This document shows positions 1 to 64,000 of a stretch of DNA of 64,000 nt, piece by piece. How positions within the stretch are numbered: position 1 is the stretch's first letter; each line of letters begins with the position of its first letter. The stretch lies in assembly GCF_023721835.1 (NCBI RefSeq), contig NZ_JAMKFE010000001.1, positions 124,001-188,000 on the forward strand. The letters are read 5' to 3'. The position numbers and the translations under genes were made by a program. The stretch is from Caldimonas mangrovi (lineage in GTDB: Bacteria; Pseudomonadota; Gammaproteobacteria; Burkholderiales; Burkholderiaceae_C). Under the pieces are notes generated by a model. It had not been told where the DNA came from. It ran no database searches and saw only the letters and a list, made by a program, of their open reading frames with translations.

Positions 1-20
1 CCGGAGGAGGGGGGCGTCAT

Positions 21-70
21 GGGGTGGCTACTGTAGCGGTTTCCGCCACCCCGCCAAGCCAAGCTATAAT
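21..70 (+). promoter_or_regulatory. Putative promoter of the rpsP operon
   Basis: A perfect TATAAT lies at 65-70, with a weak -35 match (TTCCGC, 41-46) 18 bp upstream. An 8-bp inverted repeat (21-28 with 45-52) overlaps the -35 region and could be an operator or the end of an upstream terminator. The predicted leader to rpsP is about 120 nt. Nothing else is recognisable in the first 196 bases. Confidence 0.55.
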
Positions 71-196
71 TTCGGGTTCTCAACGCCGGCCGGTCGGGTG
101 ATCGGCGTATCTACGGTGTTGGTACCTACCCCCGGATGCTTTGCGCCTGAGTGTCTCCTGGTGCGGCGACCCAAGAAGCAATTCAAAGGAAACATC

Positions 197-448
197 ATGG
201 TCGTGATTCGACTCGCACGCGGCGGCTCCAAGAAGCGCCCGTTCTACAACATCGTTGCCGCCGACTCGCGCAACCGTCGCGACGGGCGCTTCCTCGAGCG
301 CGTGGGCTTTTACAACCCGGTGGCTGCCGGTGCCGCCGAAGGTCTGCGTGTGGCGCACGACCGCATCGAACATTGGGTCAGCCATGGCGCCCAGATGTCG
401 CCGACCGTCGCTCGCCTGGTCCAGCAAGCCAAGAAGGCCACTGCCTAA
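197..448 (+). CDS. rpsP: 30S ribosomal protein S16
   Basis: Small-subunit protein of 83 aa, the usual length for bS16. The N-terminus [20 protein letters not shown] is the classic bS16 signature, binding 16S rRNA in the 5' domain during 30S assembly. The ATG at 197 is chosen because AAAGGA lies 6 nt upstream and the family begins exactly there; an upstream in-frame start would add non-homologous residues. It is the first gene of rpsP-rimM-trmD-rplS, the standard proteobacterial operon coupling ribosomal proteins with a 30S maturation factor and a tRNA methylase. Expression is probably driven by the TATAAT promoter about 130 nt upstream. Confidence 0.97.
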
Positions 449-480
449 GAGGCGGTGCCTGCCGGCCATACACCGTGAAC

Positions 481-1059
481 ATGCCCGCCTCGTCCACTGA
501 CGACGTGGTGTGGCCTGAAGACGCGGTCGAGGTCGGGCGTATCCTCGACGCCTGGGGCATCAAGGGCTGGATCAAGGTCCAGCCTTATTCTTCCGACCCC
601 CAGGCGCTCTTTTCCTCTCGGCGCTGGTTCCTCCAGCCGCCCGAAGCTCCCCGCGCCGTCAAGCCCGGCACCGTGTTGCCGCGGCTGCTGAAGATCACCG
701 ACGCCAAGGACCATGGCGACGTGGTGGTGGCCACGGCCCAGGACGTACCGGACCGCGCAGCCGCTGAGGCGTTGAAGGGCGCTCGCGTGTTCGTTTCGCG
801 CGCCAGTTTCCCGAGCGCCGAAGCTGACGAGTTCTACTGGGTCGACCTGATCGGGCTCGAGGTGGTCAACCGGCAGGGCGAGCGGCTGGGGACGGTGGCC
901 GACCTGATGGACACCGGGGCTCACTCGGTACTGCGGGTGCTCGACGACAGCGGCAGCAGCGAGCCGGTCGAGCGGCTGATTCCTTTCGTCGGCGCCTACG
1001 TCGACCAGGTCGACCAGAGCGCCAGGCGCATCACGGTCGATTGGGGTCTGGACTACTGA
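481..1059 (+). CDS. rimM: 16S rRNA processing protein RimM
   Basis: Ribosome maturation factor of 192 aa that assists assembly of the 30S head domain and binds S19. The N-terminal RimM beta-barrel carries a [15 protein letters not shown] block near residues 17-31. A C-terminal PRC-barrel begins around [11 protein letters not shown], residues 118-128. The ATG at 481 lies 32 nt after rpsP and gives the normal family length. It is followed after only 4 nt by trmD. A proline/alanine-rich insert around residues 55-70 is tolerated in this family. Confidence 0.95.
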
Positions 1060-1063
1060 GGCC

Positions 1064-1816
1064 ATGCGCTTCGACGTCGTCACGTTGTTTCCCGACCTGT
1101 TCCAGCCGTTCCTGACGCAAGGTGTGACGCGCCGGGCGTTCGAAAGCGGGCAGGTCGATGTGCGGCTGTGGCAGTTGCGCGACTTTGCCGACGACAACTA
1201 CCGCCGTGTCGACGACCGCCCGTACGGCGGTGGGCCCGGCATGGTGATGCTGGTCGAGCCGCTGGAGCGGGCGCTGGCAGCCGTGCGGCAGCAGCGCCAG
1301 GAGGATGGTCCCGTGGTGCTGTTCACGCCGACCGGGCGCCGCATCGACCAGGCGCTGCTGCAGGAATGGGCGGCGGGGCCGGGCGCGACCCTGGTGTGCG
1401 GCCGCTACGAAGGCATCGATCAGCGTTTCGTCGACAGCCACGTCGACCTGGAGCTGAGCCTGGGCGATTTCGTGCTGTCCGGTGGGGAGTTGCCGGCGTT
1501 GGCGCTGCTGGACGGCGTCGCCCGCCTGCAGCCCGGTGTACTCAACGATGCGCAGTCACATGCACAGGACAGCTTCAGCGATGGCCTGCTCGACTGCCCG
1601 CACTACAGCCGCCCGGAAGTGCTGCAGACCGAGCAGGGGCCGCGGGCTGTGCCGCCCGTGCTGCTGTCGGGCCATCATGCCGACATCGCACGCTGGCGCC
1701 GGGAGCAATCGTTGCGACTGACGGCCGGGCGCCGGCCCGACCTGATCGCCGCTGCTCGGGCAGCCGGAAGCCTGTCGCCGGATGACGAGAAGTTCCTGGC
1801 CGCACTTCAGCTATAA
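1064..1816 (+). CDS. trmD: tRNA (guanine-N1)-methyltransferase TrmD
   Basis: SPOUT-class methylase that makes m1G37 in tRNAs reading CNN and some GNN codons, preventing +1 frameshifts. The 250-aa length is typical. Knot-forming motifs are present: GRYEGID at residues 113-119 and [11 protein letters not shown] at 132-142, which surround the SAM pocket. The N-terminus [13 protein letters not shown] is canonical. It starts 4 nt after rimM stops, so translational coupling is likely. Its stop codon lies inside a TATAAT hexamer that may be a promoter for rplS. Confidence 0.97.
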
Positions 1817-1817
1817 T
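1812..1817 (+). promoter_or_regulatory. Possible internal promoter (-10) for rplS
   Basis: A perfect TATAAT spans 1812-1817 and contains the trmD stop codon. No convincing -35 is visible 16-18 bp upstream. If active, rplS would have its own leader of about 80 nt in addition to operon read-through. Confidence is low because it rests on one hexamer. Confidence 0.35.
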
Positions 1818-1903
1818 CATCGGCTTTTCGATCCTCTGCCAAGCAGGCGGCGCCGTTGCGTTCGCCACTTTCGCAAGCGTTGGCACGATCATTTGGAGAA
1901 ATC

Positions 1904-2257
1904 ATGGATCTGATCCAGCAACTCGAGCAGGAAGAAATTGCTCGCCTGAACAAGACCGTGCCGGCCTTTGCACCCGGCGACACGGTCATCGTCAACGTGA
2001 ACGTCGTCGAAGGTACCCGCAAGCGCGTGCAGGCCTACGAAGGCGTCGTGATTGCCAAGCGCAATCGCGGGCTGAACTCCAGCTTCATCGTGCGCAAGAT
2101 TTCCAGCGGCGAAGGCGTCGAGCGGACCTTCCAGCTCTACAGCCCGCTGATCGCGTCGATCGAAGTCAAGCGTCGCGGCGACGTCCGCCGCGCGAAGCTG
2201 TACTACCTGCGCCAGCGCAGCGGCAAGTCGGCACGCATCAAAGAGAAGCTGGCGTAA
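1904..2257 (+). CDS. rplS: 50S ribosomal protein L19
   Basis: bL19, 117 aa, sits at the 30S-50S interface next to bridge B8. It opens [20 protein letters not shown] and includes [26 protein letters not shown], the conserved L19 core around residues 24-50. The ATG at 1904 is preceded by GGAGA at 1895-1899, and the homologous N-terminus starts there. It is last in the rpsP operon and is followed by a strong hairpin terminator, so the operon probably ends here. Confidence 0.97.
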
Positions 2258-2330
2258 AAGAAGCCCGCGCAAGCAGGCTTCCTGCCTTGCGCAAGCCGGT
2301 CGTTCTGCACATTTGCAGACAGCCGGCACG

Positions 2331-2366
2331 AGCCGCCTGGCGCATGATGCGCGGGCGGCTTTTTCG
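2331..2366 (+). terminator. Rho-independent terminator after rplS
   Basis: AGCCGCC (2331-2337) pairs with GGCGGCT (2354-2360), and an inner CGCA/TGCG pairing extends the hairpin. TTTTC follows immediately. The following gene starts 16 nt later. Confidence 0.75.
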
Positions 2367-2381
2367 TTTCCGCCTGTCTCC

Positions 2382-3050
2382 ATGTCGTTGATCCTGAATC
2401 CCGAGGAACTGCCGGTTGTCGGCGTCGATGCGCACCTGCCCCCGGTGGCTGCGGAGCGGTTGCAGCCTGCGGCGCTGCGCGAGCGCTTTCTGGCGCCACC
2501 GCCATGGGAGCCCGAGGTCGCGGCCGAACGCCGCATCGGGGCGCGCGAGCCGGCCCATGCCTCGGTGCTGATTCCGCTGGTGGTGCGCAACGAACTGTCG
2601 GTGCTGCTGACCCGGCGTACCGAGCATTTGCGCGACCACGCCGGGCAGATCAGTTTTCCCGGTGGGCGTGCCGAGCCTCACGATGCCGATGCGGCCGCCA
2701 CGGCTCTGCGCGAGGCGGAAGAAGAGGTCGGCCTGCCGCACGAGCATGTCGAGGTGATCGGCTCGCTGCCGATCTACAAGACCGTCACGGCGTTCATGGT
2801 GACACCCGTCGTTGCACTGGTGCGGCCCGGGTTCGAACTGCGGCCCGACCCGTTCGAGGTGGCCGACGTGTTCGAGGTGCCGCTGAGCTTTCTGATGCAG
2901 CCGGCGAACCATCAGCGCCACGTCTTCGAATTTGCCGGCGAGCGCCGCGAATTCTTCTCCATGCCGTGGCAACACGCCGAGCAGCGATACTTCATCTGGG
3001 GCGCTACGGCGGCCATGCTGCGCAACCTGTACCGCTTTCTCTCGGCTTGA
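2382..3050 (+). CDS. Nudix hydrolase, CoA pyrophosphatase (NudL-like)
   Basis: Likely hydrolyses CoA, acetyl-CoA or oxidised CoA to 3',5'-ADP and phosphopantetheines. The NuCoA segment LLTRRTEHLRDHAGQISFPGG precedes a Nudix box ending ATALREAEEEVGL (about residues 108-120), with REAEEE supplying metal-binding glutamates. The 222-aa length fits NudL/YeaB relatives. The ATG at 2382 is the first one after the rplS terminator; upstream in-frame sequence runs through that hairpin. The neighbouring CobD-like gene starts 31 nt downstream with its own -10-like element. Substrate assignment is by family motif. Confidence 0.88.
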   Translation: MSLILNPEELPVVGVDAHLPPVAAERLQPAALRERFLAPPPWEPEVAAERRIGAREPAHASVLIPLVVRNELSVLLTRRTEHLRDHAGQISFPGGRAEPHDADAAATALREAEEEVGLPHEHVEVIGSLPIYKTVTAFMVTPVVALVRPGFELRPDPFEVADVFEVPLSFLMQPANHQRHVFEFAGERREFFSMPWQHAEQRYFIWGATAAMLRNLYRFLSA

Positions 3051-3067
3051 CCGGCCCACCCGGCGGC

Positions 3068-3073
3068 TATCAT
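3068..3073 (+). promoter_or_regulatory. -10-like hexamer adjoining cobD-like start (leaderless pattern)
   Basis: TATCAT ends 8 nt before the ATG at 3082, and no Shine-Dalgarno sequence lies between. The predicted transcription start falls at or next to the start codon. The same layout recurs at several genes in this window. Confidence 0.4.
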
Positions 3074-3081
3074 GCCGACTC

Positions 3082-4071
3082 ATGAGTTTCTTCTCGGTTC
3101 TCTTCGCACTGCTGATCGAGCAACTCAAGCCCTTGCGCGGTGGCAACGTGATCCACGAGTCGCTGATGGCGTGGGTGCGCTGGACGGGGCGCAACTTCGA
3201 CGCTGGCAAGGACGTGCATGCCTGGGTGGTGTGGGGCATCACGGTGATCGTGCCCGCGCTGTTGACCTGGGGCGTGTTCTACGTGATCGCCCAGTTCAGC
3301 CTGCTGGCGGCGTTGGCGTGGAATATCGCAGTGCTGTACATGACGCTCGGGTTCCGGCAGTTCAGCCACTACTTCACGGACATTCGTGATGCGCTCGAGC
3401 GTGGCGACGAGAACACCGCCCGTCGCCTGCTGGCCGAGTGGCGCCACCTCGACGCGAGCGAGCTGCCGCGCAGGGAGTTGCTGCGCCACGTGATCGAGCA
3501 TTCCCTGCTGGCGGCGCATCGCCACGTCTTCGGCGTGTTTTTCTGGTTCGTGCTCCTGGCCACCGTGGGACTCGGGCCGGCGGGCGCGGTGCTGTACCGC
3601 ATGGCCGAGTTTTCGAGCCGCTACTGGGCGTACAAGAGCCGCACCATCGGCGTACCGAGCAACCAGCGGCTGATGGAGCTGGCGCAACAGCTCTTCGGCA
3701 TGCTCGACCACGTGCCGGCGCGGCTCACGGCCTTCGGCTTCGCGGTGGTCGGCAACTTCGAGGAAGCGATCGACAGTTGGCGCCGACACAGCGAGCTGTG
3801 GCGGTATGCGAATGACGGCATCATTCTCGCCGCTGCAGCTGGCGCTGTCGGTGTGCGTCTGGGCGGCAGCAGTGCGCCGAGCGTGACCCCCGACCGCTCG
3901 AAGACCTTCGAGATCGGCGCGGCCACCGAAGCGGGCGAGGCTGAAGGCTCGACCCATGGTCTTCCGCCCGAACTCGGCCATCTGCGCAGTATCGTCGGAC
4001 TGGTGTGGCGCTCGGTGGTGCTGTGGATGCTGCTGCTGGCGCTGCTGTCGCTGGCCAACCTCGTCGGCTGA
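3082..4071 (+). CDS. CobD/CbiB-family membrane protein, orphan
   Basis: Integral membrane protein of 329 aa related to CobD/CbiB, which joins aminopropanol to cobyric acid in cobalamin synthesis. Visible features include an N-terminal segment MSFFSVLFALLIEQ, hydrophobic spans near residues 45-95 and 155-175, a central GVFFWFVLLATVGLGPAGAVLYRM block shared with the family, and a C-terminal span. No other cobalamin gene is nearby, and this divergent clade is widespread in Burkholderiales beside Nudix and rsgA genes, so a role in B12 synthesis is not established. The ATG at 3082 gives the family-like start. It converges on rsgA. Confidence 0.75.
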   Translation: MSFFSVLFALLIEQLKPLRGGNVIHESLMAWVRWTGRNFDAGKDVHAWVVWGITVIVPALLTWGVFYVIAQFSLLAALAWNIAVLYMTLGFRQFSHYFTDIRDALERGDENTARRLLAEWRHLDASELPRRELLRHVIEHSLLAAHRHVFGVFFWFVLLATVGLGPAGAVLYRMAEFSSRYWAYKSRTIGVPSNQRLMELAQQLFGMLDHVPARLTAFGFAVVGNFEEAIDSWRRHSELWRYANDGIILAAAAGAVGVRLGGSSAPSVTPDRSKTFEIGAATEAGEAEGSTHGLPPELGHLRSIVGLVWRSVVLWMLLLALLSLANLVG

Positions 4072-4132
4072 GCCGCCAGGACCGTGCCGGGCAAACGCGC
4101 CGTCCCACGGTCGCCGGAGCCGCGGGCGGGGC

Positions 4133-5047
4133 TCAGTACACCTGCCGCCCCAACTCTTCGAGGATCTCCCCGTAGATGCGGTAGCGCGCCGGGCTGATCT
4201 CGCCGCGCTCGACTGCAGCGCGTACGCCGCAGCCCGGCTCCTGCCGATGCGTGCAGTTGTAGAAGCGGCACTGGCCGGCATGCTCGCGCAGGTCTGGCAT
4301 GTAGGCTGGCAACTGCTGCGCCTCGACCTGCCGCAAACCGAACTCCTGGAAGCCCGGCGAATCGATCAGACCGGTGCTGCGCTCGGCATCGAGCCAGTAC
4401 CACTGAGTGCTGGTGGTCGTGTGCCGGCCGGAGTTGAGCGCCTGCGAGATCTCGCCTACCTGTGCCTGGGCCTCCGGCACCATCAGGTTGATCAGCGTGC
4501 TCTTGCCGGTGCCCGAGGGGCCCAGCACCAGCGTGCTGCGGCCCTGCAGCCGCGGCGCCAGAATCTCCCGCGATTCGTCGCGCCGGGCCTTCAGCGCGAC
4601 CTCGACCAGCTCGTAGCCCATCGCCCGGTAGGGCGCGAGGCGTTCACGCGCCGCCGCGGCCTGGGGCAGGTCGACCTTGTTGAGCAGGATGCACACGGGG
4701 ATGCCGGCGTACTCGGCCGCGATCAGCGAGCGACTCAACTGCGACTCGCTGAACACCGGCTCGGCGGCCACCATCACGAGCAGCAGGTCGAGGTTGGCGG
4801 CGAAGGACTTGGTGCGCCATTCGTCCTGCCGGAACAGCAGATTGCGGCGCGGCTCGATCTGCTCGATCACGCCTTCGTCGCCGACGTTGGAGACGGTCGG
4901 CTGCCAGCGAACACGATCGCCGACGACACAGTCGCTCTTCTTGCCGCGCGGGTGGCAGATCAGTCGCTGACCCTCAGGCGTTTCCACGATGTAGTGACGG
5001 CCGTACCCGGCCACGACCAGCCCGATGTCCAGTTCGACGGTCTTCAC
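4133..5047 (-). CDS. rsgA: Ribosome small subunit-dependent GTPase A (RsgA)
   Basis: Circularly permuted GTPase that acts late in 30S maturation; about 304 aa. An N-terminal OB-fold is followed by G4 NKVD (near residue 124), the P-loop GPSGTGKS (near 177) and G3 DSPG (near 230). The C-terminal zinc site has Cys-x4-Cys-x-His-x5-Cys spacing (CRFYNCTHRQEPGC, near 260-274). No ATG is available at the N-terminus: GTG at 5047 or the preceding TTG at 5050 are both plausible, and I chose GTG. It follows the pterin dehydratase gene by about 9 nt, so they are probably co-transcribed. Confidence 0.95.
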   Translation of the reverse strand: MKTVELDIGLVVAGYGRHYIVETPEGQRLICHPRGKKSDCVVGDRVRWQPTVSNVGDEGVIEQIEPRRNLLFRQDEWRTKSFAANLDLLLVMVAAEPVFSESQLSRSLIAAEYAGIPVCILLNKVDLPQAAAARERLAPYRAMGYELVEVALKARRDESREILAPRLQGRSTLVLGPSGTGKSTLINLMVPEAQAQVGEISQALNSGRHTTTSTQWYWLDAERSTGLIDSPGFQEFGLRQVEAQQLPAYMPDLREHAGQCRFYNCTHRQEPGCGVRAAVERGEISPARYRIYGEILEELGRQVY

Positions 5048-5056
5048 CAAGGCGCG

Positions 5057-5380
5057 TCAGCCCAGCAAGGCGTCCGCTTTGGCGGCGCAGATGAAGTCGT
5101 TGATCGAGATGCCGCCGACCGAATGGGTGTTGAAGCGCACCTGGCAGCTGCCGTACTTGACGAGCAGGTCGGGGTGGTGGTCTTCGGCATGGGCAATCCA
5201 CGCCAGCGCGTTCACGAAGGCCAGGGTCCGGTGGTAGTTGTCGAAGGTGTACGTCTTCTCGATCGCGCCTTCTTTCAGCGCCCAGCCGCTGAGCTGGCGC
5301 AAGCCGGTTTCGATCGCGTCGGCAGACATCGGCGAGCCGCCCTCGAGCGGGCGGCACTTCTGGTTCAAAAGAGTGTTCAT
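5057..5380 (-). CDS. phhB: 4a-hydroxytetrahydrobiopterin (pterin-4a-carbinolamine) dehydratase
   Basis: Dehydrates pterin-4a-carbinolamine formed by phenylalanine hydroxylase, and belongs to the PCD/DCoH family. The 107-aa length is normal. The active-site signature HAEDHHPDLLVKYGSCQV (residues 64-81) contains the catalytic His-His-Pro. The start ATG overlaps the last 4 nt of the upstream M48 protease gene, so translation is probably coupled. No phenylalanine hydroxylase gene is in the window. The gene symbol is by family. Confidence 0.9.
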   Translation of the reverse strand: MNTLLNQKCRPLEGGSPMSADAIETGLRQLSGWALKEGAIEKTYTFDNYHRTLAFVNALAWIAHAEDHHPDLLVKYGSCQVRFNTHSVGGISINDFICAAKADALLG

Positions 5381-6660
5381 GGCATCGCACTCGTGTGGGC
5401 TTGCATGGCCGCCAGGCGCTGCGACGCCGGCGGGTGGGAATAGTAGAAGCGCACGTAGACCGGGTCGGGTGTCAGCGTCGAGGCGTTGTCTTCGTAAAGC
5501 TTGAGCAGCGCGGCGGCGAGATCGCGTCCGTCGGCCTGCTCGCAGGCATACGCATCGGCTTCGAACTCGTGCCGCCTCGACAGGCTCGCGGCCCACGGCG
5601 AGACGAAGAACATGAACACCGGCCCCGCGAGCAGGAACAGCAGCAGCGCCACGGCGTCGTTCGGCGCGGCCAGGTTGGGCGACACCCCCAGCCCGGCATA
5701 GAACCACGTCTGGTTCGACAGCCAGCCCAGCAGTGCAAAGCCGAGCAGGCTGATGCCGAAGATCGCGAACATGCGCTTGAGCACATGGCGACGTCTGAAG
5801 TGACCGAGCTCGTGCGCAAGCACCGCCTCGACCTCGCCGGGCGAGAGTTTGTTGATCAGCGTGTCGAAGAACACCACGCGCTTGGCCGCACCGAACCCGG
5901 TGAAGTAGGCATTGGCGTGGGCCGAGCGCCTGGAGCCGTCCATCACGAACAGCCCCTTGGCCCGGAAGCCGCAGCGCGCCATCAGCGCCTGCACGCGCTC
6001 GCGCAGCGTGTCGTCGGCCAGCGGCTCGAACTTGTTGAACAGCGGCGCGATCACGGTCGGGACGATCACCAGCATCAGCAGGCTGAACGCGACCCAGGCG
6101 CCCCAGGCCCACAGCCACCATGTGTCGCCCGCGGCGCCCATCAGCCACAGGATCAGCGCGGCGATCGGCAGGCCCAGCAAAGCGCCGACGATCAGGCTCT
6201 TGACGAGGTCGCCGAGGTAAAGCCTCCATGTCATGCGATTGAAGCCGAAACGCTGCTCGATGCGGAAGGTGCTCCAGAGCTCGAACGGCAGGTCGAGTAC
6301 CCCACCGATGACACTGAAGGCGACCAGCAGCGCCAGCTGGTAGGCCATGTCGCCCCATGCCGGCTGCACCGCGTCGCGCACCGCGGCATTCAGCGCGTCG
6401 AGCCCGCCCAGCAGCGTCCAGCCGAGCAGCACGGCCGCGCCGAAGGTGGTCGTCAGCAGCCCGAAACGCAGCTTCGCGACGGTGTAGTCGGCGGCGCGCT
6501 GGTGCGCTTCGAGCGAGACCCGGCCGGCGAAGGCGACCGGGACGGCGCCGCGGTGTTGCGCAACGTGCCGGATTTGCCGGCTCGCGAGCCAGAACTTGGT
6601 CCCCAGGGTGGCCAGCAGCGCGGCCGCAAAGGCCAGGGTCAGAACGGAGGCAGCTTGCAT
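5377..6660 (-). CDS. M48 family metallopeptidase, Ste24/CAAX protease-like
   Basis: Membrane zinc protease of 427 aa with the Ste24 layout: several N-terminal membrane spans, then HELGH (about 283-287) and, further on, a HEFEADAYA segment whose glutamate is the third zinc ligand, with more C-terminal spans. Likely acts in inner-membrane quality control; a CAAX-processing role is not expected in bacteria. The ATG at 6660 is chosen because a TACACT hexamer on this strand (6674-6669) ends 8 nt before it. A TTG at 6669 would overlap that element. It overlaps phhB by 4 nt and diverges from orn. Confidence 0.88.
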   Translation of the reverse strand: MQAASVLTLAFAAALLATLGTKFWLASRQIRHVAQHRGAVPVAFAGRVSLEAHQRAADYTVAKLRFGLLTTTFGAAVLLGWTLLGGLDALNAAVRDAVQPAWGDMAYQLALLVAFSVIGGVLDLPFELWSTFRIEQRFGFNRMTWRLYLGDLVKSLIVGALLGLPIAALILWLMGAAGDTWWLWAWGAWVAFSLLMLVIVPTVIAPLFNKFEPLADDTLRERVQALMARCGFRAKGLFVMDGSRRSAHANAYFTGFGAAKRVVFFDTLINKLSPGEVEAVLAHELGHFRRRHVLKRMFAIFGISLLGFALLGWLSNQTWFYAGLGVSPNLAAPNDAVALLLFLLAGPVFMFFVSPWAASLSRRHEFEADAYACEQADGRDLAAALLKLYEDNASTLTPDPVYVRFYYSHPPASQRLAAMQAHTSAMP

Positions 6661-6668
6661 AGGCTGCA

Positions 6669-6674
6669 AGTGTA
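6669..6674 (-). promoter_or_regulatory. -10-like hexamer adjoining M48 protease start (leaderless pattern)
   Basis: TACACT on the minus strand ends 8 nt before the ATG at 6660. No Shine-Dalgarno sequence is seen between them. Confidence 0.4.
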
Positions 6675-6731
6675 GGCGCCGGCAGGGTCGGGGCCCGGAT
6701 GGCGGAAAATGCCCCGATCACAGGAGAGCGC

Positions 6732-7310
6732 ATGACCGAAGACACCACCGCCATCCCACCCGCTTTGGCCTTCAACGACCAGAACCTGATCTGGATCGAC
6801 ATGGAGATGACCGGCCTGTACCCCGAGCGCGACCGCGTCATCGAGATTGCCGTGGTCGTGACCGACCCGCAACTGACCGTGCGCGTCGAGGGCCCCGTGT
6901 TCGCGGTGCACCAGGCCGACGAGGTGCTCAACGCGATGGACGCCTGGAACAAGGGCACGCATGGGCGCTCGGGCCTGATCGACCGCGTCAAGGCGTCGAC
7001 CATCACCGAAGTCCAGGCCGAGGAACAGACGATCGAGTTCCTGAAGCGTTTCGTCTCGAAGAGCGCGTCGCCGATGTGCGGCAACTCGATCTGCCAGGAC
7101 CGCCGGTTCCTTGCCAACTACATGCCGCGGCTCGAAGGTTTCTTCCACTACCGCAACCTCGACGTCAGCACACTGAAGGAGTTGGCGCGGCGCTGGAAGC
7201 CCGACCTGCTCAACGGCTTCAAGAAGGCGCAGAAGCACACCGCGCTGGCGGACATCCACGAGTCGATCGACGAACTGGCCTATTACCGTCAGCACTTCCT
7301 GCAGGCCTGA
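6732..7310 (+). CDS. orn: Oligoribonuclease
   Basis: DEDDh 3'-5' exoribonuclease that degrades 2-5 nt RNAs, including pGpG from cyclic-di-GMP turnover. 192 aa. The catalytic motifs are present: WIDMEMTGL (first Asp-Glu), a central SICQDRRF block (Asp), and [14 protein letters not shown] (His and final Asp). The ATG at 6732 is preceded by AGGAGA 5-6 nt upstream; an earlier in-frame ATG at 6699 has no ribosome site. It converges on the DUF3999 gene with only 3 nt between stops. An EAL phosphodiesterase further along the window would supply its pGpG substrate. Confidence 0.95.
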
Positions 7311-7313
7311 TGC

Positions 7314-8735
7314 TCACGGCGGCGGGGGCGCGTTCATCTCGCGCATCAACCGCCGTGCCAGCCAGGCAAGCAAGCCGACCGCGACGGCCAGTACCGCCCA
7401 CAGGGCCCAGCGCCGGCGTTCGGCCGGCGTGCTGCGGGAAAGGCGCTCGGTGAGCGACAGCGAGGGGGGCGTGACGGCCTGGACCTCGCCGAGCGTCGCT
7501 GCGGGGAGCGTGAATTCCTCGCCTGTCCGGTAGCCGGGAATCAACTGCGCCAGGCTCACGTCCTGAGGCCCCGCATGCGCCTTGCCGACCTGCAGAGAGA
7601 AGGGCGGCTCGCCACGCGCGGCGAATACCAGCTGTGGCGCTTGCCAATGCACCGTGGACGGTAGCGCCTGCGCTCCGACGTCGGGACTGCGCGCCGAAAG
7701 GCGCAGTCGCCAATATCGAGAGGGCGGGACCGACAGATCGACACCCGGCGCACGCAACTCGCGGCCATCGCGCAACAACCAATAACTGGTGAAGCTGGCG
7801 ACCGGCTGCCAGGAGTCGCGTGTCTCGGCGCGCCGGTCGAGCTGGAAGCTCGCTACCGTGTTGCGCTGCGGCAGTTCGAGCTGCAGTCGACGCAGCGCGA
7901 CGCTGCCTTGCAGGTCGAGCACCCATTCACGCACCGCCCCCCCCTCGGCTGGGACCGGTTCGAAGCGGACCTGGGCGCTGTCCAGGGCGGCGCTGTCGCT
8001 TCGGCCTTGCAACTCGGCATCCACCCGCTGCAGCGGCACGGCCGGGTCCAGACGCAGTCGCAGGTACTTGGGGACGGACGTGTCCGACGGCATGAGGATG
8101 CGGCGCACCGACAGTCGCTCGCCGGCAGCACCGCCGACGCCGGGGGCGTCGAGCAGCAAGGCATCCCCGGCAGGCCGCCATTGCTGCAGATCGTCGCTCG
8201 CTTCCAGCACGGCGTGGACGGTCGAGCCCTCGGCGGGCGTCTGCCAGTCGACACGCAAGGCGAGCAGGCGTTCGCCGGCGCCGAGCTCGCGGCGAACCCG
8301 GTTCAGGTCCAGCAGCCATTGCGCGGCAACGGTGGGCGGGGCCGGCGCGACGGAGGATGCAGTTTCGACCTGCACCACGGCGCCCTGCGCATCGACCCGC
8401 ACTTTCACCGGCGCGTGGCGACCGGCCGTCGCTGCCACCGCGGGCCAGGCAAAGCGGGGGACGGCCACCAGGCGCGTCGAGGTCTGCGTGGGCGGTGGTT
8501 CGGCCCAGGCCATCGGCACCGGCGCGCCGTTGGCGCTGAGCACACGCACGTCGGCCAGGTCCTGGCGCTGCGAGCGTTGCAACACGGCGAGCGGTAGCAC
8601 CAGCCGGTGCAAGCCGTCATCGGAATGAAGCTGGACGGAGGCCTGCGCCGCGAACTCCGGCACAGCGGGCGCTGCAACGGCGGTGACGCACAAGACCAGC
8701 ACGGCCCCACCGGCCAAGGACGCAAGACGTTTCAT
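7314..8735 (-). CDS. DUF3999 family protein, envelope-anchored
   Basis: Protein of unknown function, 473 aa. It has a signal peptide (MKRLASLAGGAVLVLCVTAVAA), a long beta-rich periplasmic region, and a C-terminal membrane anchor (WALWAVLAVAVGLLAWLA) ending in a short Arg-rich cytoplasmic tail. The beta-rich region contains discoidin-like stretches such as LEASDDLQQWRPAGDALL. The start ATG overlaps the stop of the DUF2339 gene by 4 nt, and these two families are regularly adjacent, so they probably form a membrane complex. Function unknown. Confidence 0.85.
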   Translation of the reverse strand: MKRLASLAGGAVLVLCVTAVAAPAVPEFAAQASVQLHSDDGLHRLVLPLAVLQRSQRQDLADVRVLSANGAPVPMAWAEPPPTQTSTRLVAVPRFAWPAVAATAGRHAPVKVRVDAQGAVVQVETASSVAPAPPTVAAQWLLDLNRVRRELGAGERLLALRVDWQTPAEGSTVHAVLEASDDLQQWRPAGDALLLDAPGVGGAAGERLSVRRILMPSDTSVPKYLRLRLDPAVPLQRVDAELQGRSDSAALDSAQVRFEPVPAEGGAVREWVLDLQGSVALRRLQLELPQRNTVASFQLDRRAETRDSWQPVASFTSYWLLRDGRELRAPGVDLSVPPSRYWRLRLSARSPDVGAQALPSTVHWQAPQLVFAARGEPPFSLQVGKAHAGPQDVSLAQLIPGYRTGEEFTLPAATLGEVQAVTPPSLSLTERLSRSTPAERRRWALWAVLAVAVGLLAWLARRLMREMNAPPPP

Positions 8736-11542
8736 GCACGCGACTCCGATGTGGGCGCCGCCGGCGGAAGCGGCGAGACATAGCCGATCACCAGCATCAG
8801 CAGGCCGACACCGAGGAAGGACACGATGCGCTGCAGCGTGCCCAGGTGGGACAGGTCGACGAAAAAGAGCTTCAGCACTACGGCGCCGAGCAGCACCGCA
8901 CCGGCGAGCCAGACGGTGCGAGCACTGGCCCGCCCCGCTCGGCGGGTGGCCCACAGCATCGTCAGCAGGGCGGTGACCGTCCACAGGATCGTCAGGCTCA
9001 TCTGCACGAGGTCGCTGTCGAGTGCGCCCGCGTCCCACATCGGTGTGCCGGCCCAATGGTGCAGGATGCGCACCAATGCCGAATTGAGCCACCAGAAGGC
9101 TGCAGCGAGTGTCAGCACCGCCAGCGGCCGGCCCCAGCGCGCGGAGCTGCCGCCCAGCACCCGCCACAGCCGGATGCCGAACAGCAGGCCCAATGCGTGG
9201 CCCAGATCGATGGGGTTGATCAGCGGCAAGTAGGGCAGGGGTGCCATCCCGGCGTCGCTGTAACCGTTGACGAATGCGCTCCACGTCAACAGCAGCAGCG
9301 CCCAGGGCAGCAGCACGGCATGCCGGTAAGCGCCCGGGTGGGGTGCCGCCGGCCACGCTCCGCGCGCCGCCGCCGCCAGCAGCCACCACGCGACCGCCGT
9401 CGGCAACAACACCGGCGCCAGTGCGGTCCATGCTTCGTGCCGCCCGATCGCGGTGCCGGCCACGGCATACAGCAGCACCGCACCGTGCGCCATCGCATAC
9501 CAGGCGAGCGCCGCGTGCTCGAAACCGGTGGCGTGGTGCAGCCAGCCGGCGGCCTGCAGGCGTCGCAGCAACCACACGCCGACGGCCAGCACGGCGACCA
9601 GTTCCAGCCAGCCGTAGCCGTCGAAGTAGCGTTCCCATGGCTGCGATGGGTTGAACAGCGTGCCGAGCATGCCGGTGATCGATGCGGCGGCCGCAAGCAG
9701 CCACAGCACACGCGCCGGCAAACGCAGTTCGGGCCACATGACACGGCGGTGCAAGGCCTCCAGCATCAGGCCCGCCACCGCGAACAGCATCGCCGTGCGC
9801 CAGGAGGTATCGAGCGAGGGCCAGGCAACCGCGTCCAGTTCCTCGCCGACGCCGCCCAGCACCTGCAACAAGCCGAGGCCCAGCATGAACCAGTGTGCCG
9901 CAGCCCACGCCTGCGACGGCAGCCGGTTCCACAGTGGCTGCACCGCGCCTGCCGGCAGGGCAGGATGCGCTTGCAGCAACTTGGCCGAGACCAGTGCGGA
10001 GCCGCCGAGCAGCAATGCCGACAGCAAGGCCGCGTTGACGATCAGCGCTTGCTCGGCAAGCCGCGCAGGATGGTCCCAGAACATCGCGGCCGCGACGCAT
10101 TGCAGCAGCAGGCCCATGCCGGTAGCCCACAGCCGGCCCTGGCGCAGGCCGATCCAGACGATGCCTGCTCCTTGCACGGCCCATGCGGCACCGGTCCAGC
10201 GCGCGTCGAGCGCGAGCGGCGTGACCAGCACGAGAAAGATCACGCCCAGCGCCAGCAAGCCCTCGATCAGCAGGCGCAGCTGCTGCCCGCTGTGCCGCCA
10301 CAGCCAGCGCCCGAGCACCAGGTAGACGCCCGACAGCACCGCGCTGGAAAGCGCGAGCGCATAGGGCATCTCCTTCACCAGCGCCGCCTGCAGGCCGAAC
10401 GCCACGATGGGCAGTCCGAACAGCAGCCCGCCGTCGACGTAGGGCAAGCCCTGGGGGGTTCGTTCACCGACCAGTTGGCGGCTGTACTGCACCGAGATGA
10501 ACAGGTACAGCACGAAGTGCGCGATCAGGAAGGGCTCGGTGGTCGCGAAGTACTCGGGCTGCCACGAGCGTGCGCCCCACAAGCTCGCGATCGTGAAGGT
10601 GAAGAAGAAGCCGACCAGGTTCAGCAGCTTCCAGGTCTGCCGCGATGCGATCCAGGCGATCGCGAGGTTCAGCACCAGGTAGTAGCTGAACAGCGCGACG
10701 TGGCTGCCCTGGCCGGTGGACGCGAACACCGGCGCGAGAAAATCGCCCGAGAAGCCCAGCACCGCCAGCGGCAGCGCGTTCTGCACCACGGCCAGCACGG
10801 CCGCTGCGGCCGACAGCGCGGCCAGCAGTGCAAAGGCCAGCCCGGCGGGCACCAGCCCGTAGAGCCGGAAGGCAGCGAAGATCGTCAGGTAGAGGACGCC
10901 GACACCGGCGCCCTGCAGCGTGAGGCCGTAGCCGCGCCGCTTGTCGCGCAGGCGCCACCCGATCACCGCGAGAACGCCCCCCCCGAGCGCGACGCCCGCC
11001 AGCCGCAGCTCGATGGGCAGCAAGGCATGCTCGGCGGCATAGCGCAGCAGGAAGGCGACGCCGAGGAACAGGATCAGCACGCCGATGCGCACGATGGTGT
11101 TGCCGCCGCGGAACCAGGCGAGTGCGCTGCGGCCGAGCGAGGTGGTGACCGCGGGGGAGTACTCGTCCGGTTCGAGCGCCGGCGTGACGGTTCGCGGCGG
11201 CGGTGCAGCGACCGGCGCAGGCAGCGGGGTTGCAGCCGGTTCATTCCAGTCTTCGAACCCGGGCTCGGCCGGCGCCTGCGGCGGCTCGACGGCGACCGGC
11301 GCCCCGGGCGATGCCGGGAGCGCGGCAGCGGGTGCGTCTGGAGCGGCCGCGGGTGCCCCCACCTGCTCAGGTGCACGCTTCAGTTGTGCCAGCTCCGCTT
11401 CGAGGATGCCGACCCGGTGGAACAGCCGTGCGATCAGCACGCCCATCAGGCCGCCGAGGGCGACCAGCCCGCCACCGGCGCCAAACCAGTCAGCCAGGAC
11501 CCAGGCAAGCGCCAGGCCGACGATCAATCCGATCCAAGACAT
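8732..11542 (-). CDS. DUF2339 family polytopic membrane protein
   Basis: Very hydrophobic protein of 936 aa. An N-terminal span (MSWIGLIVGLALAWVLADW) is followed by a short predicted coiled coil (VGILEAELAQLKRAPEQ) and a Pro/Ala-rich linker. More than twenty membrane segments then run from about residue 140 to the end. The ATG at 11542 gives the family-typical N-terminus; an in-frame start further upstream would add Arg-rich non-homologous residues. It is coupled to the DUF3999 gene by a 4-nt overlap. Function unknown; the paired families suggest an envelope complex. Confidence 0.85.
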   Translation of the reverse strand: MSWIGLIVGLALAWVLADWFGAGGGLVALGGLMGVLIARLFHRVGILEAELAQLKRAPEQVGAPAAAPDAPAAALPASPGAPVAVEPPQAPAEPGFEDWNEPAATPLPAPVAAPPPRTVTPALEPDEYSPAVTTSLGRSALAWFRGGNTIVRIGVLILFLGVAFLLRYAAEHALLPIELRLAGVALGGGVLAVIGWRLRDKRRGYGLTLQGAGVGVLYLTIFAAFRLYGLVPAGLAFALLAALSAAAAVLAVVQNALPLAVLGFSGDFLAPVFASTGQGSHVALFSYYLVLNLAIAWIASRQTWKLLNLVGFFFTFTIASLWGARSWQPEYFATTEPFLIAHFVLYLFISVQYSRQLVGERTPQGLPYVDGGLLFGLPIVAFGLQAALVKEMPYALALSSAVLSGVYLVLGRWLWRHSGQQLRLLIEGLLALGVIFLVLVTPLALDARWTGAAWAVQGAGIVWIGLRQGRLWATGMGLLLQCVAAAMFWDHPARLAEQALIVNAALLSALLLGGSALVSAKLLQAHPALPAGAVQPLWNRLPSQAWAAAHWFMLGLGLLQVLGGVGEELDAVAWPSLDTSWRTAMLFAVAGLMLEALHRRVMWPELRLPARVLWLLAAAASITGMLGTLFNPSQPWERYFDGYGWLELVAVLAVGVWLLRRLQAAGWLHHATGFEHAALAWYAMAHGAVLLYAVAGTAIGRHEAWTALAPVLLPTAVAWWLLAAAARGAWPAAPHPGAYRHAVLLPWALLLLTWSAFVNGYSDAGMAPLPYLPLINPIDLGHALGLLFGIRLWRVLGGSSARWGRPLAVLTLAAAFWWLNSALVRILHHWAGTPMWDAGALDSDLVQMSLTILWTVTALLTMLWATRRAGRASARTVWLAGAVLLGAVVLKLFFVDLSHLGTLQRIVSFLGVGLLMLVIGYVSPLPPAAPTSESRA

Positions 11543-11655
11543 CGAGGCCCTCCCTCTGTGAGGTTGTTCTACGCGGTGTGCGGCGGATTGTAGGCAGCCG
11601 CAGCGCCGGGCAAACGCGGGCAAGCGCGGGGTATCGCCTGACGATGCCGGCCGGA

Positions 11656-12558
11656 TCAGGCGTCAGGGTAGCGATCAGGCCACAGGCTGGCGGCCTGCGC
11701 CAGCGCCTCGCCCAGCGTGGGCGCATCGACGGTGAGCCCGAGCGCACGAGCGGCTTCACGGACCGCGTGGACCGGGCGGCTCACATCGAGCGCCGGTGCG
11801 CCGTTCTGTTTCGACAGCTTTTCGCCGTTGGGCCCGAGCACCAGCGGCGTGTGCAGGTAACGCGGTGTCGGCAGGCCGAGCAGACGCTGCAAGTGGATCT
11901 GGCGCGCCGTGTTGTCGGCCAGGTCTTCGCCGCGCACGATGTCGGTGACACCCTGGGCGCCGTCGTCGACCACCACCGCCAACTGGTAGGCCCATGGCCC
12001 GTCGGCGCGCTTGAGGACGAAGTCACCGACCGCTTCCGCCAGGTTCTGCGCCTGGGCGCCGAAGCGCCGGTCGGTCCAGGAGACGCTTACCGGTTGCCAC
12101 GTGCCGTCGGCCACGCGCTGCGCCGTCAGCACCCGCATCGCGCGCGCGGCCTTGCCGTGCAGGCCGCTGCGGCAGGTGCCGGGGTAGACCAGTTCGCCGT
12201 GGCGCGGCTTCGCGCGGTGCGCGGCCGCCAGCGCGTCGGCGATGTCCTTGCGAGAGCAGGCGCAAGGATAGGCATGACCCTCGGCGACCAGCCGCTGCAA
12301 GGCCTGCTCGTACAGCGCCGAGCGGTGCGATTGCCAGGTCGGTGGCTCGTGCGGATGCAGGCCGCAAGCCGACAGTTGCTGCAGGATCATCTGGTCTGCG
12401 CCTGGCACGCAGCGCGGGCTGTCGACGTCCTCGATGCGCACCAGCCAGCGGCCACCATGGGCGCGCGCATCGAGCCAGCTCGCAAGGGCCGCCACCAGCG
12501 AACCGGCATGCAGCGGCCCGGTGGGCGAAGGCGCGAAGCGGCCGATGTAGCCCGGCAT
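11656..12558 (-). CDS. gluQ: Glutamyl-Q tRNA(Asp) synthetase
   Basis: Truncated GluRS paralogue that attaches glutamate to queuosine-34 of tRNA-Asp; 300 aa, lacking the anticodon-binding domain as expected. [15 protein letters not shown] (about 7-21) is the HIGH-region signature and EKLSKQNGA the KMSKS-like motif. CACSRKD...YPGTC provides the Cys-x-Cys...Tyr-x3-Cys zinc site of this family. Its start lies 7 nt downstream of the LysR gene stop, same strand, so the two are probably co-transcribed. Confidence 0.94.
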
Positions 12559-12565
12559 GACCCGG

Positions 12566-13558
12566 TCAGCCGAGCAGGCCGGGTTGCCAACCGCTGTGGC
12601 GCTGCAGCAGTGCAGCGCGGGTGGCGGGCCGCTCCAGTTGTTCCAGCCACCATTGCAGCGCCAGGCCCAGCCGCGCGCGCGAGCGTCCGGCGCTGCCGTC
12701 GGGACTGGCGCGCCAGGCGTAGTACAGCCGTCCGGCCTGGTTCATGCGCAGCACCTCCTTGCGCACCAACCGGCCCACCTGCACGTGCTCGCGCACCAGG
12801 CTTTCGGGCAGGAAACCGCCGCCGAGCCCCCGAAGCACGGCTTCGAGCTTGGAGCCCACGCTCGGCACCGTCAGCACGTCCTGGCCGGGCAGCAGGTTGA
12901 CGGTGATCGGCGTCAGGCGCTGTGCCGAGTCGGCCACCGCCACGGCGCGGTGATGCACGAGGGCCGCATCGGTCAGCGGCTCCGGTGCGGAAGCCAGCGG
13001 GTGGTGCGGGGCGACGACATAGACCATGTGCAGTTCACCGAGCAGCTCCATCTTGATGCCGGCCGGCGGCGTGTGCTCGCCCGAGACGCCGAGTGCGAGG
13101 TCGGCAACGCCGCTGACCAAGGTTTCCCAGGTACCGGCCAGCACTTCGGAGCGCAGCCGCAGCCGGGTGCCCGGTCCGTGCGGCGGGTTCAGCGCGTAGA
13201 AGGCTTCGCACAGCTCGAAGACCGTCAGGCTCGACAAGATGCTGTCGACCGCGATGCTGATCTGCGTCTCCCAGCCCGAGGCCACCCGCTTGACGCGGTT
13301 GGCAACGGCGTCCATCTCCTGCAGCAGCCGGCGACCCTCGTGCAGCAGCTCCTCGCCGGCAGCGGTGAGCCGGGCCTGGCGCGAGCGCCGGTCGAACAGC
13401 AGCACGTCGAGGGCGTCCTCGAGCTGGCGCACGCTGTACGTCAGCGCCGACGGCACCTTGCCGAGCTCGCGAGCCGCGGCAGCGAAGCTGCCCGTACGCG
13501 CGATGGCATCCATCATCGCGAGAGCTTCGGGGGTGAGGACGTTGCGGCGCTCGGACAT
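12566..13558 (-). CDS. LysR-family transcriptional regulator
   Basis: DNA-binding regulator of 330 aa. The N-terminal winged helix-turn-helix covers about residues 8-66 ([33 protein letters not shown]). A C-terminal periplasmic-binding-like effector domain runs from about 95 to 300. The ATG at 13558 is preferred to an upstream TTG that adds two residues. It is divergent from the pirin gene with about 98 bp between starts, the usual arrangement in which a LysR protein controls its divergent neighbour. The effector cannot be told from sequence. Confidence 0.92.
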
Positions 13559-13656
13559 GTTCAAAGGCTTTGAATGATGCCATCAAGGCCCGAGGGTCGT
13601 CGGGCGCCGCTCCGGACCCTAGATTGGAGGCAGGACACCACGGAAGGACACCACCC

Positions 13657-14358
13657 ATGATCACCCCACGCCGATCGCTCGAACGCGGCCACGCCGACCA
13701 CGGCTGGCTCGACAGCTATCACAGCTTCTCGTTCGCCGACTACCACGACCCGGCCCACATGGGTTGGGGCAACCTGCGTGTCGTCAATGAAGACCGCATC
13801 GCCCCGGGCACCGGCTTCGGCACGCATGGACACCGCGACATGGAGATCATCTCGTACGTGCTGGAAGGCGAACTCGCCCACAAGGATTCGATCGGCAACG
13901 GCGCTGCGATCCGGCCAGGCGAGGTGCAGCGCATGAGCGCCGGTCGCGGCATCCTGCACAGTGAATACAACCCTGCGCCGCAGCAGAGCACGCACTTCCT
14001 GCAGATCTGGATCCTGCCGAACGTGCAAGGCGTGGCGCCGGGCTACGAGCAAAAGGACTTCTCCGCCGAGGAGAAACGCGGCCGCTTGCGCCTGGTGGCG
14101 TCGCCCGACGGCCGTGACGGCTCGGTGATGCTGCATGCCGACGCGGCGATGTACGTCGGCTTGTTCGACGGTAGCGAAACGGCCGAGCTGGCGCTCGACC
14201 CGCAGCGCAAGGCTTATGTGCACGTCGCGCGCGGCGAAGTGTCGGTCAACGGCCTGACGCTGTCGGCCGGTGACGGCGCCAAGTTGCAGGGCGAGTCGTC
14301 GCTGAAGATCGACGGCGGGCGGCAGGCGGAGGTGATCGTCTTCGATCTCGAGCCTTGA
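13657..14358 (+). CDS. Pirin family protein (YhhW-like)
   Basis: Bicupin of 233 aa. The metal ligands expected for pirin are present: His57 and His59 (THGHRDME), His101 and Glu103 (ILHSEYN). Some bacterial pirins have quercetin 2,3-dioxygenase activity; the physiological role is uncertain. The ATG at 13657 follows GGAAGGA about 10 nt upstream. A TAGATT hexamer at 13620-13625 could be its -10. It is divergent from the LysR regulator, which is the likely controller. Confidence 0.92.
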
Positions 14359-14394
14359 ACGGCCACCCGGAGCAGCGAACCGGCCGTCCCTTGC

Positions 14395-14400
14395 TACAGT
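14395..14400 (+). promoter_or_regulatory. -10-like hexamer adjoining DUF599 start (leaderless pattern)
   Basis: TACAGT ends 7 nt before the ATG at 14408, and the intervening GCCGGCC has no ribosome-binding character. Same layout as dnaE. Confidence 0.4.
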
Positions 14401-14407
14401 GCCGGCC

Positions 14408-15118
14408 ATGGACGCCAACGAACTCCGCATCCTGAGCCTGCTGCCGTGGACCGACTGGCTGGCGCTCGCCTGGTTTTTCGTCGCCTGGGTGGGCTACGCG
14501 CTGTTCGCACGCAAACGCTCGGCGTCGTCGATGTCGCTGCTGGCGGTGACCAATCAGTACCGGCGTCTGTGGATGCTGCAGACGACCGGTCGCGACGTGC
14601 GGGTCGTCGACGGCATCGTGATCCAGAACCTGTCGACCAGCCCGTCGTTCTTCGCGTCCACCACCATCCTGATCATCGGCGGCCTGCTCGCGTTGCTGGG
14701 CACCACCGACAAGGCGACCGAGCTGGTCCGGGAGATTCCGTTCGCCGCGCGCACCTCGGCGTTGGTGTTCGACCTGAAACTGCTGCTGCTGCTCGGCGTC
14801 TTCGTCTATGCCTTCTTCCGCTTCACCTGGTCGCTGCGGCAATACACCTTCGGCGCATTGATGGTGGCGTCGGCACCGGACTATCGCGTGTTCGACCGCG
14901 GGGAAGCGTCACGCGACGAGTTCGCCGACCGCGCAGGGCGCATCGTCGGCATGGCGGCAGAAACCTTCAACGACGGATTGCGAGGCTACTACATGGCCTT
15001 CGCGGTGATCGCGTGGTTCTTCTCGCCGCTGTGGTTCGCAGTGGGCACTGCCGGCGTGGTCTACGTGCTCTACCAGCGCGAGTTCCACTCCGAGGTGCTG
15101 GCCATCCTGAAATCTTGA
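14408..15118 (+). CDS. DUF599 family membrane protein
   Basis: Inner-membrane protein of 236 aa and unknown function. Four hydrophobic segments are visible, near residues 16-34 (WLALAWFFVAWVGYALF), 75-97, 115-140 and 195-222. DUF599 proteins share this topology and the conserved N-terminal TDWLAL stretch. The ATG at 14408 is taken because it directly follows a -10-like element; a GTG at 14399 would overlap that element. It stands alone between pirin and trhO. Confidence 0.85.
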   Translation: MDANELRILSLLPWTDWLALAWFFVAWVGYALFARKRSASSMSLLAVTNQYRRLWMLQTTGRDVRVVDGIVIQNLSTSPSFFASTTILIIGGLLALLGTTDKATELVREIPFAARTSALVFDLKLLLLLGVFVYAFFRFTWSLRQYTFGALMVASAPDYRVFDRGEASRDEFADRAGRIVGMAAETFNDGLRGYYMAFAVIAWFFSPLWFAVGTAGVVYVLYQREFHSEVLAILKS

Positions 15119-15218
15119 ATCCCGGGGCCGCTCCTTGCAAGGGGCGATGCGGGCGGGCCGACAAGGACGGATTCGAGGCGTCCCCCGGTTTTGGCTGTAC
15201 ATCGCGCGTGCAAGGAAG

Positions 15219-15974
15219 CTATCGGGGCAGTGCCGGGCTGCCTTCGCTCGCTTGCAGGCCCGCATCGAGAGCCTCGCGTTCATCGAACACGAAGCAGGTG
15301 CCACGGTAGTGCGGCCCGCCGGTTTCCTCGAAGTACTTGAGGATGCCGCCTTCGAGCTGATAGACATGCTCGAGCCCCGCTTCCCGCATGAAGATCGCCG
15401 CCTTCTCGCAGCGGATGCCGCCGGTGCAGAAGCTGACCACTGTCTTGTCCTTCAGTTCCTGTCGATGCCGCAGCACGGCGTCGGGAAACTCGCTGAACTT
15501 CGAGAGCCGCCAGTCGATCGCGCCCTCGAAACTGCCATAGTCGACCTCGAAGGCGTTGCGCGTGTCGAGCGTGACGACCGGGCGGCCGTCGTCGTCGTGT
15601 CCTTGATCCAGCCAGCGGGCCAGCGTGGCTGCGTCCACCGCCGGCGCTCGCCCCATCTGCGGGCGTATGGCGGGGTGGTTCATGCGGATGATCTCGCGCT
15701 TGACCTTCACGAGCAGCTTGCGAAAAGGCACCTCGTCGGACCAGCTCTCCTTGGGGGCCAGGTCCGCAAAACGCGTGTCGGCGCGCAGCCATGCCACGAA
15801 GCTTTGCACCGCGTCGGCGGCGCCGGCAAGAAACAGGTTGATGCCTTCCTCGGCGAGCAGGACGGTGCCCTTCAAGGCACCCCCGGCGGCTTGTGAGTGA
15901 ATGCTCTCGCGCAGCGCTGCGCAATCGGTCAGCGAGACGAACTTGTAGGCGGAAATGTTGAGAACCGTGTGCAC
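15219..15974 (-). CDS. trhO: tRNA uridine(34) hydroxylase TrhO (YceA-like rhodanese)
   Basis: Forms 5-hydroxyuridine at U34 of tRNAs, using prephenate- or oxygen-dependent chemistry according to work on the family; 251 aa. An N-terminal UPF0176 domain (about 1-95) precedes a rhodanese domain with the active loop [10 protein letters not shown]. Cys183 is the catalytic thiol, and Cys189 is also conserved. The start is GTG at 15974, 6 nt after a minus-strand TAAAAT, with no Shine-Dalgarno sequence. It is divergent from dnaE across only 41 bp. The 100 bp beyond its stop hold nothing recognisable. Confidence 0.93.
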
Positions 15975-16015
15975 CGCGGGATTTTAGGCCGGCGCCCCTG
16001 CCTACAATTCCGGCC
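15975..16015. promoter_or_regulatory. Compact divergent leaderless promoters of trhO and dnaE
   Basis: On the minus strand TAAAAT (15986-15981) ends 6 nt before the trhO GTG. On the plus strand TACAAT (16003-16008) ends 7 nt before the dnaE ATG. Neither gene has a ribosome-binding site. The two hexamers are 16 bp apart, so each -35 region would overlap the other promoter's -10, implying competition for polymerase. No good -35 is seen for either. Confidence 0.5.
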
Positions 16016-19000
16016 ATGCCCTTCGTACACCTGCGCACCCACACCGAGTTTTCCGTCGTCGATGGCACCTTGCGCATCGATGAGCTGGTCGCCGCGGCGG
16101 CCGAAGACGGCCAGGTCGCGCTCGCGATCACCGACCTGAGCAACCTGTTCGGTGCCATCAAGTTCTACAAGGAAGCGCGCGGCTCCGGCGTCAAGCCGCT
16201 GGTCGGCGCCGACGTCTGGCTGGAGCCCGAGGACCCGTCCGGCGACCGCCAGCCGAGCCGCCTGCTGCTGCTGATCCAGAACCAGGAGGGCTACCTCAAC
16301 CTCTGCGAACTGCTTGCGCGCGGCTGGACCCAGAACGTCAACCGCGCACAGGCCTGGCTGAAGTGGGAGTGGCTGGAAGCGCTGAACGAAGGGCTGATTG
16401 CGCTGTCGGGCGCCGAGCAGGGTATCGTCGGCCAGGCGTTGATGAACCGTGACGGCAAGCGCGCCGAAGCGGTGGCGCAACGGCTCGCCGGCATCTTCGC
16501 GGGGCGCTTCTATCTCGAGGTGCAGCGCGCCGGCCTGCCGAGCAACGAGGCGCACGTGCGCGCCGTCGTGCCGCTGGCCGCGAAGCTGCAATTGCCGGTG
16601 GTGGCCACACACCCGGTGCAGTTCCAGACGCCGGACGACTTCGAGGCGCACGAAGCGCGTGTGTGCATCGCCGAGGGCGAGACGCTGACCAACCCGCGGC
16701 GCATCAAGCGCTTCACGCGCGAGCAGTACTTCAAGTCGCAGGCTGACATGGAAGCGCTGTTCACCGACATTCCTTCCGCGGTGGCCAACACCGTCGAGGT
16801 GGCCCGGCGCTGCAGCTTGACGCTGGTGCTCGGCAAACCGCAGCTGCCTGACTTCCCGACGCCCAACGGCATGCCGATGGAAGAGTATTTCCGCTTCGCA
16901 TCGCACGAGGGGCTGGAGGAGCGGCTGGCGCACCTGTATCCCGACGCGGCCGAGCGCGACCGGCAACGGGCACGCTACGTCGAACGGCTCGATTTCGAGA
17001 TCGGCACCATTCTGAAGATGGGCTTCCCGGGCTACTTCCTGATCGTGGCCGACTTCATCAACTGGGCCAAGGACAACGGCTGCCCGGTGGGGCCGGGCCG
17101 CGGCTCGGGTGCCGGCTCGCTGGTGGCCTACGCGCTGAAGATCACCGACCTCGACCCGCTGCGCTACAACCTGCTGTTCGAGCGCTTCCTGAATCCCGAA
17201 CGCGTGTCGATGCCTGACTTCGACATCGACTTCTGCCAGGCCAACCGCGACCGCGTGATCGACTATGTCAAGGAGAAGTACGGCCGCGAGGCCGTCTCGC
17301 AGATCGCGACCTTCGGCACCATGGCGGCGAAGGCCGCGCTGCGCGACGTCGGCCGCGTGCTGGGCATGGGCTACGGCCATGTCGACGGCATCGCGAAGCT
17401 GATCCCCGCACCGCCGGGCAAGACCGTGACCCTCAAGCGCCCCGGTGACAAACCCGACAGCGGCGTGATCTATGCGCGCAAGGAAGCGCCCGAGATCGAA
17501 GAGCGCGAGAAGAACGAGGAAGAAGTCGCCGAGCTGCTGGCGCTGGCCGAACGCGTGGAAGGCATGGTGCGCAACATCGGCATGCACGCCGGCGGCGTGC
17601 TGATCGCGCCGGGCAAGATCACCGACTTCTGCCCGTTGTACATGCAACCCGGCAGCGATTCGGCGGTGTCGCAGTACGACAAGGACGACGTCGAGGCGAT
17701 CGGTCTCGTGAAGTTCGACTTCCTGGGCCTGGCCACCCTGACCATCCTGGAGATGGCCAAGGATTTCATCGTCCAGCGGCATCCGCAACAAAAGGATTTC
17801 GACTTCGCGAAGATCCCGCTCGACGACCGGGCGTCGTACCAGCTGCTCTCCGAAGGCAAGACGGTCGCCGTATTCCAGCTGGAAAGCCGCGGCATGCAGG
17901 GCATGCTGCGCGATGCCAAGCCCAGCGTCTTCGAGGACATCATCGCGCTGGTGGCCTTGTACCGCCCTGGCCCGATGGACCTGATTCCCAGCTTCTGCGC
18001 ACGCAAGCACGGGCGCGAAGAGGTCGAGTACCCGCACCCGCTGATGAAGGAGGTGCTGGAGGAGACCTACGGCATCATGGTCTACCAGGAGCAGGTGATG
18101 CAGGTGGCGCAGCGCCTGGGCGGCTACTCGCTCGGCGGCGCCGACCTGCTGCGCCGCGCGATGGGCAAGAAGAAGGCCGAAGAGATGGCCAAGCATCGCG
18201 TGCTGTTCGCCGAAGGCGCGGCCAAGAACGGCATCGATGCGAACCTCGCCAACGAGATCTTCGACTTGATGGAAAAGTTCGCCGGCTACGGCTTCAACAA
18301 GTCGCACGCCGCGGCCTACGCGTTGCTGGCCTATCACACGGCCTGGCTGAAGGTGCACTACCTGGCCGAATTCACCGCGGCCAACATGAGCGTCGCGCTC
18401 GACGACACCGACAAGCTCAAGATCTTCTACGACGATGCGGTGCAGCTCGGCATCCGCTTCGAGCCCCCGAACGTCAACACCGGCACCTACCGGTTCGAGC
18501 CGGTGGCCGACAAGGTGGTGCGCTATGGGCTGGGCGCCATCAAGGGCACGGGGCAGAGCGCGATCGAGGCCATCGTGCAGGCACGCGAGGAGAGCGGGCC
18601 GTTCAAGAGTCTGTTCGACTTCTGCGCGCGTGTCGACCGCAGCCGCATCAACAAGCGCACTGTCGAGGCCTTGATCAAGGCCGGCGCATTCGATGCGCTG
18701 GAGCCGAACCGTGCGACGCTGATCGCCAGCATTTCGCTGGCCTTCGACTACGCCGACACGCAGGCCGCCAACGTCGATCAGGGCGGGCTGTTCGACTTCG
18801 GGTCGGACGACGGGGAGGCGCATGGCTCGTCGACGCAAGAACCCGAGCTCGTCGTGACGCCGGAATGGAGCATCAAGGAGCGGCTCGGTTTCGAGAAGCT
18901 GGCGATCGGCTTCTATCTCTCGGGCCACCTGTTCGACGAGTCGCAGGCCGAGGTGCGCCAGTTCGCCAAGCGCAAGATCGCCGACCTGATCGACAGCCGC

Positions 19001-19522
19001 GAGCCGCAACTGCTGGCCGGCATCGTCAGCGACCTGCGTGTCGTCAACGGCCAGCGCGGCCGCGTTGCGATCTTCCGGCTCGACGACAAGAGCGACGTGA
19101 TCGAAGCCGTGGCGAATGAAGAACTGCTCGATGCGCACCGTGAACTGTTCAAGGACGACGAACTGCTGATCGTGCAGGGCAAGGTGCAGCCGGACCGCTT
19201 TTCCGGCGGGCTGCGATTGAACGTGCAGCAGGTCTGGGACCTGGCCAGCGCGCGGTGCCGCTTCGGCAAATACCTGCGGGTCGCGGTCAACGGTTCGGCG
19301 CCGCCGGTGAGCGAGCTGGTCCAGCAGTTCCCGCCCAAGCGCATCACCACCGAACACGGTGCTCTGCTGCAGGGCCTGGTGGTGCGCCTGCAACTGCACC
19401 GTGCAGCAGCCTACGGCGAACTGGACCTGGGGGAGGCTGCCCGCTTCTACCCCACCGATGAAGCGCTGCTGCGCTGGAAGCGTGACGCCCACAGCGGGCA
19501 GGCGCAGGTGGTGTACGAGTAG
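16016..19522 (+). CDS. dnaE: DNA polymerase III subunit alpha
   Basis: Replicative polymerase, C-family, 1168 aa, the size of DnaE1. The N-terminal PHP domain begins VHLRTHTEFSVVDG (residues 4-17). The polymerase core contains the acidic PDFDIDFC triad block (about 400-408) and GPGRGSGAGSLVAY. The helix-hairpin-helix, OB-fold (LAGIVSDLRVVNGQRG) and tau-binding region follow toward the C-terminus. The start ATG follows a -10-like TACAAT by 7 nt, so a leaderless message is likely. The sequence is intact throughout. Confidence 0.97.
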   Translation: MPFVHLRTHTEFSVVDGTLRIDELVAAAAEDGQVALAITDLSNLFGAIKFYKEARGSGVKPLVGADVWLEPEDPSGDRQPSRLLLLIQNQEGYLNLCELLARGWTQNVNRAQAWLKWEWLEALNEGLIALSGAEQGIVGQALMNRDGKRAEAVAQRLAGIFAGRFYLEVQRAGLPSNEAHVRAVVPLAAKLQLPVVATHPVQFQTPDDFEAHEARVCIAEGETLTNPRRIKRFTREQYFKSQADMEALFTDIPSAVANTVEVARRCSLTLVLGKPQLPDFPTPNGMPMEEYFRFASHEGLEERLAHLYPDAAERDRQRARYVERLDFEIGTILKMGFPGYFLIVADFINWAKDNGCPVGPGRGSGAGSLVAYALKITDLDPLRYNLLFERFLNPERVSMPDFDIDFCQANRDRVIDYVKEKYGREAVSQIATFGTMAAKAALRDVGRVLGMGYGHVDGIAKLIPAPPGKTVTLKRPGDKPDSGVIYARKEAPEIEEREKNEEEVAELLALAERVEGMVRNIGMHAGGVLIAPGKITDFCPLYMQPGSDSAVSQYDKDDVEAIGLVKFDFLGLATLTILEMAKDFIVQRHPQQKDFDFAKIPLDDRASYQLLSEGKTVAVFQLESRGMQGMLRDAKPSVFEDIIALVALYRPGPMDLIPSFCARKHGREEVEYPHPLMKEVLEETYGIMVYQEQVMQVAQRLGGYSLGGADLLRRAMGKKKAEEMAKHRVLFAEGAAKNGIDANLANEIFDLMEKFAGYGFNKSHAAAYALLAYHTAWLKVHYLAEFTAANMSVALDDTDKLKIFYDDAVQLGIRFEPPNVNTGTYRFEPVADKVVRYGLGAIKGTGQSAIEAIVQAREESGPFKSLFDFCARVDRSRINKRTVEALIKAGAFDALEPNRATLIASISLAFDYADTQAANVDQGGLFDFGSDDGEAHGSSTQEPELVVTPEWSIKERLGFEKLAIGFYLSGHLFDESQAEVRQFAKRKIADLIDSREPQLLAGIVSDLRVVNGQRGRVAIFRLDDKSDVIEAVANEELLDAHRELFKDDELLIVQGKVQPDRFSGGLRLNVQQVWDLASARCRFGKYLRVAVNGSAPPVSELVQQFPPKRITTEHGALLQGLVVRLQLHRAAAYGELDLGEAARFYPTDEALLRWKRDAHSGQAQVVYE

Positions 19523-19653
19523 TCACAATTTCGGGCGTGACGGAGTTGGGTTTTCACGCCGCCATGCGACAGACTATGGGCGTATTTCCCTTGTTTGATC
19601 CGCCGCGACGGCTACGATACGAGCCTCGCCGTTGTGGCGCCCTGGATCTCCGT

Positions 19654-20016
19654 ATGCACCCGAAAGCCCTTTTCTCTCTGATCGCGCTGACGATCGCTGC
19701 AGCTTCGGCTCATGCGACCGACGTCGGCGTCTCGGTGTCCGTCAGCCAGCCCGGCGTGTACGGGCGCATCGACATCGGCCATGCCCCGCCGCCGGCCCTG
19801 ATCTACCCGCAACCGGTGATCATCGTGCAACCGGTGCATGTGGCGCCCCGGCCCGTGTACATGCGCGTGCCCCCCGGCCATGCGAAGAACTGGCGCAAGC
19901 ACTGCCACAAGTACGACGCCTGCGGCACGCCGGTCTACTTCGTGAAGGACGATGACGGACACCGCGGTGGCCGCCACGAGCACAAAGGCCGCGGTCGCGG
20001 GCACAAGCACGACTGA
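19654..20016 (+). CDS. Small secreted His-rich protein of unknown function
   Basis: Protein of 120 aa. A signal peptide (MHPKALFSLIALTIAAASAHA, cleavage likely after AHA) is followed by a Pro/Val-rich segment of alternating PQPVIIV and VHVAPRP units, a CHKYDACGTPVYFV pair of cysteines that could form a disulfide, and a basic His-rich tail (GHRGGRHEHKGRGRGHKHD). The tail could bind metal or polyanions; this is inference. The ATG at 19654 gives a proper signal peptide, and a TACGAT at 19613-19618 could be its -10. The 130 bp upstream hold nothing else recognised. Confidence 0.7.
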   Translation: MHPKALFSLIALTIAAASAHATDVGVSVSVSQPGVYGRIDIGHAPPPALIYPQPVIIVQPVHVAPRPVYMRVPPGHAKNWRKHCHKYDACGTPVYFVKDDDGHRGGRHEHKGRGRGHKHD

Positions 20017-20021
20017 GGCCG

Positions 20022-21212
20022 TCAGCGGATCACGTTGAGCGCCTCGTAGCAGGCGCCCATCGTGTGATAGTCGGTCTTGCCGGCCGGGCTCTTCTCATTG
20101 CTGTACTTGCGGTTGCGGCGGTCGAGGATGCGGTACCACGCACCGTGCTGGTGGTCGATCATGTGCTGCCAGGAATAGGCCCAGAGGCGTTCGTACCAGC
20201 CCCAGTACGCCGCGTCGCCGCTGGCGTCGGCCAACAGCGCAGCGGCCGCGAAGCTCTCTGCCTGCACCCAGAAGTACTTGTCGTCGTCGCAGACCCGGCC
20301 TTCCGGATCGAAGCCATAGCACAGTCCTCCGTGCTCAGCGTCCCAGGCACGCGCCATGGCCGTTTCGAACAGATGACGCGCCGTCGGCAGCATCCAGGCC
20401 TCGTCGCGGTGTCGCCGCAGAATCAGCAGCAGCTTGGCCCATTCGGTCTGGTGCCCCGGCTGGAAGCCCCATGGCCGAAACAGGTGCTTCGGGTCCTGCC
20501 GGTTGTAGTTCCAGTCGGGCCGCCAATGGGTGTCGTAGTGCTCCCAGACCAGCCCGCCGGTGCCCGGTGCGAGTTGCTGGGTCAGCCGGGAGGCGAGCGT
20601 GCGCGCGCGGTCCAGGTAGCGGTCGTCGCCGGTCGCCTCGAAGGCGGCGATCAATGCTTCGCAGCTGTGCATGTTGGCGTTCTGCCCGCGATAGGCCGAC
20701 AAGCTGCCGTCGGGCAGGATTTCGTCGGCATAGAGCAGGTCGCCCGGCAGCCAGAAGTGCTGCTCCATCCATGAGAAACAGGCCTCCAGGCCTGCTCGCG
20801 CCTCGGCAATGCCGGCCTGCAGCGCGACAGCGTGCGCCAGCAGCACGAAAGCGTGGCCGTAACAATGCAGCGTGCTGTCGAGCACCTCGGGCCGGCCCTG
20901 GGCGTCGAGCCGCAACAACCAGGTGTAGCCGCCGTCGAAGCGGCGGTGCACGTTGTGCAGGAAGCGCAGCCCATGCCGTGCGCGCTCTCGACAGGCTTCA
21001 TCGCCGAAGAAGCGGGCGGCCATCGCGTGATTGAAAACGAACCGACAACTGCTGACCAGGTGCCGGGTGTCTTGGTTATAGACGGTGCCGTCGTCCAGAA
21101 AGAAGTGGAAGAAGCCGCCGCGACGGTCATCGACGCAGACCGGGTCGTAGAACGCGAGCGTGCGACGGATGTGGTCGATCAGGAAGGCACGCGAGCGGAA
21201 ATCGGGAGTCAT
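20022..21212 (-). CDS. AGE-family epimerase/isomerase (YihS-like)
   Basis: (alpha/alpha)6-barrel sugar isomerase, 396 aa, of the N-acylglucosamine 2-epimerase superfamily. Landmarks are HAFVLLAHA (about 120), GQNANMHSCEALIAAFEATGD (about 170-190), FRPWGFQPGHQTEWAKLL (about 245-262) and DYHTMGACYEAL at the C-terminus, with His residues where the family has its proton-transfer pair. It resembles aldose-ketose isomerases acting on mannose or sulfoquinovose more than GlcNAc epimerases; the substrate is unknown. A minus-strand TATGAT at 21247-21242 gives a short leader. Converges on the preceding secreted-protein gene. Confidence 0.88.
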   Translation of the reverse strand: MTPDFRSRAFLIDHIRRTLAFYDPVCVDDRRGGFFHFFLDDGTVYNQDTRHLVSSCRFVFNHAMAARFFGDEACRERARHGLRFLHNVHRRFDGGYTWLLRLDAQGRPEVLDSTLHCYGHAFVLLAHAVALQAGIAEARAGLEACFSWMEQHFWLPGDLLYADEILPDGSLSAYRGQNANMHSCEALIAAFEATGDDRYLDRARTLASRLTQQLAPGTGGLVWEHYDTHWRPDWNYNRQDPKHLFRPWGFQPGHQTEWAKLLLILRRHRDEAWMLPTARHLFETAMARAWDAEHGGLCYGFDPEGRVCDDDKYFWVQAESFAAAALLADASGDAAYWGWYERLWAYSWQHMIDHQHGAWYRILDRRNRKYSNEKSPAGKTDYHTMGACYEALNVIR

Positions 21213-21333
21213 CTCGGACGGGTCGGTTGGTTCGGACGTCGATCATAAGCGCGCATCCGGGCGTTGTCGCCAAATGCGAGAACAAGGCGGCAGTCCGGGC
21301 TCATCCGCAGTGTTTGGCCCTGCAATGGGTGAC

Positions 21334-21339
21334 TACACT
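21334..21339 (+). promoter_or_regulatory. -10-like hexamer adjoining patatin start (leaderless pattern)
   Basis: TACACT ends 6 nt before the ATG at 21346. No ribosome-binding site is present. It supports choosing 21346 over the in-frame ATG at 21325, which lies upstream of the hexamer. Confidence 0.4.
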
Positions 21340-21345
21340 CAGCGC

Positions 21346-22569
21346 ATGAGGCAGGGTATCCAGACAGGGTTGGTGTTGATGGGAGGCGGGGCACGCGCGG
21401 CCTACCAGGTCGGCGTGCTGCAGGCGATCGCCGACATCTACGAGCAGGCGGGCGGCCCAGGCGGCAATCCATTCCCGATCGTGGCAGGCACCTCGGCGGG
21501 CGCCATCAACGGTGCCGCGCTGGCGTGCGGGGCCGACGACTTCGTGGGCGCGGTGCGCATGCTTGCGGGCGTGTGGACCAACCTGCATGCGGAAGACATC
21601 TACCGCGCCGACTCGCTCGGCGTGATGCGGACCGGCGCCCGCTGGCTGTCGATGCTGTCGATCGGCTGGGTGATCGCCAGGTGGCGGCGTGCACGCCCGA
21701 AGTCGCTGCTCGACAACCAACCGCTGGCGGAGTTGCTGTCGCACCTGCTCGACACGCGGCGCATCGACTACATGATGCGGCAGGGGCATCTGAGAGCGCT
21801 CGCCGTCACCGCTTCGAGCTACTCGTCGGGGCATCACGTCACCTTCTATCAAAGCCGGGAAAATATCCTGCCGTGGACGCGCTCGCAGCGGCAGGCCGTG
21901 CGAGCGCGCATTGCACGAGAACATCTGCTCGCGTCGGCAGCGATCCCGTTCGTGTTCCCGGCGGTGCCGCTGAAGCTGAGCGGCGAAGTGGAGTATTTCG
22001 GCGACGGCTCGATGCGGCAGGCTGCGCCGATCTCGCCGGCGGTGCACCTCGGCGCCGAGCGCATCCTGATCGTCGGCGCCGGCCGCATGCAGGAGCCACC
22101 CGGGCGCCGGCTGGTGTCCCAGGAGTACCCCACGCTCGCGCAGATCGCCGGGCACGCGCTGTCGAATATCTTTCTCGACGCGATGGCCGTCGATGTCGAG
22201 CGGTTGCAGCGGATCAACAACACCTTGTCGCTGATGAGCCCGGAAGTGCGCGAGAAGACCAAGCTGCGGCCCATCGATCTGCTTGTCATCGCGCCGAGCC
22301 AGCGTCTCGATGACATTGCCGGCAAGCATGTCGGTGCGCTGCCCGTGCCGGTGCGGGCGATGCTGCGAGCGCTCGGGGTCACCAGCGATCCGAACGACGC
22401 CCGGGGTGCCGCCTTGGCGAGCTACTTGCTGTTCGAGCCCGACTACACGCGTGAGCTGATGGCACTCGGCCGCGACGACACGATGGCGCGGCGCGACGAA
22501 GTCTGCCGCTTCTTCGGCTGGGGGACCGAGGAGACGGCAGGTGCTGCGTTGAGCGTCGCTGCTGCCTGA
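21346..22569 (+). CDS. Patatin-like phospholipase family protein
   Basis: Predicted lipid acyl hydrolase of 407 aa. The oxyanion-hole motif GGGAR lies near residues 13-17. The nucleophile elbow GTSAG is at 48-52 with Ser50 as the presumed nucleophile. The dyad Asp is in FGDGSMRQAAP near residue 220. A C-terminal DUF3336-like extension follows. No signal peptide is seen, so a cytoplasmic or membrane-associated role is likely. The N-terminus is uncertain by seven residues (ATG at 21325 is the alternative). It converges on the ComEA-like gene 7 nt away. Confidence 0.9.
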   Translation: MRQGIQTGLVLMGGGARAAYQVGVLQAIADIYEQAGGPGGNPFPIVAGTSAGAINGAALACGADDFVGAVRMLAGVWTNLHAEDIYRADSLGVMRTGARWLSMLSIGWVIARWRRARPKSLLDNQPLAELLSHLLDTRRIDYMMRQGHLRALAVTASSYSSGHHVTFYQSRENILPWTRSQRQAVRARIAREHLLASAAIPFVFPAVPLKLSGEVEYFGDGSMRQAAPISPAVHLGAERILIVGAGRMQEPPGRRLVSQEYPTLAQIAGHALSNIFLDAMAVDVERLQRINNTLSLMSPEVREKTKLRPIDLLVIAPSQRLDDIAGKHVGALPVPVRAMLRALGVTSDPNDARGAALASYLLFEPDYTRELMALGRDDTMARRDEVCRFFGWGTEETAGAALSVAAA

Positions 22570-22576
22570 AGGCCGG

Positions 22577-22912
22577 CTACTGCCTGAGCCGCGCGGCCGG
22601 CGCCGGTGGCCGAGTGTCCCGGGGCACCCCGGGTGTCACGACCGCCTCGGAGTAGGCCCGGCCGTTCACCGTGAGCCCGGCCTGCGACAGCCGTTCGGCA
22701 GCGGCCGGACCGACGCCCCGCACGCGGTCGATCAAGTCTTCCCAGTCGGCAAAGCGTTCCTTGCCCCGCTCCGCCAGGATGCGGGCCGACAGCTTCGGGC
22801 CGACGCCGCGCACGGCTTCGAGTTGCGCCTGGGTGGCCGTGTTGACCTCGATGGCCGCGAAGACTCCCGTGCTGAACAGCGCGAGAATCGTGAACACCAG
22901 TTTTCCGAGCAT
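22577..22912 (-). CDS. ComEA-like helix-hairpin-helix DNA-binding protein
   Basis: Small protein of 111 aa. A signal peptide or membrane anchor (MLGKLVFTILALFSTGVFA) is followed by a tandem HhH domain (IEVNTATQAQLEAVRGVGPKLSARIL...DLIDRVRGVGPAAAERL, residues 21-75) like the DNA-binding part of ComEA. The tail is Pro/Arg-rich. The ATG at 22912 is preceded by GGAGGAAGC, a good ribosome site. It could bind incoming DNA in the periplasm as in competence systems. No other com or pil gene is nearby, so a competence role is inference. Confidence 0.83.
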   Translation of the reverse strand: MLGKLVFTILALFSTGVFAAIEVNTATQAQLEAVRGVGPKLSARILAERGKERFADWEDLIDRVRGVGPAAAERLSQAGLTVNGRAYSEAVVTPGVPRDTRPPAPAARLRQ

Positions 22913-23076
22913 GCTTCCTCCCTGAGTGATTCGTGCAGACGCTGCCCCCGCCCGTCGAGGGCACCGGCGGCTGCCGGTCCAGTCTAGGAACATCGGCGCC
23001 GCAGGGCTTCCCTCATGCGAGGGGAGGGTCGGACCCAGTGTGCGAGGAGATGTGTCAGGGGCTCGGGGTGAGGCGC

Positions 23077-24234
23077 TCAGTAGTCCTCGACGCGCCGTGG
23101 CGGGTAGCTGTCCCAACTGTGGCAGCCGGGGCACTGCCAGAAGTAGTGCGAGGCCTCGAAGCCACAGGCAGCGCAGCGATAGCGTTGCAGCGGCTTCGCC
23201 GATTGCGCCAGCACTTGCTGCAGGCGCTGCGTTTCCTGCGTCGTCAGGCTCTGACCCTGCGCAGTGGTCTCGTCGAGGAGGTCGAGCGCTGCCGAGATCG
23301 ACGGCTGTTTGGCGAGGTGCTGCGCGACCCATTCGCGGCGCACTGCCGGCTCGGCTTCCAGTCGTCGCAACGCAGCCAGCAGGTCGACCGACGGGGCGCG
23401 CTCATACAGCGCCCGCAGCTTCTCGACGGCGGCCCCCTGACGCGATGCAGCGGCCGCGCTGGACGCGTATTCGAGCGCCACCAGCGCGAAGGCGGCGGGG
23501 TTGGCTGTCATCAGCTCGTTCCACAGCTCGAGCGCCGCCTCGTGGCGTTCCTGTCGCGCCATGCGCTGCCCTGCGATCACCAGCGGGCGCGCCGCCTGCG
23601 GCATCGCCTCGCGGGCCTTGTGCAGCGCCTCGTCGGCGGCTGCCGTGTCGCCGCGCGCATCCGCGTCCAGTGCGATCTCGCACCAGCAGTGTGCAATGCG
23701 GTTCGCGAACGAGCCGGCGCCGGCCGCTTCCAGCTTGCGGGCGACGTCGATCGCCTTGCCCCAGTCCCGGGAGCGCTCGTACAGCGTCAACAGCGCGAGC
23801 CACGCATCGGTGCGGAAGCTGGTGCCCTCGAGCGCCTGATAGGCCGCCTCGGCACGATCGAACAGCCCGGCTTTCAGGAAGTCCTGGGCCAGCGCGAACT
23901 GGGCGCGCTCGCGCTCGGCACGCGGCAGGTCGCCGCGGCTGAGCAGATGTTCGTGGACACGCACCGCGCGTTCGTATTCGCCACGGCGCCGGAACAGGTT
24001 GCCGAGCGCGAAATGCAGATCCGAGGTGTCCGGATCGTGCTGGACCGCCTCGATGAAGGCGTCGATGGCTTTGTCCTGCTGTTCGTTGAGCAGCAGATTC
24101 AATCCCTTGAAATACGCCTTCGGCGATTCGCGCTGCGCCGAGCGCCATTGCCGCAGATCGATGCGCGAGCCGAGCCAGCCCAGCGCGAAGGCCACCGGCA
24201 GGCCCAGCAGCAACCACTGGAAATCAAAGTCCAT
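23077..24234 (-). CDS. lapB: Lipopolysaccharide assembly protein LapB (YciM)
   Basis: TPR protein of 385 aa that couples LPS synthesis to export by regulating FtsH-dependent turnover of LpxC. An N-terminal anchor (WLLLGLPVAFALGWLGSR, residues 7-24) is followed by about nine TPR repeats. The C-terminal rubredoxin-like metal site carries paired Cys motifs (CAAC and CPGC in the last 35 residues). Its start overlaps the lapA stop by 11 nt, so translation is coupled. The 160 bp after its stop, to the ComEA-like gene, hold nothing recognised. Confidence 0.94.
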   Translation of the reverse strand: MDFDFQWLLLGLPVAFALGWLGSRIDLRQWRSAQRESPKAYFKGLNLLLNEQQDKAIDAFIEAVQHDPDTSDLHFALGNLFRRRGEYERAVRVHEHLLSRGDLPRAERERAQFALAQDFLKAGLFDRAEAAYQALEGTSFRTDAWLALLTLYERSRDWGKAIDVARKLEAAGAGSFANRIAHCWCEIALDADARGDTAAADEALHKAREAMPQAARPLVIAGQRMARQERHEAALELWNELMTANPAAFALVALEYASSAAAASRQGAAVEKLRALYERAPSVDLLAALRRLEAEPAVRREWVAQHLAKQPSISAALDLLDETTAQGQSLTTQETQRLQQVLAQSAKPLQRYRCAACGFEASHYFWQCPGCHSWDSYPPRRVEDY

Positions 24235-24544
24235 CGCGCGGCGGATGCATCAGGGGCGGCAGTTCGTCGCTCGAACTGGCCGGTGGAGCCGGTGCAGCCG
24301 GGGTGGGAGCGGGCACCGTGGCCTGCCTGCGTGCGGCGCGCCGATGCCGCCACCAGCTGGGCACCATCGCCAGCACGCCGAAGGCGCAGCCGAGCGCAAA
24401 GGCGGCCAGCACGATGAACACCATGGGCGCCAGTGTCTGGTAGCCGAAAAACCAGTGCAGCGTTGCCTCGTGCTGGTTGTTCAGCGCGAACGCAAACAGA
24501 AGGAAGAAGATGGCGGCCCGGAAGAGCCAGATCAGACCTTGCAT
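24224..24544 (-). CDS. lapA: Lipopolysaccharide assembly protein LapA (DUF1049)
   Basis: Inner-membrane protein of 106 aa and partner of LapB. Two transmembrane helices are visible (about residues 5-22 and 40-62) flanking the conserved NNQHEATLHWFFGY stretch of DUF1049. The cytoplasmic tail is basic, then Pro/Ala-rich. It overlaps lapB by 11 nt. It lies about 90 nt beyond the ihfB stop; a strong hairpin terminator sits between them, so lapAB expression probably needs read-through or its own promoter. Confidence 0.92.
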   Translation of the reverse strand: MQGLIWLFRAAIFFLLFAFALNNQHEATLHWFFGYQTLAPMVFIVLAAFALGCAFGVLAMVPSWWRHRRAARRQATVPAPTPAAPAPPASSSDELPPLMHPPRDGL

Positions 24545-24616
24545 CGCGGCGATTCTAGCCTCGCGTCCGCGCGCCTTTGCCGGCTTCGCAGCAGGGCCTC
24601 GACAGCGGCGCAGGAA

Positions 24617-24648
24617 AGAAAAAAGCCGCTGCTTCAGGCAGCGGCTTT
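24617..24648 (-). terminator. Rho-independent terminator overlapping the end of ihfB
   Basis: On the minus strand AAGCCGCTGC pairs with GCAGCGGCTT (arms 24638-24647 and 24623-24632), followed by a T-rich run. The loop contains the ihfB stop codon, so the upstream arm encodes the last residues of IHF-beta. Confidence 0.85.
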
Positions 24649-24975
24649 GTCGGCGGGTGCCGCGGCCTTGTCGGCCGCGTCGGGCTCAGGCGCCGTGCGG
24701 GCATCAACGGCCTCGCGCAGCGCCTTGCCGGGCTTGAAGTGCGGCACCAGCTTCTCAGGGATGATCACCTGCTCGCCGGACCGGGGGTTACGCCCCACCC
24801 GTGGCGGACGACGGTTGATCGAGAAGCTGCCGAAGCCCCGGATCTCAATGCGGTGCCCGCGCGCGAGGGCGTCGGACATCGCGTCCAGGATGGTCTTGAC
24901 CGCGAACTCGGTGTCGCGGTGCGTCAACTGGCCGAAGCGCTCGGCCAGCTGGTTCACGAGATCGGAACGGGTCAT
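24634..24975 (-). CDS. ihfB: Integration host factor subunit beta
   Basis: DNA-bending HU/IHF-family protein of 113 aa. The core is canonical: [18 protein letters not shown] at the start, [29 protein letters not shown] covering the DNA-binding beta arms (about 40-68), and [11 protein letters not shown] at the end of the fold. About 20 residues of Ala/Asp/Lys-rich tail ([15 protein letters not shown]) extend beyond the usual C-terminus. It lies 55 nt downstream of rpsA, a conserved pairing in proteobacteria. Its stop codon sits in the loop of a terminator. Confidence 0.95.
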
Positions 24976-25030
24976 TGAATCCTGGACGTCGATGCGGAGC
25001 GTCGATCAGCTCGGAACGCGGACTGAGCGA

Positions 25031-26752
25031 TCAGCCGTTGTTCTGCTGGTCGTTCAGCTTGGCCTTGAGCAGCGCGCCGAGGCTGGTGGTGCCGGCGTTC
25101 TCGCGGTTCTCGGCCGACAGGCGCTGCAGCGCTTCTTGCTGTTCGGCGTTGTCCTTCGCCTTGATCGACAACTGCAGGCCGCGGGTCTTGCGGTCGATGT
25201 TGATGATCAGTGCGGTGACTTCATCGCCTTCCTTCAGCACGTTGCGGGCGTCCTCGACGCGCTCGCGAGAGATCTCGGAAGCACGCAGGTAGCCCACCAC
25301 GTCGTCGGCCAGCAGGATCTCGGCGCCACGGGCGTCGACGGTCTTCACCGTGCCGGTCACCGTGGTGCCACGGTCGTTGACGGCGGTGAAGTTGCTGAAC
25401 GGGTCGGCGTCGAGCTGCTTGATGCCCAGGGAGATGCGCTCACGCTCCACGTCGATGGCCAGCACGATGGCTTCGACTTCCTGGCCCTTCTTGTAGTTGC
25501 GCACGGCGGCTTCGCCCGGCTCGTTCCAGGACAGGTCCGACAGGTGCACCAGGCCGTCGATGCCCGCTGCCAGGCCGACGAACACGCCGAAGTCGGTGAT
25601 CGACTTGACGGGGCCCTTGACGCGGTCGCCGCGCTTGAAGTTCTGCGCGAACTCGTCCCACGGGTTCGGCTTGCACTGCTTCATGCCCAGGCTGATGCGG
25701 CGCTTGTCTTCGTCGATCTCGAGGACCATGACTTCGACTTCGTCGCCCAGCGTGACGATCTTGGACGGGGCCACGTTCTTGTTGGTCCAGTCCATCTCGG
25801 AGACGTGCACCAGGCCTTCGATGCCCGGCTCGATCTCGACGAACGCACCGTAGTCGGCGATGTTCGTGACCTTGCCGAACAGGCGCGTGCCCTGCGGGTA
25901 GCGGCGCGACACGCCGACCCACGGGTCGTCGCCCATCTGCTTCAGGCCCAGCGAGACGCGGTTCTTCTCGGCGTCGAACTTCAGGACCTTGGCGGTCAGC
26001 TCCTGGCCGACCTGCACCACTTCGCTCGGGTGGCGCACGCGACGCCACGCCATGTCGGTGATGTGCAGCAGGCCGTCGATACCGCCCAGGTCGACGAACG
26101 CACCGTATTCGGTGATGTTCTTGACCACGCCGTGCACCACGGCGCCTTCGGTCAGCGTCTCGAGCAGCTTCGCGCGCTCTTCGCCCATCGACGCTTCCAC
26201 CACCGCACGGCGGCTCAGCACGACGTTGTTGCGCTTGCGGTCAAGCTTGATAACCTTGAATTCGAGGGTCTTGCCTTCGTACGGGCTCATGTCCTTGATC
26301 GGACGGGTGTCGATCAGCGAGCCGGGCAGGAAGGCGCGGATGCCGTTGACCAGCACGGTGAGGCCGCCCTTGACCTTGCCCGAGACGGTGCCGGTGACGA
26401 AGTCGCCGGACTCGAGCGCGCGTTCCAGCGACAGCCACGATGCCAGACGCTTGGCCTTGTCGCGCGACAGGATGGTGTCGCCGTAGCCGTTTTCCAGCGA
26501 GTCGATCGCCACCGAGACGAAGTCGCCGACCTGGACTTCGAGTTCGCCCTGGTCGTTGCGGAATTCGTCGATGGGGATGTACGCCTCGGACTTGAGGCCG
26601 GCGTTCACGACGACGAAGTTGTAGTCCACGCGGACGACTTCGGCGGTGATCACCTCGCCGGAGCGCATTTCGGAGCGCTTCAGCGACTCTTCGAACAGGG
26701 CGGCAAAAGTGTCCGACCCTTGGGCTGCGGCGGATTGGGTGGTTTGAGACAT
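25031..26752 (-). CDS. rpsA: 30S ribosomal protein S1
   Basis: mRNA-binding ribosomal protein of 573 aa with six S1 OB-fold repeats. Clear repeat signatures include [41 protein letters not shown] and [21 protein letters not shown]. The N-terminal two repeats bind the ribosome, the rest bind mRNA. The start ATG has AGGAAC just upstream and a two-hairpin leader. It is followed by ihfB and preceded by the aroA-cmk fusion, as in many Burkholderiales. Leaderless messages predicted elsewhere in this window would not depend on S1 for initiation. Confidence 0.97.
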
Positions 26753-26812
26753 TGACAGTTCCTGGGAACCAGCCGAGGGCTGGCTGTTGGCTGCAGCGAA
26801 AGCTGCGGGTTA
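26753..26812 (-). promoter_or_regulatory. Structured 5' leader of rpsA
   Basis: Two hairpins lie upstream of the rpsA ribosome site. GCAGC-TTTC-GCTGC lies within about 26790-26806, and CCAGCC-CTC-GGCTGG is at 26783-26769, ending 16 nt before the ATG. S1 represses its own translation through a structured leader in enterobacteria; an equivalent role here is inference. The rest of the 187-bp gap up to aroA-cmk holds one more inverted repeat (26918-26934) without a T-run, and no clear promoter. Confidence 0.45.
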
Positions 26813-26939
26813 GGTTGTCGAACCGGCCTTTCGACGTGCCTTGCGGCACAGGAGGGGAAAGGCCGGACCTGGAAAACGCCCCCACTTGCGCGAAGGCGGC
26901 TGGCTGCTTGGGCTCGGTGGCTACCAGGTAGCCAGGGAA

Positions 26940-28946
26940 TCAAAACGGCCTGCGCTGCTGCCACCACTCCAGCACCCGTTGCACCGATTCATCGATGCTG
27001 AGCGCCGAGTTGTCGAGCGACACCGCGTCTTCGGCAGGTTTCAATGGCGCCGCACTGCGGGAACGGTCCCGGGCGTCGCGCGCTTCAAGGTCCTGCAAAA
27101 GGTCGTCAATATTAGACGAAAAGCCTTTAGAAATCAATTGCTTATGCCGGCGATCCGCGCGCGTGGCGGCACTGGCCGTCAGAAAGACCTTCAAGGCCGC
27201 GTCGGGGAAGATGACCGTACCCATGTCACGGCCATCGGCCACCAGACCCGGCAGGCGACGGAAGGCGAGCTGCAGGTCGCGCAACGCGGCGCGCACGCCG
27301 GGGAGGGCGGAAATCCGCGAAGCGAGTGCGCCCACTTCCTCGCGGCGCAGCTGGCGGCTGACGTTGTCGTCGCCCAGCCAGATGGCCTCGCCATCGAATC
27401 GCAGCGGCAGCTTCGCGGCCAGGGCCGACAGCGCGGCCTCGTCATCGGCCGGGACACCCGCCTGCAGTGCGGCCAGGGCCGTGGCGCGGTACAACGCGCC
27501 GGAGTCGAGCAGGTGGTAGCCCAGCCCTCGCGCCACTTCGCTCGCCAGCGTGCCTTTGCCCGAAGCGGTGGGGCCGTCGATGGTGATGACCGGCACGTCG
27601 GCCGACTCGGCGCGAACGGCCCCGAACAGCGTTTCGAAGTAGTCCGGGAAGGTTTTCGCGACGCATTTCGGGTCGAGGATGCGCACCGGCACCGCGGGTT
27701 GCGCGCCGGCCAGCCCGTTGAAGGCCGCCAGCGAAAAGCACATCGCGACCCGGTGGTCGTCGTAGGTATGGATGGCGGCCGCGCGCCATCGCGTGAGCGG
27801 CTGCACCTCGATGAAATCAGGGCCTTCGGTGACGGTCGCGCCCAGCTTGCGCAGCTCGGCCGCCATCGCCGCGATGCGATCGGTTTCCTTCACCCGCCAG
27901 CTGGCAACGTTGCGCAGCCGGGTCGGGCCGCTGGCGTACAAGGCCATCACGGCCAGCGTCATGGCCGCGTCCGGGATATGGTTGCAGTCGAGATCCAACG
28001 GGCGCAGCGGCCAGGTGCCGCGGCTGACCTCGAGCCAGTTGGGGCCTTGCTGCACGCGCGCGCCCATCGCCTGGGCGGCCTCGACGAAGCGGATGTCGCC
28101 CTGGATCGACTCGGCACCGACGCCTTCGATGCGCAGCGGCGCCGACGCATCGGCCGCCAGGGCCCCGAGCGCGATGAAGTAGGACGCCGACGAGGCGTCG
28201 CCCTCGACGTGGATATTGCCGGGCGAACGGTAGCGGCTGTTCGCGCGGATCGTGAAGCGGCTCCAGCCGTCGCTCAGGACCGCGATCCCGAAGCGGCTCA
28301 GCAGGTTCAGCGTGATCTCGATATACGGCTTCGAGATCAATTCGCCTTCCACTTCGACGACGACGTCGCCCTGGTACGACAGCAGCGGCAGCGCCAGCAG
28401 CAACGCCGTCAGGAACTGGCTCGACACGTCGCCGCGTACCCGGATCGGCGCACTGGCTCGCGGCTCGCCGCCGGCCAGCCGCAGCGGCGGGTAGCCTTCT
28501 GCGCCCAGGTAGTCGATGCGGCAACCGATGCTGCGCAGCGCAGTCACCAGGTCGCCGATGGGGCGCTCATGCATGCGCGGCACACCGCCCAGCTCGAAAC
28601 TGCCGCCCTGCAGCCCGCTCAGCAGTGCGAGCGCCGCCGCAAGCGGGCGCATCGCCGTGCCGGCATTGCCGAGGAAGAGCTTGGCCTGCAGGGTGCTCAA
28701 ACGGCCGCCCAGGCCTGTCACACGCAGCGCCGCGCCTTCCGGCTCCACGATGCAGCCCAGTTGCTGCAGCGCAGCGATCATCACCCGCGTGTCGTCGGAG
28801 TCGAGCAGGTCGTGGATCAGCGTGCTGCCCTCGCTCAGGCCGGCCAGCAACAGCACCCGGTTGGAAATGCTCTTCGAGCCGGGCAGGCGAACGGTGCCGG
28901 CGGCCGAGCGCAGCGGCGGGAGATCGAGAAACTCGGTGGCGTACAT
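26940..28946 (-). CDS. aroA: Bifunctional EPSP synthase / cytidylate kinase (AroA-Cmk fusion)
   Basis: One 668-aa polypeptide carries two enzymes. Residues 1 to about 440 are 3-phosphoshikimate 1-carboxyvinyltransferase of the shikimate pathway: [20 protein letters not shown] near 20-40, then [14 protein letters not shown] and the EGDASSASY stretch. From about 453 a P-loop GPTASGKGT begins a complete CMP kinase with the [14 protein letters not shown] motif and a [12 protein letters not shown] lid. The reading frame is continuous with a short linker. These genes are adjacent but separate in many proteobacteria. It lies between tyrA and rpsA, matching the aroA-cmk-rpsA order of other genomes. 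Confidence 0.95.
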
Positions 28947-28961
28947 GCGGGTCGGTCGGCC

Positions 28962-29846
28962 CTAGCGGCCTGAGCCGGGTTTCGGGGTGGACATTTGCCA
29001 GGTGGCGCGGGCGTCGGCGGCGCTGCGGATCAAGTCTTCCAGCGCCTCGGCGTTGCCGCTTTTCATGACGTGCTCGAGCGCGTCGAGCGTGTGCCGGAAG
29101 CGCAAGGACTGCTTCAGCACCTCTTCCTTGTTGGCGAGCAGGATGTCGCGCCAGATCGCGGGGTCGCTGGCGGCGATGCGGGTGAAGTCGCGAAAGCCCG
29201 GGCCCGCGAGCGACAGGAAGTCGCGGCCCGCCGGCTGCTTGTGCACCGAGCTGAAATACGCGAAGGCCAGCAGATGCGGCAGGTGGCTGACGGCGGCGAA
29301 GGCCGCGTCATGGTTCTCCGGCGTCATCTTCAGCACCTGGCAGCCGATGGCCGACCACACGTCGGTGGCCTTCTGCACCAGCTTGGCATCGGTCTGCGGC
29401 AGCGGGGTCAGGATGACCTGGCGGCCGGAGTACAGCAGCGGGTCGGCGTTGTCGACGCCGGCCACTTCCTTGCCGGCGATCGGGTGGGCCGGCACGAAGG
29501 ATTCGACGCGTTCCTTCAGCACCCGGCGCCCGGCGTCGACCACGTCGCGCTTGGTCGAGCCGACGTCCATCAGCAGCAGGCCCGGTTCGACCAGATGACG
29601 GATCGCCTTGAAAGTGGCTTCCGAGGCGGCCACCGGCACCGCCAGCAGCACGATGTCGGACCCCGAGACGGCCAGCAGCGCCGACTCGGCCGCGATGTCG
29701 ATCACGCCGAGCCGCTTGGCCTTGTCGGTGGTGGAAGGCGACTTGCTGTAGCCGATGACCCGCTTGACCAACCCGGCGCGCTTGAGGGCCAGTGCAAACG
29801 AGCCCCCCATCAGGCCGCAGCCGATCACGCCCAGTTGATTGAACAT
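28962..29846 (-). CDS. tyrA: Prephenate dehydrogenase
   Basis: NAD(P)-dependent enzyme converting prephenate to 4-hydroxyphenylpyruvate in tyrosine synthesis; 294 aa without a chorismate mutase or ACT domain. The Rossmann motif GVIGCGLMGGSFALAL occupies residues 6-21. The active-site region PAHPIAGKE is near 123-131, and SHLPHLLAF follows. It lies 17 nt after pheA and 15 nt before aroA-cmk, so it is part of the serC-pheA-tyrA-aroA-cmk run. No separate cyclohexadienyl specificity can be inferred. Confidence 0.94.
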   Translation of the reverse strand: MFNQLGVIGCGLMGGSFALALKRAGLVKRVIGYSKSPSTTDKAKRLGVIDIAAESALLAVSGSDIVLLAVPVAASEATFKAIRHLVEPGLLLMDVGSTKRDVVDAGRRVLKERVESFVPAHPIAGKEVAGVDNADPLLYSGRQVILTPLPQTDAKLVQKATDVWSAIGCQVLKMTPENHDAAFAAVSHLPHLLAFAYFSSVHKQPAGRDFLSLAGPGFRDFTRIAASDPAIWRDILLANKEEVLKQSLRFRHTLDALEHVMKSGNAEALEDLIRSAADARATWQMSTPKPGSGR

Positions 29847-29863
29847 CTGCAAGGCTCCGCGGC

Positions 29864-30967
29864 TCAGTGGACGTCGATCGGGTAGGTCCCGAGCAGCTTG
29901 AAATAGGCACAGACTCCGCGCAGCTCCTTCAGTGCGGCGGCGACCTTCGGCTCGTCGGGGTGGCCCTGCAGATCGATGTAGAAGTAGTACTCCCACTGAC
30001 CCGAGCGCGCCGGGCGCGACTCGAAGCGGCTCATCGAGACGCCGTGCTGCTTCAGCGGCACCAGCATGTCGTGCACGGCGCCCGGGCGGTTGACGACCGA
30101 CACCACCAGGCTGGTGCAGTCGTGCCCCGAAGCCTGAGGTTGCGGATGGCGCTCGGGGTGCGTGACGATGGCGAAGCGCGTGCGGTTGTGCGGGTCGTCC
30201 TGGATGGCCGGGGCAATCACGTGCAGGCCGTATTCGCTGGCCGCGCGCTCACTGGCGATACCGGCGAGCTTCGGGTTCTCGCTCGCCAGCCGCGCGCCTT
30301 CGGCATTGCTCGATACCGGCCGGCGCTCGACGTTGGGCAGGTGGTTGCTCAGCCACATGTGACACTGCGCCAGCGCCTGCGGGTGTGCGCAGACCGCCTC
30401 GATGTCGTCCAGCGTGTTCTCGCGGCGCAGCAGGTTGTGGCGCACGAACAGGCTGGTCTCGCCGATGATGAACAGCGGTGTCGTCAGGAACAGGTCGAGC
30501 GAGCGGGCGACGACGCCCTCGGTCGAGTTCTCGACCGGCACCACGCCGAAGTCCGCGGCGCCCGCGCTGGTCGTGCGGAACACCTCGTCGATGCTCGCGC
30601 ACGGCACCTTGACGATCGAAGAACCGAAGAAGCCCAGTGCGGCGAGCTCGCTGAAGGTGCCGGCCGGGCCCAGGTAGGCGACGCGAGTCGGCGTCTCGAG
30701 CGCGCGGCAGGCTGACATGATCTCGCGCCAGATCGGCGCGACGTTCTCGTTTTTCAGCGGGCCCAGGTTGACCGATTTCAGGCCGTCGATCACCTGCGCT
30801 TCACGCTCGGGGCGGAACACCACCGAGCCTTCCTTCTTCTTCAGCTCGCCGACGGCCTGCGCGAGTGCCGCTCGGTGGTTCAGCAGCGACAGCAGGTCAC
30901 GGTCGACCGAGTCGATCCGAGCGCGCAGCGTCTGCAGATCGGGGTGGGTGGGGTGTTCGTCAGCCAT
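29864..30967 (-). CDS. pheA: Bifunctional chorismate mutase / prephenate dehydratase (P-protein)
   Basis: Catalyses chorismate to prephenate to phenylpyruvate; 367 aa. The N-terminal AroQ chorismate mutase (about 8-95) contains [20 protein letters not shown]. The dehydratase domain begins [15 protein letters not shown] (about 104) and contains the [10 protein letters not shown] motif. The C-terminal ACT domain has the Phe-binding ESRP motif, so feedback inhibition by phenylalanine is expected. The ATG at 30967 overlaps the end of serC by 8 nt. Confidence 0.96.
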
Positions 30968-32045
30968 GGCGAGCTGCAAATTCTCGCATGTAGCCCACCA
31001 GTGCCTGCACCCCGGCGAGCGGCATCGCGTTGTAGATGCTGGCACGCATGCCGCCGACGCTCTTGTGCCCCTTCAGTTGCAGCAGGCCGCGGTCGCGCGC
31101 GCCGGCGAGGAAACTGTCGTTCAATGCGTCGTCGGGCAGGAAGAACGGCACGTTCATGCGTGAGCGGCAGCGCTTGTCGACCTTGTTGACGTAGTAGCCG
31201 GACGTGTCGATGTAGTCGTACAGCAGGCCGGCCTTCTCGATGCTGCGCGCTTCCATGCCCGCCACGCCACCCTGGCGCTTGAGCCATTGGAACACCAGTC
31301 CCGCCATGTAGATGGCGTAAGTCGGCGGCGTGTTGTACATCGAATGGTTCTCGGCGACGGTTTTGTAGTCGAAGGCCGACGGGCAGACGCCCAGCGCATG
31401 ACCGACCAGGTCCTCGCGCACGAACACCAGCGTCAAGCCTGCAGGGCCGATGTTCTTCTGCGCGCCGGCGAAGGCGAGCCCGACGCGCGACCAATCGATC
31501 GGTCGCGAAGCGATGTGCGAGGAGCAATCAATCACCAGCGGTGCGTCGCTGCCGAGCGCTTTGAGGTCCGGCAGTTCCTGGAACTCGACCCCGTGGATGG
31601 TCTCGTTGGTACACACGTGCACATAGGCCGCGTTGCCGTTCAATTGCCAGCGGTCCGGCATGCCGGTGTGACCGTCTGCCTCGTTGCTGGCCGCCAGGTG
31701 TGCGTTGCAATAGCGGCGCGCCTCCTTGAACGACTTGGCGGACCAGCTGCCGGTGACGACGAAGTCGACATTCCCGCCGCGCGAGAGATTCAGCGGCACG
31801 ATGGCGTTCTCGGCGAGCCCACCGCCTTGCATGAACAGCACGTGAAAATGCGACGGCACCGCCAGCAGCTCGCGCAGGTCGGTTTCCGCCTGGTCGCGGA
31901 TCGACATGAATTCGCGGCCGCGGTGGCTCATCTCCATCACGCTCATGCCGCTGCCGTGCCAGTCGAGCATCTCGGCGGCGGCTTGTTCCAGCACCTCCTG
32001 CGGCAGGGCCGCCGGGCCGGCGGAGAAGTTGTAGGGACGGGTCAT
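30960..32045 (-). CDS. serC: 3-phosphoserine / phosphohydroxythreonine transaminase
   Basis: PLP enzyme of serine synthesis, and of pyridoxal phosphate synthesis in organisms using the DXP route; 361 aa. The N-terminus [21 protein letters not shown] is typical, the phosphate-binding [14 protein letters not shown] follows near 75, and the PLP-binding lysine lies in [13 protein letters not shown] near 196. It heads the aromatic/serine cluster, overlapping pheA by 8 nt. serC beside pheA is a common proteobacterial arrangement. The DUF2059 gene lies 7 nt upstream on the same strand. Confidence 0.96.
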
Positions 32046-32052
32046 CGGGCGG

Positions 32053-32640
32053 TTACTTCTTGGGCAGCGAAACGGGGGCGGAGCCTGCCGGGGCGGCAGG
32101 AAGCGGCGGCAGGCCCAGACGCTTGCGGATGGTCTGCTGCAACTGCTTCAGCTTCGGCTCGACCGAGGAGCGGGTGTCGTCCACCAAGGCCTGCGCCAGC
32201 GTGCTTTCGAGTTCGGGCACCACCTGCTGGTACTTCTTGCTGACCGGCGATTCCAGCCAGGCGATCACCTGCTTCAACTCGTCCTCGGTGAACTTCTCTT
32301 CCAGCACCGGCCCGAGCTTGACCGGTGCAAGCGCCACCGCGCGTTTCTGCACGGTCGGCACAACGTCGTCAGCGTACTTCTTCAGGTCGCCTTCGATGGT
32401 TTTCGCGACTTCCTGGCGCTTGTCGGCCGGCACCTGCGTCTGCAGCACCTGGGCGGCGTCCTGCATCAGCGCGATGGCGGGGCGCTGCGCCACGGTGCGC
32501 GCGATCGATTCGATGCCCGGCTGCTGCAGTTGCAGCAGCTTCTGCACCAGCTCCTTCTTCGACTGGGCCGTGGCGGACAGCGAGACGGACAGCGCGGCCA
32601 GGGCCAGCAGTGGTGCAGCGAGGAGACGGAGGCTAGGCAT
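32053..32640 (-). CDS. DUF2059 family secreted protein
   Basis: Protein of 195 aa and unknown function. A signal peptide ([26 protein letters not shown]) is followed by a helical, charged domain with the DUF2059 hallmark [23 protein letters not shown] (about 115-138) and a Pro-rich tail. Likely periplasmic. Members are often found between gyrA and serC in Burkholderiales. It is separated from gyrA by about 95 nt and from serC by 7 nt. Confidence 0.85.
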
Positions 32641-32735
32641 GAGGGCTTTCGGTCATTGCGGCAGCCGAAGCCGCCGAAAAGGGCTGTGCCGATGGACGCA
32701 GCCCCCGGGTTGGGATGGCGCGGCGAGCCGCGCGC

Positions 32736-35375
32736 TCACTCTTCGGCCGGCGTGTCGCTGGCGGCTTCGCCACCCTCGTCGGCCTCGACCGCGGCGGCGT
32801 CGTTCTCGACGATGCGCTGCAGGCCGCTCAGCTTGGAGCCGCCGTCCAGCGAAATCAAGGTCACGCCCTGCGTCGCGCGGCCGAGTTCGCGGATCTCCGA
32901 GACCCGGGTGCGCACCAGCACGCCCTTGTCGGTGATCAGCATGATCTCGTCCTCGGGACGCACCAGCGTGGCCGCAACCACCTTGCCGTTGCGCTCCGAC
33001 TGCTGGATCGCGATCATGCCCTTGGTCCCACGGCCGTGGCGGGTGTACTCAATGATGCTGGTGCGCTTGCCGTAGCCGTTCTCGGTGGCGGTCAGCACGC
33101 TTTGCGTTTCGTCCTCGGCCACCAGCATGGCGATCACGCTCTGGCCGTCCTCGAGCGTCATGCCCTTCACGCCGCGAGCGTTGCGACCCATCGGACGCAC
33201 GTCGTTCTCGTCGAAACGCACCGCCTTGCCGCCGTCAGAGAACAGCATCACGTCGTGCTTGCCGTCGGTCAGCGCGGCACCGATCAGGTAGTCACCCGCG
33301 TCGAGGTCGACTGCGATGATGCCGGCCTTGCGAGGGTTGCTGAACTCGTCCAGTGCGGTCTTCTTCACCGTGCCCTGCGCGGTGCACATGAACACGTAGT
33401 GGTCCTCGGGGAAGCTGCGGAATTCGCCGGTCAGCGGCAGCACGACGTTGATTTTCTCGCCTTGCTGCAGCGGGAACATGTTGACGATCGGCTTGCCGCG
33501 CGAGTTGCGCGAGCCCTGCGGCACTTCCCAGACCTTCAGCCAGTACACGCGGCCGCGGTTGCTGAAGCACAGGATGTAGTCGTGCGTGTTGGCGATGAAG
33601 AGTTCGTCGATCCAGTCGTCTTCCTTCGTCGCGGTCGCCTGCTTGCCGCGCCCGCCGCGGCGCTGTGCGCGATATTCGGTCAGCGGCTGGCTCTTGATGT
33701 AGCCGGTGTGGCTCAGCGTGACGACCATGTCGGTCGGTGCGATCAGGTCTTCGGTGTCGAGTTCCTGTGCGTTGTGCTCGATCACGCTGCGGCGTGCGCC
33801 GACCTTGGTCTGGCCGAACTCCTGCTTCACTGCGGTCAGCTCTTCGCTGATGATGAAGGTCACGCGCTCGGGCTTGGCCAGGATGTCGAGCAGGTCGGCG
33901 ATCTGCGCCATCACGTCCTTGTACTCGCCGATGATCTTGTCCTGCTCCAGACCGGTCAGGCGCTGCAGGCGCATCTGCAGGATCTCGCTGGCCTGATCGT
34001 CCGACAGGCGGTACAGCCCGTCGGATTGCAGGCCGTAGTTCGCCGGCAGTCCTTCAGGTCGGTAAGCCGCCCGGCCGCCCGGCGTGTCGCCCTCGGCGCG
34101 CGCGAGCATTTCTCGCACCAGCGACGAATCCCACGACTTGTTCATCAGCTCCTGCTTCGCTACCGGCGGGGTCGGCGAATTCTTGATGATCTGAATGAAC
34201 TCATCGATATTGGCCAGCGCCACAGCCAGGCCTTCCAGCACGTGGCCGCGCTCGCGCGCACGGCGCAGCTCGTACACCGTGCGGCGGGTGACGACCTCGC
34301 GCCGGTGCTCGAGAAAGATCTCCAGCAGGTCCTTCAGGTTGCACAGCTTGGGCTGGCCGTCGATCAGCGCGACCATGTTGATGCCGAAGGTGTCCTGCAG
34401 CTGCGTCTGCTTGTACAGATTGTTGAGCACCACCTCGGGCACTTCGCCGCGCTTAAGCTCGATCACCACCCGCATGCCCGACTTGTCGGACTCGTCCTGG
34501 ATGTGGCTGATGCCCTCGATCTTCTTCTCGTTGACGAGCTCGGCGATCCGCTCCAGCAGGTTCTTCTTGTTCACCTGGTAGGGAATCTCGTCGACGATGA
34601 TGGCCTGGCGCTGGCCGCGATCGATGTCCTCGAAGTGACATTTCGCGCGCATCACGACGCGGCCGCGTCCGGTGCGGTAGCCGTCGCGCACGCCCGACAG
34701 GCCATAGATGATGCCGGCGGTCGGGAAGTCGGGCGCCGGGATGATCTCCATCAGCTCCTCGATCGAGGCTTGGCCGTTCTTCAGCAGGTGCAGGCACGCA
34801 TCGACCACCTCGTTGAGGTTGTGCGGCGGAATGTTGGTGGCCATGCCCACCGCGATGCCGGCCGAGCCGTTGACCAGCAGGTTCGGCAGCCGCGTCGGCA
34901 GCACCAGCGGCTCTTTTTCGGAGCCGTCGTAGTTGGGGCCGAAATCGACGGTTTCCTTGTCGATGTCGGCGAGCATCTCGTGTGCGATCTTCGCCAGACG
35001 GATCTCGGTGTAGCGCATCGCTGCGGCGTTGTCGCCGTCGACCGAACCGAAGTTGCCCTGGCCATCGACCAGCATGTGTCGCAGCGAGAAGTCCTGCGCC
35101 ATGCGAACGATCGTGTCGTAGACCGCCGAGTCGCCGTGCGGGTGGTATTTACCGATCACGTCACCGACGATACGGGCCGACTTCTTGTAGGGCCGGTTCC
35201 AGTCGTTGTTCAGCTCATGCATCGCGAACAGCACGCGCCGGTGCACCGGCTTCAGCCCGTCGCGGGCATCGGGAAGGGCGCGGCCCACGATCACGCTCAT
35301 CGCGTAATCGAGATACGAACGCCGCATCTCTTCTTCTAGGCTGATGGGAAGGGTTTCTTTGGCGAACTGAGTCAT
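32736..35375 (-). CDS. gyrA: DNA gyrase subunit A
   Basis: Type II topoisomerase subunit that cleaves and rejoins DNA; 879 aa. Catalytic Tyr122 lies in [10 protein letters not shown]. The quinolone-resistance region keeps Ser83 and Asp87 (GDSAVYDTI), the susceptible residues. The C-terminal beta-pinwheel carries the GyrA-box QRRGGRGKQ that separates gyrase from topoisomerase IV, and the tail is acidic. The ATG at 35375 starts [17 protein letters not shown], the conserved N-terminus. A TAGAAT on this strand at 35463-35458 may be its -10. It is divergent from ompA over 290 bp. Confidence 0.97.
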
Positions 35376-35529
35376 GCGGTCCCTGGAAACGGCGGCGCAG
35401 GCAAGTGACGGGCGCGCTGAGCGCGCGGGAGTCGGCGCAGCGCGCCGAGAAAACGAGATTCTAAAGGGCGGTGGTTGTCGCAGCAGCGCAACATGCGTCG
35501 AGCCGGTGCGCCCCCCTATAGACAAAAAC

Positions 35530-35557
35530 TTGTCCATGTGACGCGCTATGGCAGAAT
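35530..35557 (+). promoter_or_regulatory. Putative promoter of ompA
   Basis: TTGTCC (35530-35535) and CAGAAT (35552-35557) are separated by 16 bp. This gives a leader of about 100 nt ending in AGAGGAGA just before the ompA ATG. It lies in the 290-bp divergent gap shared with gyrA, in which nothing else was recognised. Confidence 0.4.
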
Positions 35558-35665
35558 CGTTCGGTCGGTAGCGGAACGCGCGCGTAACCGCGTGTTTCCT
35601 TGTTCCGTCCTTTTTTTTTGGACGTCTTACGCAGTCGTTCTGCGGCTTTTCTTGAGAGGAGAAAC

Positions 35666-36325
35666 ATGAACAAACTCAACAAGGTGGCGATGCTGTTTGC
35701 CTCGGCCGCGTTGGCTTCTGGCGCGATGGCTCAGTCCGTCGACAACTGGCGCAACGTCGATGGCAACGTGTGGAAGAACGGCACCAACGAGCTGTGCTGG
35801 CGCGATGCCACCTGGACGCCGGCTTCGGCTGACCAGCGCTGCGACGGCGCGCTGAAGCCCGCGGCTGCTCCGGCCCCGGCTGCCCCGGCGCCTGCTCCGG
35901 CCCCGGCTGCTGCGCCGACCCCGGCTCCCGTGCCTGCTCCGGCACCCGCTCCTGCTGCTCCGACCAGCGAGAAGGTGACCTTCGCCGCCGACGCGTTCTT
36001 CGACTTCGACAAGGCCGTGCTCAAGCCCGAAGGCCGCGCGAAGCTCGACGATCTCGCCAGCAAGATGGACGGCATCAACCTTGAAGTCGTGATCGCCGTG
36101 GGCCACACCGACGCCGTCGGCGCCGATGCCTACAACCAGAAGCTGTCGGTGCGCCGCTCGGAAGCCGTCAAGGCCTATCTGGTCAGCAAGGGCATCGAGA
36201 AGAACCGCGTCTACACCGAAGGCAAGGGCGAGAAGCAGCCTGTTGCCGATAACTCGACCCGCGAAGGTCGCGCGAAGAACCGTCGCGTCGAGATCGAAGT
36301 GGTGGGCACCCGCACCCGCCGCTGA
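35666..36325 (+). CDS. OmpA-family outer-membrane/peptidoglycan-binding protein
   Basis: Envelope protein of 219 aa. A signal peptide ([23 protein letters not shown]) is followed by a short N-terminal region with two Cys and a [17 protein letters not shown] motif. A low-complexity Pro/Ala linker runs from about 66 to 100. The OmpA C-terminal domain binds peptidoglycan: [13 protein letters not shown], then the [20 protein letters not shown] motif and NRRVEIEV. It lacks the eight-strand beta-barrel, so it is probably a lipid-independent wall tether. The ribosome site AGAGGAGA precedes the ATG. A strong terminator follows. Confidence 0.93.
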
Positions 36326-36346
36326 AGCCTCTCCCGACTCAAGAAG

Positions 36347-36372
36347 AACCCCGCCTCGGCGGGGTTTTTTTT
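36347..36372 (+). terminator. Rho-independent terminator after ompA
   Basis: AACCCCGCC pairs with GGCGGGGTT around a tiny loop and is followed by eight T residues. The rest of the gap to ubiG (about 240 bp) holds nothing else recognised except the -10-like element next to ubiG. Confidence 0.93.
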
Positions 36373-36597
36373 GACCACTTCCTACGGCCTTTGGCCGCCT
36401 CCTCGAGGGGCAACACCAGCGGACCGGCAAAACCGGATCCGCGGTGTTCGCTGGGCCGGCACAAGCCGTGCGCGAGCGCTGCTATTTAGTCGAATGAACT
36501 GAAGCGCTCGACAAGGAGGGGGGCTCGACAGGTCTCTCGGCAGATCGGCGAGCGGTCCTCGCGCGTGTGACGGGCTGCCGCGAGAGGGGGTTGCGTG

Positions 36598-36603
36598 CAC
36601 AAT
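36598..36603 (+). promoter_or_regulatory. -10-like hexamer adjoining ubiG start (leaderless pattern)
   Basis: CACAAT ends 8 nt before the ubiG ATG at 36612. No ribosome-binding site lies in GCAAGCCC. Confidence 0.35.
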
Positions 36604-36611
36604 GCAAGCCC

Positions 36612-37319
36612 ATGACAGAAACCCTCAACGCCGATCCGCAGGAGTTGGCGAAATTCAGCCAGCTGGCCCACCGGTGGTGGGATCCCGAGAGCGAGTTCAA
36701 GCCGCTGCATCAGATCAACCCGCTGCGGCTGGAGTGGATCGACCGTCACGCACGCTTGCAGGGCAAGCGCGTGGTCGACATCGGTTGCGGCGGCGGCATC
36801 CTGGCCGACTCGATGGCGCGCAAGGGTGCCCAGGTGCTCGGCATCGACCTGGCGGGCAAGGCGCTGAAGGTGGCGCAGCTGCATGCCATGGAGGCCCAGA
36901 CGCCTGGCGTCGAATACCGCGAGGTTGCTGTCGAGGCGCTGAGCACCGAACAGCCCGCGGGCTTCGATGTCGTGACCTGCATGGAGATGCTCGAGCACGT
37001 GCCCGATCCGTCGTCGGTCGTGCGTGCGGCAGCCACCCTCGCGAAGCCGGGTGGCTGGATCTTCTTCTCGACGCTGAACCGCAACCCGAAGTCCTTCCTG
37101 TTCGCGATTGTCGGCGCCGAGTACCTGCTGCAACTGCTGCCCAAAGGCACGCATGAGTACGCCAAGTTCATCCGCCCCAGCGAGCTGGCGCGCTGGTGTC
37201 GCGAGGCGCAGCTTGACCTGGTCGAGACCCGCGGCATGGAATACAACCCGCTGACACAGCGCTACTGGCTGTCCGGCGACACGAGCGTGAACTATCTGCT
37301 GGCCTGCCGCAAACCATGA
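36612..37319 (+). CDS. ubiG: Ubiquinone biosynthesis O-methyltransferase
   Basis: SAM-dependent O-methylase acting at two steps of ubiquinone synthesis; 235 aa. Characteristic segments are [19 protein letters not shown] (about 14-32), the SAM-binding motif [13 protein letters not shown] (about 53-65) and [12 protein letters not shown] (about 122-133). The ATG at 36612 gives the family start; an in-frame upstream start is poorly conserved. The stop overlaps the gph start by 4 nt, indicating coupled translation, a usual pairing in betaproteobacteria. Confidence 0.96.
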
Positions 37320-38026
37320 GTGCGATCCTGAAGACTGCTGCTCCATGGGTGGTGCGCGCCGTGCTGTTCGACCTCGACGGCACCTTGGCCGACACCGCGC
37401 CGGATCTCGCCGGCGCCGTCAATTGCATGCGGCTGCGCCGGGGGTTGCCCGTGCTGCCGGTGGAACAGTTGCGCCCCGTCGCATCGGCGGGTGCGCGCGG
37501 CATGCTGGCCGTCGGGCTCGGCGTATCGGCGGCCGACCCGCAGTACGAACGCCTGCGTGAGGAGTTTCTCTCCGAGTACGAGGCGGCGCTGGACGCCGAG
37601 TCACGCCTGTTCGACGGCGCACCGGAACTGCTCGACGCACTCGCGGCGGCCGGCGTGCCGTGGGGGGTCGTGACCAACAAGGCGATGCGGTTCACGCGCC
37701 CGGTGCTCGATGCGCTCGGCGTGGCGTCGCGTGCCGCGGTAGTGATTGCCGGCGACACCACGCCGCATGCCAAACCACATCCCGAGCCGCTGTTCGAGGC
37801 GTGCCGGCAGTTGAACCTGGAACCGCAGCAAGCGGTCTATGTCGGCGACGACTTGCGTGATGTGCAGGCGGCCCGCGCGGCCGGCATGCCGGTGGTGGCT
37901 GCGGCCTATGGTTATCTCGGCGAGACACCCGACCTGGCCTCCTGGGGCGCCGACGCGGTGATCGATACGCTGCCGCAGCTGCTCGACCTGCTTCGGCTTG
38001 ATCCTGGGGCGGCAAACCCCTCTTGA
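37316..38026 (+). CDS. gph: HAD-family phosphatase, phosphoglycolate phosphatase-like
   Basis: Haloacid dehalogenase hydrolase of 236 aa. Motif [13 protein letters not shown] contains the nucleophile Asp, motif II is VTNKA, motif III has the Lys in [10 protein letters not shown], and motif IV is [15 protein letters not shown]. It may dephosphorylate 2-phosphoglycolate. A MupP-type role on N-acetylmuramate 6-phosphate is an alternative, because that relative is also found next to ubiG. It overlaps ubiG by 4 nt and precedes ssrA. Confidence 0.88.
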
Positions 38027-38048
38027 AAAGCGGTCAGGCTCGCCGAAC

Positions 38049-38054
38049 TACAAT
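38049..38054 (+). promoter_or_regulatory. -10 element of the tmRNA promoter
   Basis: TACAAT lies 10 nt upstream of the mature tmRNA 5' end. TTGAAA at 38023-38028, overlapping the gph stop, is a -35 candidate, but its 20-bp spacing is longer than optimal. Confidence 0.5.
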
Positions 38055-38064
38055 CCCGTTCTCT

Positions 38065-38423
38065 GGGGCCGACCTGGTTTCGACGTGGGTGCGGAATCAG
38101 AGCGGTGCATGCCGAGCACCAGTACGCTCGTAAATCCACTGGATCAAAGTAACTGCGAACGACGAACGTTTCGCCCTCGCCGCTTAACACCGGTGAGCCT
38201 CTCAACGGTTGGCCGATAGGCCGGGCCCGCAAGGGCTGAGAGGTCATACATATCGGCTGGTGGTGCGCCGGGTCACTCGGTGCATCACGAGATCAAGTGA
38301 CTGGCGTCGTTGGTAGCGTGCTCCTGCGCGACCGCGGCGTGAGACTCAAATCAGTGAGCTAAGCATGTAGATCTGCCTGAGGATGGCTTGCGGACGCGGG
38401 TTCAATTCCCGCCGGCTCCACCA
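38065..38423 (+). ncRNA. ssrA: Transfer-messenger RNA (tmRNA)
   Basis: Rescues stalled ribosomes by trans-translation. The 5' end GGGGCCG pairs with CGGCTCC before the encoded 3' ACCA, closing the tRNA-like acceptor stem, and a T-arm GCGGGTTCAATTCCCGC is visible. The tag reading frame is at 38155-38187: resume codon GCG, then AAC GAC GAA CGT TTC GCC CTC GCC GCT TAA, giving ANDERFALAA. This tag is typical of Burkholderiales. The length of 359 nt is normal for a one-piece tmRNA. The -10 is just upstream and a terminator follows. Confidence 0.97.
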
Positions 38424-38432
38424 TCACACCGT

Positions 38433-38468
38433 AAGCCCTGGGGCTCCCGCTCCAGGGCTTTTTCTTTT
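38433..38468 (+). terminator. Rho-independent terminator after tmRNA
   Basis: AAGCCCTGG (38433-38441) pairs with CCAGGGCTT (38452-38460), followed by TTTCTTTT. Confidence 0.9.
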
Positions 38469-38505
38469 GGTTGCGCCCTTCGGGGGCACCCTATGTATTT
38501 CCATC

Positions 38506-38534
38506 TTGCCGGACGCCGGACGCAGGCGTATAAG
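38506..38534 (+). promoter_or_regulatory. Putative promoter upstream of the oxidase region
   Basis: TTGCCG (38506-38511) and TATAAG (38529-38534) are spaced by 17 bp. The predicted leader is about 45 nt and ends with AAAGGAGG before the GTG at 38585. It could serve the 38585 gene and perhaps the whole downstream run. Confidence 0.5.
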
Positions 38535-38584
38535 TCCAGCGTGACTGGCCCCGGTTTCACACCGCGTGATGAAAGGAGGGTGCC

Positions 38585-39100
38585 GTGAGCAGACGCATCT
38601 ACTGGCTCGTGCCGGATCTGGCGAGCGCCAGGCAGGTCACCAACGACCTGCTGCTCGCACGTGTGACCGAACGGCAGATTCACTTCGTCGGTCGCGAGGG
38701 CATGGATCTGTCCGGACTCCATGTCGCCAACGTCCTGCAAACCTCCGACGTCGTCCGCGCCGCCCAGGTGGGGCTGCTGATCGGCGGTATCACCGGCGCC
38801 GCTGCCGGGGTGGCGGCGGCGGTCTGGTTTCCCATCGTCGGCGAGACCCCGCAGTGGGGTATCGCGGCCGTGCTGGCGGTGCTGGGCGGCGGCTTCGGCG
38901 CCTGGGCGTCCAGCATGATCGGCATCTCCACCCCCAGCGGGCGGCTGAGGCGTTTCGAGGGCGCCATCGAGCAGGGACAGATCCTGATGATGGTCGACGT
39001 TCCCCAGGCTCGCGCGAAGGAGATCGAGGCGCTGCTCAAGGCCTCGCATCCCGAGGCTCGTTTCGAGGGCGAGGAGCCCAACATCCCGGCGTTCCCCTGA
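38585..39100 (+). CDS. Small membrane protein of unknown function, DUF1269-like
   Basis: Protein of 171 aa, not firmly recognised. A soluble N-terminal alpha/beta segment (RRIYWLVPDLASARQVTNDLLLARV) is followed by a hydrophobic glycine-rich hairpin (about 60-110: VGLLIGGITGAAAGVAAAVWF and AAVLAVLGGGFGAWASSMIG). A soluble C-terminal part completes it (GQILMMVDVPQARAKEIEALL). This pattern resembles DUF1269-type proteins. The start is GTG with a very strong AAAGGAGG 5-6 nt upstream. It lies between tmRNA and the oxidase genes, 58 nt ahead of another membrane protein. Function unknown. Confidence 0.7.
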   Translation: MSRRIYWLVPDLASARQVTNDLLLARVTERQIHFVGREGMDLSGLHVANVLQTSDVVRAAQVGLLIGGITGAAAGVAAAVWFPIVGETPQWGIAAVLAVLGGGFGAWASSMIGISTPSGRLRRFEGAIEQGQILMMVDVPQARAKEIEALLKASHPEARFEGEEPNIPAFP

Positions 39101-39158
39101 AGCGACGCCCGGCGGTCATCAACGTGGCGGCCAGGCCGCCCGACTTGGGGAGTAGGCC

Positions 39159-39668
39159 ATGGAACTGCACGCACATTCCCACTCGCATCATTGGGTCCGG
39201 CGCACGCCGGACTGGCGCGCTGCGGCGGTCGCGGGTTTTGCGGCCGGCGCGATCCTGATGGTGCTCGAACTGTTCTGGTCGGCCTGGGGCACGGGGGGCA
39301 GCCCCTGGGAAATCTCGCACATGATCGCGGCGATCGTGGCCGGGCCCGGCAGCCTCGGTTCCCCAGGCTTCGATCTGGGTGTCGTGGCGTTGGCTTTGGT
39401 CACGCACTATGTGCTTGGTATCGCGTTCGGGCTGGTGCTCGCAGCGGTGATGGCGCCGTTCCGCCTCGACTCGAGTGCCGGCATGGCGCTGACCATTGGC
39501 GGTGCGTTCGGCGTGCTGCTGTACCTGGTGAACTTCTTCGTGCTGGCAGCCTGGTTCCCCTGGTTCGCCGAGATCCGTGGTGCCGCGACCTTGATCGCGC
39601 ATCTGATCTTCGGCATGAGCGCCGCCTTCCTGTACTGGAAGCTGGAGAGGGACGACACGGCTCTCTGA
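39159..39668 (+). CDS. Four-helix membrane protein of unknown function
   Basis: Protein of 169 aa. A His-rich N-terminus (MELHAHSHSHHWVRR) is followed by four predicted membrane helices near residues 20-42, 73-95, 106-127 and 140-158. GGGGAG precedes the ATG. It lies 106 nt upstream of coxB on the same strand. Its His-rich start could bind copper, but that is speculation; an accessory role to the oxidase is inferred only from position. Confidence 0.65.
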   Translation: MELHAHSHSHHWVRRTPDWRAAAVAGFAAGAILMVLELFWSAWGTGGSPWEISHMIAAIVAGPGSLGSPGFDLGVVALALVTHYVLGIAFGLVLAAVMAPFRLDSSAGMALTIGGAFGVLLYLVNFFVLAAWFPWFAEIRGAATLIAHLIFGMSAAFLYWKLERDDTAL

Positions 39669-39774
39669 CGTCACACACGGGGCTCCGCGCGCGCACGCGA
39701 CGGGGCAAACGGATCTGTCGCCGGTACCACCTGGCGGGCTGGAAGGCCCGTGAGGCGCCGGGAGGAGGCAAGGC

Positions 39775-40914
39775 ATGCTCATCGCCGCAGTCCTCGTCGC
39801 GATCGTCGTCGGATCCGTGCTGTTCCATTTCGTGAGCCCGTGGTGGACGACGCCCCTGGCCTCGAACTGGCAGGCGATGGACGACACGCTCACGATCACG
39901 CTCGTGATCACCGGCGTGTTCTTCGTCGTCATCAACCTCTTCCTGGCCTACACGCTGCTGCGTTACCGCCACCGTCACGGTCATCGCGCGGCCTACGAGC
40001 CCGAGAACCGGCGGCTGGAACGCTGGCTGATCGGTGTGACGACGGTGGGCATCGTCGGGCTGCTCGCCCCGGGGCTGGTCGTCTACGCCAGCTACGTGAA
40101 GCCGCCGGAGGACGCGCTGGTGCTGGAGGTGCTGGGCCGGCAATGGCAATGGCACTACCGCTTTGCCGGAGCCGCAGGCCGCCTGGGACCCTCCGACGCG
40201 CGCTTCGTCGACGCCGGCAACCCGTTCGGTCTGGACCCCGGGCATCCAGACGGACAGCAGAACATCCTGATCGCGGCCGGCGAGGTGAGGCTGCCGGTCG
40301 GACGTCCGGTCAAGGTGCTGCTGCGCTCGCACGACGTGCTGCACGACTTCTACGTGCCGCAGTTCCGCGCGCGCATGAACATGGTGCCGGGCATGGTCAC
40401 CACCTTCTGGTTCACGCCGACGCGCACCGGCCGCTTTGAGGTGTTGTGCGCGCAGCTGTGCGGCGTCGGCCACGCCAACATGCGAGGCGTCGTGCAGGTG
40501 GTTGAGGAGGCCGAGTTCCAGGCCTGGCTGCAGGAGCAGCCGACCTTCGCGATGACCACGCAACCGGCCCGGCCGGCCCCGGCGGCCACTGGGCAGGTGG
40601 ACCCCCTGGTGGCGCAGGGCCAACAGCTGGCGCAGGCAAAAGGCTGCATTGCCTGTCACACCGTTGACGGCGGGGCTGGCGTGGGCCCGACCTGGAAGGG
40701 GTTGTTCGGCAAGACCGAGACGCTGAGGGACGGCACCACTGCGCTGGTGGATGAGGCCTACGTGCGCAGCTTCATCCTCGAGCCGCAGGCTCGCGGCGTG
40801 AAGGGCTTTGCGCCGGTGATGCCGAAGATCCCGCTCACCGATGCGGAGCTTTCCGCACTGGTCGCCTACATCAAGTCGCACGGCGGTACGGCGCAGCCGT
40901 CCGCCACGCGCTGA
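39775..40914 (+). CDS. coxB: Cytochrome c oxidase subunit II with fused cytochrome c domain
   Basis: Electron-entry subunit, 379 aa, of a caa3-type oxidase. Two N-terminal membrane helices (about 2-22 and 40-62, with a further hydrophobic stretch near 80-100) precede a cupredoxin domain. CuA ligands are visible: His in LLRSHDVLHDF, and CAQLCGVGHANM with two Cys, His and Met. After a Pro-rich linker comes a class I cytochrome c domain with the heme motif CIACH (about 291) and an axial Met in FAPVMPKIPL. GGGAGGAGG precedes the ATG. The fused heme domain lets soluble cytochrome or a bc1 complex feed electrons directly. Confidence 0.95.
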   Translation: MLIAAVLVAIVVGSVLFHFVSPWWTTPLASNWQAMDDTLTITLVITGVFFVVINLFLAYTLLRYRHRHGHRAAYEPENRRLERWLIGVTTVGIVGLLAPGLVVYASYVKPPEDALVLEVLGRQWQWHYRFAGAAGRLGPSDARFVDAGNPFGLDPGHPDGQQNILIAAGEVRLPVGRPVKVLLRSHDVLHDFYVPQFRARMNMVPGMVTTFWFTPTRTGRFEVLCAQLCGVGHANMRGVVQVVEEAEFQAWLQEQPTFAMTTQPARPAPAATGQVDPLVAQGQQLAQAKGCIACHTVDGGAGVGPTWKGLFGKTETLRDGTTALVDEAYVRSFILEPQARGVKGFAPVMPKIPLTDAELSALVAYIKSHGGTAQPSATR

Positions 40915-40937
40915 CGCCGAGGGAAAGGGACGCGCTC

Positions 40938-42689
40938 ATGGCTTACGCCGATGCTCACCACGGGCCGCAGAGCTTCTGGACCCGGTATGTCTGGAGCCAG
41001 GATCACAAGGTGATCGCGGTGCAGTACACGATAGTCGCGATCGCAGTCGGGCTGATCGGGCTGCTGCTGTCGAACCTGATGCGGCTGCAGCTCGGCTTTC
41101 CCGGCAGGTTCGACTTCATCGATGCCGAGCGCTACTACCAGTACATGACGATGCACGGGATGATCATGGTGATCTACCTGCTGACGGCGCTGTTCCTCGG
41201 CGGTTTTGGCAACTACCTGATCCCGTTGATGGTGGGCGCGCGCGACATGGTGTTCCCGTTTCTCAACATGCTCAGCTTCTGGGTCTACCTGTTGTCGGTG
41301 GTCGTGCTGCTCGCGAGCTTTTTTGTTTCGGGCGGGCCTACAGGTGCAGGCTGGACGCTGTATCCGCCGCAGGCCATCCTGCCCGGCACGCCGGGGCACG
41401 ATGGCGGCATCGTGTTGATGCTGGTGTCGCTGGTGATCTTTATCGTCGCGGCGACGATGGGCGGCCTGAATTACGTCACCACGGTGCTGCAAGCCCGTGC
41501 CCCGGGCATGACGCTGCTGCGCATGCCGCTGACGGTGTGGGGCATCTTCGTCGCGACCATCCTGGCGCTGCTGGCCTTCCCGGCGCTGTTCGTCAGCGGC
41601 GTGATGATGCTGCTCGACGAGACACTGGGCACCAGCTTCTTCATGCCCGAACTGGTGTCGATGGGGCAGGCGACCGAATACCGGGGAGGCAGCCCGCTGC
41701 TGTTCCAGCACCTGTTCTGGTTCTTCGGCCATCCCGAGGTCTACATCGTCGCGCTGCCTGCCTTCGGCATCGTCTCCGACCTCATCAGCGTGCACGCGCG
41801 CAAGGCCATCTTCGGTTATCGCATGATGGTGTGGGCCATCGTCGTCATCGGCGGCCTGAGTTTCGTCGTGTGGGCGCACCACATGTTCGTCAGCGGCATG
41901 AACCCGTACTTCGGCTTCTTCTTCGCCGCGAGCACGCTGGTGATCGCGATCCCGACCGCGATCAAGGTCTACAACTGGCTGCTGACGCTGTGGCGCGGCG
42001 ACATCCACCTGTCGGTGCCGATGCTGTTCGCGCTGGCCTTCATCAGCACCTTCCTGATCGGCGGCCTGACAGGCTTGTTCCTGGGCAACGTCAGCGTCGA
42101 CATTCCGCTGTCGGGCACCTACTTCGTCGTTGCGCACTTCCACATGGTGATGGGCGTCGCGCCCATCCTGGTGGTGTTCGGCGGCATCTACCACTGGTAC
42201 CCGAAGGTCACCGGCCGCATGCTCGACGACCGGCTCGGGCGGTTGCACTTCTGGGTCACCTTCCTCGGCACCTATGCCATTTTCTTCCCGATGCACTACC
42301 TGGGGGTGCTCGGCATGCCGCGGCGCTATCACAGCTTCGAGCAGTACGAGTTCATTCCGGCGTCGGCGCATGCGCTGAACGCCTTCATCACCGTGGTCGC
42401 CATCTTCGTCGGCGTGCTGCAGCTGGTGTTCGTGTTCAACCTCGCATGGAGCGCTCGCTACGGCCGGCGTGCCGACGCCAACCCCTGGCGAGCGGCCTCG
42501 CTCGAATGGCAGACGCCGCAGACGCCGCCTGTACACGGCAACTGGGGCGAACAGCTGCCGGTGGCCCACCGCTGGGCCTACGCCTACAGCGTGCCCGGAG
42601 CCAAGGAGGACTTCATTGCGCAGAACGCGCCGCCCGAAGAGGGCGGCGAGGAGTCGTCGCCGTATGGCGTGAAGGAGGCCCCCGCATGA
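40938..42689 (+). CDS. coxA: Cytochrome c oxidase subunit I
   Basis: Catalytic heme-copper subunit, 583 aa, about twelve helices. Low-spin heme and binuclear-centre ligands are seen: MHGMIMV (heme a His), GHPEVYIVALP (CuB His and cross-linked Tyr), AHHMFVSGM (two CuB His), and VAHFHMVMG (heme a3 and heme a His). GARDMVFPFLNMLSFW suggests a D-channel entrance, and HARKAIFGY has the K-channel Lys, fitting an A-type proton pump. It starts 23 nt after coxB and ends with ATGA overlapping the next gene. Confidence 0.96.
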   Translation: MAYADAHHGPQSFWTRYVWSQDHKVIAVQYTIVAIAVGLIGLLLSNLMRLQLGFPGRFDFIDAERYYQYMTMHGMIMVIYLLTALFLGGFGNYLIPLMVGARDMVFPFLNMLSFWVYLLSVVVLLASFFVSGGPTGAGWTLYPPQAILPGTPGHDGGIVLMLVSLVIFIVAATMGGLNYVTTVLQARAPGMTLLRMPLTVWGIFVATILALLAFPALFVSGVMMLLDETLGTSFFMPELVSMGQATEYRGGSPLLFQHLFWFFGHPEVYIVALPAFGIVSDLISVHARKAIFGYRMMVWAIVVIGGLSFVVWAHHMFVSGMNPYFGFFFAASTLVIAIPTAIKVYNWLLTLWRGDIHLSVPMLFALAFISTFLIGGLTGLFLGNVSVDIPLSGTYFVVAHFHMVMGVAPILVVFGGIYHWYPKVTGRMLDDRLGRLHFWVTFLGTYAIFFPMHYLGVLGMPRRYHSFEQYEFIPASAHALNAFITVVAIFVGVLQLVFVFNLAWSARYGRRADANPWRAASLEWQTPQTPPVHGNWGEQLPVAHRWAYAYSVPGAKEDFIAQNAPPEEGGEESSPYGVKEAPA

Positions 42690-43300
42690 GCCACGCGAGC
42701 GTGATCGCAGCCCCTGCCGAGCGCCGCCTGCCGGCGCCGGCGGACATCGGGCTGTGGGTCTTCATCGGCATGGCGACGTCGCTGTTCACGCTGTTCGTTG
42801 CGGCCTACGTGATGCGCATGGAGGGTAGCGACTGGTCGGCCATCGGCATGCCGTGGCAGCTGTGGCTGGGCACCGCCTGCCTGGCCGGTGGCAGCCTGTC
42901 GATGCAGCGCGCGGCTGTCACCGCGCGCCGGGCGCAGACGGGGGCGCGAGGCTTGCTCGTCGGCGGCGGCTGCGCGCTGGCCTTCGTCGCCGTGCAGCTG
43001 TGGGGCTGGCAGGAACTGCAGGCGCGCATGGTGGCGGCCACCGGCAACCCGGCCGCCAGCTTCTTCTACCTGCTGACCGCAGTGCACGCGCTGCATGTGC
43101 TGGGCGGGCTGGCGGCGTGGGGCTACACGGTGCGACGCCTGCAGGTCCGGCGCGATCCCGGCGGAGACGCGATGCGCATCTCGTTGTGCGCGCGCTACTG
43201 GCACTTCCTGCTGGCAGCCTGGCTGCTGGTGTTTTCGACGCTCAGCGGCCTGACGCCGAGCGTCGTGCGCTTCATCTGCGGGATCCCTGCGGGGGCATAG
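42686..43300 (+). CDS. Heme-copper oxidase subunit III family protein (first copy)
   Basis: Membrane protein of 204 aa with five predicted helices. Subunit III landmarks are weak but recognisable: GLWVFIGMATSLFTLFVAAYVMRM near the N-terminus, TAVHALHVLGGLAAW in the middle, and ARYWHFLLAAWLLVFSTL at the end. It overlaps coxA by 4 nt (ATGA), so it is translationally coupled. A second, fuller subunit III follows, so this one may be an accessory or assembly variant. A role beyond subunit III cannot be told from sequence. Confidence 0.85.
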   Translation: MSHASVIAAPAERRLPAPADIGLWVFIGMATSLFTLFVAAYVMRMEGSDWSAIGMPWQLWLGTACLAGGSLSMQRAAVTARRAQTGARGLLVGGGCALAFVAVQLWGWQELQARMVAATGNPAASFFYLLTAVHALHVLGGLAAWGYTVRRLQVRRDPGGDAMRISLCARYWHFLLAAWLLVFSTLSGLTPSVVRFICGIPAGA

Positions 43301-43317
43301 GGCGAGGAGAGGCAAGC

Positions 43318-44031
43318 ATGGCAGCCGTACACGATGTCCCGCTCGCCGGTTCGGTCGTCGCCGCGCCGGACGCCCCCGCAAGCCATGGCGGCTTGCGAGG
43401 CCTGATCGCCGATTGGTCGTCCGACCGCGAGGCCTTCAAGGTTTCGTGGGGCAAGGCCATGATGTGGATCTTCCTGCTCAGCGACACCTTCGTGTTCGGC
43501 AGTTTCCTGACTGGCTACATGACGGTGCGGATGTCGACCACCGAGACGTGGCCGAATGCGAGCGAGGTCTTCGCACTGAACATCGGCGGCGCGTCGGTGC
43601 CGATGGTGCTGATCGCGATCATGACCTTCGTGCTGATCAGCAGCAGTGGCACGATGGCGATGGCCGTGAACCAGGCGTACCGCCGCAACCGCAAGCCGGC
43701 TGCACTGCTGATGCTGGCCACGGCGGCGTTCGGCGCGTGCTTCGTCGGCATGCAGGCCTTCGAATGGAGCAAGCTGATCTCCGAGGGCGTGCGTCCGTGG
43801 GGCAACCCGATGGGCGCAGCGCAGTTCGGCTCGACCTTCTTCATGATCACCGGGTTCCACGGCTTGCATGTCTCTGCCGGCGTGGTGTACCTGCTCGTCG
43901 TGGCGCTGCGGGTGCTGCGCGGGCGCTACGAGCACACGGGCAACTACCAGATCGTCGAGATCGCGGGGCTCTACTGGCACTTCGTCGACCTGGTGTGGGT
44001 GTTCATCTTCGCGCTGTTCTACCTCTGGTGA
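43318..44031 (+). CDS. coxC: Cytochrome c oxidase subunit III (second copy)
   Basis: Membrane protein of 237 aa, closer to canonical subunit III. KAMMWIFLLSDTFVFGSFLTGYM (about 43-65) starts the helical core, then QAFEWSKLISEG, GSTFFMITGFHGLHVSAGVVYLL and IAGLYWHFVDLVWVFIFALFYL at the C-terminus. The Glu of the lipid-contact region is visible in FEWSKL. GAGGAGAGGC precedes the ATG. It lies 17 nt after the first subunit III gene. The pair of subunit III-type genes is an odd feature of this operon. Confidence 0.93.
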   Translation: MAAVHDVPLAGSVVAAPDAPASHGGLRGLIADWSSDREAFKVSWGKAMMWIFLLSDTFVFGSFLTGYMTVRMSTTETWPNASEVFALNIGGASVPMVLIAIMTFVLISSSGTMAMAVNQAYRRNRKPAALLMLATAAFGACFVGMQAFEWSKLISEGVRPWGNPMGAAQFGSTFFMITGFHGLHVSAGVVYLLVVALRVLRGRYEHTGNYQIVEIAGLYWHFVDLVWVFIFALFYLW

Positions 44032-44060
44032 GCAGCACGCCAGTCACGGAGGATCCGATC

Positions 44061-44375
44061 ATGTCATCCGCCACCGGCCAGCAGCACCCGATCGGCCTGT
44101 ACCTGAAGATCTGGGGACTGCTGTTCCTGCTCAGCCTGCTGTCCTACCTGGTGGACTACTTCCACTTCCAGGGCTACCTGCGCTGGAGCCTGATCTTCGT
44201 CTTCATGGCACTGAAGGCGGGCCTTATCGTGGCGGTTTTCATGCACATGGCGTGGGAGCGGCTGGCGCTGGTCTATGCCATCGTGGTACCACCGTTGGCG
44301 CTGCTGGTGCTGGTGGCATTGATGGCGCTCGAGGCCGAGCACACCTTCCTGACGCGGCTCGCGTTCTTCCGGTGA
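44061..44375 (+). CDS. Cytochrome c oxidase subunit IV, prokaryotic type
   Basis: Small three-helix membrane subunit of 104 aa (COX4_pro family). Segments GLYLKIWGLLFLLSLLSYLVDYF, LRWSLIFVFMALKAGLIVAVFMHM and ALVYAIVVPPLALLVLVALMAL match the family, including the conserved KAGLIVAVFMHM stretch. GGAGGATC precedes the ATG. Its TGA stop overlaps the GTG start of ctaB by 4 nt. It completes the subunits I-IV set of a caa3-type complex. Confidence 0.9.
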   Translation: MSSATGQQHPIGLYLKIWGLLFLLSLLSYLVDYFHFQGYLRWSLIFVFMALKAGLIVAVFMHMAWERLALVYAIVVPPLALLVLVALMALEAEHTFLTRLAFFR

Positions 44376-45316
44376 AGCTGCCCGACGTCCCCCCTGCCAA
44401 CGGCGCGCTCGGCCGACCCGCCGCCATGCCCGCCGAGCGCGCCGCATGGCGCGACTACGCCGAGCTGACCAAGCCCCGTGTCGTTGCGTTGATGTGCTTC
44501 ACCGTGCTGGCCGGCATGCTGCTTGCGCGCCCCGCACCGGTGCCCTGGACGGTCGTCGTGTTCGGCGTGGCCGGCATCGGGCTCGTGGCCGGGGCTGCGG
44601 CGGCACTCAACCATCTGATCGATCGGCACGTCGACGCCGTGATGGCGAGAACCCGGGCCCGGCCATTGCCGCGCGGTGCGTTGAGCGGGCGCGATGTCGC
44701 GCTGTTCGCAACCGCAACTTGCGTGCTCGGCATGAGTCTGTTGCTGGTTTTCACCAACCCGTTGTGCAGTTGGCTGAGCTTTGCGTCGCTGGTGGGGTAT
44801 GCGGGGGTCTACAGCCTTTACCTGAAGCGTGCGACGCCGCAGAACATCGTGATCGGGGGCGCCGCGGGCGCCATGCCGCCGCTGCTGGGCTGGATCGCCG
44901 TGACCGGGCAGGTGGAGCCGGGAGCGCTGCTGCTGTTCCTGATCATCTTCGTCTGGACCCCGCCCCATTTCTGGGCCCTGGCCATCCACCGGCGGGAAGA
45001 GTACGCACGCGTCGGCATCCCGATGCTGCCGGTCACGCATGGCGTTGCGTTCACCGCGAGGCGGGTGCTTGGCTATACGCTGCTGCTGTGGGGCGTGACG
45101 CTGCTGCCTGCGTGGATCGGCATGAGCGGTGCGTTGTATTTCGCCGCAGCGCTGTTGCTCGGACTGCGCTTCGTCGTGTTTGCCATCGCCTTGTGCCGCG
45201 ACACGTCCGCCGCGATGCCGACCTTCCGCTACTCGATTGCCTACCTCGCGGCGTTGTTCGCGGCGATGCTGATCGAGCGGTTCGTTCCAGGCGGCGAAAC
45301 CCTGCTTTCCTGGTAG
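44372..45316 (+). CDS. ctaB: Protoheme IX farnesyltransferase (heme O synthase)
   Basis: Polyprenyl transferase that farnesylates heme b to heme o, the precursor of heme a needed by the oxidase; 314 aa from GTG 44372. UbiA-family motifs are present: NHLIDRHVDAVMARTRARPLP (first Asp-rich motif) and LYLKRATPQNIVIGGAAGAMPPLLGW. About eight membrane helices are expected. GTG is chosen for its 4-nt overlap with the previous gene; ATG at 44426 is an alternative that removes a Pro-rich leader. No ctaA, ctaG or sco gene is in the window. Confidence 0.93.
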   Translation: MKLPDVPPANGALGRPAAMPAERAAWRDYAELTKPRVVALMCFTVLAGMLLARPAPVPWTVVVFGVAGIGLVAGAAAALNHLIDRHVDAVMARTRARPLPRGALSGRDVALFATATCVLGMSLLLVFTNPLCSWLSFASLVGYAGVYSLYLKRATPQNIVIGGAAGAMPPLLGWIAVTGQVEPGALLLFLIIFVWTPPHFWALAIHRREEYARVGIPMLPVTHGVAFTARRVLGYTLLLWGVTLLPAWIGMSGALYFAAALLLGLRFVVFAIALCRDTSAAMPTFRYSIAYLAALFAAMLIERFVPGGETLLSW

Positions 45317-45395
45317 GTGCGTCCAGCGGCGAGTTGGCGAGTTCAATCTTCGCGTCTTGCTCGGTGCACAAGGTGCCTCGACTCCCCGGCACAAC

Positions 45396-45416
45396 AAAAA
45401 GGCAGGCCGGTGCCTG
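45396..45416 (-). terminator. Weak terminator after the ABC-DUF1854 operon
   Basis: On the minus strand CAGGC-ACCG-GCCTG forms a short 5-bp stem and is followed by CCTTTTTG. It lies about 25 nt beyond the DUF1854 stop. Confidence 0.45.
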
Positions 45417-45440
45417 GCTTGCAGGACGAAGGAGCGCGGC

Positions 45441-45920
45441 CTAGGCGAGAAAGCGATCGAGCAGTCGGCGGCTGGTGCGGTCGAGCGCGTGCAGGTCGGG
45501 CACCAGGAAGTGCACGCCCTGGGCGTCGGCGATGAGCAGCTTGCCGTGTGGCAGCCGGCGGATGTCTTCTTCGCCTTTCAGCACCAGCTGGGTCGGGCCC
45601 CGGTCGGTGTCGACGTCCCAGGTGCTCGGCGTCGAGAAGCTCGACACGCTGCGCAGCCTGACGATCTGCGGGACGAATTCGCGCGTCTGCAGTGCTTCAC
45701 GCAGCAGCGCCTGCTGCTGCGCGGGCAGGTCCTCAAGCCGGTCGATCCATGCCAGCTCGTGGCCGTCGGTACCCACCAGGGCAACGCCTTCGTCCGGTGC
45801 AGCGATCGGGAACGCGCGGACCGGCGTGACGCCGTTATGGCGCTCACCATCGCCAGTGACGAGGACAAGCTTGCCGTAGGCATTGCGTTCGACGATGAAG
45901 GGAAGGGTCGGCAGGCTCAT
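45441..45920 (-). CDS. DUF1854 family protein, cyanophycin-locus associated
   Basis: Soluble protein of 159 aa and unknown biochemical role. The family is recurrently found beside cphA genes and an ABC exporter in betaproteobacteria. Visible segments are PVRAFPIAAPDEGVALVGTDGHEL, an acidic region, then the basic RRLPHGKLLIADAQGVHFLVPD near the C-terminus. There is no signal peptide or membrane segment. Its ATG overlaps the ABC gene stop by 4 nt, so the two proteins are probably made together. The link to cyanophycin is by genomic association, not demonstrated mechanism. Confidence 0.87.
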   Translation of the reverse strand: MSLPTLPFIVERNAYGKLVLVTGDGERHNGVTPVRAFPIAAPDEGVALVGTDGHELAWIDRLEDLPAQQQALLREALQTREFVPQIVRLRSVSSFSTPSTWDVDTDRGPTQLVLKGEEDIRRLPHGKLLIADAQGVHFLVPDLHALDRTSRRLLDRFLA

Positions 45921-48244
45921 GCGGCGTTGCGCTCCGTGTTGTCGCTCCAGTCCTCGCTCGCTTCGGCGTTGCGCGCCTGCGCTTCGTAGAGTCGCCAGTA
46001 CGCGCCTTCGCGTGCCATCAGCGCGTCGTGCGGGCCGACCTCGACGATCTGGCCGCGGTCCATGACGACCAGGCGGTCGGCCTGGCGCAATGTGCTCAGG
46101 CGGTGCGCGATCGCGATCGTCGTGCGGCCGCGCACGAGGTTGTCGAGCGCTCTCTGAATTTCCTTCTCGGTCTCGGTGTCGACCGACGAGGTGGCCTCGT
46201 CGAGGATCAGGATGCATGGGTCGATCAACAACGCGCGCGCGATCGAGATGCGCTGACGCTCGCCACCGGACAGGCCTTGTCCGCGTTCGCCCACCAGCGA
46301 GTCGTAGCCATGCGGCAGGCGCAGGATGAATTCGTGCGCATGCGCGGCACGTGCTGCCGCGGCGATCTCTGCGCGTGTCGCGTCCGGCTTGCCGTAAGCG
46401 ATGTTCTCGGCGATGGTGCCGAAGAACAGGAAGGGCTCCTGCAGCACCAGGCCGATGTGGCGACGGTATTCGGCCACCGGCAGCGAGCGGATGTCGACGC
46501 CGTCGATGCGGATGGAGCCTTCGCTGACGTCGTAGAAGCGGCAGATCAGGTTGACCAGCGTGCTCTTGCCCGAGCCGCTGTGACCGACCAGGCCGATCAT
46601 CTCGCCTGGCGCGATGTTGAGGTCCAGCCCGCGAATCACCGAGCGGTTGCCGTAGCGGAAGCCGACGTCGCGGATCTCGATGCGACCCTGTACCTTGCCC
46701 AGGTGTATCGGCTGGGTGGGCTCCGGCACGCTGGAGACATGGTCGAGGATGTCGAAGATGCGCTTGGCGCCGGCGGCCGCCTTCTGGGTGACCGACACGA
46801 TACGGCTCATCGAATCGAGCCGGGTGTAGAAGCGGCTGATGTAGGCGAGGAACGCGGTCAGCACACCGACCGTGATGTCGCCACGCGAGACCTGCCAGAT
46901 GCCGAACGCCCACACCACCAGCAGGCCGATCTCGGTCAGCAGCGAGACGGTGGGCGAGAACAGCGACCACACCTTGTTGAGCTTGTCGTTGACGGCCAGG
47001 TTGTGGCGGTTCGCCTCGTGGAACCGGTTCGCTTCGCGCTTTTCCTGGGCAAAGGCCTTGACGACGCGAATGCCCGGGATGGTGTCGGCCAGCACGTTGG
47101 TGACTTCCGACCACACCCGGTCGATCTTCTCGAACCCGGTGCGCAGCCGGTCGCGCACGACGTGGATCAGCCAGGCGATGAAAGGCAGCGGCAGCAGCGT
47201 GACCAGCGCGAGCCATGGGTTGATCGAAAACAGGATGGCCGCGGTCATCACGATCATCAGCACATCGGTCGCGAAGTCGAGCAGGTGCAGCGACAGGAAT
47301 ACGCAGATGCGGTCGGTTTCGCTGCCGATGCGTGCCATCAAATCGCCGGTGCGCTTGCCGCCGAAGTATTCGAGCGAGAGTTTCAGCAAGTGCTCGTAGG
47401 TCGTGGTGCGCAGGTCGGCGCCGATGCGCTCGCTCACCAGCGCCAGGATGTAAGTGCGCGCCCAGCCCAGGCTCCAGGCGACGAGGGCCGCTGCCAGCAG
47501 GCCCCCCAGGTACAGCAGCACCTGCGCAGGGTCGATCGGCGTGCCGTTCTGATAGGGAATCAGCACGTCGTCCATCAGCGGCATCGTCAGATAGGGCGGC
47601 ACCAGCGTGGCGGCGGTGGAGCCGAGCGTCAGCCCGAAGCCGGCGAGCAGCCGGCCGCGATACGGCTTCGCGAAACGCCACAGGCGCAGCAGCGTCCAGG
47701 TGGACACTGGCGCTTCGGGCTCGCCGTCGCAGACTGTGCAGTCTTCCTGGTCGGGCTCTACGGGCGCTTGGCAGCGCTCGCACGGCCGTGGCGCGGGCGG
47801 CAGGACCGGCTGGCCGAGTCGCAGGGCCTCGAGCACCTCGTCGAACCGGTCGATCAGTCGCTGTGCGGCCGCATGGCGCTGCAGCTTGTAGCGCCAACAG
47901 GCCAGCAGGGCGTCCTCGTCGGCGAGTTCCAGCGTGCCGATGCCGGCATGGTCGTGGTGGGCCAGTTTCAGGCCGAGCCGCAGTGGCCATGCACGCCAGG
48001 AAGCGTCGCCGATCAGCGACAGCATCCGGCGATCGGTGAGCACCACGACACCAGAGGTGAAACGAAGTTGTTCGTCGAGGTCAACCTCCAGCCATGCCCG
48101 AACGTTCTCCCCTTCGGCCAGGGCGCTTTCCAGTCGGGAACGCCAGGGCCCGGCCAGCGCAAGCGAGCCGGGCGGCACGCCGCGGAGGGCGGCGTCGGGG
48201 GCGCGAGTGGCGCCGAGATCAGAAGCCGGAGGCTGGATTGTCAT
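45917..48244 (-). CDS. ABC exporter with N-terminal extension and zinc ribbon, cyanophycin-locus associated
   Basis: Half-size exporter of 775 aa. Residues 1-180 are an extension: an unknown alpha/beta domain (about 30-140, with FTSGVVVLTDRRMLSL), then a four-Cys ribbon with Cys155, Cys158, Cys169 and Cys172. Residues about 190-490 are a six-helix transmembrane domain. The nucleotide-binding domain has Walker A GHSGSGKST (554-562), signature LSGGE (658-662) and Walker B ILILDEATSS (about 678-687), all intact. It presumably works as a homodimer. It is divergent from cphA-like genes across 209 bp and coupled to DUF1854. The substrate is unknown; no cyanophycinase is in the window. Confidence 0.9.
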   Translation of the reverse strand: MTIQPPASDLGATRAPDAALRGVPPGSLALAGPWRSRLESALAEGENVRAWLEVDLDEQLRFTSGVVVLTDRRMLSLIGDASWRAWPLRLGLKLAHHDHAGIGTLELADEDALLACWRYKLQRHAAAQRLIDRFDEVLEALRLGQPVLPPAPRPCERCQAPVEPDQEDCTVCDGEPEAPVSTWTLLRLWRFAKPYRGRLLAGFGLTLGSTAATLVPPYLTMPLMDDVLIPYQNGTPIDPAQVLLYLGGLLAAALVAWSLGWARTYILALVSERIGADLRTTTYEHLLKLSLEYFGGKRTGDLMARIGSETDRICVFLSLHLLDFATDVLMIVMTAAILFSINPWLALVTLLPLPFIAWLIHVVRDRLRTGFEKIDRVWSEVTNVLADTIPGIRVVKAFAQEKREANRFHEANRHNLAVNDKLNKVWSLFSPTVSLLTEIGLLVVWAFGIWQVSRGDITVGVLTAFLAYISRFYTRLDSMSRIVSVTQKAAAGAKRIFDILDHVSSVPEPTQPIHLGKVQGRIEIRDVGFRYGNRSVIRGLDLNIAPGEMIGLVGHSGSGKSTLVNLICRFYDVSEGSIRIDGVDIRSLPVAEYRRHIGLVLQEPFLFFGTIAENIAYGKPDATRAEIAAAARAAHAHEFILRLPHGYDSLVGERGQGLSGGERQRISIARALLIDPCILILDEATSSVDTETEKEIQRALDNLVRGRTTIAIAHRLSTLRQADRLVVMDRGQIVEVGPHDALMAREGAYWRLYEAQARNAEASEDWSDNTERNAA

Positions 48245-48453
48245 TCTCTAGAGATGTGGTGCGCGGCGGCGCGGAGAGGCCGCAACCTGACTCTGACGCG
48301 CGAGGCAGCATTGCGGTTGACACCGCCGGTGCCGGCAAGACGTTCGGCGGCGGTCGAACGTGAGTTTTTCGCGTCTCTTCCCCCAATTTCGATGAATTTC
48401 CCGCTGCGGGTCGCTGGAATGCGGCCCGCGAAATCACACGCACACGGCTCTAC
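48245..48453. promoter_or_regulatory. Divergent control region of the cyanophycin locus
   Basis: This 209-bp gap separates the ABC exporter gene from the first cphA-like gene. A perfect 10-bp palindrome TCTCTAGAGA (48245-48254) abuts the exporter start codon. A consensus TTGACA lies at 48317-48322 on the plus strand, but no convincing -10 follows 16-18 bp on. Neither flanking gene shows a strong ribosome-binding site. Promoters for both directions must lie here. Confidence 0.4.
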
Positions 48454-50661
48454 ATGAAAGACATTCGTCTGTTACGCGTCGCCTATCTCGACGGCCCGAG
48501 CCTCTGGACCTACCGCCCCGTCATCGAGGCCTGGGTCGACATCGGCGAGCTGGAGGACTGCCCGTCCAACACGATGCCCGGGTTTGCCCAGCGGCTGGAA
48601 GCCTGGCTGCCGTCTCTGATCGAGCACCGCTGCGGCATCGGTGAGCGCGGTGGCTTCCTGCAACGGCTGCGCGAAGGCACCTGGCCGGCGCACATTCTCG
48701 AACATGTCGCGATCGAGCTGCAGAACCTGGCCGGCTCGCAGGCCGGCTTCGGCAAGGCGCGGCAGACCCCGGTGCGCGGCATCTACAAGGTGGCGTTCAG
48801 GTCACGCAACGAGCAGGTCGGCCGCGCCTGCCTCGAAGCGGCGCGCGAGCTCGTGCTGGCGGCCATGGAAGATCGCCCGTACGACGTGCCGGCCACCGTG
48901 GCAAGGTTGCGTGCGATGGTCGACGCGCTGTGCCTCGGGCCCAGCACCGCGTGCATCGTCGACGCGGCTGGCGAGCGCGGCATACCCGCCATCCGGCTGA
49001 CCGACGGCAACCTCGTGCAACTCGGCCACGGCGCACGCCAGCGCCGCATCTGGACGGCCGAGACCGACCGCACCAGCGCGATCGCCGAGAGCGTCTCCAG
49101 CGACAAGGACCTGACCAAGAGCCTGCTGCAGTCGTGCGGCGTACCGGTGCCGGAAGGGCGCGTGGTCACCAGCGCCGAAGACGCCTGGGAGGCGGCGCAG
49201 GACATCGGTCTGCCGGTGGTGGTGAAGCCCTCGGATGCCAACCACGGGCGCGGCGTGTCCATCGAACTCTCGAGCCGCGACGACGTCGAGGCCGCCTACC
49301 ACCTGGCCGACCAGGAAGGCAGCGAAGTGATCGTCGAGCGCTTCGTGCGCGGCAACGAGCACCGCCTGCTGGTGGTCGGCGGGCGCGTCGTCGCAGCTGC
49401 GCGAGGCGAGACCGCGTCGGTCGTCGGCGATGGCCGCTCGACGGTGGCGGAGTTGATCGACAGCCAGCTCAACACCGACCCGCGCCGCGGTTTGACCGAA
49501 GACTTCCCGCTCAACAAGATCCTGCTGTCGGAAGACCCGGCCGTCGGTCTCGAACTCGCCCGCCAGCAGCTGGCTCCCCAGTCGGTGCCGGCCGAAGGCC
49601 GGCGCGTGCTGATCCAGCGCAACGGCAACGTGGCGTTCGACGAAACCGACGAGGTGCACCCGGACGTGGCCGCCGCCGTGTCGCTGGCAGCGCGCGTGGT
49701 CGGGCTTGACATCGCCGGCGTCGACGTGGTGGCCGAGGACATCTCCCGGCCGCTGGCCGAGCAGCAAGGGGCGGTGGTGGAGGTCAATGCCGGCCCGGGC
49801 CTGCTGATGCATCTGAAGCCGGCCAACGGCCGCGGTCGCCCGGTCGGCCGGGCCATCGCCGACCATCTGTTCGGCGAACACGAGACGGGACGCATCCCGC
49901 TGGTGGGCGTGACGGGCAGTGCCGGCACCAGCCTCATTGCACGGCTGGTGGCGTGGATCCAGCAGTTGCAGGGGCGGCGCGTCGGGTTGGCGTGCACCGA
50001 CGGGCTGTTCCTCGGCAAGCGGCGTGTCGATGGCGCTGCCTGCGCGACCTGGCATGCCGGCCGCCTGCTGCTGATGAACCGGACCGTCGAGGCCGCGGTG
50101 ATCGAAAACGGCGCCGAACAGATCCTGCGTCACGGCCTGGCGTACGACCGCTGCCAGGTCGGCGTGGTGACCGGTGTGGGCGGGGTGGAGGGCCTGCGCG
50201 AGTTCTACATCGACGAACCGCGGCAGGTCTACAACGTGTTGCGCACGCAGGTCGACGTCGTGCTGCCCGATGGCGCTGCCGTGCTGAACGCGGCCGATCC
50301 CCTGGTGGTCGAGATGGCGTCGCTGTGCGACGGCGAGGTGCTGTTCTACGGCATCGACCCGCAGTTGCCGGCCATCGTCGAGCACCGCCAGCAAGGCGGC
50401 CGTGCCGTGTTCATGCGTGATGGCCTGCTGGTGCTGGCGACCGGGTCGGGCGAGCAGCCGCTGGCCGCGTCGGCCGAGGTACCCCTGCTGCGCAGTGCGC
50501 AGACGACCATCGAGCCCGAAAGCGTGCTGGCGGCCGCGGCTGCCGGCTGCGCGCTCGGCCTGCCGCCCGAGTTGGTCCGCATCGGACTGCAGACCTTCGA
50601 GCCCCGGCAGGCGCTCGCGGGCGACCCCGGCGCATACGGCCGTCAGGCCCAGACGCTGTGA
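48454..50661 (+). CDS. Cyanophycin synthetase-like protein with degenerate Mur-ligase domain (CphA2/CphA'-type)
   Basis: Paralogue of CphA, 735 aa. The N-domain keeps a metallopeptidase-like motif (His80, Glu83, His84, Glu88 in AHILEHVAIELQ). The ATP-grasp domain (about 215-470) is intact in outline: VVKPSDANHGRGVSIEL, VERFVRGNEHRLLVV, VEVNAGPGLLMHL. In the Mur-like domain the P-loop reads GSAGTS (488-493), so the ATP-binding Lys is replaced by Thr492. The C-terminal Mur lobe with the DYxHNP and GDRRDE motifs is absent. It should therefore do only ATP-grasp chemistry, and possibly trim polymer through the N-domain. It starts at ATG 48454 without a clear ribosome site and ends 26 nt before cphA. 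Confidence 0.88.
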   Translation: MKDIRLLRVAYLDGPSLWTYRPVIEAWVDIGELEDCPSNTMPGFAQRLEAWLPSLIEHRCGIGERGGFLQRLREGTWPAHILEHVAIELQNLAGSQAGFGKARQTPVRGIYKVAFRSRNEQVGRACLEAARELVLAAMEDRPYDVPATVARLRAMVDALCLGPSTACIVDAAGERGIPAIRLTDGNLVQLGHGARQRRIWTAETDRTSAIAESVSSDKDLTKSLLQSCGVPVPEGRVVTSAEDAWEAAQDIGLPVVVKPSDANHGRGVSIELSSRDDVEAAYHLADQEGSEVIVERFVRGNEHRLLVVGGRVVAAARGETASVVGDGRSTVAELIDSQLNTDPRRGLTEDFPLNKILLSEDPAVGLELARQQLAPQSVPAEGRRVLIQRNGNVAFDETDEVHPDVAAAVSLAARVVGLDIAGVDVVAEDISRPLAEQQGAVVEVNAGPGLLMHLKPANGRGRPVGRAIADHLFGEHETGRIPLVGVTGSAGTSLIARLVAWIQQLQGRRVGLACTDGLFLGKRRVDGAACATWHAGRLLLMNRTVEAAVIENGAEQILRHGLAYDRCQVGVVTGVGGVEGLREFYIDEPRQVYNVLRTQVDVVLPDGAAVLNAADPLVVEMASLCDGEVLFYGIDPQLPAIVEHRQQGGRAVFMRDGLLVLATGSGEQPLAASAEVPLLRSAQTTIEPESVLAAAAAGCALGLPPELVRIGLQTFEPRQALAGDPGAYGRQAQTL

Positions 50662-50687
50662 CATCTTCCCCATCGAAAGAACGATCC

Positions 50688-53294
50688 ATGAAAGTCTCTC
50701 GCGTGCGCGCGCTGCGCGGCCCCAATCTGTGGAGCCGCCGCACCGCGATCGAAGCGGTGGTCCATTGCAGCGAGACCGAGCGCTCGCTCGACCGGCTGCC
50801 CGGTTTCGAGTTGCGCCTGCGTTCCCGCCTGCCGCAAATCGGCGCGCTGCATACCGCGGGACAGGCCGGGCCGACGTCGATGGCTCACGCACTGGAGCGC
50901 GCGACGCTGGCTCTGCAGGCGCAGGCAGGCTGCCCGGTCAGCTTCAGCCGCACCACCGAAACCGTCGAGTGCGGGACCTACCAGGTGGTGATCGAGTACA
51001 CCGAAGAGGCGGTCGGCCGCCTGGCGTTCGAGATGGCCGAGCTGTTGTGCCAGGCAGCGCTGGACGACCTGCCGTTCGACCTGGCGGCGGCCTCGGCGCG
51101 CCTGAGCGAACTGGACGAGGACGAGCGCCTCGGCCCGAGCACCGGCGCCATCGTGCAGGCCGCGGTCGCGCGCGGGATCCCGTATCGGCGCCTCACCCAG
51201 GGCAGCCTGGTGCAGTTCGGCTGGGGCAGCCGCCAGCGCCGCATCCAGGCGGCCGAGATGGACCGCACCAGCGCCATCGCCGAGTCGATTGCGCAGGACA
51301 AGGAATTGACCAAGAAGCTGCTGCATGCCGCCGGCGTGCCGGTACCGCTGGGCCGCCCGGTGAGCGACCTCGATGACGCCTGGGCTGCAGCTTGCGAGAT
51401 CGGCCTGCCGGTGGTCGTGAAGCCACGTGACGGCAACCAGGGCAAGGGCGTGACGGTGAACATCGAGACGCGAGATCACCTGGCGATCGCCTATGCCGCG
51501 GCGTACGAGATCAGTTCCGACGTGATGGTCGAGCGCTACATTCCGGGGCACGACTTCCGCCTGCTGGTGGTCGGCGACCGGCTGGTCGCCGCAGCGCGAC
51601 GCGACCCGCCGCATGTCGTCGGTGACGGCCAGCACACCATCCGCGAACTGGTCGACCGGGTCAATGCCGACCCGCGGCGCGGCGATGGCCATGGAACCGC
51701 CTTGACGAAGATGCGCTTCGACGAGATCGCCCTGGCACGGCTCGCGGTACAGGGCTACGGCGCCGACTCGGTGCCGCCGCAAGGTCAGCGTGTGGTGCTG
51801 CGCAACAACGCGAACCTCAGCACCGGCGGCACGGCCACCGACGTCACCGACGACGTGCACCCCGAGGTCGCGGAGCGCGCCGTCGAGGCTGCCCGCACGA
51901 TCGGGCTGGACATCTGCGGCGTCGACATCGTCTGTGAAACGGTGCTGCGCCCGCTCGAAGAGCAGGGCGGCGGCATCGTCGAGGTCAACGCGGCACCCGG
52001 CTTGCGCATGCACCTGTCGCCGTCCTATGGCAGGGGGCGCGCGGTCGGCGAGGCGATCGTCGACGACATGTTCGCGTCCGGCGAGGACGGTCGCATCCCC
52101 GTGGTGGCGGTCACTGGCACCAACGGCAAGACAACCACCGTGCGGCTGATCTCCCACATCCTCGCAGTGCGGGGCCTGCGCGTGGGCATGACCAACACCG
52201 ACGGCGTCTATGTCGCCGGGCGGCGCATCGACACCGGTGATTGCAGCGGCCCCCGCAGCGCGCGCAACGTGCTGATGCATCCCGACGTCGATGCCGCCGT
52301 GTTCGAGACCGCGCGCGGCGGCATCCTGCGCGAGGGTCTGGCCTTCGACCGCTGCCAGGTGGCAGTGGTGACCAACATCGGCGCAGGCGATCATCTCGGG
52401 CTCAACTACATCACCACGGCCGAAGACCTGGGGGTGCTCAAGCGCGTGATCGTGCAGAACGTGGCCGCGACAGGCACAGCGGTGCTGAACGCAGCCGACC
52501 CGATCGTCGCGGCGATGGCTCGTGAATGCCCGGGTTCAGTGACCTTCTTCGCGGCCGATCGCCATCTGCCGGTAATGGCCGCGCACCGCGCGAAGGGCGG
52601 ACGCGTGGTGTACGTGGACCGGGGGGCCATCGTCGCCGAGTCGGGCAACGTGCAGCATCGTGTCTCGCTGTCGCAGGTGGGCCTTACGAGGGGCGGCACC
52701 ATCGGCTTCCAGGTCGACAACGCGATGGCGGCCACCGCGGCAGCCTGGGCGCTCGGCGTCGAGTGGTCGGTGATCTGCACGGCGCTCGCCGGCTTCTCGA
52801 ACGACGCCGACAATGTGCCGGGGCGTTTCAACGTGTTCGACCATCGAGGCGCGACCGTCATTGCCGACTATGGCCATAACCCGGATGCGATCCAGGCGTT
52901 GGTGCAGGCGGTGGAGGCGATGCCGGCGCGGCGGCGTTCGGTCGTGATCAGCGGGGCTGGCGACCGGCGCGACGAGGACCTGCGCCGGCAGACCGCGATC
53001 CTCGGTCAGGCCTTCGACGACGTGATCCTGTATCAGGACCAGTGCCAGCGAGGCCGCGCCGACGGCGAGGTGCTGGCGCTGCTGAGAGCGGGCCTCGAAG
53101 GGGCCCGGCGCACCAGCCGCATCGACGAGATCCACGGCGAGTTCCTGGCGATCGACACGGCGCTGGAGCGGCTGATGCCGGGCGACTTGTGCCTGGTGCT
53201 GATCGACCAGGTCGAGGAAGCGCTGGCGCATATCGCACAGCGCTGCGCCGACGCGCCCGTACCCGTCGAACTGCTGCTGGCCGAACCCGCCTGA
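50688..53294 (+). CDS. cphA: Cyanophycin synthetase
   Basis: Polymerises aspartate and arginine into multi-L-arginyl-poly-L-aspartate; 868 aa. The ATP-grasp domain, which adds Asp in studied CphA1 enzymes, has VVKPRDGNQGKGVTVNI and VEVNAAPGLRMHLSP. The Mur-ligase-like domain, which adds Arg, has P-loop GTNGKT (477-482), ETARGGILREGLAFDRC, DYGHNPDAI and GAGDRRDED, all intact. In the N-domain the region equivalent to HxxEH...E reads AHALERATLALQ: His67 and Glu70 remain, but the second His is Arg71 and the later Glu is Ala75. The N-domain hydrolase is therefore probably inactive. It follows the cphA2-like gene by 26 nt. Confidence 0.96.
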   Translation: MKVSRVRALRGPNLWSRRTAIEAVVHCSETERSLDRLPGFELRLRSRLPQIGALHTAGQAGPTSMAHALERATLALQAQAGCPVSFSRTTETVECGTYQVVIEYTEEAVGRLAFEMAELLCQAALDDLPFDLAAASARLSELDEDERLGPSTGAIVQAAVARGIPYRRLTQGSLVQFGWGSRQRRIQAAEMDRTSAIAESIAQDKELTKKLLHAAGVPVPLGRPVSDLDDAWAAACEIGLPVVVKPRDGNQGKGVTVNIETRDHLAIAYAAAYEISSDVMVERYIPGHDFRLLVVGDRLVAAARRDPPHVVGDGQHTIRELVDRVNADPRRGDGHGTALTKMRFDEIALARLAVQGYGADSVPPQGQRVVLRNNANLSTGGTATDVTDDVHPEVAERAVEAARTIGLDICGVDIVCETVLRPLEEQGGGIVEVNAAPGLRMHLSPSYGRGRAVGEAIVDDMFASGEDGRIPVVAVTGTNGKTTTVRLISHILAVRGLRVGMTNTDGVYVAGRRIDTGDCSGPRSARNVLMHPDVDAAVFETARGGILREGLAFDRCQVAVVTNIGAGDHLGLNYITTAEDLGVLKRVIVQNVAATGTAVLNAADPIVAAMARECPGSVTFFAADRHLPVMAAHRAKGGRVVYVDRGAIVAESGNVQHRVSLSQVGLTRGGTIGFQVDNAMAATAAAWALGVEWSVICTALAGFSNDADNVPGRFNVFDHRGATVIADYGHNPDAIQALVQAVEAMPARRRSVVISGAGDRRDEDLRRQTAILGQAFDDVILYQDQCQRGRADGEVLALLRAGLEGARRTSRIDEIHGEFLAIDTALERLMPGDLCLVLIDQVEEALAHIAQRCADAPVPVELLLAEPA

Positions 53295-53381
53295 CGGGGC
53301 CTGTCCGCCGTTTGGCGTATGCACGGGCGGGTGGCGCTTGTGTGAGGATGACGTCTTCGAACATCCATCAAGGAGTCTTCT

Positions 53382-54311
53382 GTGCAGCATCAAGTGCGCT
53401 CCGCGCGGCCTGCGGACTGGCCGGCCATCGAGGCCTTGTTGAAAGACTGTGCGCTCCCGGGGCAGGGCGCGCGCGAACACCTGCAGCATTTCATCGTCGC
53501 CGAAGCCGGCGGTATCCTCGGTTGTGCCGGGCTCGAGCCTTACGGTGATGACTTGTTGCTGCGCTCGGTCGGCGTGAAGCCGGCCTATCGCGGGCAGGGC
53601 CTGGGCGAAGCGCTGACCCGGCATCTGTTGGCGCAGGCCATCGCGCAGGACGGTCGGACGATGTGGCTGCGCACCGTCGATGCGGCGGGTTTCTATGCGC
53701 TGCTCGGCTTCCGCCCCAGTGCGCTCGAAGCCGTGCCGCAGGCGATGCGGGCGTCGGCCGAATTCCAGGGGGCCTGTCCGGACAGCAGCACGACGATGCG
53801 GCTCGACCTGCACGCCGGCGTGACGGTCCGTCCGGCGCGCGAAACCGACATGCCGGCGGTGCTCGACATCTACAACCACGAGGTGCGCACCAGCACCGCC
53901 ACCTACCAGTACGCCGAACGCCGGCTCGAGGAACAGGTGGAGCAGTGGGCGCTCAAGCAGCGCGACGGGCACGGGTTTTTCGTCGGTGTCTCGAAACAGG
54001 GCCGTGTGATCGGCTATTCGAGCTACGGGCTGTTCCGGCCGCGTGAAGGCTGGCGCTTCGCTTGCGAGCATTCGGTCTACCTGCACGCCGACTGGCGTGG
54101 CCGCGGCGTCGGCAAGCTGCTGATGCCGCCGGTGATGGCGCATGCCCGAAAACGCGGCTTCCACACGATGGTGGGGGTGGTCGACGCGGCCAACGCCGCG
54201 TCGGTCCGCCTGCACGAGGCGATGGGCTTCAAGGTGGCAGGTGTCGTGCGCGAAGGCGGCTACAAGTTCGATCGCTGGCTCGACGTGGCGTTCGTGCAGG
54301 CGATGCTGTAG
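53382..54311 (+). CDS. Tandem GNAT protein: ArsN2-like plus phosphinothricin-type acetyltransferase
   Basis: Two acetyltransferase domains in one 309-aa chain. The N-terminal half (about 4-135) is ArsN2-like, with SVGVKPAYRGQGLGEALTRHLL as its acetyl-CoA loop. The C-terminal half (about 147-309) resembles phosphinothricin/methionine-sulfoximine N-acetyltransferases: DIYNHEVRTSTATYQ, VYLHADWRGRGVGKLLM, and the VGVVDAANAASVRLHEAMGF motif. The start is GTG with AAGGAG 6 nt upstream. ArsN acts on arsenical antibiotics and related glutamate analogues, so both halves may detoxify amino-acid analogues; that is inference. The 87 bp after cphA hold nothing else. Confidence 0.85.
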   Translation: MQHQVRSARPADWPAIEALLKDCALPGQGAREHLQHFIVAEAGGILGCAGLEPYGDDLLLRSVGVKPAYRGQGLGEALTRHLLAQAIAQDGRTMWLRTVDAAGFYALLGFRPSALEAVPQAMRASAEFQGACPDSSTTMRLDLHAGVTVRPARETDMPAVLDIYNHEVRTSTATYQYAERRLEEQVEQWALKQRDGHGFFVGVSKQGRVIGYSSYGLFRPREGWRFACEHSVYLHADWRGRGVGKLLMPPVMAHARKRGFHTMVGVVDAANAASVRLHEAMGFKVAGVVREGGYKFDRWLDVAFVQAML

Positions 54312-54367
54312 CTCCGTTCGGCTACCATCGCGGCCGTCAATTTCTCAGGTCGAAAGGAAGCAAAGCT

Positions 54368-55183
54368 ATGGCCATGGACGTGGTGGACTACGACATTCGC
54401 GGCAGCGAAATGCAGTTCGTCGAGATCGAGCTCGATCCCGGTGAGGCGGCCGTCGGCGAAGCAGGCAGCATGATGTTCATGGATGCCGGCATCGGCATGG
54501 ACACGGTGTTCGGCGACGGCTCCGCTCAGCAAGGAGGCATTTTCGGCAAGCTGCTGGGCGCCGGCAAGCGTCTGATCACCGGCGAATCGCTGTTCACGAC
54601 GGTCTACACCAACAACGGTTCGAGCAAGCAGCGCGTGGCGTTTGCCGCCCCCTACCCGGGCAAGGTCTTGCCGATGGACCTGAAGCAGCTCGGCGGCACG
54701 CTGATCTGCCAGAAGGACGCCTTCCTGTGCGCCGCGCGCGGCGTGTCGCTCGGCATCGCCCTGCAGAAGAAGTTGTCGACCGGCTTCTTCGGCGGTGAAG
54801 GCTTCATCATGCAGAAGCTCGAGGGCAACGGGCTGGCTTTCGTGCATGCCGGCGGGACGGTGGTCCGACGCGAACTCCAGGCGGGGCAGACGCTGTTCGT
54901 GGATACCGGTTGTGTGGTGGCCTACACGCCTTCCGTCAACTTCGAGATCCAGTATGTCGGCAAGATCAAGACGGCGCTGTTCGGCGGCGAAGGGCTGTTC
55001 TTCGCGAAGATGACCGGCCCCGGCACCGTGTGGCTGCAGTCGCTGCCGTTCTCGCGGCTGGCCTCGCGGGTGTTCGCGGCGGCACCCCAGACCGGTGGCG
55101 GCGGGCGCGGTGAGGGCTCGGTGCTCGGCGGCTTCGGCGCCGGCGGCCTGCTCGGGGGCGTGCTCGGCGGCGACGACGAGTGA
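54368..55183 (+). CDS. TIGR00266/AIM24 family protein
   Basis: Protein of 271 aa and unknown function, tryptophan RNA-binding attenuator-like fold in the AIM24 family. Landmarks are FVEIELDPGEAAVGEAGSMM (about 17-36), a GGIFGKLLGAGKRLITGESLF stretch, VSLGIALQKKLSTGFFGGEGF, and VDTGCVVAYTPSVNFEIQYVG. The C-terminus is a Gly-rich tail (GGGGRGEGSVLGGFGAGGLL). GGAAGC precedes the ATG, and TACCAT about 45 nt upstream may be its -10. It stands alone between the GNAT and EAL genes. Confidence 0.87.
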   Translation: MAMDVVDYDIRGSEMQFVEIELDPGEAAVGEAGSMMFMDAGIGMDTVFGDGSAQQGGIFGKLLGAGKRLITGESLFTTVYTNNGSSKQRVAFAAPYPGKVLPMDLKQLGGTLICQKDAFLCAARGVSLGIALQKKLSTGFFGGEGFIMQKLEGNGLAFVHAGGTVVRRELQAGQTLFVDTGCVVAYTPSVNFEIQYVGKIKTALFGGEGLFFAKMTGPGTVWLQSLPFSRLASRVFAAAPQTGGGGRGEGSVLGGFGAGGLLGGVLGGDDE

Positions 55184-55209
55184 CAACGGCGGCAAGGCGG
55201 CGATCAGCC

Positions 55210-55229
55210 CCCTGACAGTTCTATCAGGG
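55210..55229. repeat. Inverted repeat between the AIM24-like and EAL genes
   Basis: CCCTGA (55210-55215) and TCAGGG (55224-55229) flank an 8-nt spacer. No T-run follows. It may be a weak terminator of the AIM24-like gene or an operator. The rest of this 241-bp gap shows no clear promoter. Confidence 0.35.
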
Positions 55230-55424
55230 TGTGGGGCGATCGCGTCGCCTGGGCGGGGCTGCCGCTTGCTTCGCGGCGGCTTCCGCCGCACAGTGCGAGC
55301 GGCATAGCCATGAAATGTGTCGCACTTCGGTGATCGAGGGCGCGCAAGCCCGTTGTAACGACGGTTAAGCTGGTTGCGCGTCGGCCCTGCTGTGCGGCGT
55401 TGTCTTCCGCGAGCCCCGCCCCTC

Positions 55425-56684
55425 ATGCACCAGATCGAAGCCGACTTCATCTTGCCCGAGCTGACGCCAGAAGGCGAGCGGTGGGTGGCGACCCGGGGCG
55501 GCTACCGTCTGACGAGCCACTTCCAGCCGATCTTCAGTCTTTCGCACCGCCGTGCCGTGGGGCATGAAGCCCTGTTGCGCGCCACCAATGCCGGGGGGCA
55601 GGCGGTGCCGCCTGTCGAGGTGCTCAGCAGCCACCAGAATTTCGACGAACTGGTGCAGGTCGATCGCCTGTGCCGCTGGCTGCACGCCAGCAACTTCTTC
55701 CGTCAGCAACGGCGGCTGGATCACTGGTTGTTTCTCAACATCCACCCGGCCGTGTTCGCGCAGGGGCCCGGTCGCGGCACGCGCGCGTTCATGCAGCAAT
55801 TGATGGAGCGGCTGCAGACATCGCCCAGCCAACTGGTGCTGGAAGTCACCGAAGACGTGATCAGCGAAGACGAGAGCTTCGAGTCTGCGGTCGCCATGGC
55901 GCGCGAGATGGGCTGCCTGCTCGCACTTGACGACTTCGGCGCAGGGCATTCCAATTTCGACCGCGTCTGGCGCATCCGCCCCGAGATCGTCAAGCTCGAC
56001 CGCAGCGTGGTGCAGCGCGCTGCCTCCGAGCCGAGCATCGCGCGTGTGGTGGCGCAGATGGTGTCCTTGTTGCACGAGTGCGGAGCACTGGTGCTGACCG
56101 AAGGCATCGAAACGCTCGACGAGGCCTATCTCGCGCTCGAATCCGACGTCGACTTCGTCCAGGGCTATCTGTTCGGTCGACCGGCCCCCGAGTTGCACGG
56201 CATCGACCACTACCCGTCGACCATCGACGCAGTCTGGCAGCGTTTCGACGAACAGCACGAAGCCGGCGAGCGCCGCTACCAGGAACGCATCGCGCCCTAC
56301 ATGCATGCGATCGGCTACGCCGCGACGCTGCTCAAGGCGGGCCGCTCGATGGACGAGGCCTGCGCCGGGTTCCTGTCGCTGGAATGGTCGGAGCTGTGCT
56401 ACCTGCTCGACGAGCAGGGCCTGCAGGTGGGGCACAACCACACGTCGCCGCGCTATCACAGTGACGTCTCGGCGCGCTTTGCACCGCTGGCCGATGCGAG
56501 CCATGCACGCTGGGCCAAGCGGCCGTACTTTCGCCGCGCGCTCGAATCTTTCGGGCAGGTGCAGGTGACACGGCCGTACCTGACCGTGCACGGCGCAAGG
56601 CTGTGCGTCACCGTCTCGGTGGCGTTCCGGTGCCAGGACCGCACGCTGGTGCTCGGCGGCGACATCGCCTGGGAACGCGACTAG
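55425..56684 (+). CDS. EAL-domain cyclic-di-GMP phosphodiesterase with C-terminal PAS/Cache-like domain (YkuI-like)
   Basis: Cytoplasmic protein of 419 aa. The EAL domain (about 28-260) keeps the catalytic set: Glu48 of HEALLR, Asn105, Glu140 of EVTE, Asp169-Asp170 of LDDFG, Lys190, Glu226/Glu229 of EGIE, and Gln246 of QGYLFG. Active hydrolysis of c-di-GMP to pGpG is expected. The C-terminal part (about 285-419) contains RPYFRRALESFGQVQVTRPYL, like the YkuI C-terminal sensory domain. There is no membrane span. The ATG at 55425 gives the family start; there is no clear ribosome site. It lies upstream of a hybrid kinase in the same direction. Confidence 0.92.
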   Translation: MHQIEADFILPELTPEGERWVATRGGYRLTSHFQPIFSLSHRRAVGHEALLRATNAGGQAVPPVEVLSSHQNFDELVQVDRLCRWLHASNFFRQQRRLDHWLFLNIHPAVFAQGPGRGTRAFMQQLMERLQTSPSQLVLEVTEDVISEDESFESAVAMAREMGCLLALDDFGAGHSNFDRVWRIRPEIVKLDRSVVQRAASEPSIARVVAQMVSLLHECGALVLTEGIETLDEAYLALESDVDFVQGYLFGRPAPELHGIDHYPSTIDAVWQRFDEQHEAGERRYQERIAPYMHAIGYAATLLKAGRSMDEACAGFLSLEWSELCYLLDEQGLQVGHNHTSPRYHSDVSARFAPLADASHARWAKRPYFRRALESFGQVQVTRPYLTVHGARLCVTVSVAFRCQDRTLVLGGDIAWERD

Positions 56685-56699
56685 TCCACTGCAGTGGAC
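56684..56699. repeat. Perfect 16-bp palindrome at the EAL gene stop
   Basis: GTCCACTGCAGTGGAC begins with the last base of the EAL stop codon. As an RNA it would form a stem with almost no loop and has no T-run, so it looks more like a dimeric protein binding site than a terminator. Confidence 0.55.
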
Positions 56700-57053
56700 C
56701 AGGGCCTGTTCGCACGACGGAGGGCGGATGCGTTGCGGCAGACAACCCGACGTTTTCGCCTTGCTCACAGCCTTGGGCCGACGGCATAGAAATGGGGCCC
56801 GTGCCCCGGCAGCTTGCGCCACCGGCACCCAGGCCCCGAAGGAGGTCGCGAGACCTCTTGTCCAACCTTTGAGACAGCCCCGGTTGCAGCGGGGCATGCA
56901 CAGATTACGCCAATCCCCGCGGCTGCGCACGCGCATCGTCGGCACGGCGCTCGGCTGCGCTAAGCTGCCGGCTGCACGCACTGGCTTCCGATGCGCCGTC
57001 GCAGTTTCGGAACGCGCGTTTTTGCGTGTTCTGCCTGTGCTGCGCCTCGCACC
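56700..57053. other. Intergenic region upstream of the hybrid kinase
   Basis: About 350 bp with no convincing gene. It holds an inverted repeat GAGGTC-GCGA-GACCTC (56842-56857) followed by TTG, and a GCCCC/GGGGC hairpin near 56877-56894. No good promoter was identified. An open frame across it is basic and low-complexity, resembles nothing known, and is not called. Confidence 0.4.
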
Positions 57054-59240
57054 ATGACCCAAGAACACTCGCCGCGCCATCCTTTCCCTCTCGACCTGCA
57101 GGTGGCCGACATGCTCGAGCGCGACATGCAGCGCGGCATGTTCTGGTTGGCCGCGGCCGTGTCGCTGGCCGGCGGCTTGGGTTTTGCCGCCTTTTTCCTC
57201 GCGAAAGGGCCGCGTGTCGTGGCCTGGGCGGATGTCGCGCTGGTCGCGCTGACGCTCGTGCTGGCCGTCTATGTGCGGACCGGCGGGCGGGCCGAACGCG
57301 GTCTCACGCTGCTGGCCGCCGGCCTGACGGCAGTCCTCACCGCCAAGATGTGGCTGCAGGGCGGGCTGTACGCTCCCACGCTGTGGTGGCTGCTGGTGCT
57401 GCCGTGGCTGGTGATGCTGGCGGGGCCGGTACGCGCAGGTGCCTGGCTGGGGGCGGTGGTGCTGGGCATCCTGGCCCTGACCTATGCCTTGCAAAGGGCC
57501 GACGCATTGCCGGCGGCGGCGCTCAGCAGTGCGCCGCGCCTGCACCAGATGCTGTCGATGGGCGGTGCCCTGATGCTGTACGGCGGCTTCGTCGGCTTCT
57601 CGCTGAAGCTGCGCGACGACCTACAGCGCGAGCTGCGCTACGCGATGCTGGAGCTGCAGTGTTCGCGCGACGAGGCGTGGCGAGCATCGCAGGTCAAGGC
57701 GCATTTCCTGTCCAACATGAGCCACGAGCTGCGCACGCCCATCAACGGCATCCTCGGCGCGACCGAACTGTTGCGCGCGACGCCGCTGGACATGCGGCAG
57801 CAGCAGATCGTGTCGATGCAGCGGCAAAGCCTCGACAGCCTGATGGCGCTGGTCAACGACGTGCTCGACTATTCGCGCCTGGACGCCGGTGGGGTGCAAC
57901 TCGAACGCGTGCCCCTGGCGCTGCGCACCGCGGTATTCGACGCGCTCGAGTTGTACGCCGGCGCGGCGCACGAGAAGGGGCTGGAGCTGACGTGCAGCCA
58001 GGACCCCGAGGTGCCTGAAACGGTGCTCGGCGACCCGACCCGCCTGCGCCAGGTCCTGTCGCACCTGGTGTCCAACGCCGTGAAGTTCACGCACCAGGGC
58101 GGGGTGCACGTGCATGTCGGCATGGTCGCCGGTGACCCGGTCGCGAACCGCGTGAGGCTGCGCATCGAGGTGCACGACACCGGCATCGGTGTCGATGTCG
58201 CGCAACTGCCGCAGCTGTTCGGCGTGTTCTCGCAGGGCGACAGCTCGCGTGCCCGGCGTGCCGGCGGGGCCGGCATCGGGCTTGCGCTGTGCCGCGAGCT
58301 GGCCGAGTTGATGGGGGGCAAGGTGGAGGCGACCGGGGCACCGGGGCAGGGCTCGTGTTTCACCGTCGAGATCAACTGCGAACGCACCACCGAGCTGGCC
58401 GAGCCGGCACCGCCACCCTTGCCCGAGCAGCACGTTTTTGTCGTGGCCGGTCACCACCGGCTGGTACTGCATTTCGACGCCATCCTGCGCGGCACCGGCG
58501 TCAGCTATGAAATCCGGGCGGTCGCTCCGTCACGAGCCGACCTGCGGGCCGCTCACGAGCGCCAGGTGGCGGCCGTGCTGATCGACGAACGACTGCTCGG
58601 GGCGCGTGCCGGCGAGCGACTCGAGCAGATCGTGCGCGAGGCCGGACTGCCGGTGCTGCTGATGCGCGCGCTGACCCGCGACTCGTCTCAGATCGCGCTC
58701 GATGGCGTGTTCGTGCTCAGCAAACCCGTGCGCCCGCGTGCCTTGCACGAGGGCTTGCAGTGGGCAGCACATGTACGGCAAGCGCAAGGTGCGGCACAGA
58801 CCGCCACCCCTGTGTCGCGGCCCTCGGCTGCCGTGTTGATGGCAGGGCGGGTGCTGCTGGTGGAAGACAACCCGGTGAACCAGGTGATGACGCAGGCCAT
58901 GCTGGAGCGGCTCGGGCTGCAGGTCGTGGTGGCCGGCGACGGACACGAGGCGCTGCAGCGCTACGGCGAGCAGAGCTTCGACATGGTGCTGATGGATGTG
59001 CAGATGCCGGGCATGGACGGCCTGACGGCCACCGAGCGGCTGCGCGAACTGGAGCAACTCAACGTGCGCGGGCGCACGCCGGTGGTGGCGGTCACCGGCA
59101 ACCCGGAACCCGAGATCCGCGACCGTGGACGCGCCGCCGGCATGGACGACTTCCTCGGCAAGCCCTTCACACTCGAACAGCTCGAGATGACGCTGCTGCG
59201 CTGGTGCCGGCAACAGGGTGCGGCGCAGCAGGCCGACTGA
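57054..59240 (+). CDS. Hybrid sensor histidine kinase / response regulator
   Basis: Membrane kinase of 728 aa. Five or six hydrophobic helices (about 30-185) form the input region; there is no periplasmic sensor domain. The dimerisation/phosphoacceptor helix has SHELRTP with His224. The catalytic domain has NAVKF (N box), DTGIG (G1), and GGAGIGLAL (G2). A degenerate receiver (about 445-560; AVLIDERLLGARAG) lacks a clear phospho-Asp. The C-terminal receiver (about 598-720) has LVEDNPVNQ and phospho-Asp648 in LMDVQMPGMDG. The ATG at 57054 lacks a clear ribosome site. There is no output domain, so phosphotransfer to another protein is likely. Confidence 0.93.
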   Translation: MTQEHSPRHPFPLDLQVADMLERDMQRGMFWLAAAVSLAGGLGFAAFFLAKGPRVVAWADVALVALTLVLAVYVRTGGRAERGLTLLAAGLTAVLTAKMWLQGGLYAPTLWWLLVLPWLVMLAGPVRAGAWLGAVVLGILALTYALQRADALPAAALSSAPRLHQMLSMGGALMLYGGFVGFSLKLRDDLQRELRYAMLELQCSRDEAWRASQVKAHFLSNMSHELRTPINGILGATELLRATPLDMRQQQIVSMQRQSLDSLMALVNDVLDYSRLDAGGVQLERVPLALRTAVFDALELYAGAAHEKGLELTCSQDPEVPETVLGDPTRLRQVLSHLVSNAVKFTHQGGVHVHVGMVAGDPVANRVRLRIEVHDTGIGVDVAQLPQLFGVFSQGDSSRARRAGGAGIGLALCRELAELMGGKVEATGAPGQGSCFTVEINCERTTELAEPAPPPLPEQHVFVVAGHHRLVLHFDAILRGTGVSYEIRAVAPSRADLRAAHERQVAAVLIDERLLGARAGERLEQIVREAGLPVLLMRALTRDSSQIALDGVFVLSKPVRPRALHEGLQWAAHVRQAQGAAQTATPVSRPSAAVLMAGRVLLVEDNPVNQVMTQAMLERLGLQVVVAGDGHEALQRYGEQSFDMVLMDVQMPGMDGLTATERLRELEQLNVRGRTPVVAVTGNPEPEIRDRGRAAGMDDFLGKPFTLEQLEMTLLRWCRQQGAAQQAD

Positions 59241-59371
59241 TCACGCTTGCTTACGTGGCGGTGTGCCGCGATGTCGCGGACGCGACAGGATGCTCGCGTT
59301 TTGTCCGATGTACTGCGGGCCGCGGTGACCGTATGGTGGCCGCAACCCAGTCAGTGCATCAGGAGACCGTC

Positions 59372-61084
59372 TTGCCCGCCCCCGCCGATCGCCCCCACCA
59401 CAAGTTCTGGCCCAAGCGACTGCCCCGCACGCTGACGCTGCCCGAGACCTCGCTGTGGTTCAACCTCGAGGTGACGTCGACGCGCTATCCCGCCAAGGAC
59501 GCCATCATCTTCTTCGGCCGCCGCTTCAGCTTCTCGCAGGTGCGCCGCGAAGCCGAGGCGCTGGCCGGCTGGCTGCAGCGGGAGGCCGGCGTGCAGCGTG
59601 GCGACCGGGTACTGCTATACATGCAGAACTGCCCGCAGTACATGATCGCGTTCTACGGGATCCTGCGCGCCGACGCGGTCGTGGTGCCGGTCAATCCGAT
59701 GAACCGTGCCGAGGAGTTCAAGCACTACATCAGCGACCCCGAGGCCAAGGTCGCAATCTGCAGTGCGGATCTGGCTGCCCACGCCGCTGCAGCGAATGCC
59801 GAACTGCCCGAGCCGCAGCGCCTGAGGCATCTGCTGGTCACGCGGTATGCCGAGGCGATGCAGCCGAACGGGGAAGACCCGGCCGATGCGCCGCCGCCGG
59901 CCATGGCGGAGTGGCTGCGCGCCGATCCACCGCTGCCGGCCGGCGCGGTACGCTGGCTGGACGCTATTGCATGCGGCCACCCTCCCGGACCGCACACGGC
60001 GCAGCCTGACGACCTGGCCGTGCTGCCGTACACGTCGGGCACCACCGGCCTGCCCAAGGGCTGCCTGCACACGCACCGCACGGTGATGCACAACACCATC
60101 GGTGGCGGCTTGTGGGGCCATGCCTGCGCCGACTCCGTGACGCTGGGCGTGGTGCCGATGTTCCATATCACCGGCATGCAGTACTGCCTGCATTCGCCGA
60201 TCTGGGGCGGCGCGACGATGGTGCTGATGCCGCGCTGGGACCGCGAGCTCGCAGGCCGCCTGATCTCGCGCTACAAGGTCACGCACTGGACCTGCATCCC
60301 GACGATGATCATCGACCTGCTCGGCAGTCCGAACATGGACAAGTTCGACCTGTCCAGCCTGGCCTATCTGAGCGGAGGCGGCGCCGCGATGCCGCAGGCT
60401 GTCGCCGAACGGCTGCACCAGCAGTACGGGCTGTTGTTTGCCGAGGGCTACGGGCTGACCGAGACCGCGGCGCCGTCGCACGCCAATCCGCCCGAGCGCC
60501 CGAAGCTGCAGTGCCTCGGCATCCCGATCTTCGGCGTCGACTCGCGCATCGTCGATCCCGTGACGCTGCACGAACTGCCGCCCGGTGAGATCGGCGAGAT
60601 CCTGATCCACGGCCCGCAAGTCTTCAAGGGCTACTGGCGCAACCCGGAGGCGACAAAAGCGGCTTTCGTCGAGATCGACGGCAAAAGCTTTTTTCGTTCC
60701 GGCGATTTGGGCCGCATGGACGAGGAAGGCTATTTCTTCATCACCGACCGGCTCAAGCGGATGATCAACGCCAGCGGCTTCAAGGTGTGGCCGGCCGAGG
60801 TCGAGGCACTGCTCTACAAGCACCCGGACGTGCAGGAAGCGTGCATCATCTCGACGCGCGACGCCTACCGCGGCGAGTCGGTCAAGGCCATCGTCGTGCT
60901 GAAAGAGGCGGCCCGCGGCCGCGTTACCGAGGAGCAGATCATCGAGTGGGCCCGGCAGCACATGGCGGCCTACAAGTACCCGCGGGTCGTCGAGTTCGCC
61001 GATGCGTTGCCGAAGTCCGGCTCCGGCAAGGTGATGTGGCGGCAGTTGCAGGACCGCGAGAACGAGCGCGTGTCCCCGACCTGA
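59372..61084 (+). CDS. Acyl-CoA synthetase (AMP-forming, long-chain-fatty-acid-CoA ligase type)
   Basis: ANL-superfamily ligase of about 570 aa that activates a carboxylic acid via acyl-AMP to the CoA thioester. The A3 motif YTSGTTGLPKG is present, GYGLTETAA follows near the middle, and GDLGRMDEEGYFFITDRLKRMI and SGFKVWPAEVE mark the A8 hinge. The C-terminal catalytic Lys is in PKSGSGKVMW. The start is uncertain: TTG at 59372 has AGGAGA 5 nt upstream and gives MPAPADRPHHKFWP; GTG 59354 and ATG 59333 are in frame but lack a ribosome site. The substrate is not determined. It converges on DUF924. Confidence 0.9.
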   Translation: MPAPADRPHHKFWPKRLPRTLTLPETSLWFNLEVTSTRYPAKDAIIFFGRRFSFSQVRREAEALAGWLQREAGVQRGDRVLLYMQNCPQYMIAFYGILRADAVVVPVNPMNRAEEFKHYISDPEAKVAICSADLAAHAAAANAELPEPQRLRHLLVTRYAEAMQPNGEDPADAPPPAMAEWLRADPPLPAGAVRWLDAIACGHPPGPHTAQPDDLAVLPYTSGTTGLPKGCLHTHRTVMHNTIGGGLWGHACADSVTLGVVPMFHITGMQYCLHSPIWGGATMVLMPRWDRELAGRLISRYKVTHWTCIPTMIIDLLGSPNMDKFDLSSLAYLSGGGAAMPQAVAERLHQQYGLLFAEGYGLTETAAPSHANPPERPKLQCLGIPIFGVDSRIVDPVTLHELPPGEIGEILIHGPQVFKGYWRNPEATKAAFVEIDGKSFFRSGDLGRMDEEGYFFITDRLKRMINASGFKVWPAEVEALLYKHPDVQEACIISTRDAYRGESVKAIVVLKEAARGRVTEEQIIEWARQHMAAYKYPRVVEFADALPKSGSGKVMWRQLQDRENERVSPT

Positions 61085-61106
61085 GAACGCGCGCCGGGTC
61101 GCCGGC

Positions 61107-61688
61107 TCAGAAGCCCGCGCCCGGCTGGCGCAAGTAATCGCGTTCAGAGGCGGTGCTGTCGCGCCCGAGGATGGCGTTGCGATGCGGGAAGCGGCCGAAG
61201 CGGCGGATCACGTCGCGGTGGCGCAGTGCATAGTCCAGCGCGCTCTCGAACCCGCTCGCGGCGTGCGACAACTCGGTGAACAGGCGCACGCTCTCGTCCT
61301 GCGCCGCCGGGTCTTCGGCGTGCTCGAACGGCATGTAGACGAACCATCGCTGCATCGGCACGAGCTGTCGATCGAGGCTGGCGGCCACCACCGCGCGGGC
61401 CGTCGCGAGTGCCTGGGCGTCGCCTGCGAAGGCGCGCGGGGTGTCCCGAAAGGCGTTGCGGGTGAATTGGTCGAGCAGCAGGATGCGCGCGAGCGCCCCC
61501 TCCGGGCGGGCCTCCCATTCGCGCAGTCCGCCGGCAAGCGCGGCTTCGGTTGCCGCACCGAAGCGCTCCCGGATCTCGTCGTCGAAGGCCGGGTCCTTGC
61601 GGAACCAGACGTCTCGGGCCTGCAAGGGCGCGGTACCGTCGCGAGGACCGAACCAGAAGTCGAGAACACCATCGGCAGAAGGCAGCAT
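61107..61688 (-). CDS. DUF924 family protein
   Basis: Soluble alpha-helical protein of 193 aa, TPR-like fold, unknown function. Family landmarks are VLDFWFGPRDG (about 8-18), LARILLLDQFTRNAFRDTPRAFAGDAQAL (about 66-94), YMPFEHAED, and RFGRFPHRNAILGRDSTASE near the C-terminus. ATG at 61688 is preferred; GTG two codons upstream is possible. It ends 22 nt from the convergent acyl-CoA ligase gene. Confidence 0.88.
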   Translation of the reverse strand: MLPSADGVLDFWFGPRDGTAPLQARDVWFRKDPAFDDEIRERFGAATEAALAGGLREWEARPEGALARILLLDQFTRNAFRDTPRAFAGDAQALATARAVVAASLDRQLVPMQRWFVYMPFEHAEDPAAQDESVRLFTELSHAASGFESALDYALRHRDVIRRFGRFPHRNAILGRDSTASERDYLRQPGAGF

Positions 61689-61785
61689 CGTCACGTCGCC
61701 ATCGAAAGTTTCACGGGCCTGTCACCGGCCTGCTCGAAGATGGGCCAGGCTGTCATCCCGGCCAGGCACCGCCCGGCAAGCCCAT

Positions 61786-61812
61786 AAAAAGCGCCACCCT
61801 CGAGGTGGCGCT
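61786..61812 (-). terminator. Rho-independent terminator after the small GNAT gene
   Basis: On the minus strand AGCGCCACC pairs with GGTGGCGCT (9 bp, 5-nt loop), followed by TTTTA. The stem begins 7 nt beyond the stop of the gene at 61820. The rest of the gap to the DUF924 gene holds nothing recognised. Confidence 0.85.
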
Positions 61813-61819
61813 CCTGTTG

Positions 61820-62104
61820 TCACCGTGCCAACAGCTCATGCGTTTCAGGTCGGCGTTCCATGTAGCTGCGCACATAAGGACACTGTGGATCGATCTTCAG
61901 GCCATGCGCCTTTGCATGGGCCAGCGCCTGCTTCACCAGCATCCCGGCGATGCCCCGCCCTTGCAGCGCCGCCGGCACCTCGGTGTGTGTCATCTGCATC
62001 ACACTGTCGGACAGCCTGTATTCGGCCAGGCCGAGGTGCCCGTCCACACGGGCCTCGAAGCGGTGTGCACCCGGGTTGTGTATCACGTCGACGGACTCTT
62101 CCAT
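61820..62104 (-). CDS. Small GNAT-like N-acetyltransferase (YjdJ/Gtn family)
   Basis: Compact acetyltransferase-like protein of 94 aa. The motif EVPAALQGRGIAGMLVKQALAHAK (about 43-66) is the acetyl-CoA pyrophosphate loop; CPYVRSYMERRPE follows, typical of this mini-GNAT family (YjdJ, human GTLF-like). Substrates are not known. The ATG at 62104 is chosen because homologues begin there; an upstream start adds a basic leader. It is followed by a strong terminator. The 268 bp upstream, to the next gene, contain GC-rich hairpins but no identified gene. Confidence 0.83.
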   Translation of the reverse strand: MEESVDVIHNPGAHRFEARVDGHLGLAEYRLSDSVMQMTHTEVPAALQGRGIAGMLVKQALAHAKAHGLKIDPQCPYVRSYMERRPETHELLAR

Positions 62105-62372
62105 GAGCGATGTAGCGGTAGGAGCAATGCCTCGACTGTAGCGGCGTCCCGACACACCTGCTGGCTGCAGGGGCGCCGCGACCCACTCCCCGCCGGCGCC
62201 GTGGCCCTTGCGGGATGCCGCCCCTGCGGGGCAGTGTTCGGCGTACGCTTGTGAGCGGGTTCACCCGCTGCAGAAGGCGGCGGCTGCGACTTCGTCGCGC
62301 GGTGCGCTGCAGCAAAGCCGCAGGCGCGCCGTTTGCACTTCGACGGGTGACCGACATGCCAGGAGGTGTTCC

Positions 62373-62729
62373 ATGAGCGAGCTTGTCGCCGGTAGCCGAG
62401 ACCTTCGTCACCCGTTGCGGTTTCGCACACTGCTGTACCGCTACTGGTTCTTCGCGTGGCTGTTCCGCGACGTCGGGCGCGGCTCGCTGTTCGAGCGCGC
62501 GGCGGCATGGCGCCATAACCAGGCGCAGGCCCGCTGGCTGCCGACCTACATGCGGCGCTGGGGCATCGCCGGCGTGGCAGCCTTCGTGCTGGGCGCCGCC
62601 GTCGAGCAACTGGGTGGCGCCGCCTTGCTGGCGGCGCTTTTTTTCGTGCCGTCGGCCATCACGGTGCCGGTCAATGCCGTGATCGGCGCGGCCTGGCTCG
62701 GCCTGAAGCTGCTGCCCGCGCCTGTGTGA
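62373..62729 (+). CDS. Small membrane protein of unknown function
   Basis: Protein of 118 aa with a basic, aromatic N-terminal half (RFRTLLYRYWFFAWLFRDVGRGSLFERAAAW) and two hydrophobic helices (about 64-82 and 85-110, GIAGVAAFVLGAAVEQLGG and LLAALFFVPSAITVPVNAVIG). A strong AGGAGG lies 6-7 nt upstream of the ATG. I do not recognise the family. The 163 bp to the next gene hold nothing identified. Confidence 0.65.
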   Translation: MSELVAGSRDLRHPLRFRTLLYRYWFFAWLFRDVGRGSLFERAAAWRHNQAQARWLPTYMRRWGIAGVAAFVLGAAVEQLGGAALLAALFFVPSAITVPVNAVIGAAWLGLKLLPAPV

Positions 62730-62892
62730 CGTGAACCGCCCCTGCGGCCCACAGGCGCGCCCTGCCGGCCGCGCCAGGCCGGAGGTCAGCCTTTCAAGAG
62801 GCGGCGCTGCTGGACCGGCAGAGCCTCACGCCTCGGCATCACTCGCACGGCAGGCCGTGCATGGCCGCATGGAGAGCGCCCGCGGTGAACTT

Positions 62893-63663
62893 CTACGTGT
62901 CGAGAGCGCCGAGAAACTGACGCAGTTCCGGCGTGCGCGGGTGGCCGAACAGCTCATCGGGCGCGCCGGCCTCGTGAATGCGGCCGGCGTGCATGAACAG
63001 CACGCGGTCGGCCACCTTGCGCGCGAAGTTCATCTCGTGCGTCACCATCAGCAGCGTCATGCCTTCGTCGGCCAGTGACTCCACCACGCGCAGCACGTCT
63101 CCCACCAGCTCGGGGTCGAGTGCCGATGTGATCTCGTCGCACAGCAGCACGGCGGGCTCCATCGCCAGCGCGCGCGCGATCGCGACGCGCTGCTGCTGGC
63201 CGCCGGAGAGCTGGTCGGGGTAGGCGTCGAACTTTTCGCCCAGGCCGACGCGGGCGAGCAGCCGGCGCGCCTGGTCCTGCGCGGCGTGGGCATCGCGCTG
63301 CTTGACCAGCGACGGCGCCAGCATCACGTTGCGGCCGACCGTGAGGTGCGGGAACAGGTTGAAGCTCTGGAAGATCATGCCGACACGCTGTCGCAGGCCG
63401 CGCATCGCGCGCGCGTCGCCGTGCAGCAGCGGCTGGCCATCGACCGTGAGTGCACCTTCGTCGAAGCTTTCCAGTCCGTTGACGCAGCGCAGCAGCGTGC
63501 TCTTGCCCGACCCGCTCTTGCCGATGATGGCGATCACCTCGCCGGGCTCGACCGCGAGATCAATGCCCTTGAGCACCTCGTGGGTGCCGAAGCGCTTGCG
63601 CAGCGAAGCGATCTCGACCAGCGGCCGCGCCGAGGCGCCAGCGACTCCGTCAACGCCTGACAT
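62893..63663 (-). CDS. Polar amino-acid ABC transporter ATP-binding protein
   Basis: Importer ATPase of 256 aa (GlnQ/HisP class). Walker A is GKSGSGKST (about 48-56), Q-loop FQSFNLFPHLTV, signature LSGGQQQRVAIARAL, Walker B VLLCDEITSALD, and the switch His in MVTHEMNFA. The FPHLTVGRNVMLAP stretch is typical of polar amino-acid importers. It overlaps the permease gene by 14 nt, on the same strand and downstream of it. The substrate cannot be inferred; the binding protein lies outside the window. Confidence 0.93.
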   Translation of the reverse strand: MSGVDGVAGASARPLVEIASLRKRFGTHEVLKGIDLAVEPGEVIAIIGKSGSGKSTLLRCVNGLESFDEGALTVDGQPLLHGDARAMRGLRQRVGMIFQSFNLFPHLTVGRNVMLAPSLVKQRDAHAAQDQARRLLARVGLGEKFDAYPDQLSGGQQQRVAIARALAMEPAVLLCDEITSALDPELVGDVLRVVESLADEGMTLLMVTHEMNFARKVADRVLFMHAGRIHEAGAPDELFGHPRTPELRQFLGALDT

Positions 63664-64000
63664 GCAATCTCCTTTCGAGCGTGCGGCTCCAGGCCGACAC
63701 CGGGTAGCACAGCGCGAAATACATCAGCGCCACGCAGCTGTAGACGGCGAACGGACGGAAGGTGGCGTTGGTGATCATGGTGCCGGCCTTGGTCAGCTCG
63801 ACGAAGCCGATCACCGACGCGAGCGCCGTGCCCTTGACCACCTGCACCAGGAAGCCCACCGTCGGCGGTATGGCGACGCGCAGCGCCTGCGGCAGGATCA
63901 CGTGCCGCAATTGCTCGCCGAAGCTCAAGGCCAGGCTTTGCGCCGCCTCCCACTGGCCCTTGGGCACCGCCAGCACGCAGCCGCGCCAGATCTCGGTCAG
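63650..64000 (-). CDS. Polar amino-acid ABC transporter permease (partial)
   Basis: C-terminal 116 residues of a HisM/GlnP-type permease; the gene continues beyond the right edge of the window. The EAA loop is visible (GQWEAAQSLALSFGEQLRHVILPQALRVAIPPTVG), followed by VVKGTALASVIGFVELTKAG and a last membrane helix. The 14-nt overlap with the ATPase gene indicates one operon. The start and N-terminal helices are not in view. Confidence 0.9.
   Translation of the reverse strand: MTEIWRGCVLAVPKGQWEAAQSLALSFGEQLRHVILPQALRVAIPPTVGFLVQVVKGTALASVIGFVELTKAGTMITNATFRPFAVYSCVALMYFALCYPVSAWSRTLERRLHVRR

Follow-up and report, generated by a model that had tools for sequence, protein, structure and literature searches.

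Two cyanophycin synthetase (CphA) homologues are encoded side by side in the window, the 64 000 nucleotide stretch of the Caldimonas mangrovi genome analysed here. Judged by their residues, they appear to have divided the active sites of one enzyme between them: protein A (CphA′) keeps only the polymer-cutting site, and protein B only the two building sites. The best explanation, to which we give a probability of about 0.6, is that A is a polymerization-dead endo-cyanophycinase that serves the synthetase B in trans, following duplication and subfunctionalization of CphA1. The A/B pair is present across many bacteria of one large group, which mostly lack the usual cyanophycin-degrading enzyme.

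The open reading frame of A (48454..50661, forward strand) encodes a short homologue of 735 aa. It is followed on the same strand by that of B (50688..53294), a full-length synthetase of 868 aa when read from the ATG at 50688; an in-frame GTG at 50658 is also a possible start. Against the NCBIfam equivalog TIGR02068 (CphA1), with a curated cut-off of 850 bits, B scores 982 bits and A falls below the threshold at 715 bits. Both proteins pass the broader subfamily PRK14016 (A with 1043.9 bits, cut-off 877). The AlphaFold2 model of A has a mean pLDDT of 90.5, and its best PDB match is 7txv, the E82Q variant of SuCphA1 with cyanophycin (TMq 0.87).

A search with A in 399 genomes of the order Burkholderiales matched 147, of which 132 had two matches. 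The 131 two-match genomes other than that of the window gave 113 complete pairs for analysis, four fragmentary loci (L061, L063, L078 and L079) having been dropped from 117. L087, where B is broken into two frames, was left out of the comparisons of identity, strand and gap, which cover 112 pairs. At L137 and L160, A occurs alone. The searches of order, class and phylum scored two candidates per genome, so extra CphA copies can be missed. The frame of A is open throughout the 113 pairs; A and B lie on the same strand in 112/112, with a median gap of about 30 nt by aligned starts.

In the N-domain, A is intact and B is not. The function of the N-domain HxxEH motif is taken from published work (PMC9262961). 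The first-pass annotation, made from the sequence of the window, had listed His80, Glu83, His84 and Glu88 in A, and Arg71 and Ala75 in the corresponding motif of B. All are present in the translations. The residues of A (H80-x-x-E83-H84 and E88, 48691..48717) correspond to SuCphA1 H79, E82, H83 and E87, while the dead site of B reads H67, E70, R71 and A75 (50886..50912), with the Cys loop deleted upstream. The comparison with characterized CphA1 and CphA2 proteins that the annotation had proposed maps the N-domain metal site to A. There, Cys60 (48631..48633; SuCphA1 C59) is the third metal ligand of the Cx19HxxEH motif, and His58 and Glu88 match second-shell residues of SuCphA1 (PDB 7LG5). A thus has the motif of the primer-making hydrolase, Cx19HxxEH with H57 and E87 in SuCphA1 numbering, and B does not. 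On this basis, A is a putative metal-dependent endo-cyanophycinase.

This pattern recurs in the survey. In SuCphA1 numbering, H57, C59, F67, R70, H79, E82, H83, E87 and Y110 are each found in 113/113 A proteins; the alignment columns of H57 and C59 contain no residue in any of the 113 B proteins. The full motif is therefore present in every A (113/113) and in no B (0/113). HxxEH without the Cys survives in three B proteins (L158, L162 and L164), from which the Cys-bearing loop is gone, and a His at the H83 position is found in four of the 113, including these three. For comparison, the four-residue N motif is kept in 76 of the 79 cyanobacterial CphA1s in which the N domain is covered, and lost in 3/79.

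Loss of the aspartate-recognizing half of the ATP-grasp domain in A is an addition to the first-pass account. In the cyanobacterial enzyme TeCphA1, the incoming Asp is bound by Asn394 on the Gw loop (residues 389–399) together with Arg323 and Arg458, and replacement of these residues by Ala impairs the enzyme (PMC9427784). In A of the window, R323 is replaced by Gly and R458 by Leu, and the Gw loop is five residues short, with RNGNV-----A (49618..49635) in place of NANLSTGG; the site formed by R323, N394/S396 of the loop and R458 is lost. B retains both arginines and the intact loop NANLSTGG (51807..51830). Amongst the 113 pairs, every A has lost R323 (Gly in 110) and R458 (Leu in 109) and has the loop shortened by five residues, whereas B keeps R323 in 113/113, and R458 and the loop in 112/113, with one gap. 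With these losses, the only complete known site left to A is the N-domain hydrolase, and B has the two synthetic sites. The first-pass proposal that the pair splits three activities holds as to the split, with the correction that one activity falls to A and two to B.

The other half of the ATP-grasp site, which handles ATP and the acyl phosphate, is conserved in A within the order: K261, R309, N452 and D431 in 113/113, H267 in 110/113 and E450 in 111/113. A pure hydrolase would have no use for such a half-site, and its conservation counts against the best explanation. Three A proteins from f142, a family that does not belong to the order, have lost H267; E450 is missing from two of them and N452 from one. 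The six N-site residues are nonetheless retained in all three, and the motif is absent from the corresponding B proteins. Retention of the N site by proteins that are losing ATP-grasp residues is telling, even given a single origin of the pair. In B of the window, the residue at H267 is Gln. This was rejected as a mark of a dead B, since Gln is also found here in the window genome's complete third CphA and in L332, a lone intact homologue from another class.

The Arg-adding Mur-ligase site is likewise lost from A and kept by B. As first noted, A has GSAGTS at residue 488 (49915..49932), without the P-loop Lys, and B has GTNGKT at residue 477 (52116..52133). The C-lobe motifs DYGHNP and GDRRDED (52866..52979 in B) are absent from A, as had been read from the sequence. 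A has Thr, Glu and Gly at the positions of the P-loop Lys, D585 and H586, all of which B keeps. In the survey, B retains the P-loop Lys in 111/113 (two gaps), Asp585 in 112/113 (one gap) and His586 in 111/113 (one Tyr, one gap). Loss in A is less uniform. The P-loop Lys is kept in 37/113 A proteins, and 11/113 have this Lys with Asp585/His586, the Glu and a long Mur domain and C-terminus; both counts weigh against the best explanation.

Conservation by domain differs between the two proteins. Over 112 pairs, mean pairwise identity in A is 0.65 in the N domain, 0.67 in the G domain and 0.47 in the M core, and in B it is 0.60, 0.72 and 0.69, respectively, with 0.72 in the M lid. Near-invariant positions number 32 (N), 67 (G) and 11 (M, residues 477–735) in A, and 14, 73 and 82 (M, residues 464–868) in B. 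In the otherwise relaxed M core of A, R597 and D601 (50242..50256) are invariant (113/113 each) and are both amongst the 11. They correspond to S603 and E607 of the SuCphA1 M domain, which touch polymer occupying the N site (PMC9262961). Two randomly chosen positions would both fall amongst the 11 with a probability of about 11/259 × 10/258 = 0.002, a figure that ignores other causes of conservation; the same Arg is also common in B (95/113).

The complementary losses first described for this one pair are thus borne out, and recur in the 113 further pairs. The survey of cphA pairs for co-occurring residue patterns, another first-pass suggestion, found correlated retention and loss, which is explained by common descent. 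In a 60-row tree built by a quick method from ATP-grasp and Mur-core columns, leaving out the Gw loop (14 A and 14 B proteins, some long branches), A forms one clade (SH-aLRT 100), B forms one clade (99), and A, B and L332 together form one clade (100). A 235-row FastTree with all pairs, a quicker method still, again gives one clade for A and one for B. This indicates one old split, the 113 pairs being a single event kept, and treating them as independent replicates was rejected for that reason.

Elsewhere, all three sites are kept in 26 of 27 other CphA rows from order, class and phylum. Of these 26, 25 come from one-CphA genomes and one is the window genome's own third CphA, with Gln at the H267 position. 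The row that departs is L297 (G641), which, like L076 (G136), is a divergent CphA-like protein that has no N motif and may be another kind of ligase; neither was counted as CphA1. L332 (G943) is a lone CphA, cut by a contig end, with all sites intact and, beside it, the ABC transporter and DUF1854 genes that also neighbour the A/B pair. It groups with A (support 89), as fits an unsplit relative. The simplest history is that a complete, ABC-associated CphA1 was duplicated and that complementary losses followed. Amongst 48 genomes of the class of G943, an ABC-associated CphA was found in one, G943 itself, where no cyanophycinase scored over the cut-off. A plasmid search for relatives returned 21 records, all below 60 % identity.

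In mechanistic terms, the three active sites of CphA1 would have been divided, by subfunctionalization after gene duplication, between two co-encoded proteins. B would be the polymerase, its ATP-grasp site adding Asp and its Mur-type site adding Arg, and would not make its own primers. A, still shaped like a synthetase but with the N-domain metallopeptidase-like site as its one fully conserved known catalytic site, would cut cyanophycin made by B to short chains, either in trans or as part of a mixed oligomer, and these chains would prime new ones. Cleavage by A may also serve as a route of polymer mobilization, as most of the pair genomes have no recognizable cyanophycinase. Cleavage of polymer by A, the provision of primers for B and an association of the two proteins are all putative.

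SuCphA1 (PDB 7LG5/7TXV; PMC9262961) has the same three domains, sharing Cx19HxxEH with A and the two synthetic sites with B, but in the pair the sites lie on two proteins, neither of which has all three. There is also in vitro work in which the N-dead TmCphA1 becomes primer-independent when supplied with SuCphA1 inactivated at its G and M sites (N+G−M−) or with the N domain of SuCphA1 alone (PMC9262961). The division of sites is the same, although that experiment was engineered across two species, whereas the A/B division is natural and co-encoded. By this correspondence, A probably cuts polymer for B, and the first-pass suggestion that A supplies primers gains support. A heterodimer whose N site lies on the other protomer is described as somewhat less active when primer is omitted (PMC9262961). 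On the other hand, about 17 % of CphA1s do not have the complete motif and are regarded as enzymes that depend on primer (PMC9262961), so that B may do without A.

The window genome itself has another possible source of primers. A third, complete CphA1 with all three sites is encoded apart from the pair, in a classical storage cluster (G000:C12:403979-407451; L335 2863-7512) with the order Asparaginase_2 (IaaA-like), S51 cyanophycinase, complete CphA; in this genome, primers could arise without A. One genus that has the A/B pair shows, in four genomes (L363–L366; G269, G298, G380 and G056), two further CphAs encoded next to a cyanophycinase gene. Neither of the two carries the N motif, and A is the only motif-bearing CphA found. 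It is suggestive that A may serve the two motif-less enzymes in these genomes. They were kept out of independent tests of complementarity because the N motif has also been lost in cyanobacteria, as noted above.

Upstream of A and divergent from it, on the reverse strand, are the genes of a cyanophycin metabolism-associated ABC transporter (45917..48244; 1438 bits against NCBIfam NF052233, curated cut-off 880) and a cyanophycin metabolism-associated DUF1854 protein (45441..45920; NF052234, PF08909). The transporter gene adjoins the pair in 104/113 loci and the DUF1854 gene in 102/113, and the order DUF1854-ABC-A-B is found in 92 of the 113. The transporter is beside none of 12 complete-CphA loci and none of 80 cyanobacterial loci. 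In a genome-wide search scoring 11 candidates per genome, it was found over the cut-off in 18/18 pair genomes tested, including nine in which it is not adjacent to the pair, and in 0/30 one-CphA genomes and 0/32 genomes without a CphA match.

Cyanophycinase (TIGR02069 over the cut-off) has the opposite distribution. It is found in 11 of 135 pair genomes (132 of the order and three of f142) and in all 24 one-CphA genomes tested, from a set of 30. In six of the 11, the window genome included, the gene is beside a separate CphA-like gene; the other five have weaker matches (frames of 325–437 aa), and the 9.5–11 kb fetched around them contain no CphA gene. These figures favour a rival reading, in which A is mainly the missing cyanophycinase and degrades stored polymer rather than making primers, and 'potential cphB analogs' are named as a question in PMC10687191. 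However, cleavage by the N domain, as it is known from CphA1, proceeds slowly and has tetramers as its main product (PMC9262961). In addition, A and B, on one strand and about 30 nt apart, are likely to be expressed together, an arrangement better suited to priming than to mobilization. As the main role of A, degradation of stored polymer is a possibility that we consider unlikely.

A second reading gives the transporter more weight: the pair and the ABC transporter would make a short cyanophycin-like peptide for export, not storage, with A trimming it. The near-constant association of transporter and pair, the scarcity of cyanophycinase and the resemblance of the transporter to MsbA-type exporters are all consistent with this. 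Nevertheless, the putative direction and substrate of transport are read from family resemblance, and the NCBIfam name of the transporter denotes association only. We regard export as rather improbable. A more specific version, a separate non-storage pathway, would have B polymerize, A cut the product to Asp-Arg oligomers and perhaps cap or activate their ends through its ATP half-site, and the ABC transporter export them. This would explain both the missing cyanophycinase and the strict association with the transporter, but it is slightly more doubtful than export as such.

It is quite improbable that A serves only as a structural component or as a sensor of ATP, or that its gene is decaying. 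The relaxed Mur core and an ATP half-site conserved without the Asp site speak for such a reading, but the nine N-site residues are invariant, the frames are open and the predicted fold is of high confidence. Decay to a pseudogene in particular was rejected on the N-site invariance and the fold.

The first-pass annotation had also offered a role for A in recycling or joining dipeptides, after the manner of cyanobacterial CphA2 (PDB 8FXH, 7TA5), a relative of CphA1 that joins β-Asp-Arg dipeptides by its ATP-grasp site (PMC9262961, PMC9427784). A has lost the Mur P-loop and Mur lid as CphA2 has (PMC9427784), R458 is lost in both, and ATP-grasp catalytic residues are kept. The remaining pattern is reversed: the four CphA2 sequences compared, one of which matches 8FXH at 946 bits, keep R323 and the NLS[SA]GG Gw loop and have no N motif. 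Moreover, the H267 position is Lys in these CphA2 sequences and His in A, three A proteins of f142 have lost H267, and A scores 485 bits with CphA1 and 186 bits with CphA2. A CphA2-like function is very improbable and was rejected on the residue pattern.

The pairs and their ABC transporter neighbour are already known; complementary active-site loss in paired CphAs is not reported in the open literature searched. The cphA and cphA′ genes of Ralstonia eutropha H16 we take to be very probably a pair of the same kind, and a 2013 study of them is said to have described loss of the J-loop in CphA′. Double or adjacent cphA genes have been published for β-proteobacteria (PMC5178258, PMC4786657, PMC5670224). 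They include adjacent cphA1/cphA2 in Sideroxydans (PMC5178258) and two cphA copies without cyanophycinase in Herminiimonas (PMC5670224). A Group 1 cluster consists of two cphA genes and an ABC transporter gene, without cphB, in a study that also asks about transport (PMC10687191). Set side by side by their descriptions, these published cases (PMC10687191, PMC5178258, PMC5670224) very probably represent the same gene pair and neighbourhood as A/B. Cyanophycinase is reported in 2.8 % of 903 β-proteobacterial genomes with CphA1 (PMC10206079).

If the division of labour proposed here for A and B is correct, many of the 'cyanophycin synthetases' of proteobacteria are each only half of an enzyme and call for study in pairs. 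This could explain the possibly poor performance of single copies from such organisms on their own, the primer-dependent appearance of some CphA1s, and polymer cutting in bacteria that lack cyanophycinase. The pair would also constitute a natural system of two components, in which synthesis and cleavage of the polymer could be tuned separately, and it would become testable what the ABC transporter and the DUF1854 protein, both unstudied, do.

Some further genes were observed around CphA loci and in the window. An 892-aa CphA-like protein encoded next to a cyanophycinase gene in G354 (L367 4303-6978) keeps the Mur site and has lost most ATP-grasp catalytic residues. In five of six long-flank one-CphA loci of families f42 and f23 (L177 6686-8440, L178, L179, L180 and L333), a Mur-ligase-like gene (frames of 579–720 aa) directly follows the complete CphA; Pfam was run on L177 only. 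In the window, a single reading frame on the reverse strand (26940..28943) encodes an EPSP synthase fused with a cytidylate kinase. Just downstream of B, on the forward strand, is the gene of a tandem GNAT protein (53382..54311). Its N-terminal half scores over the ArsN2 cut-off, and its C-terminal half resembles ArsN1/phosphinothricin acetyltransferase at a score below the cut-off.
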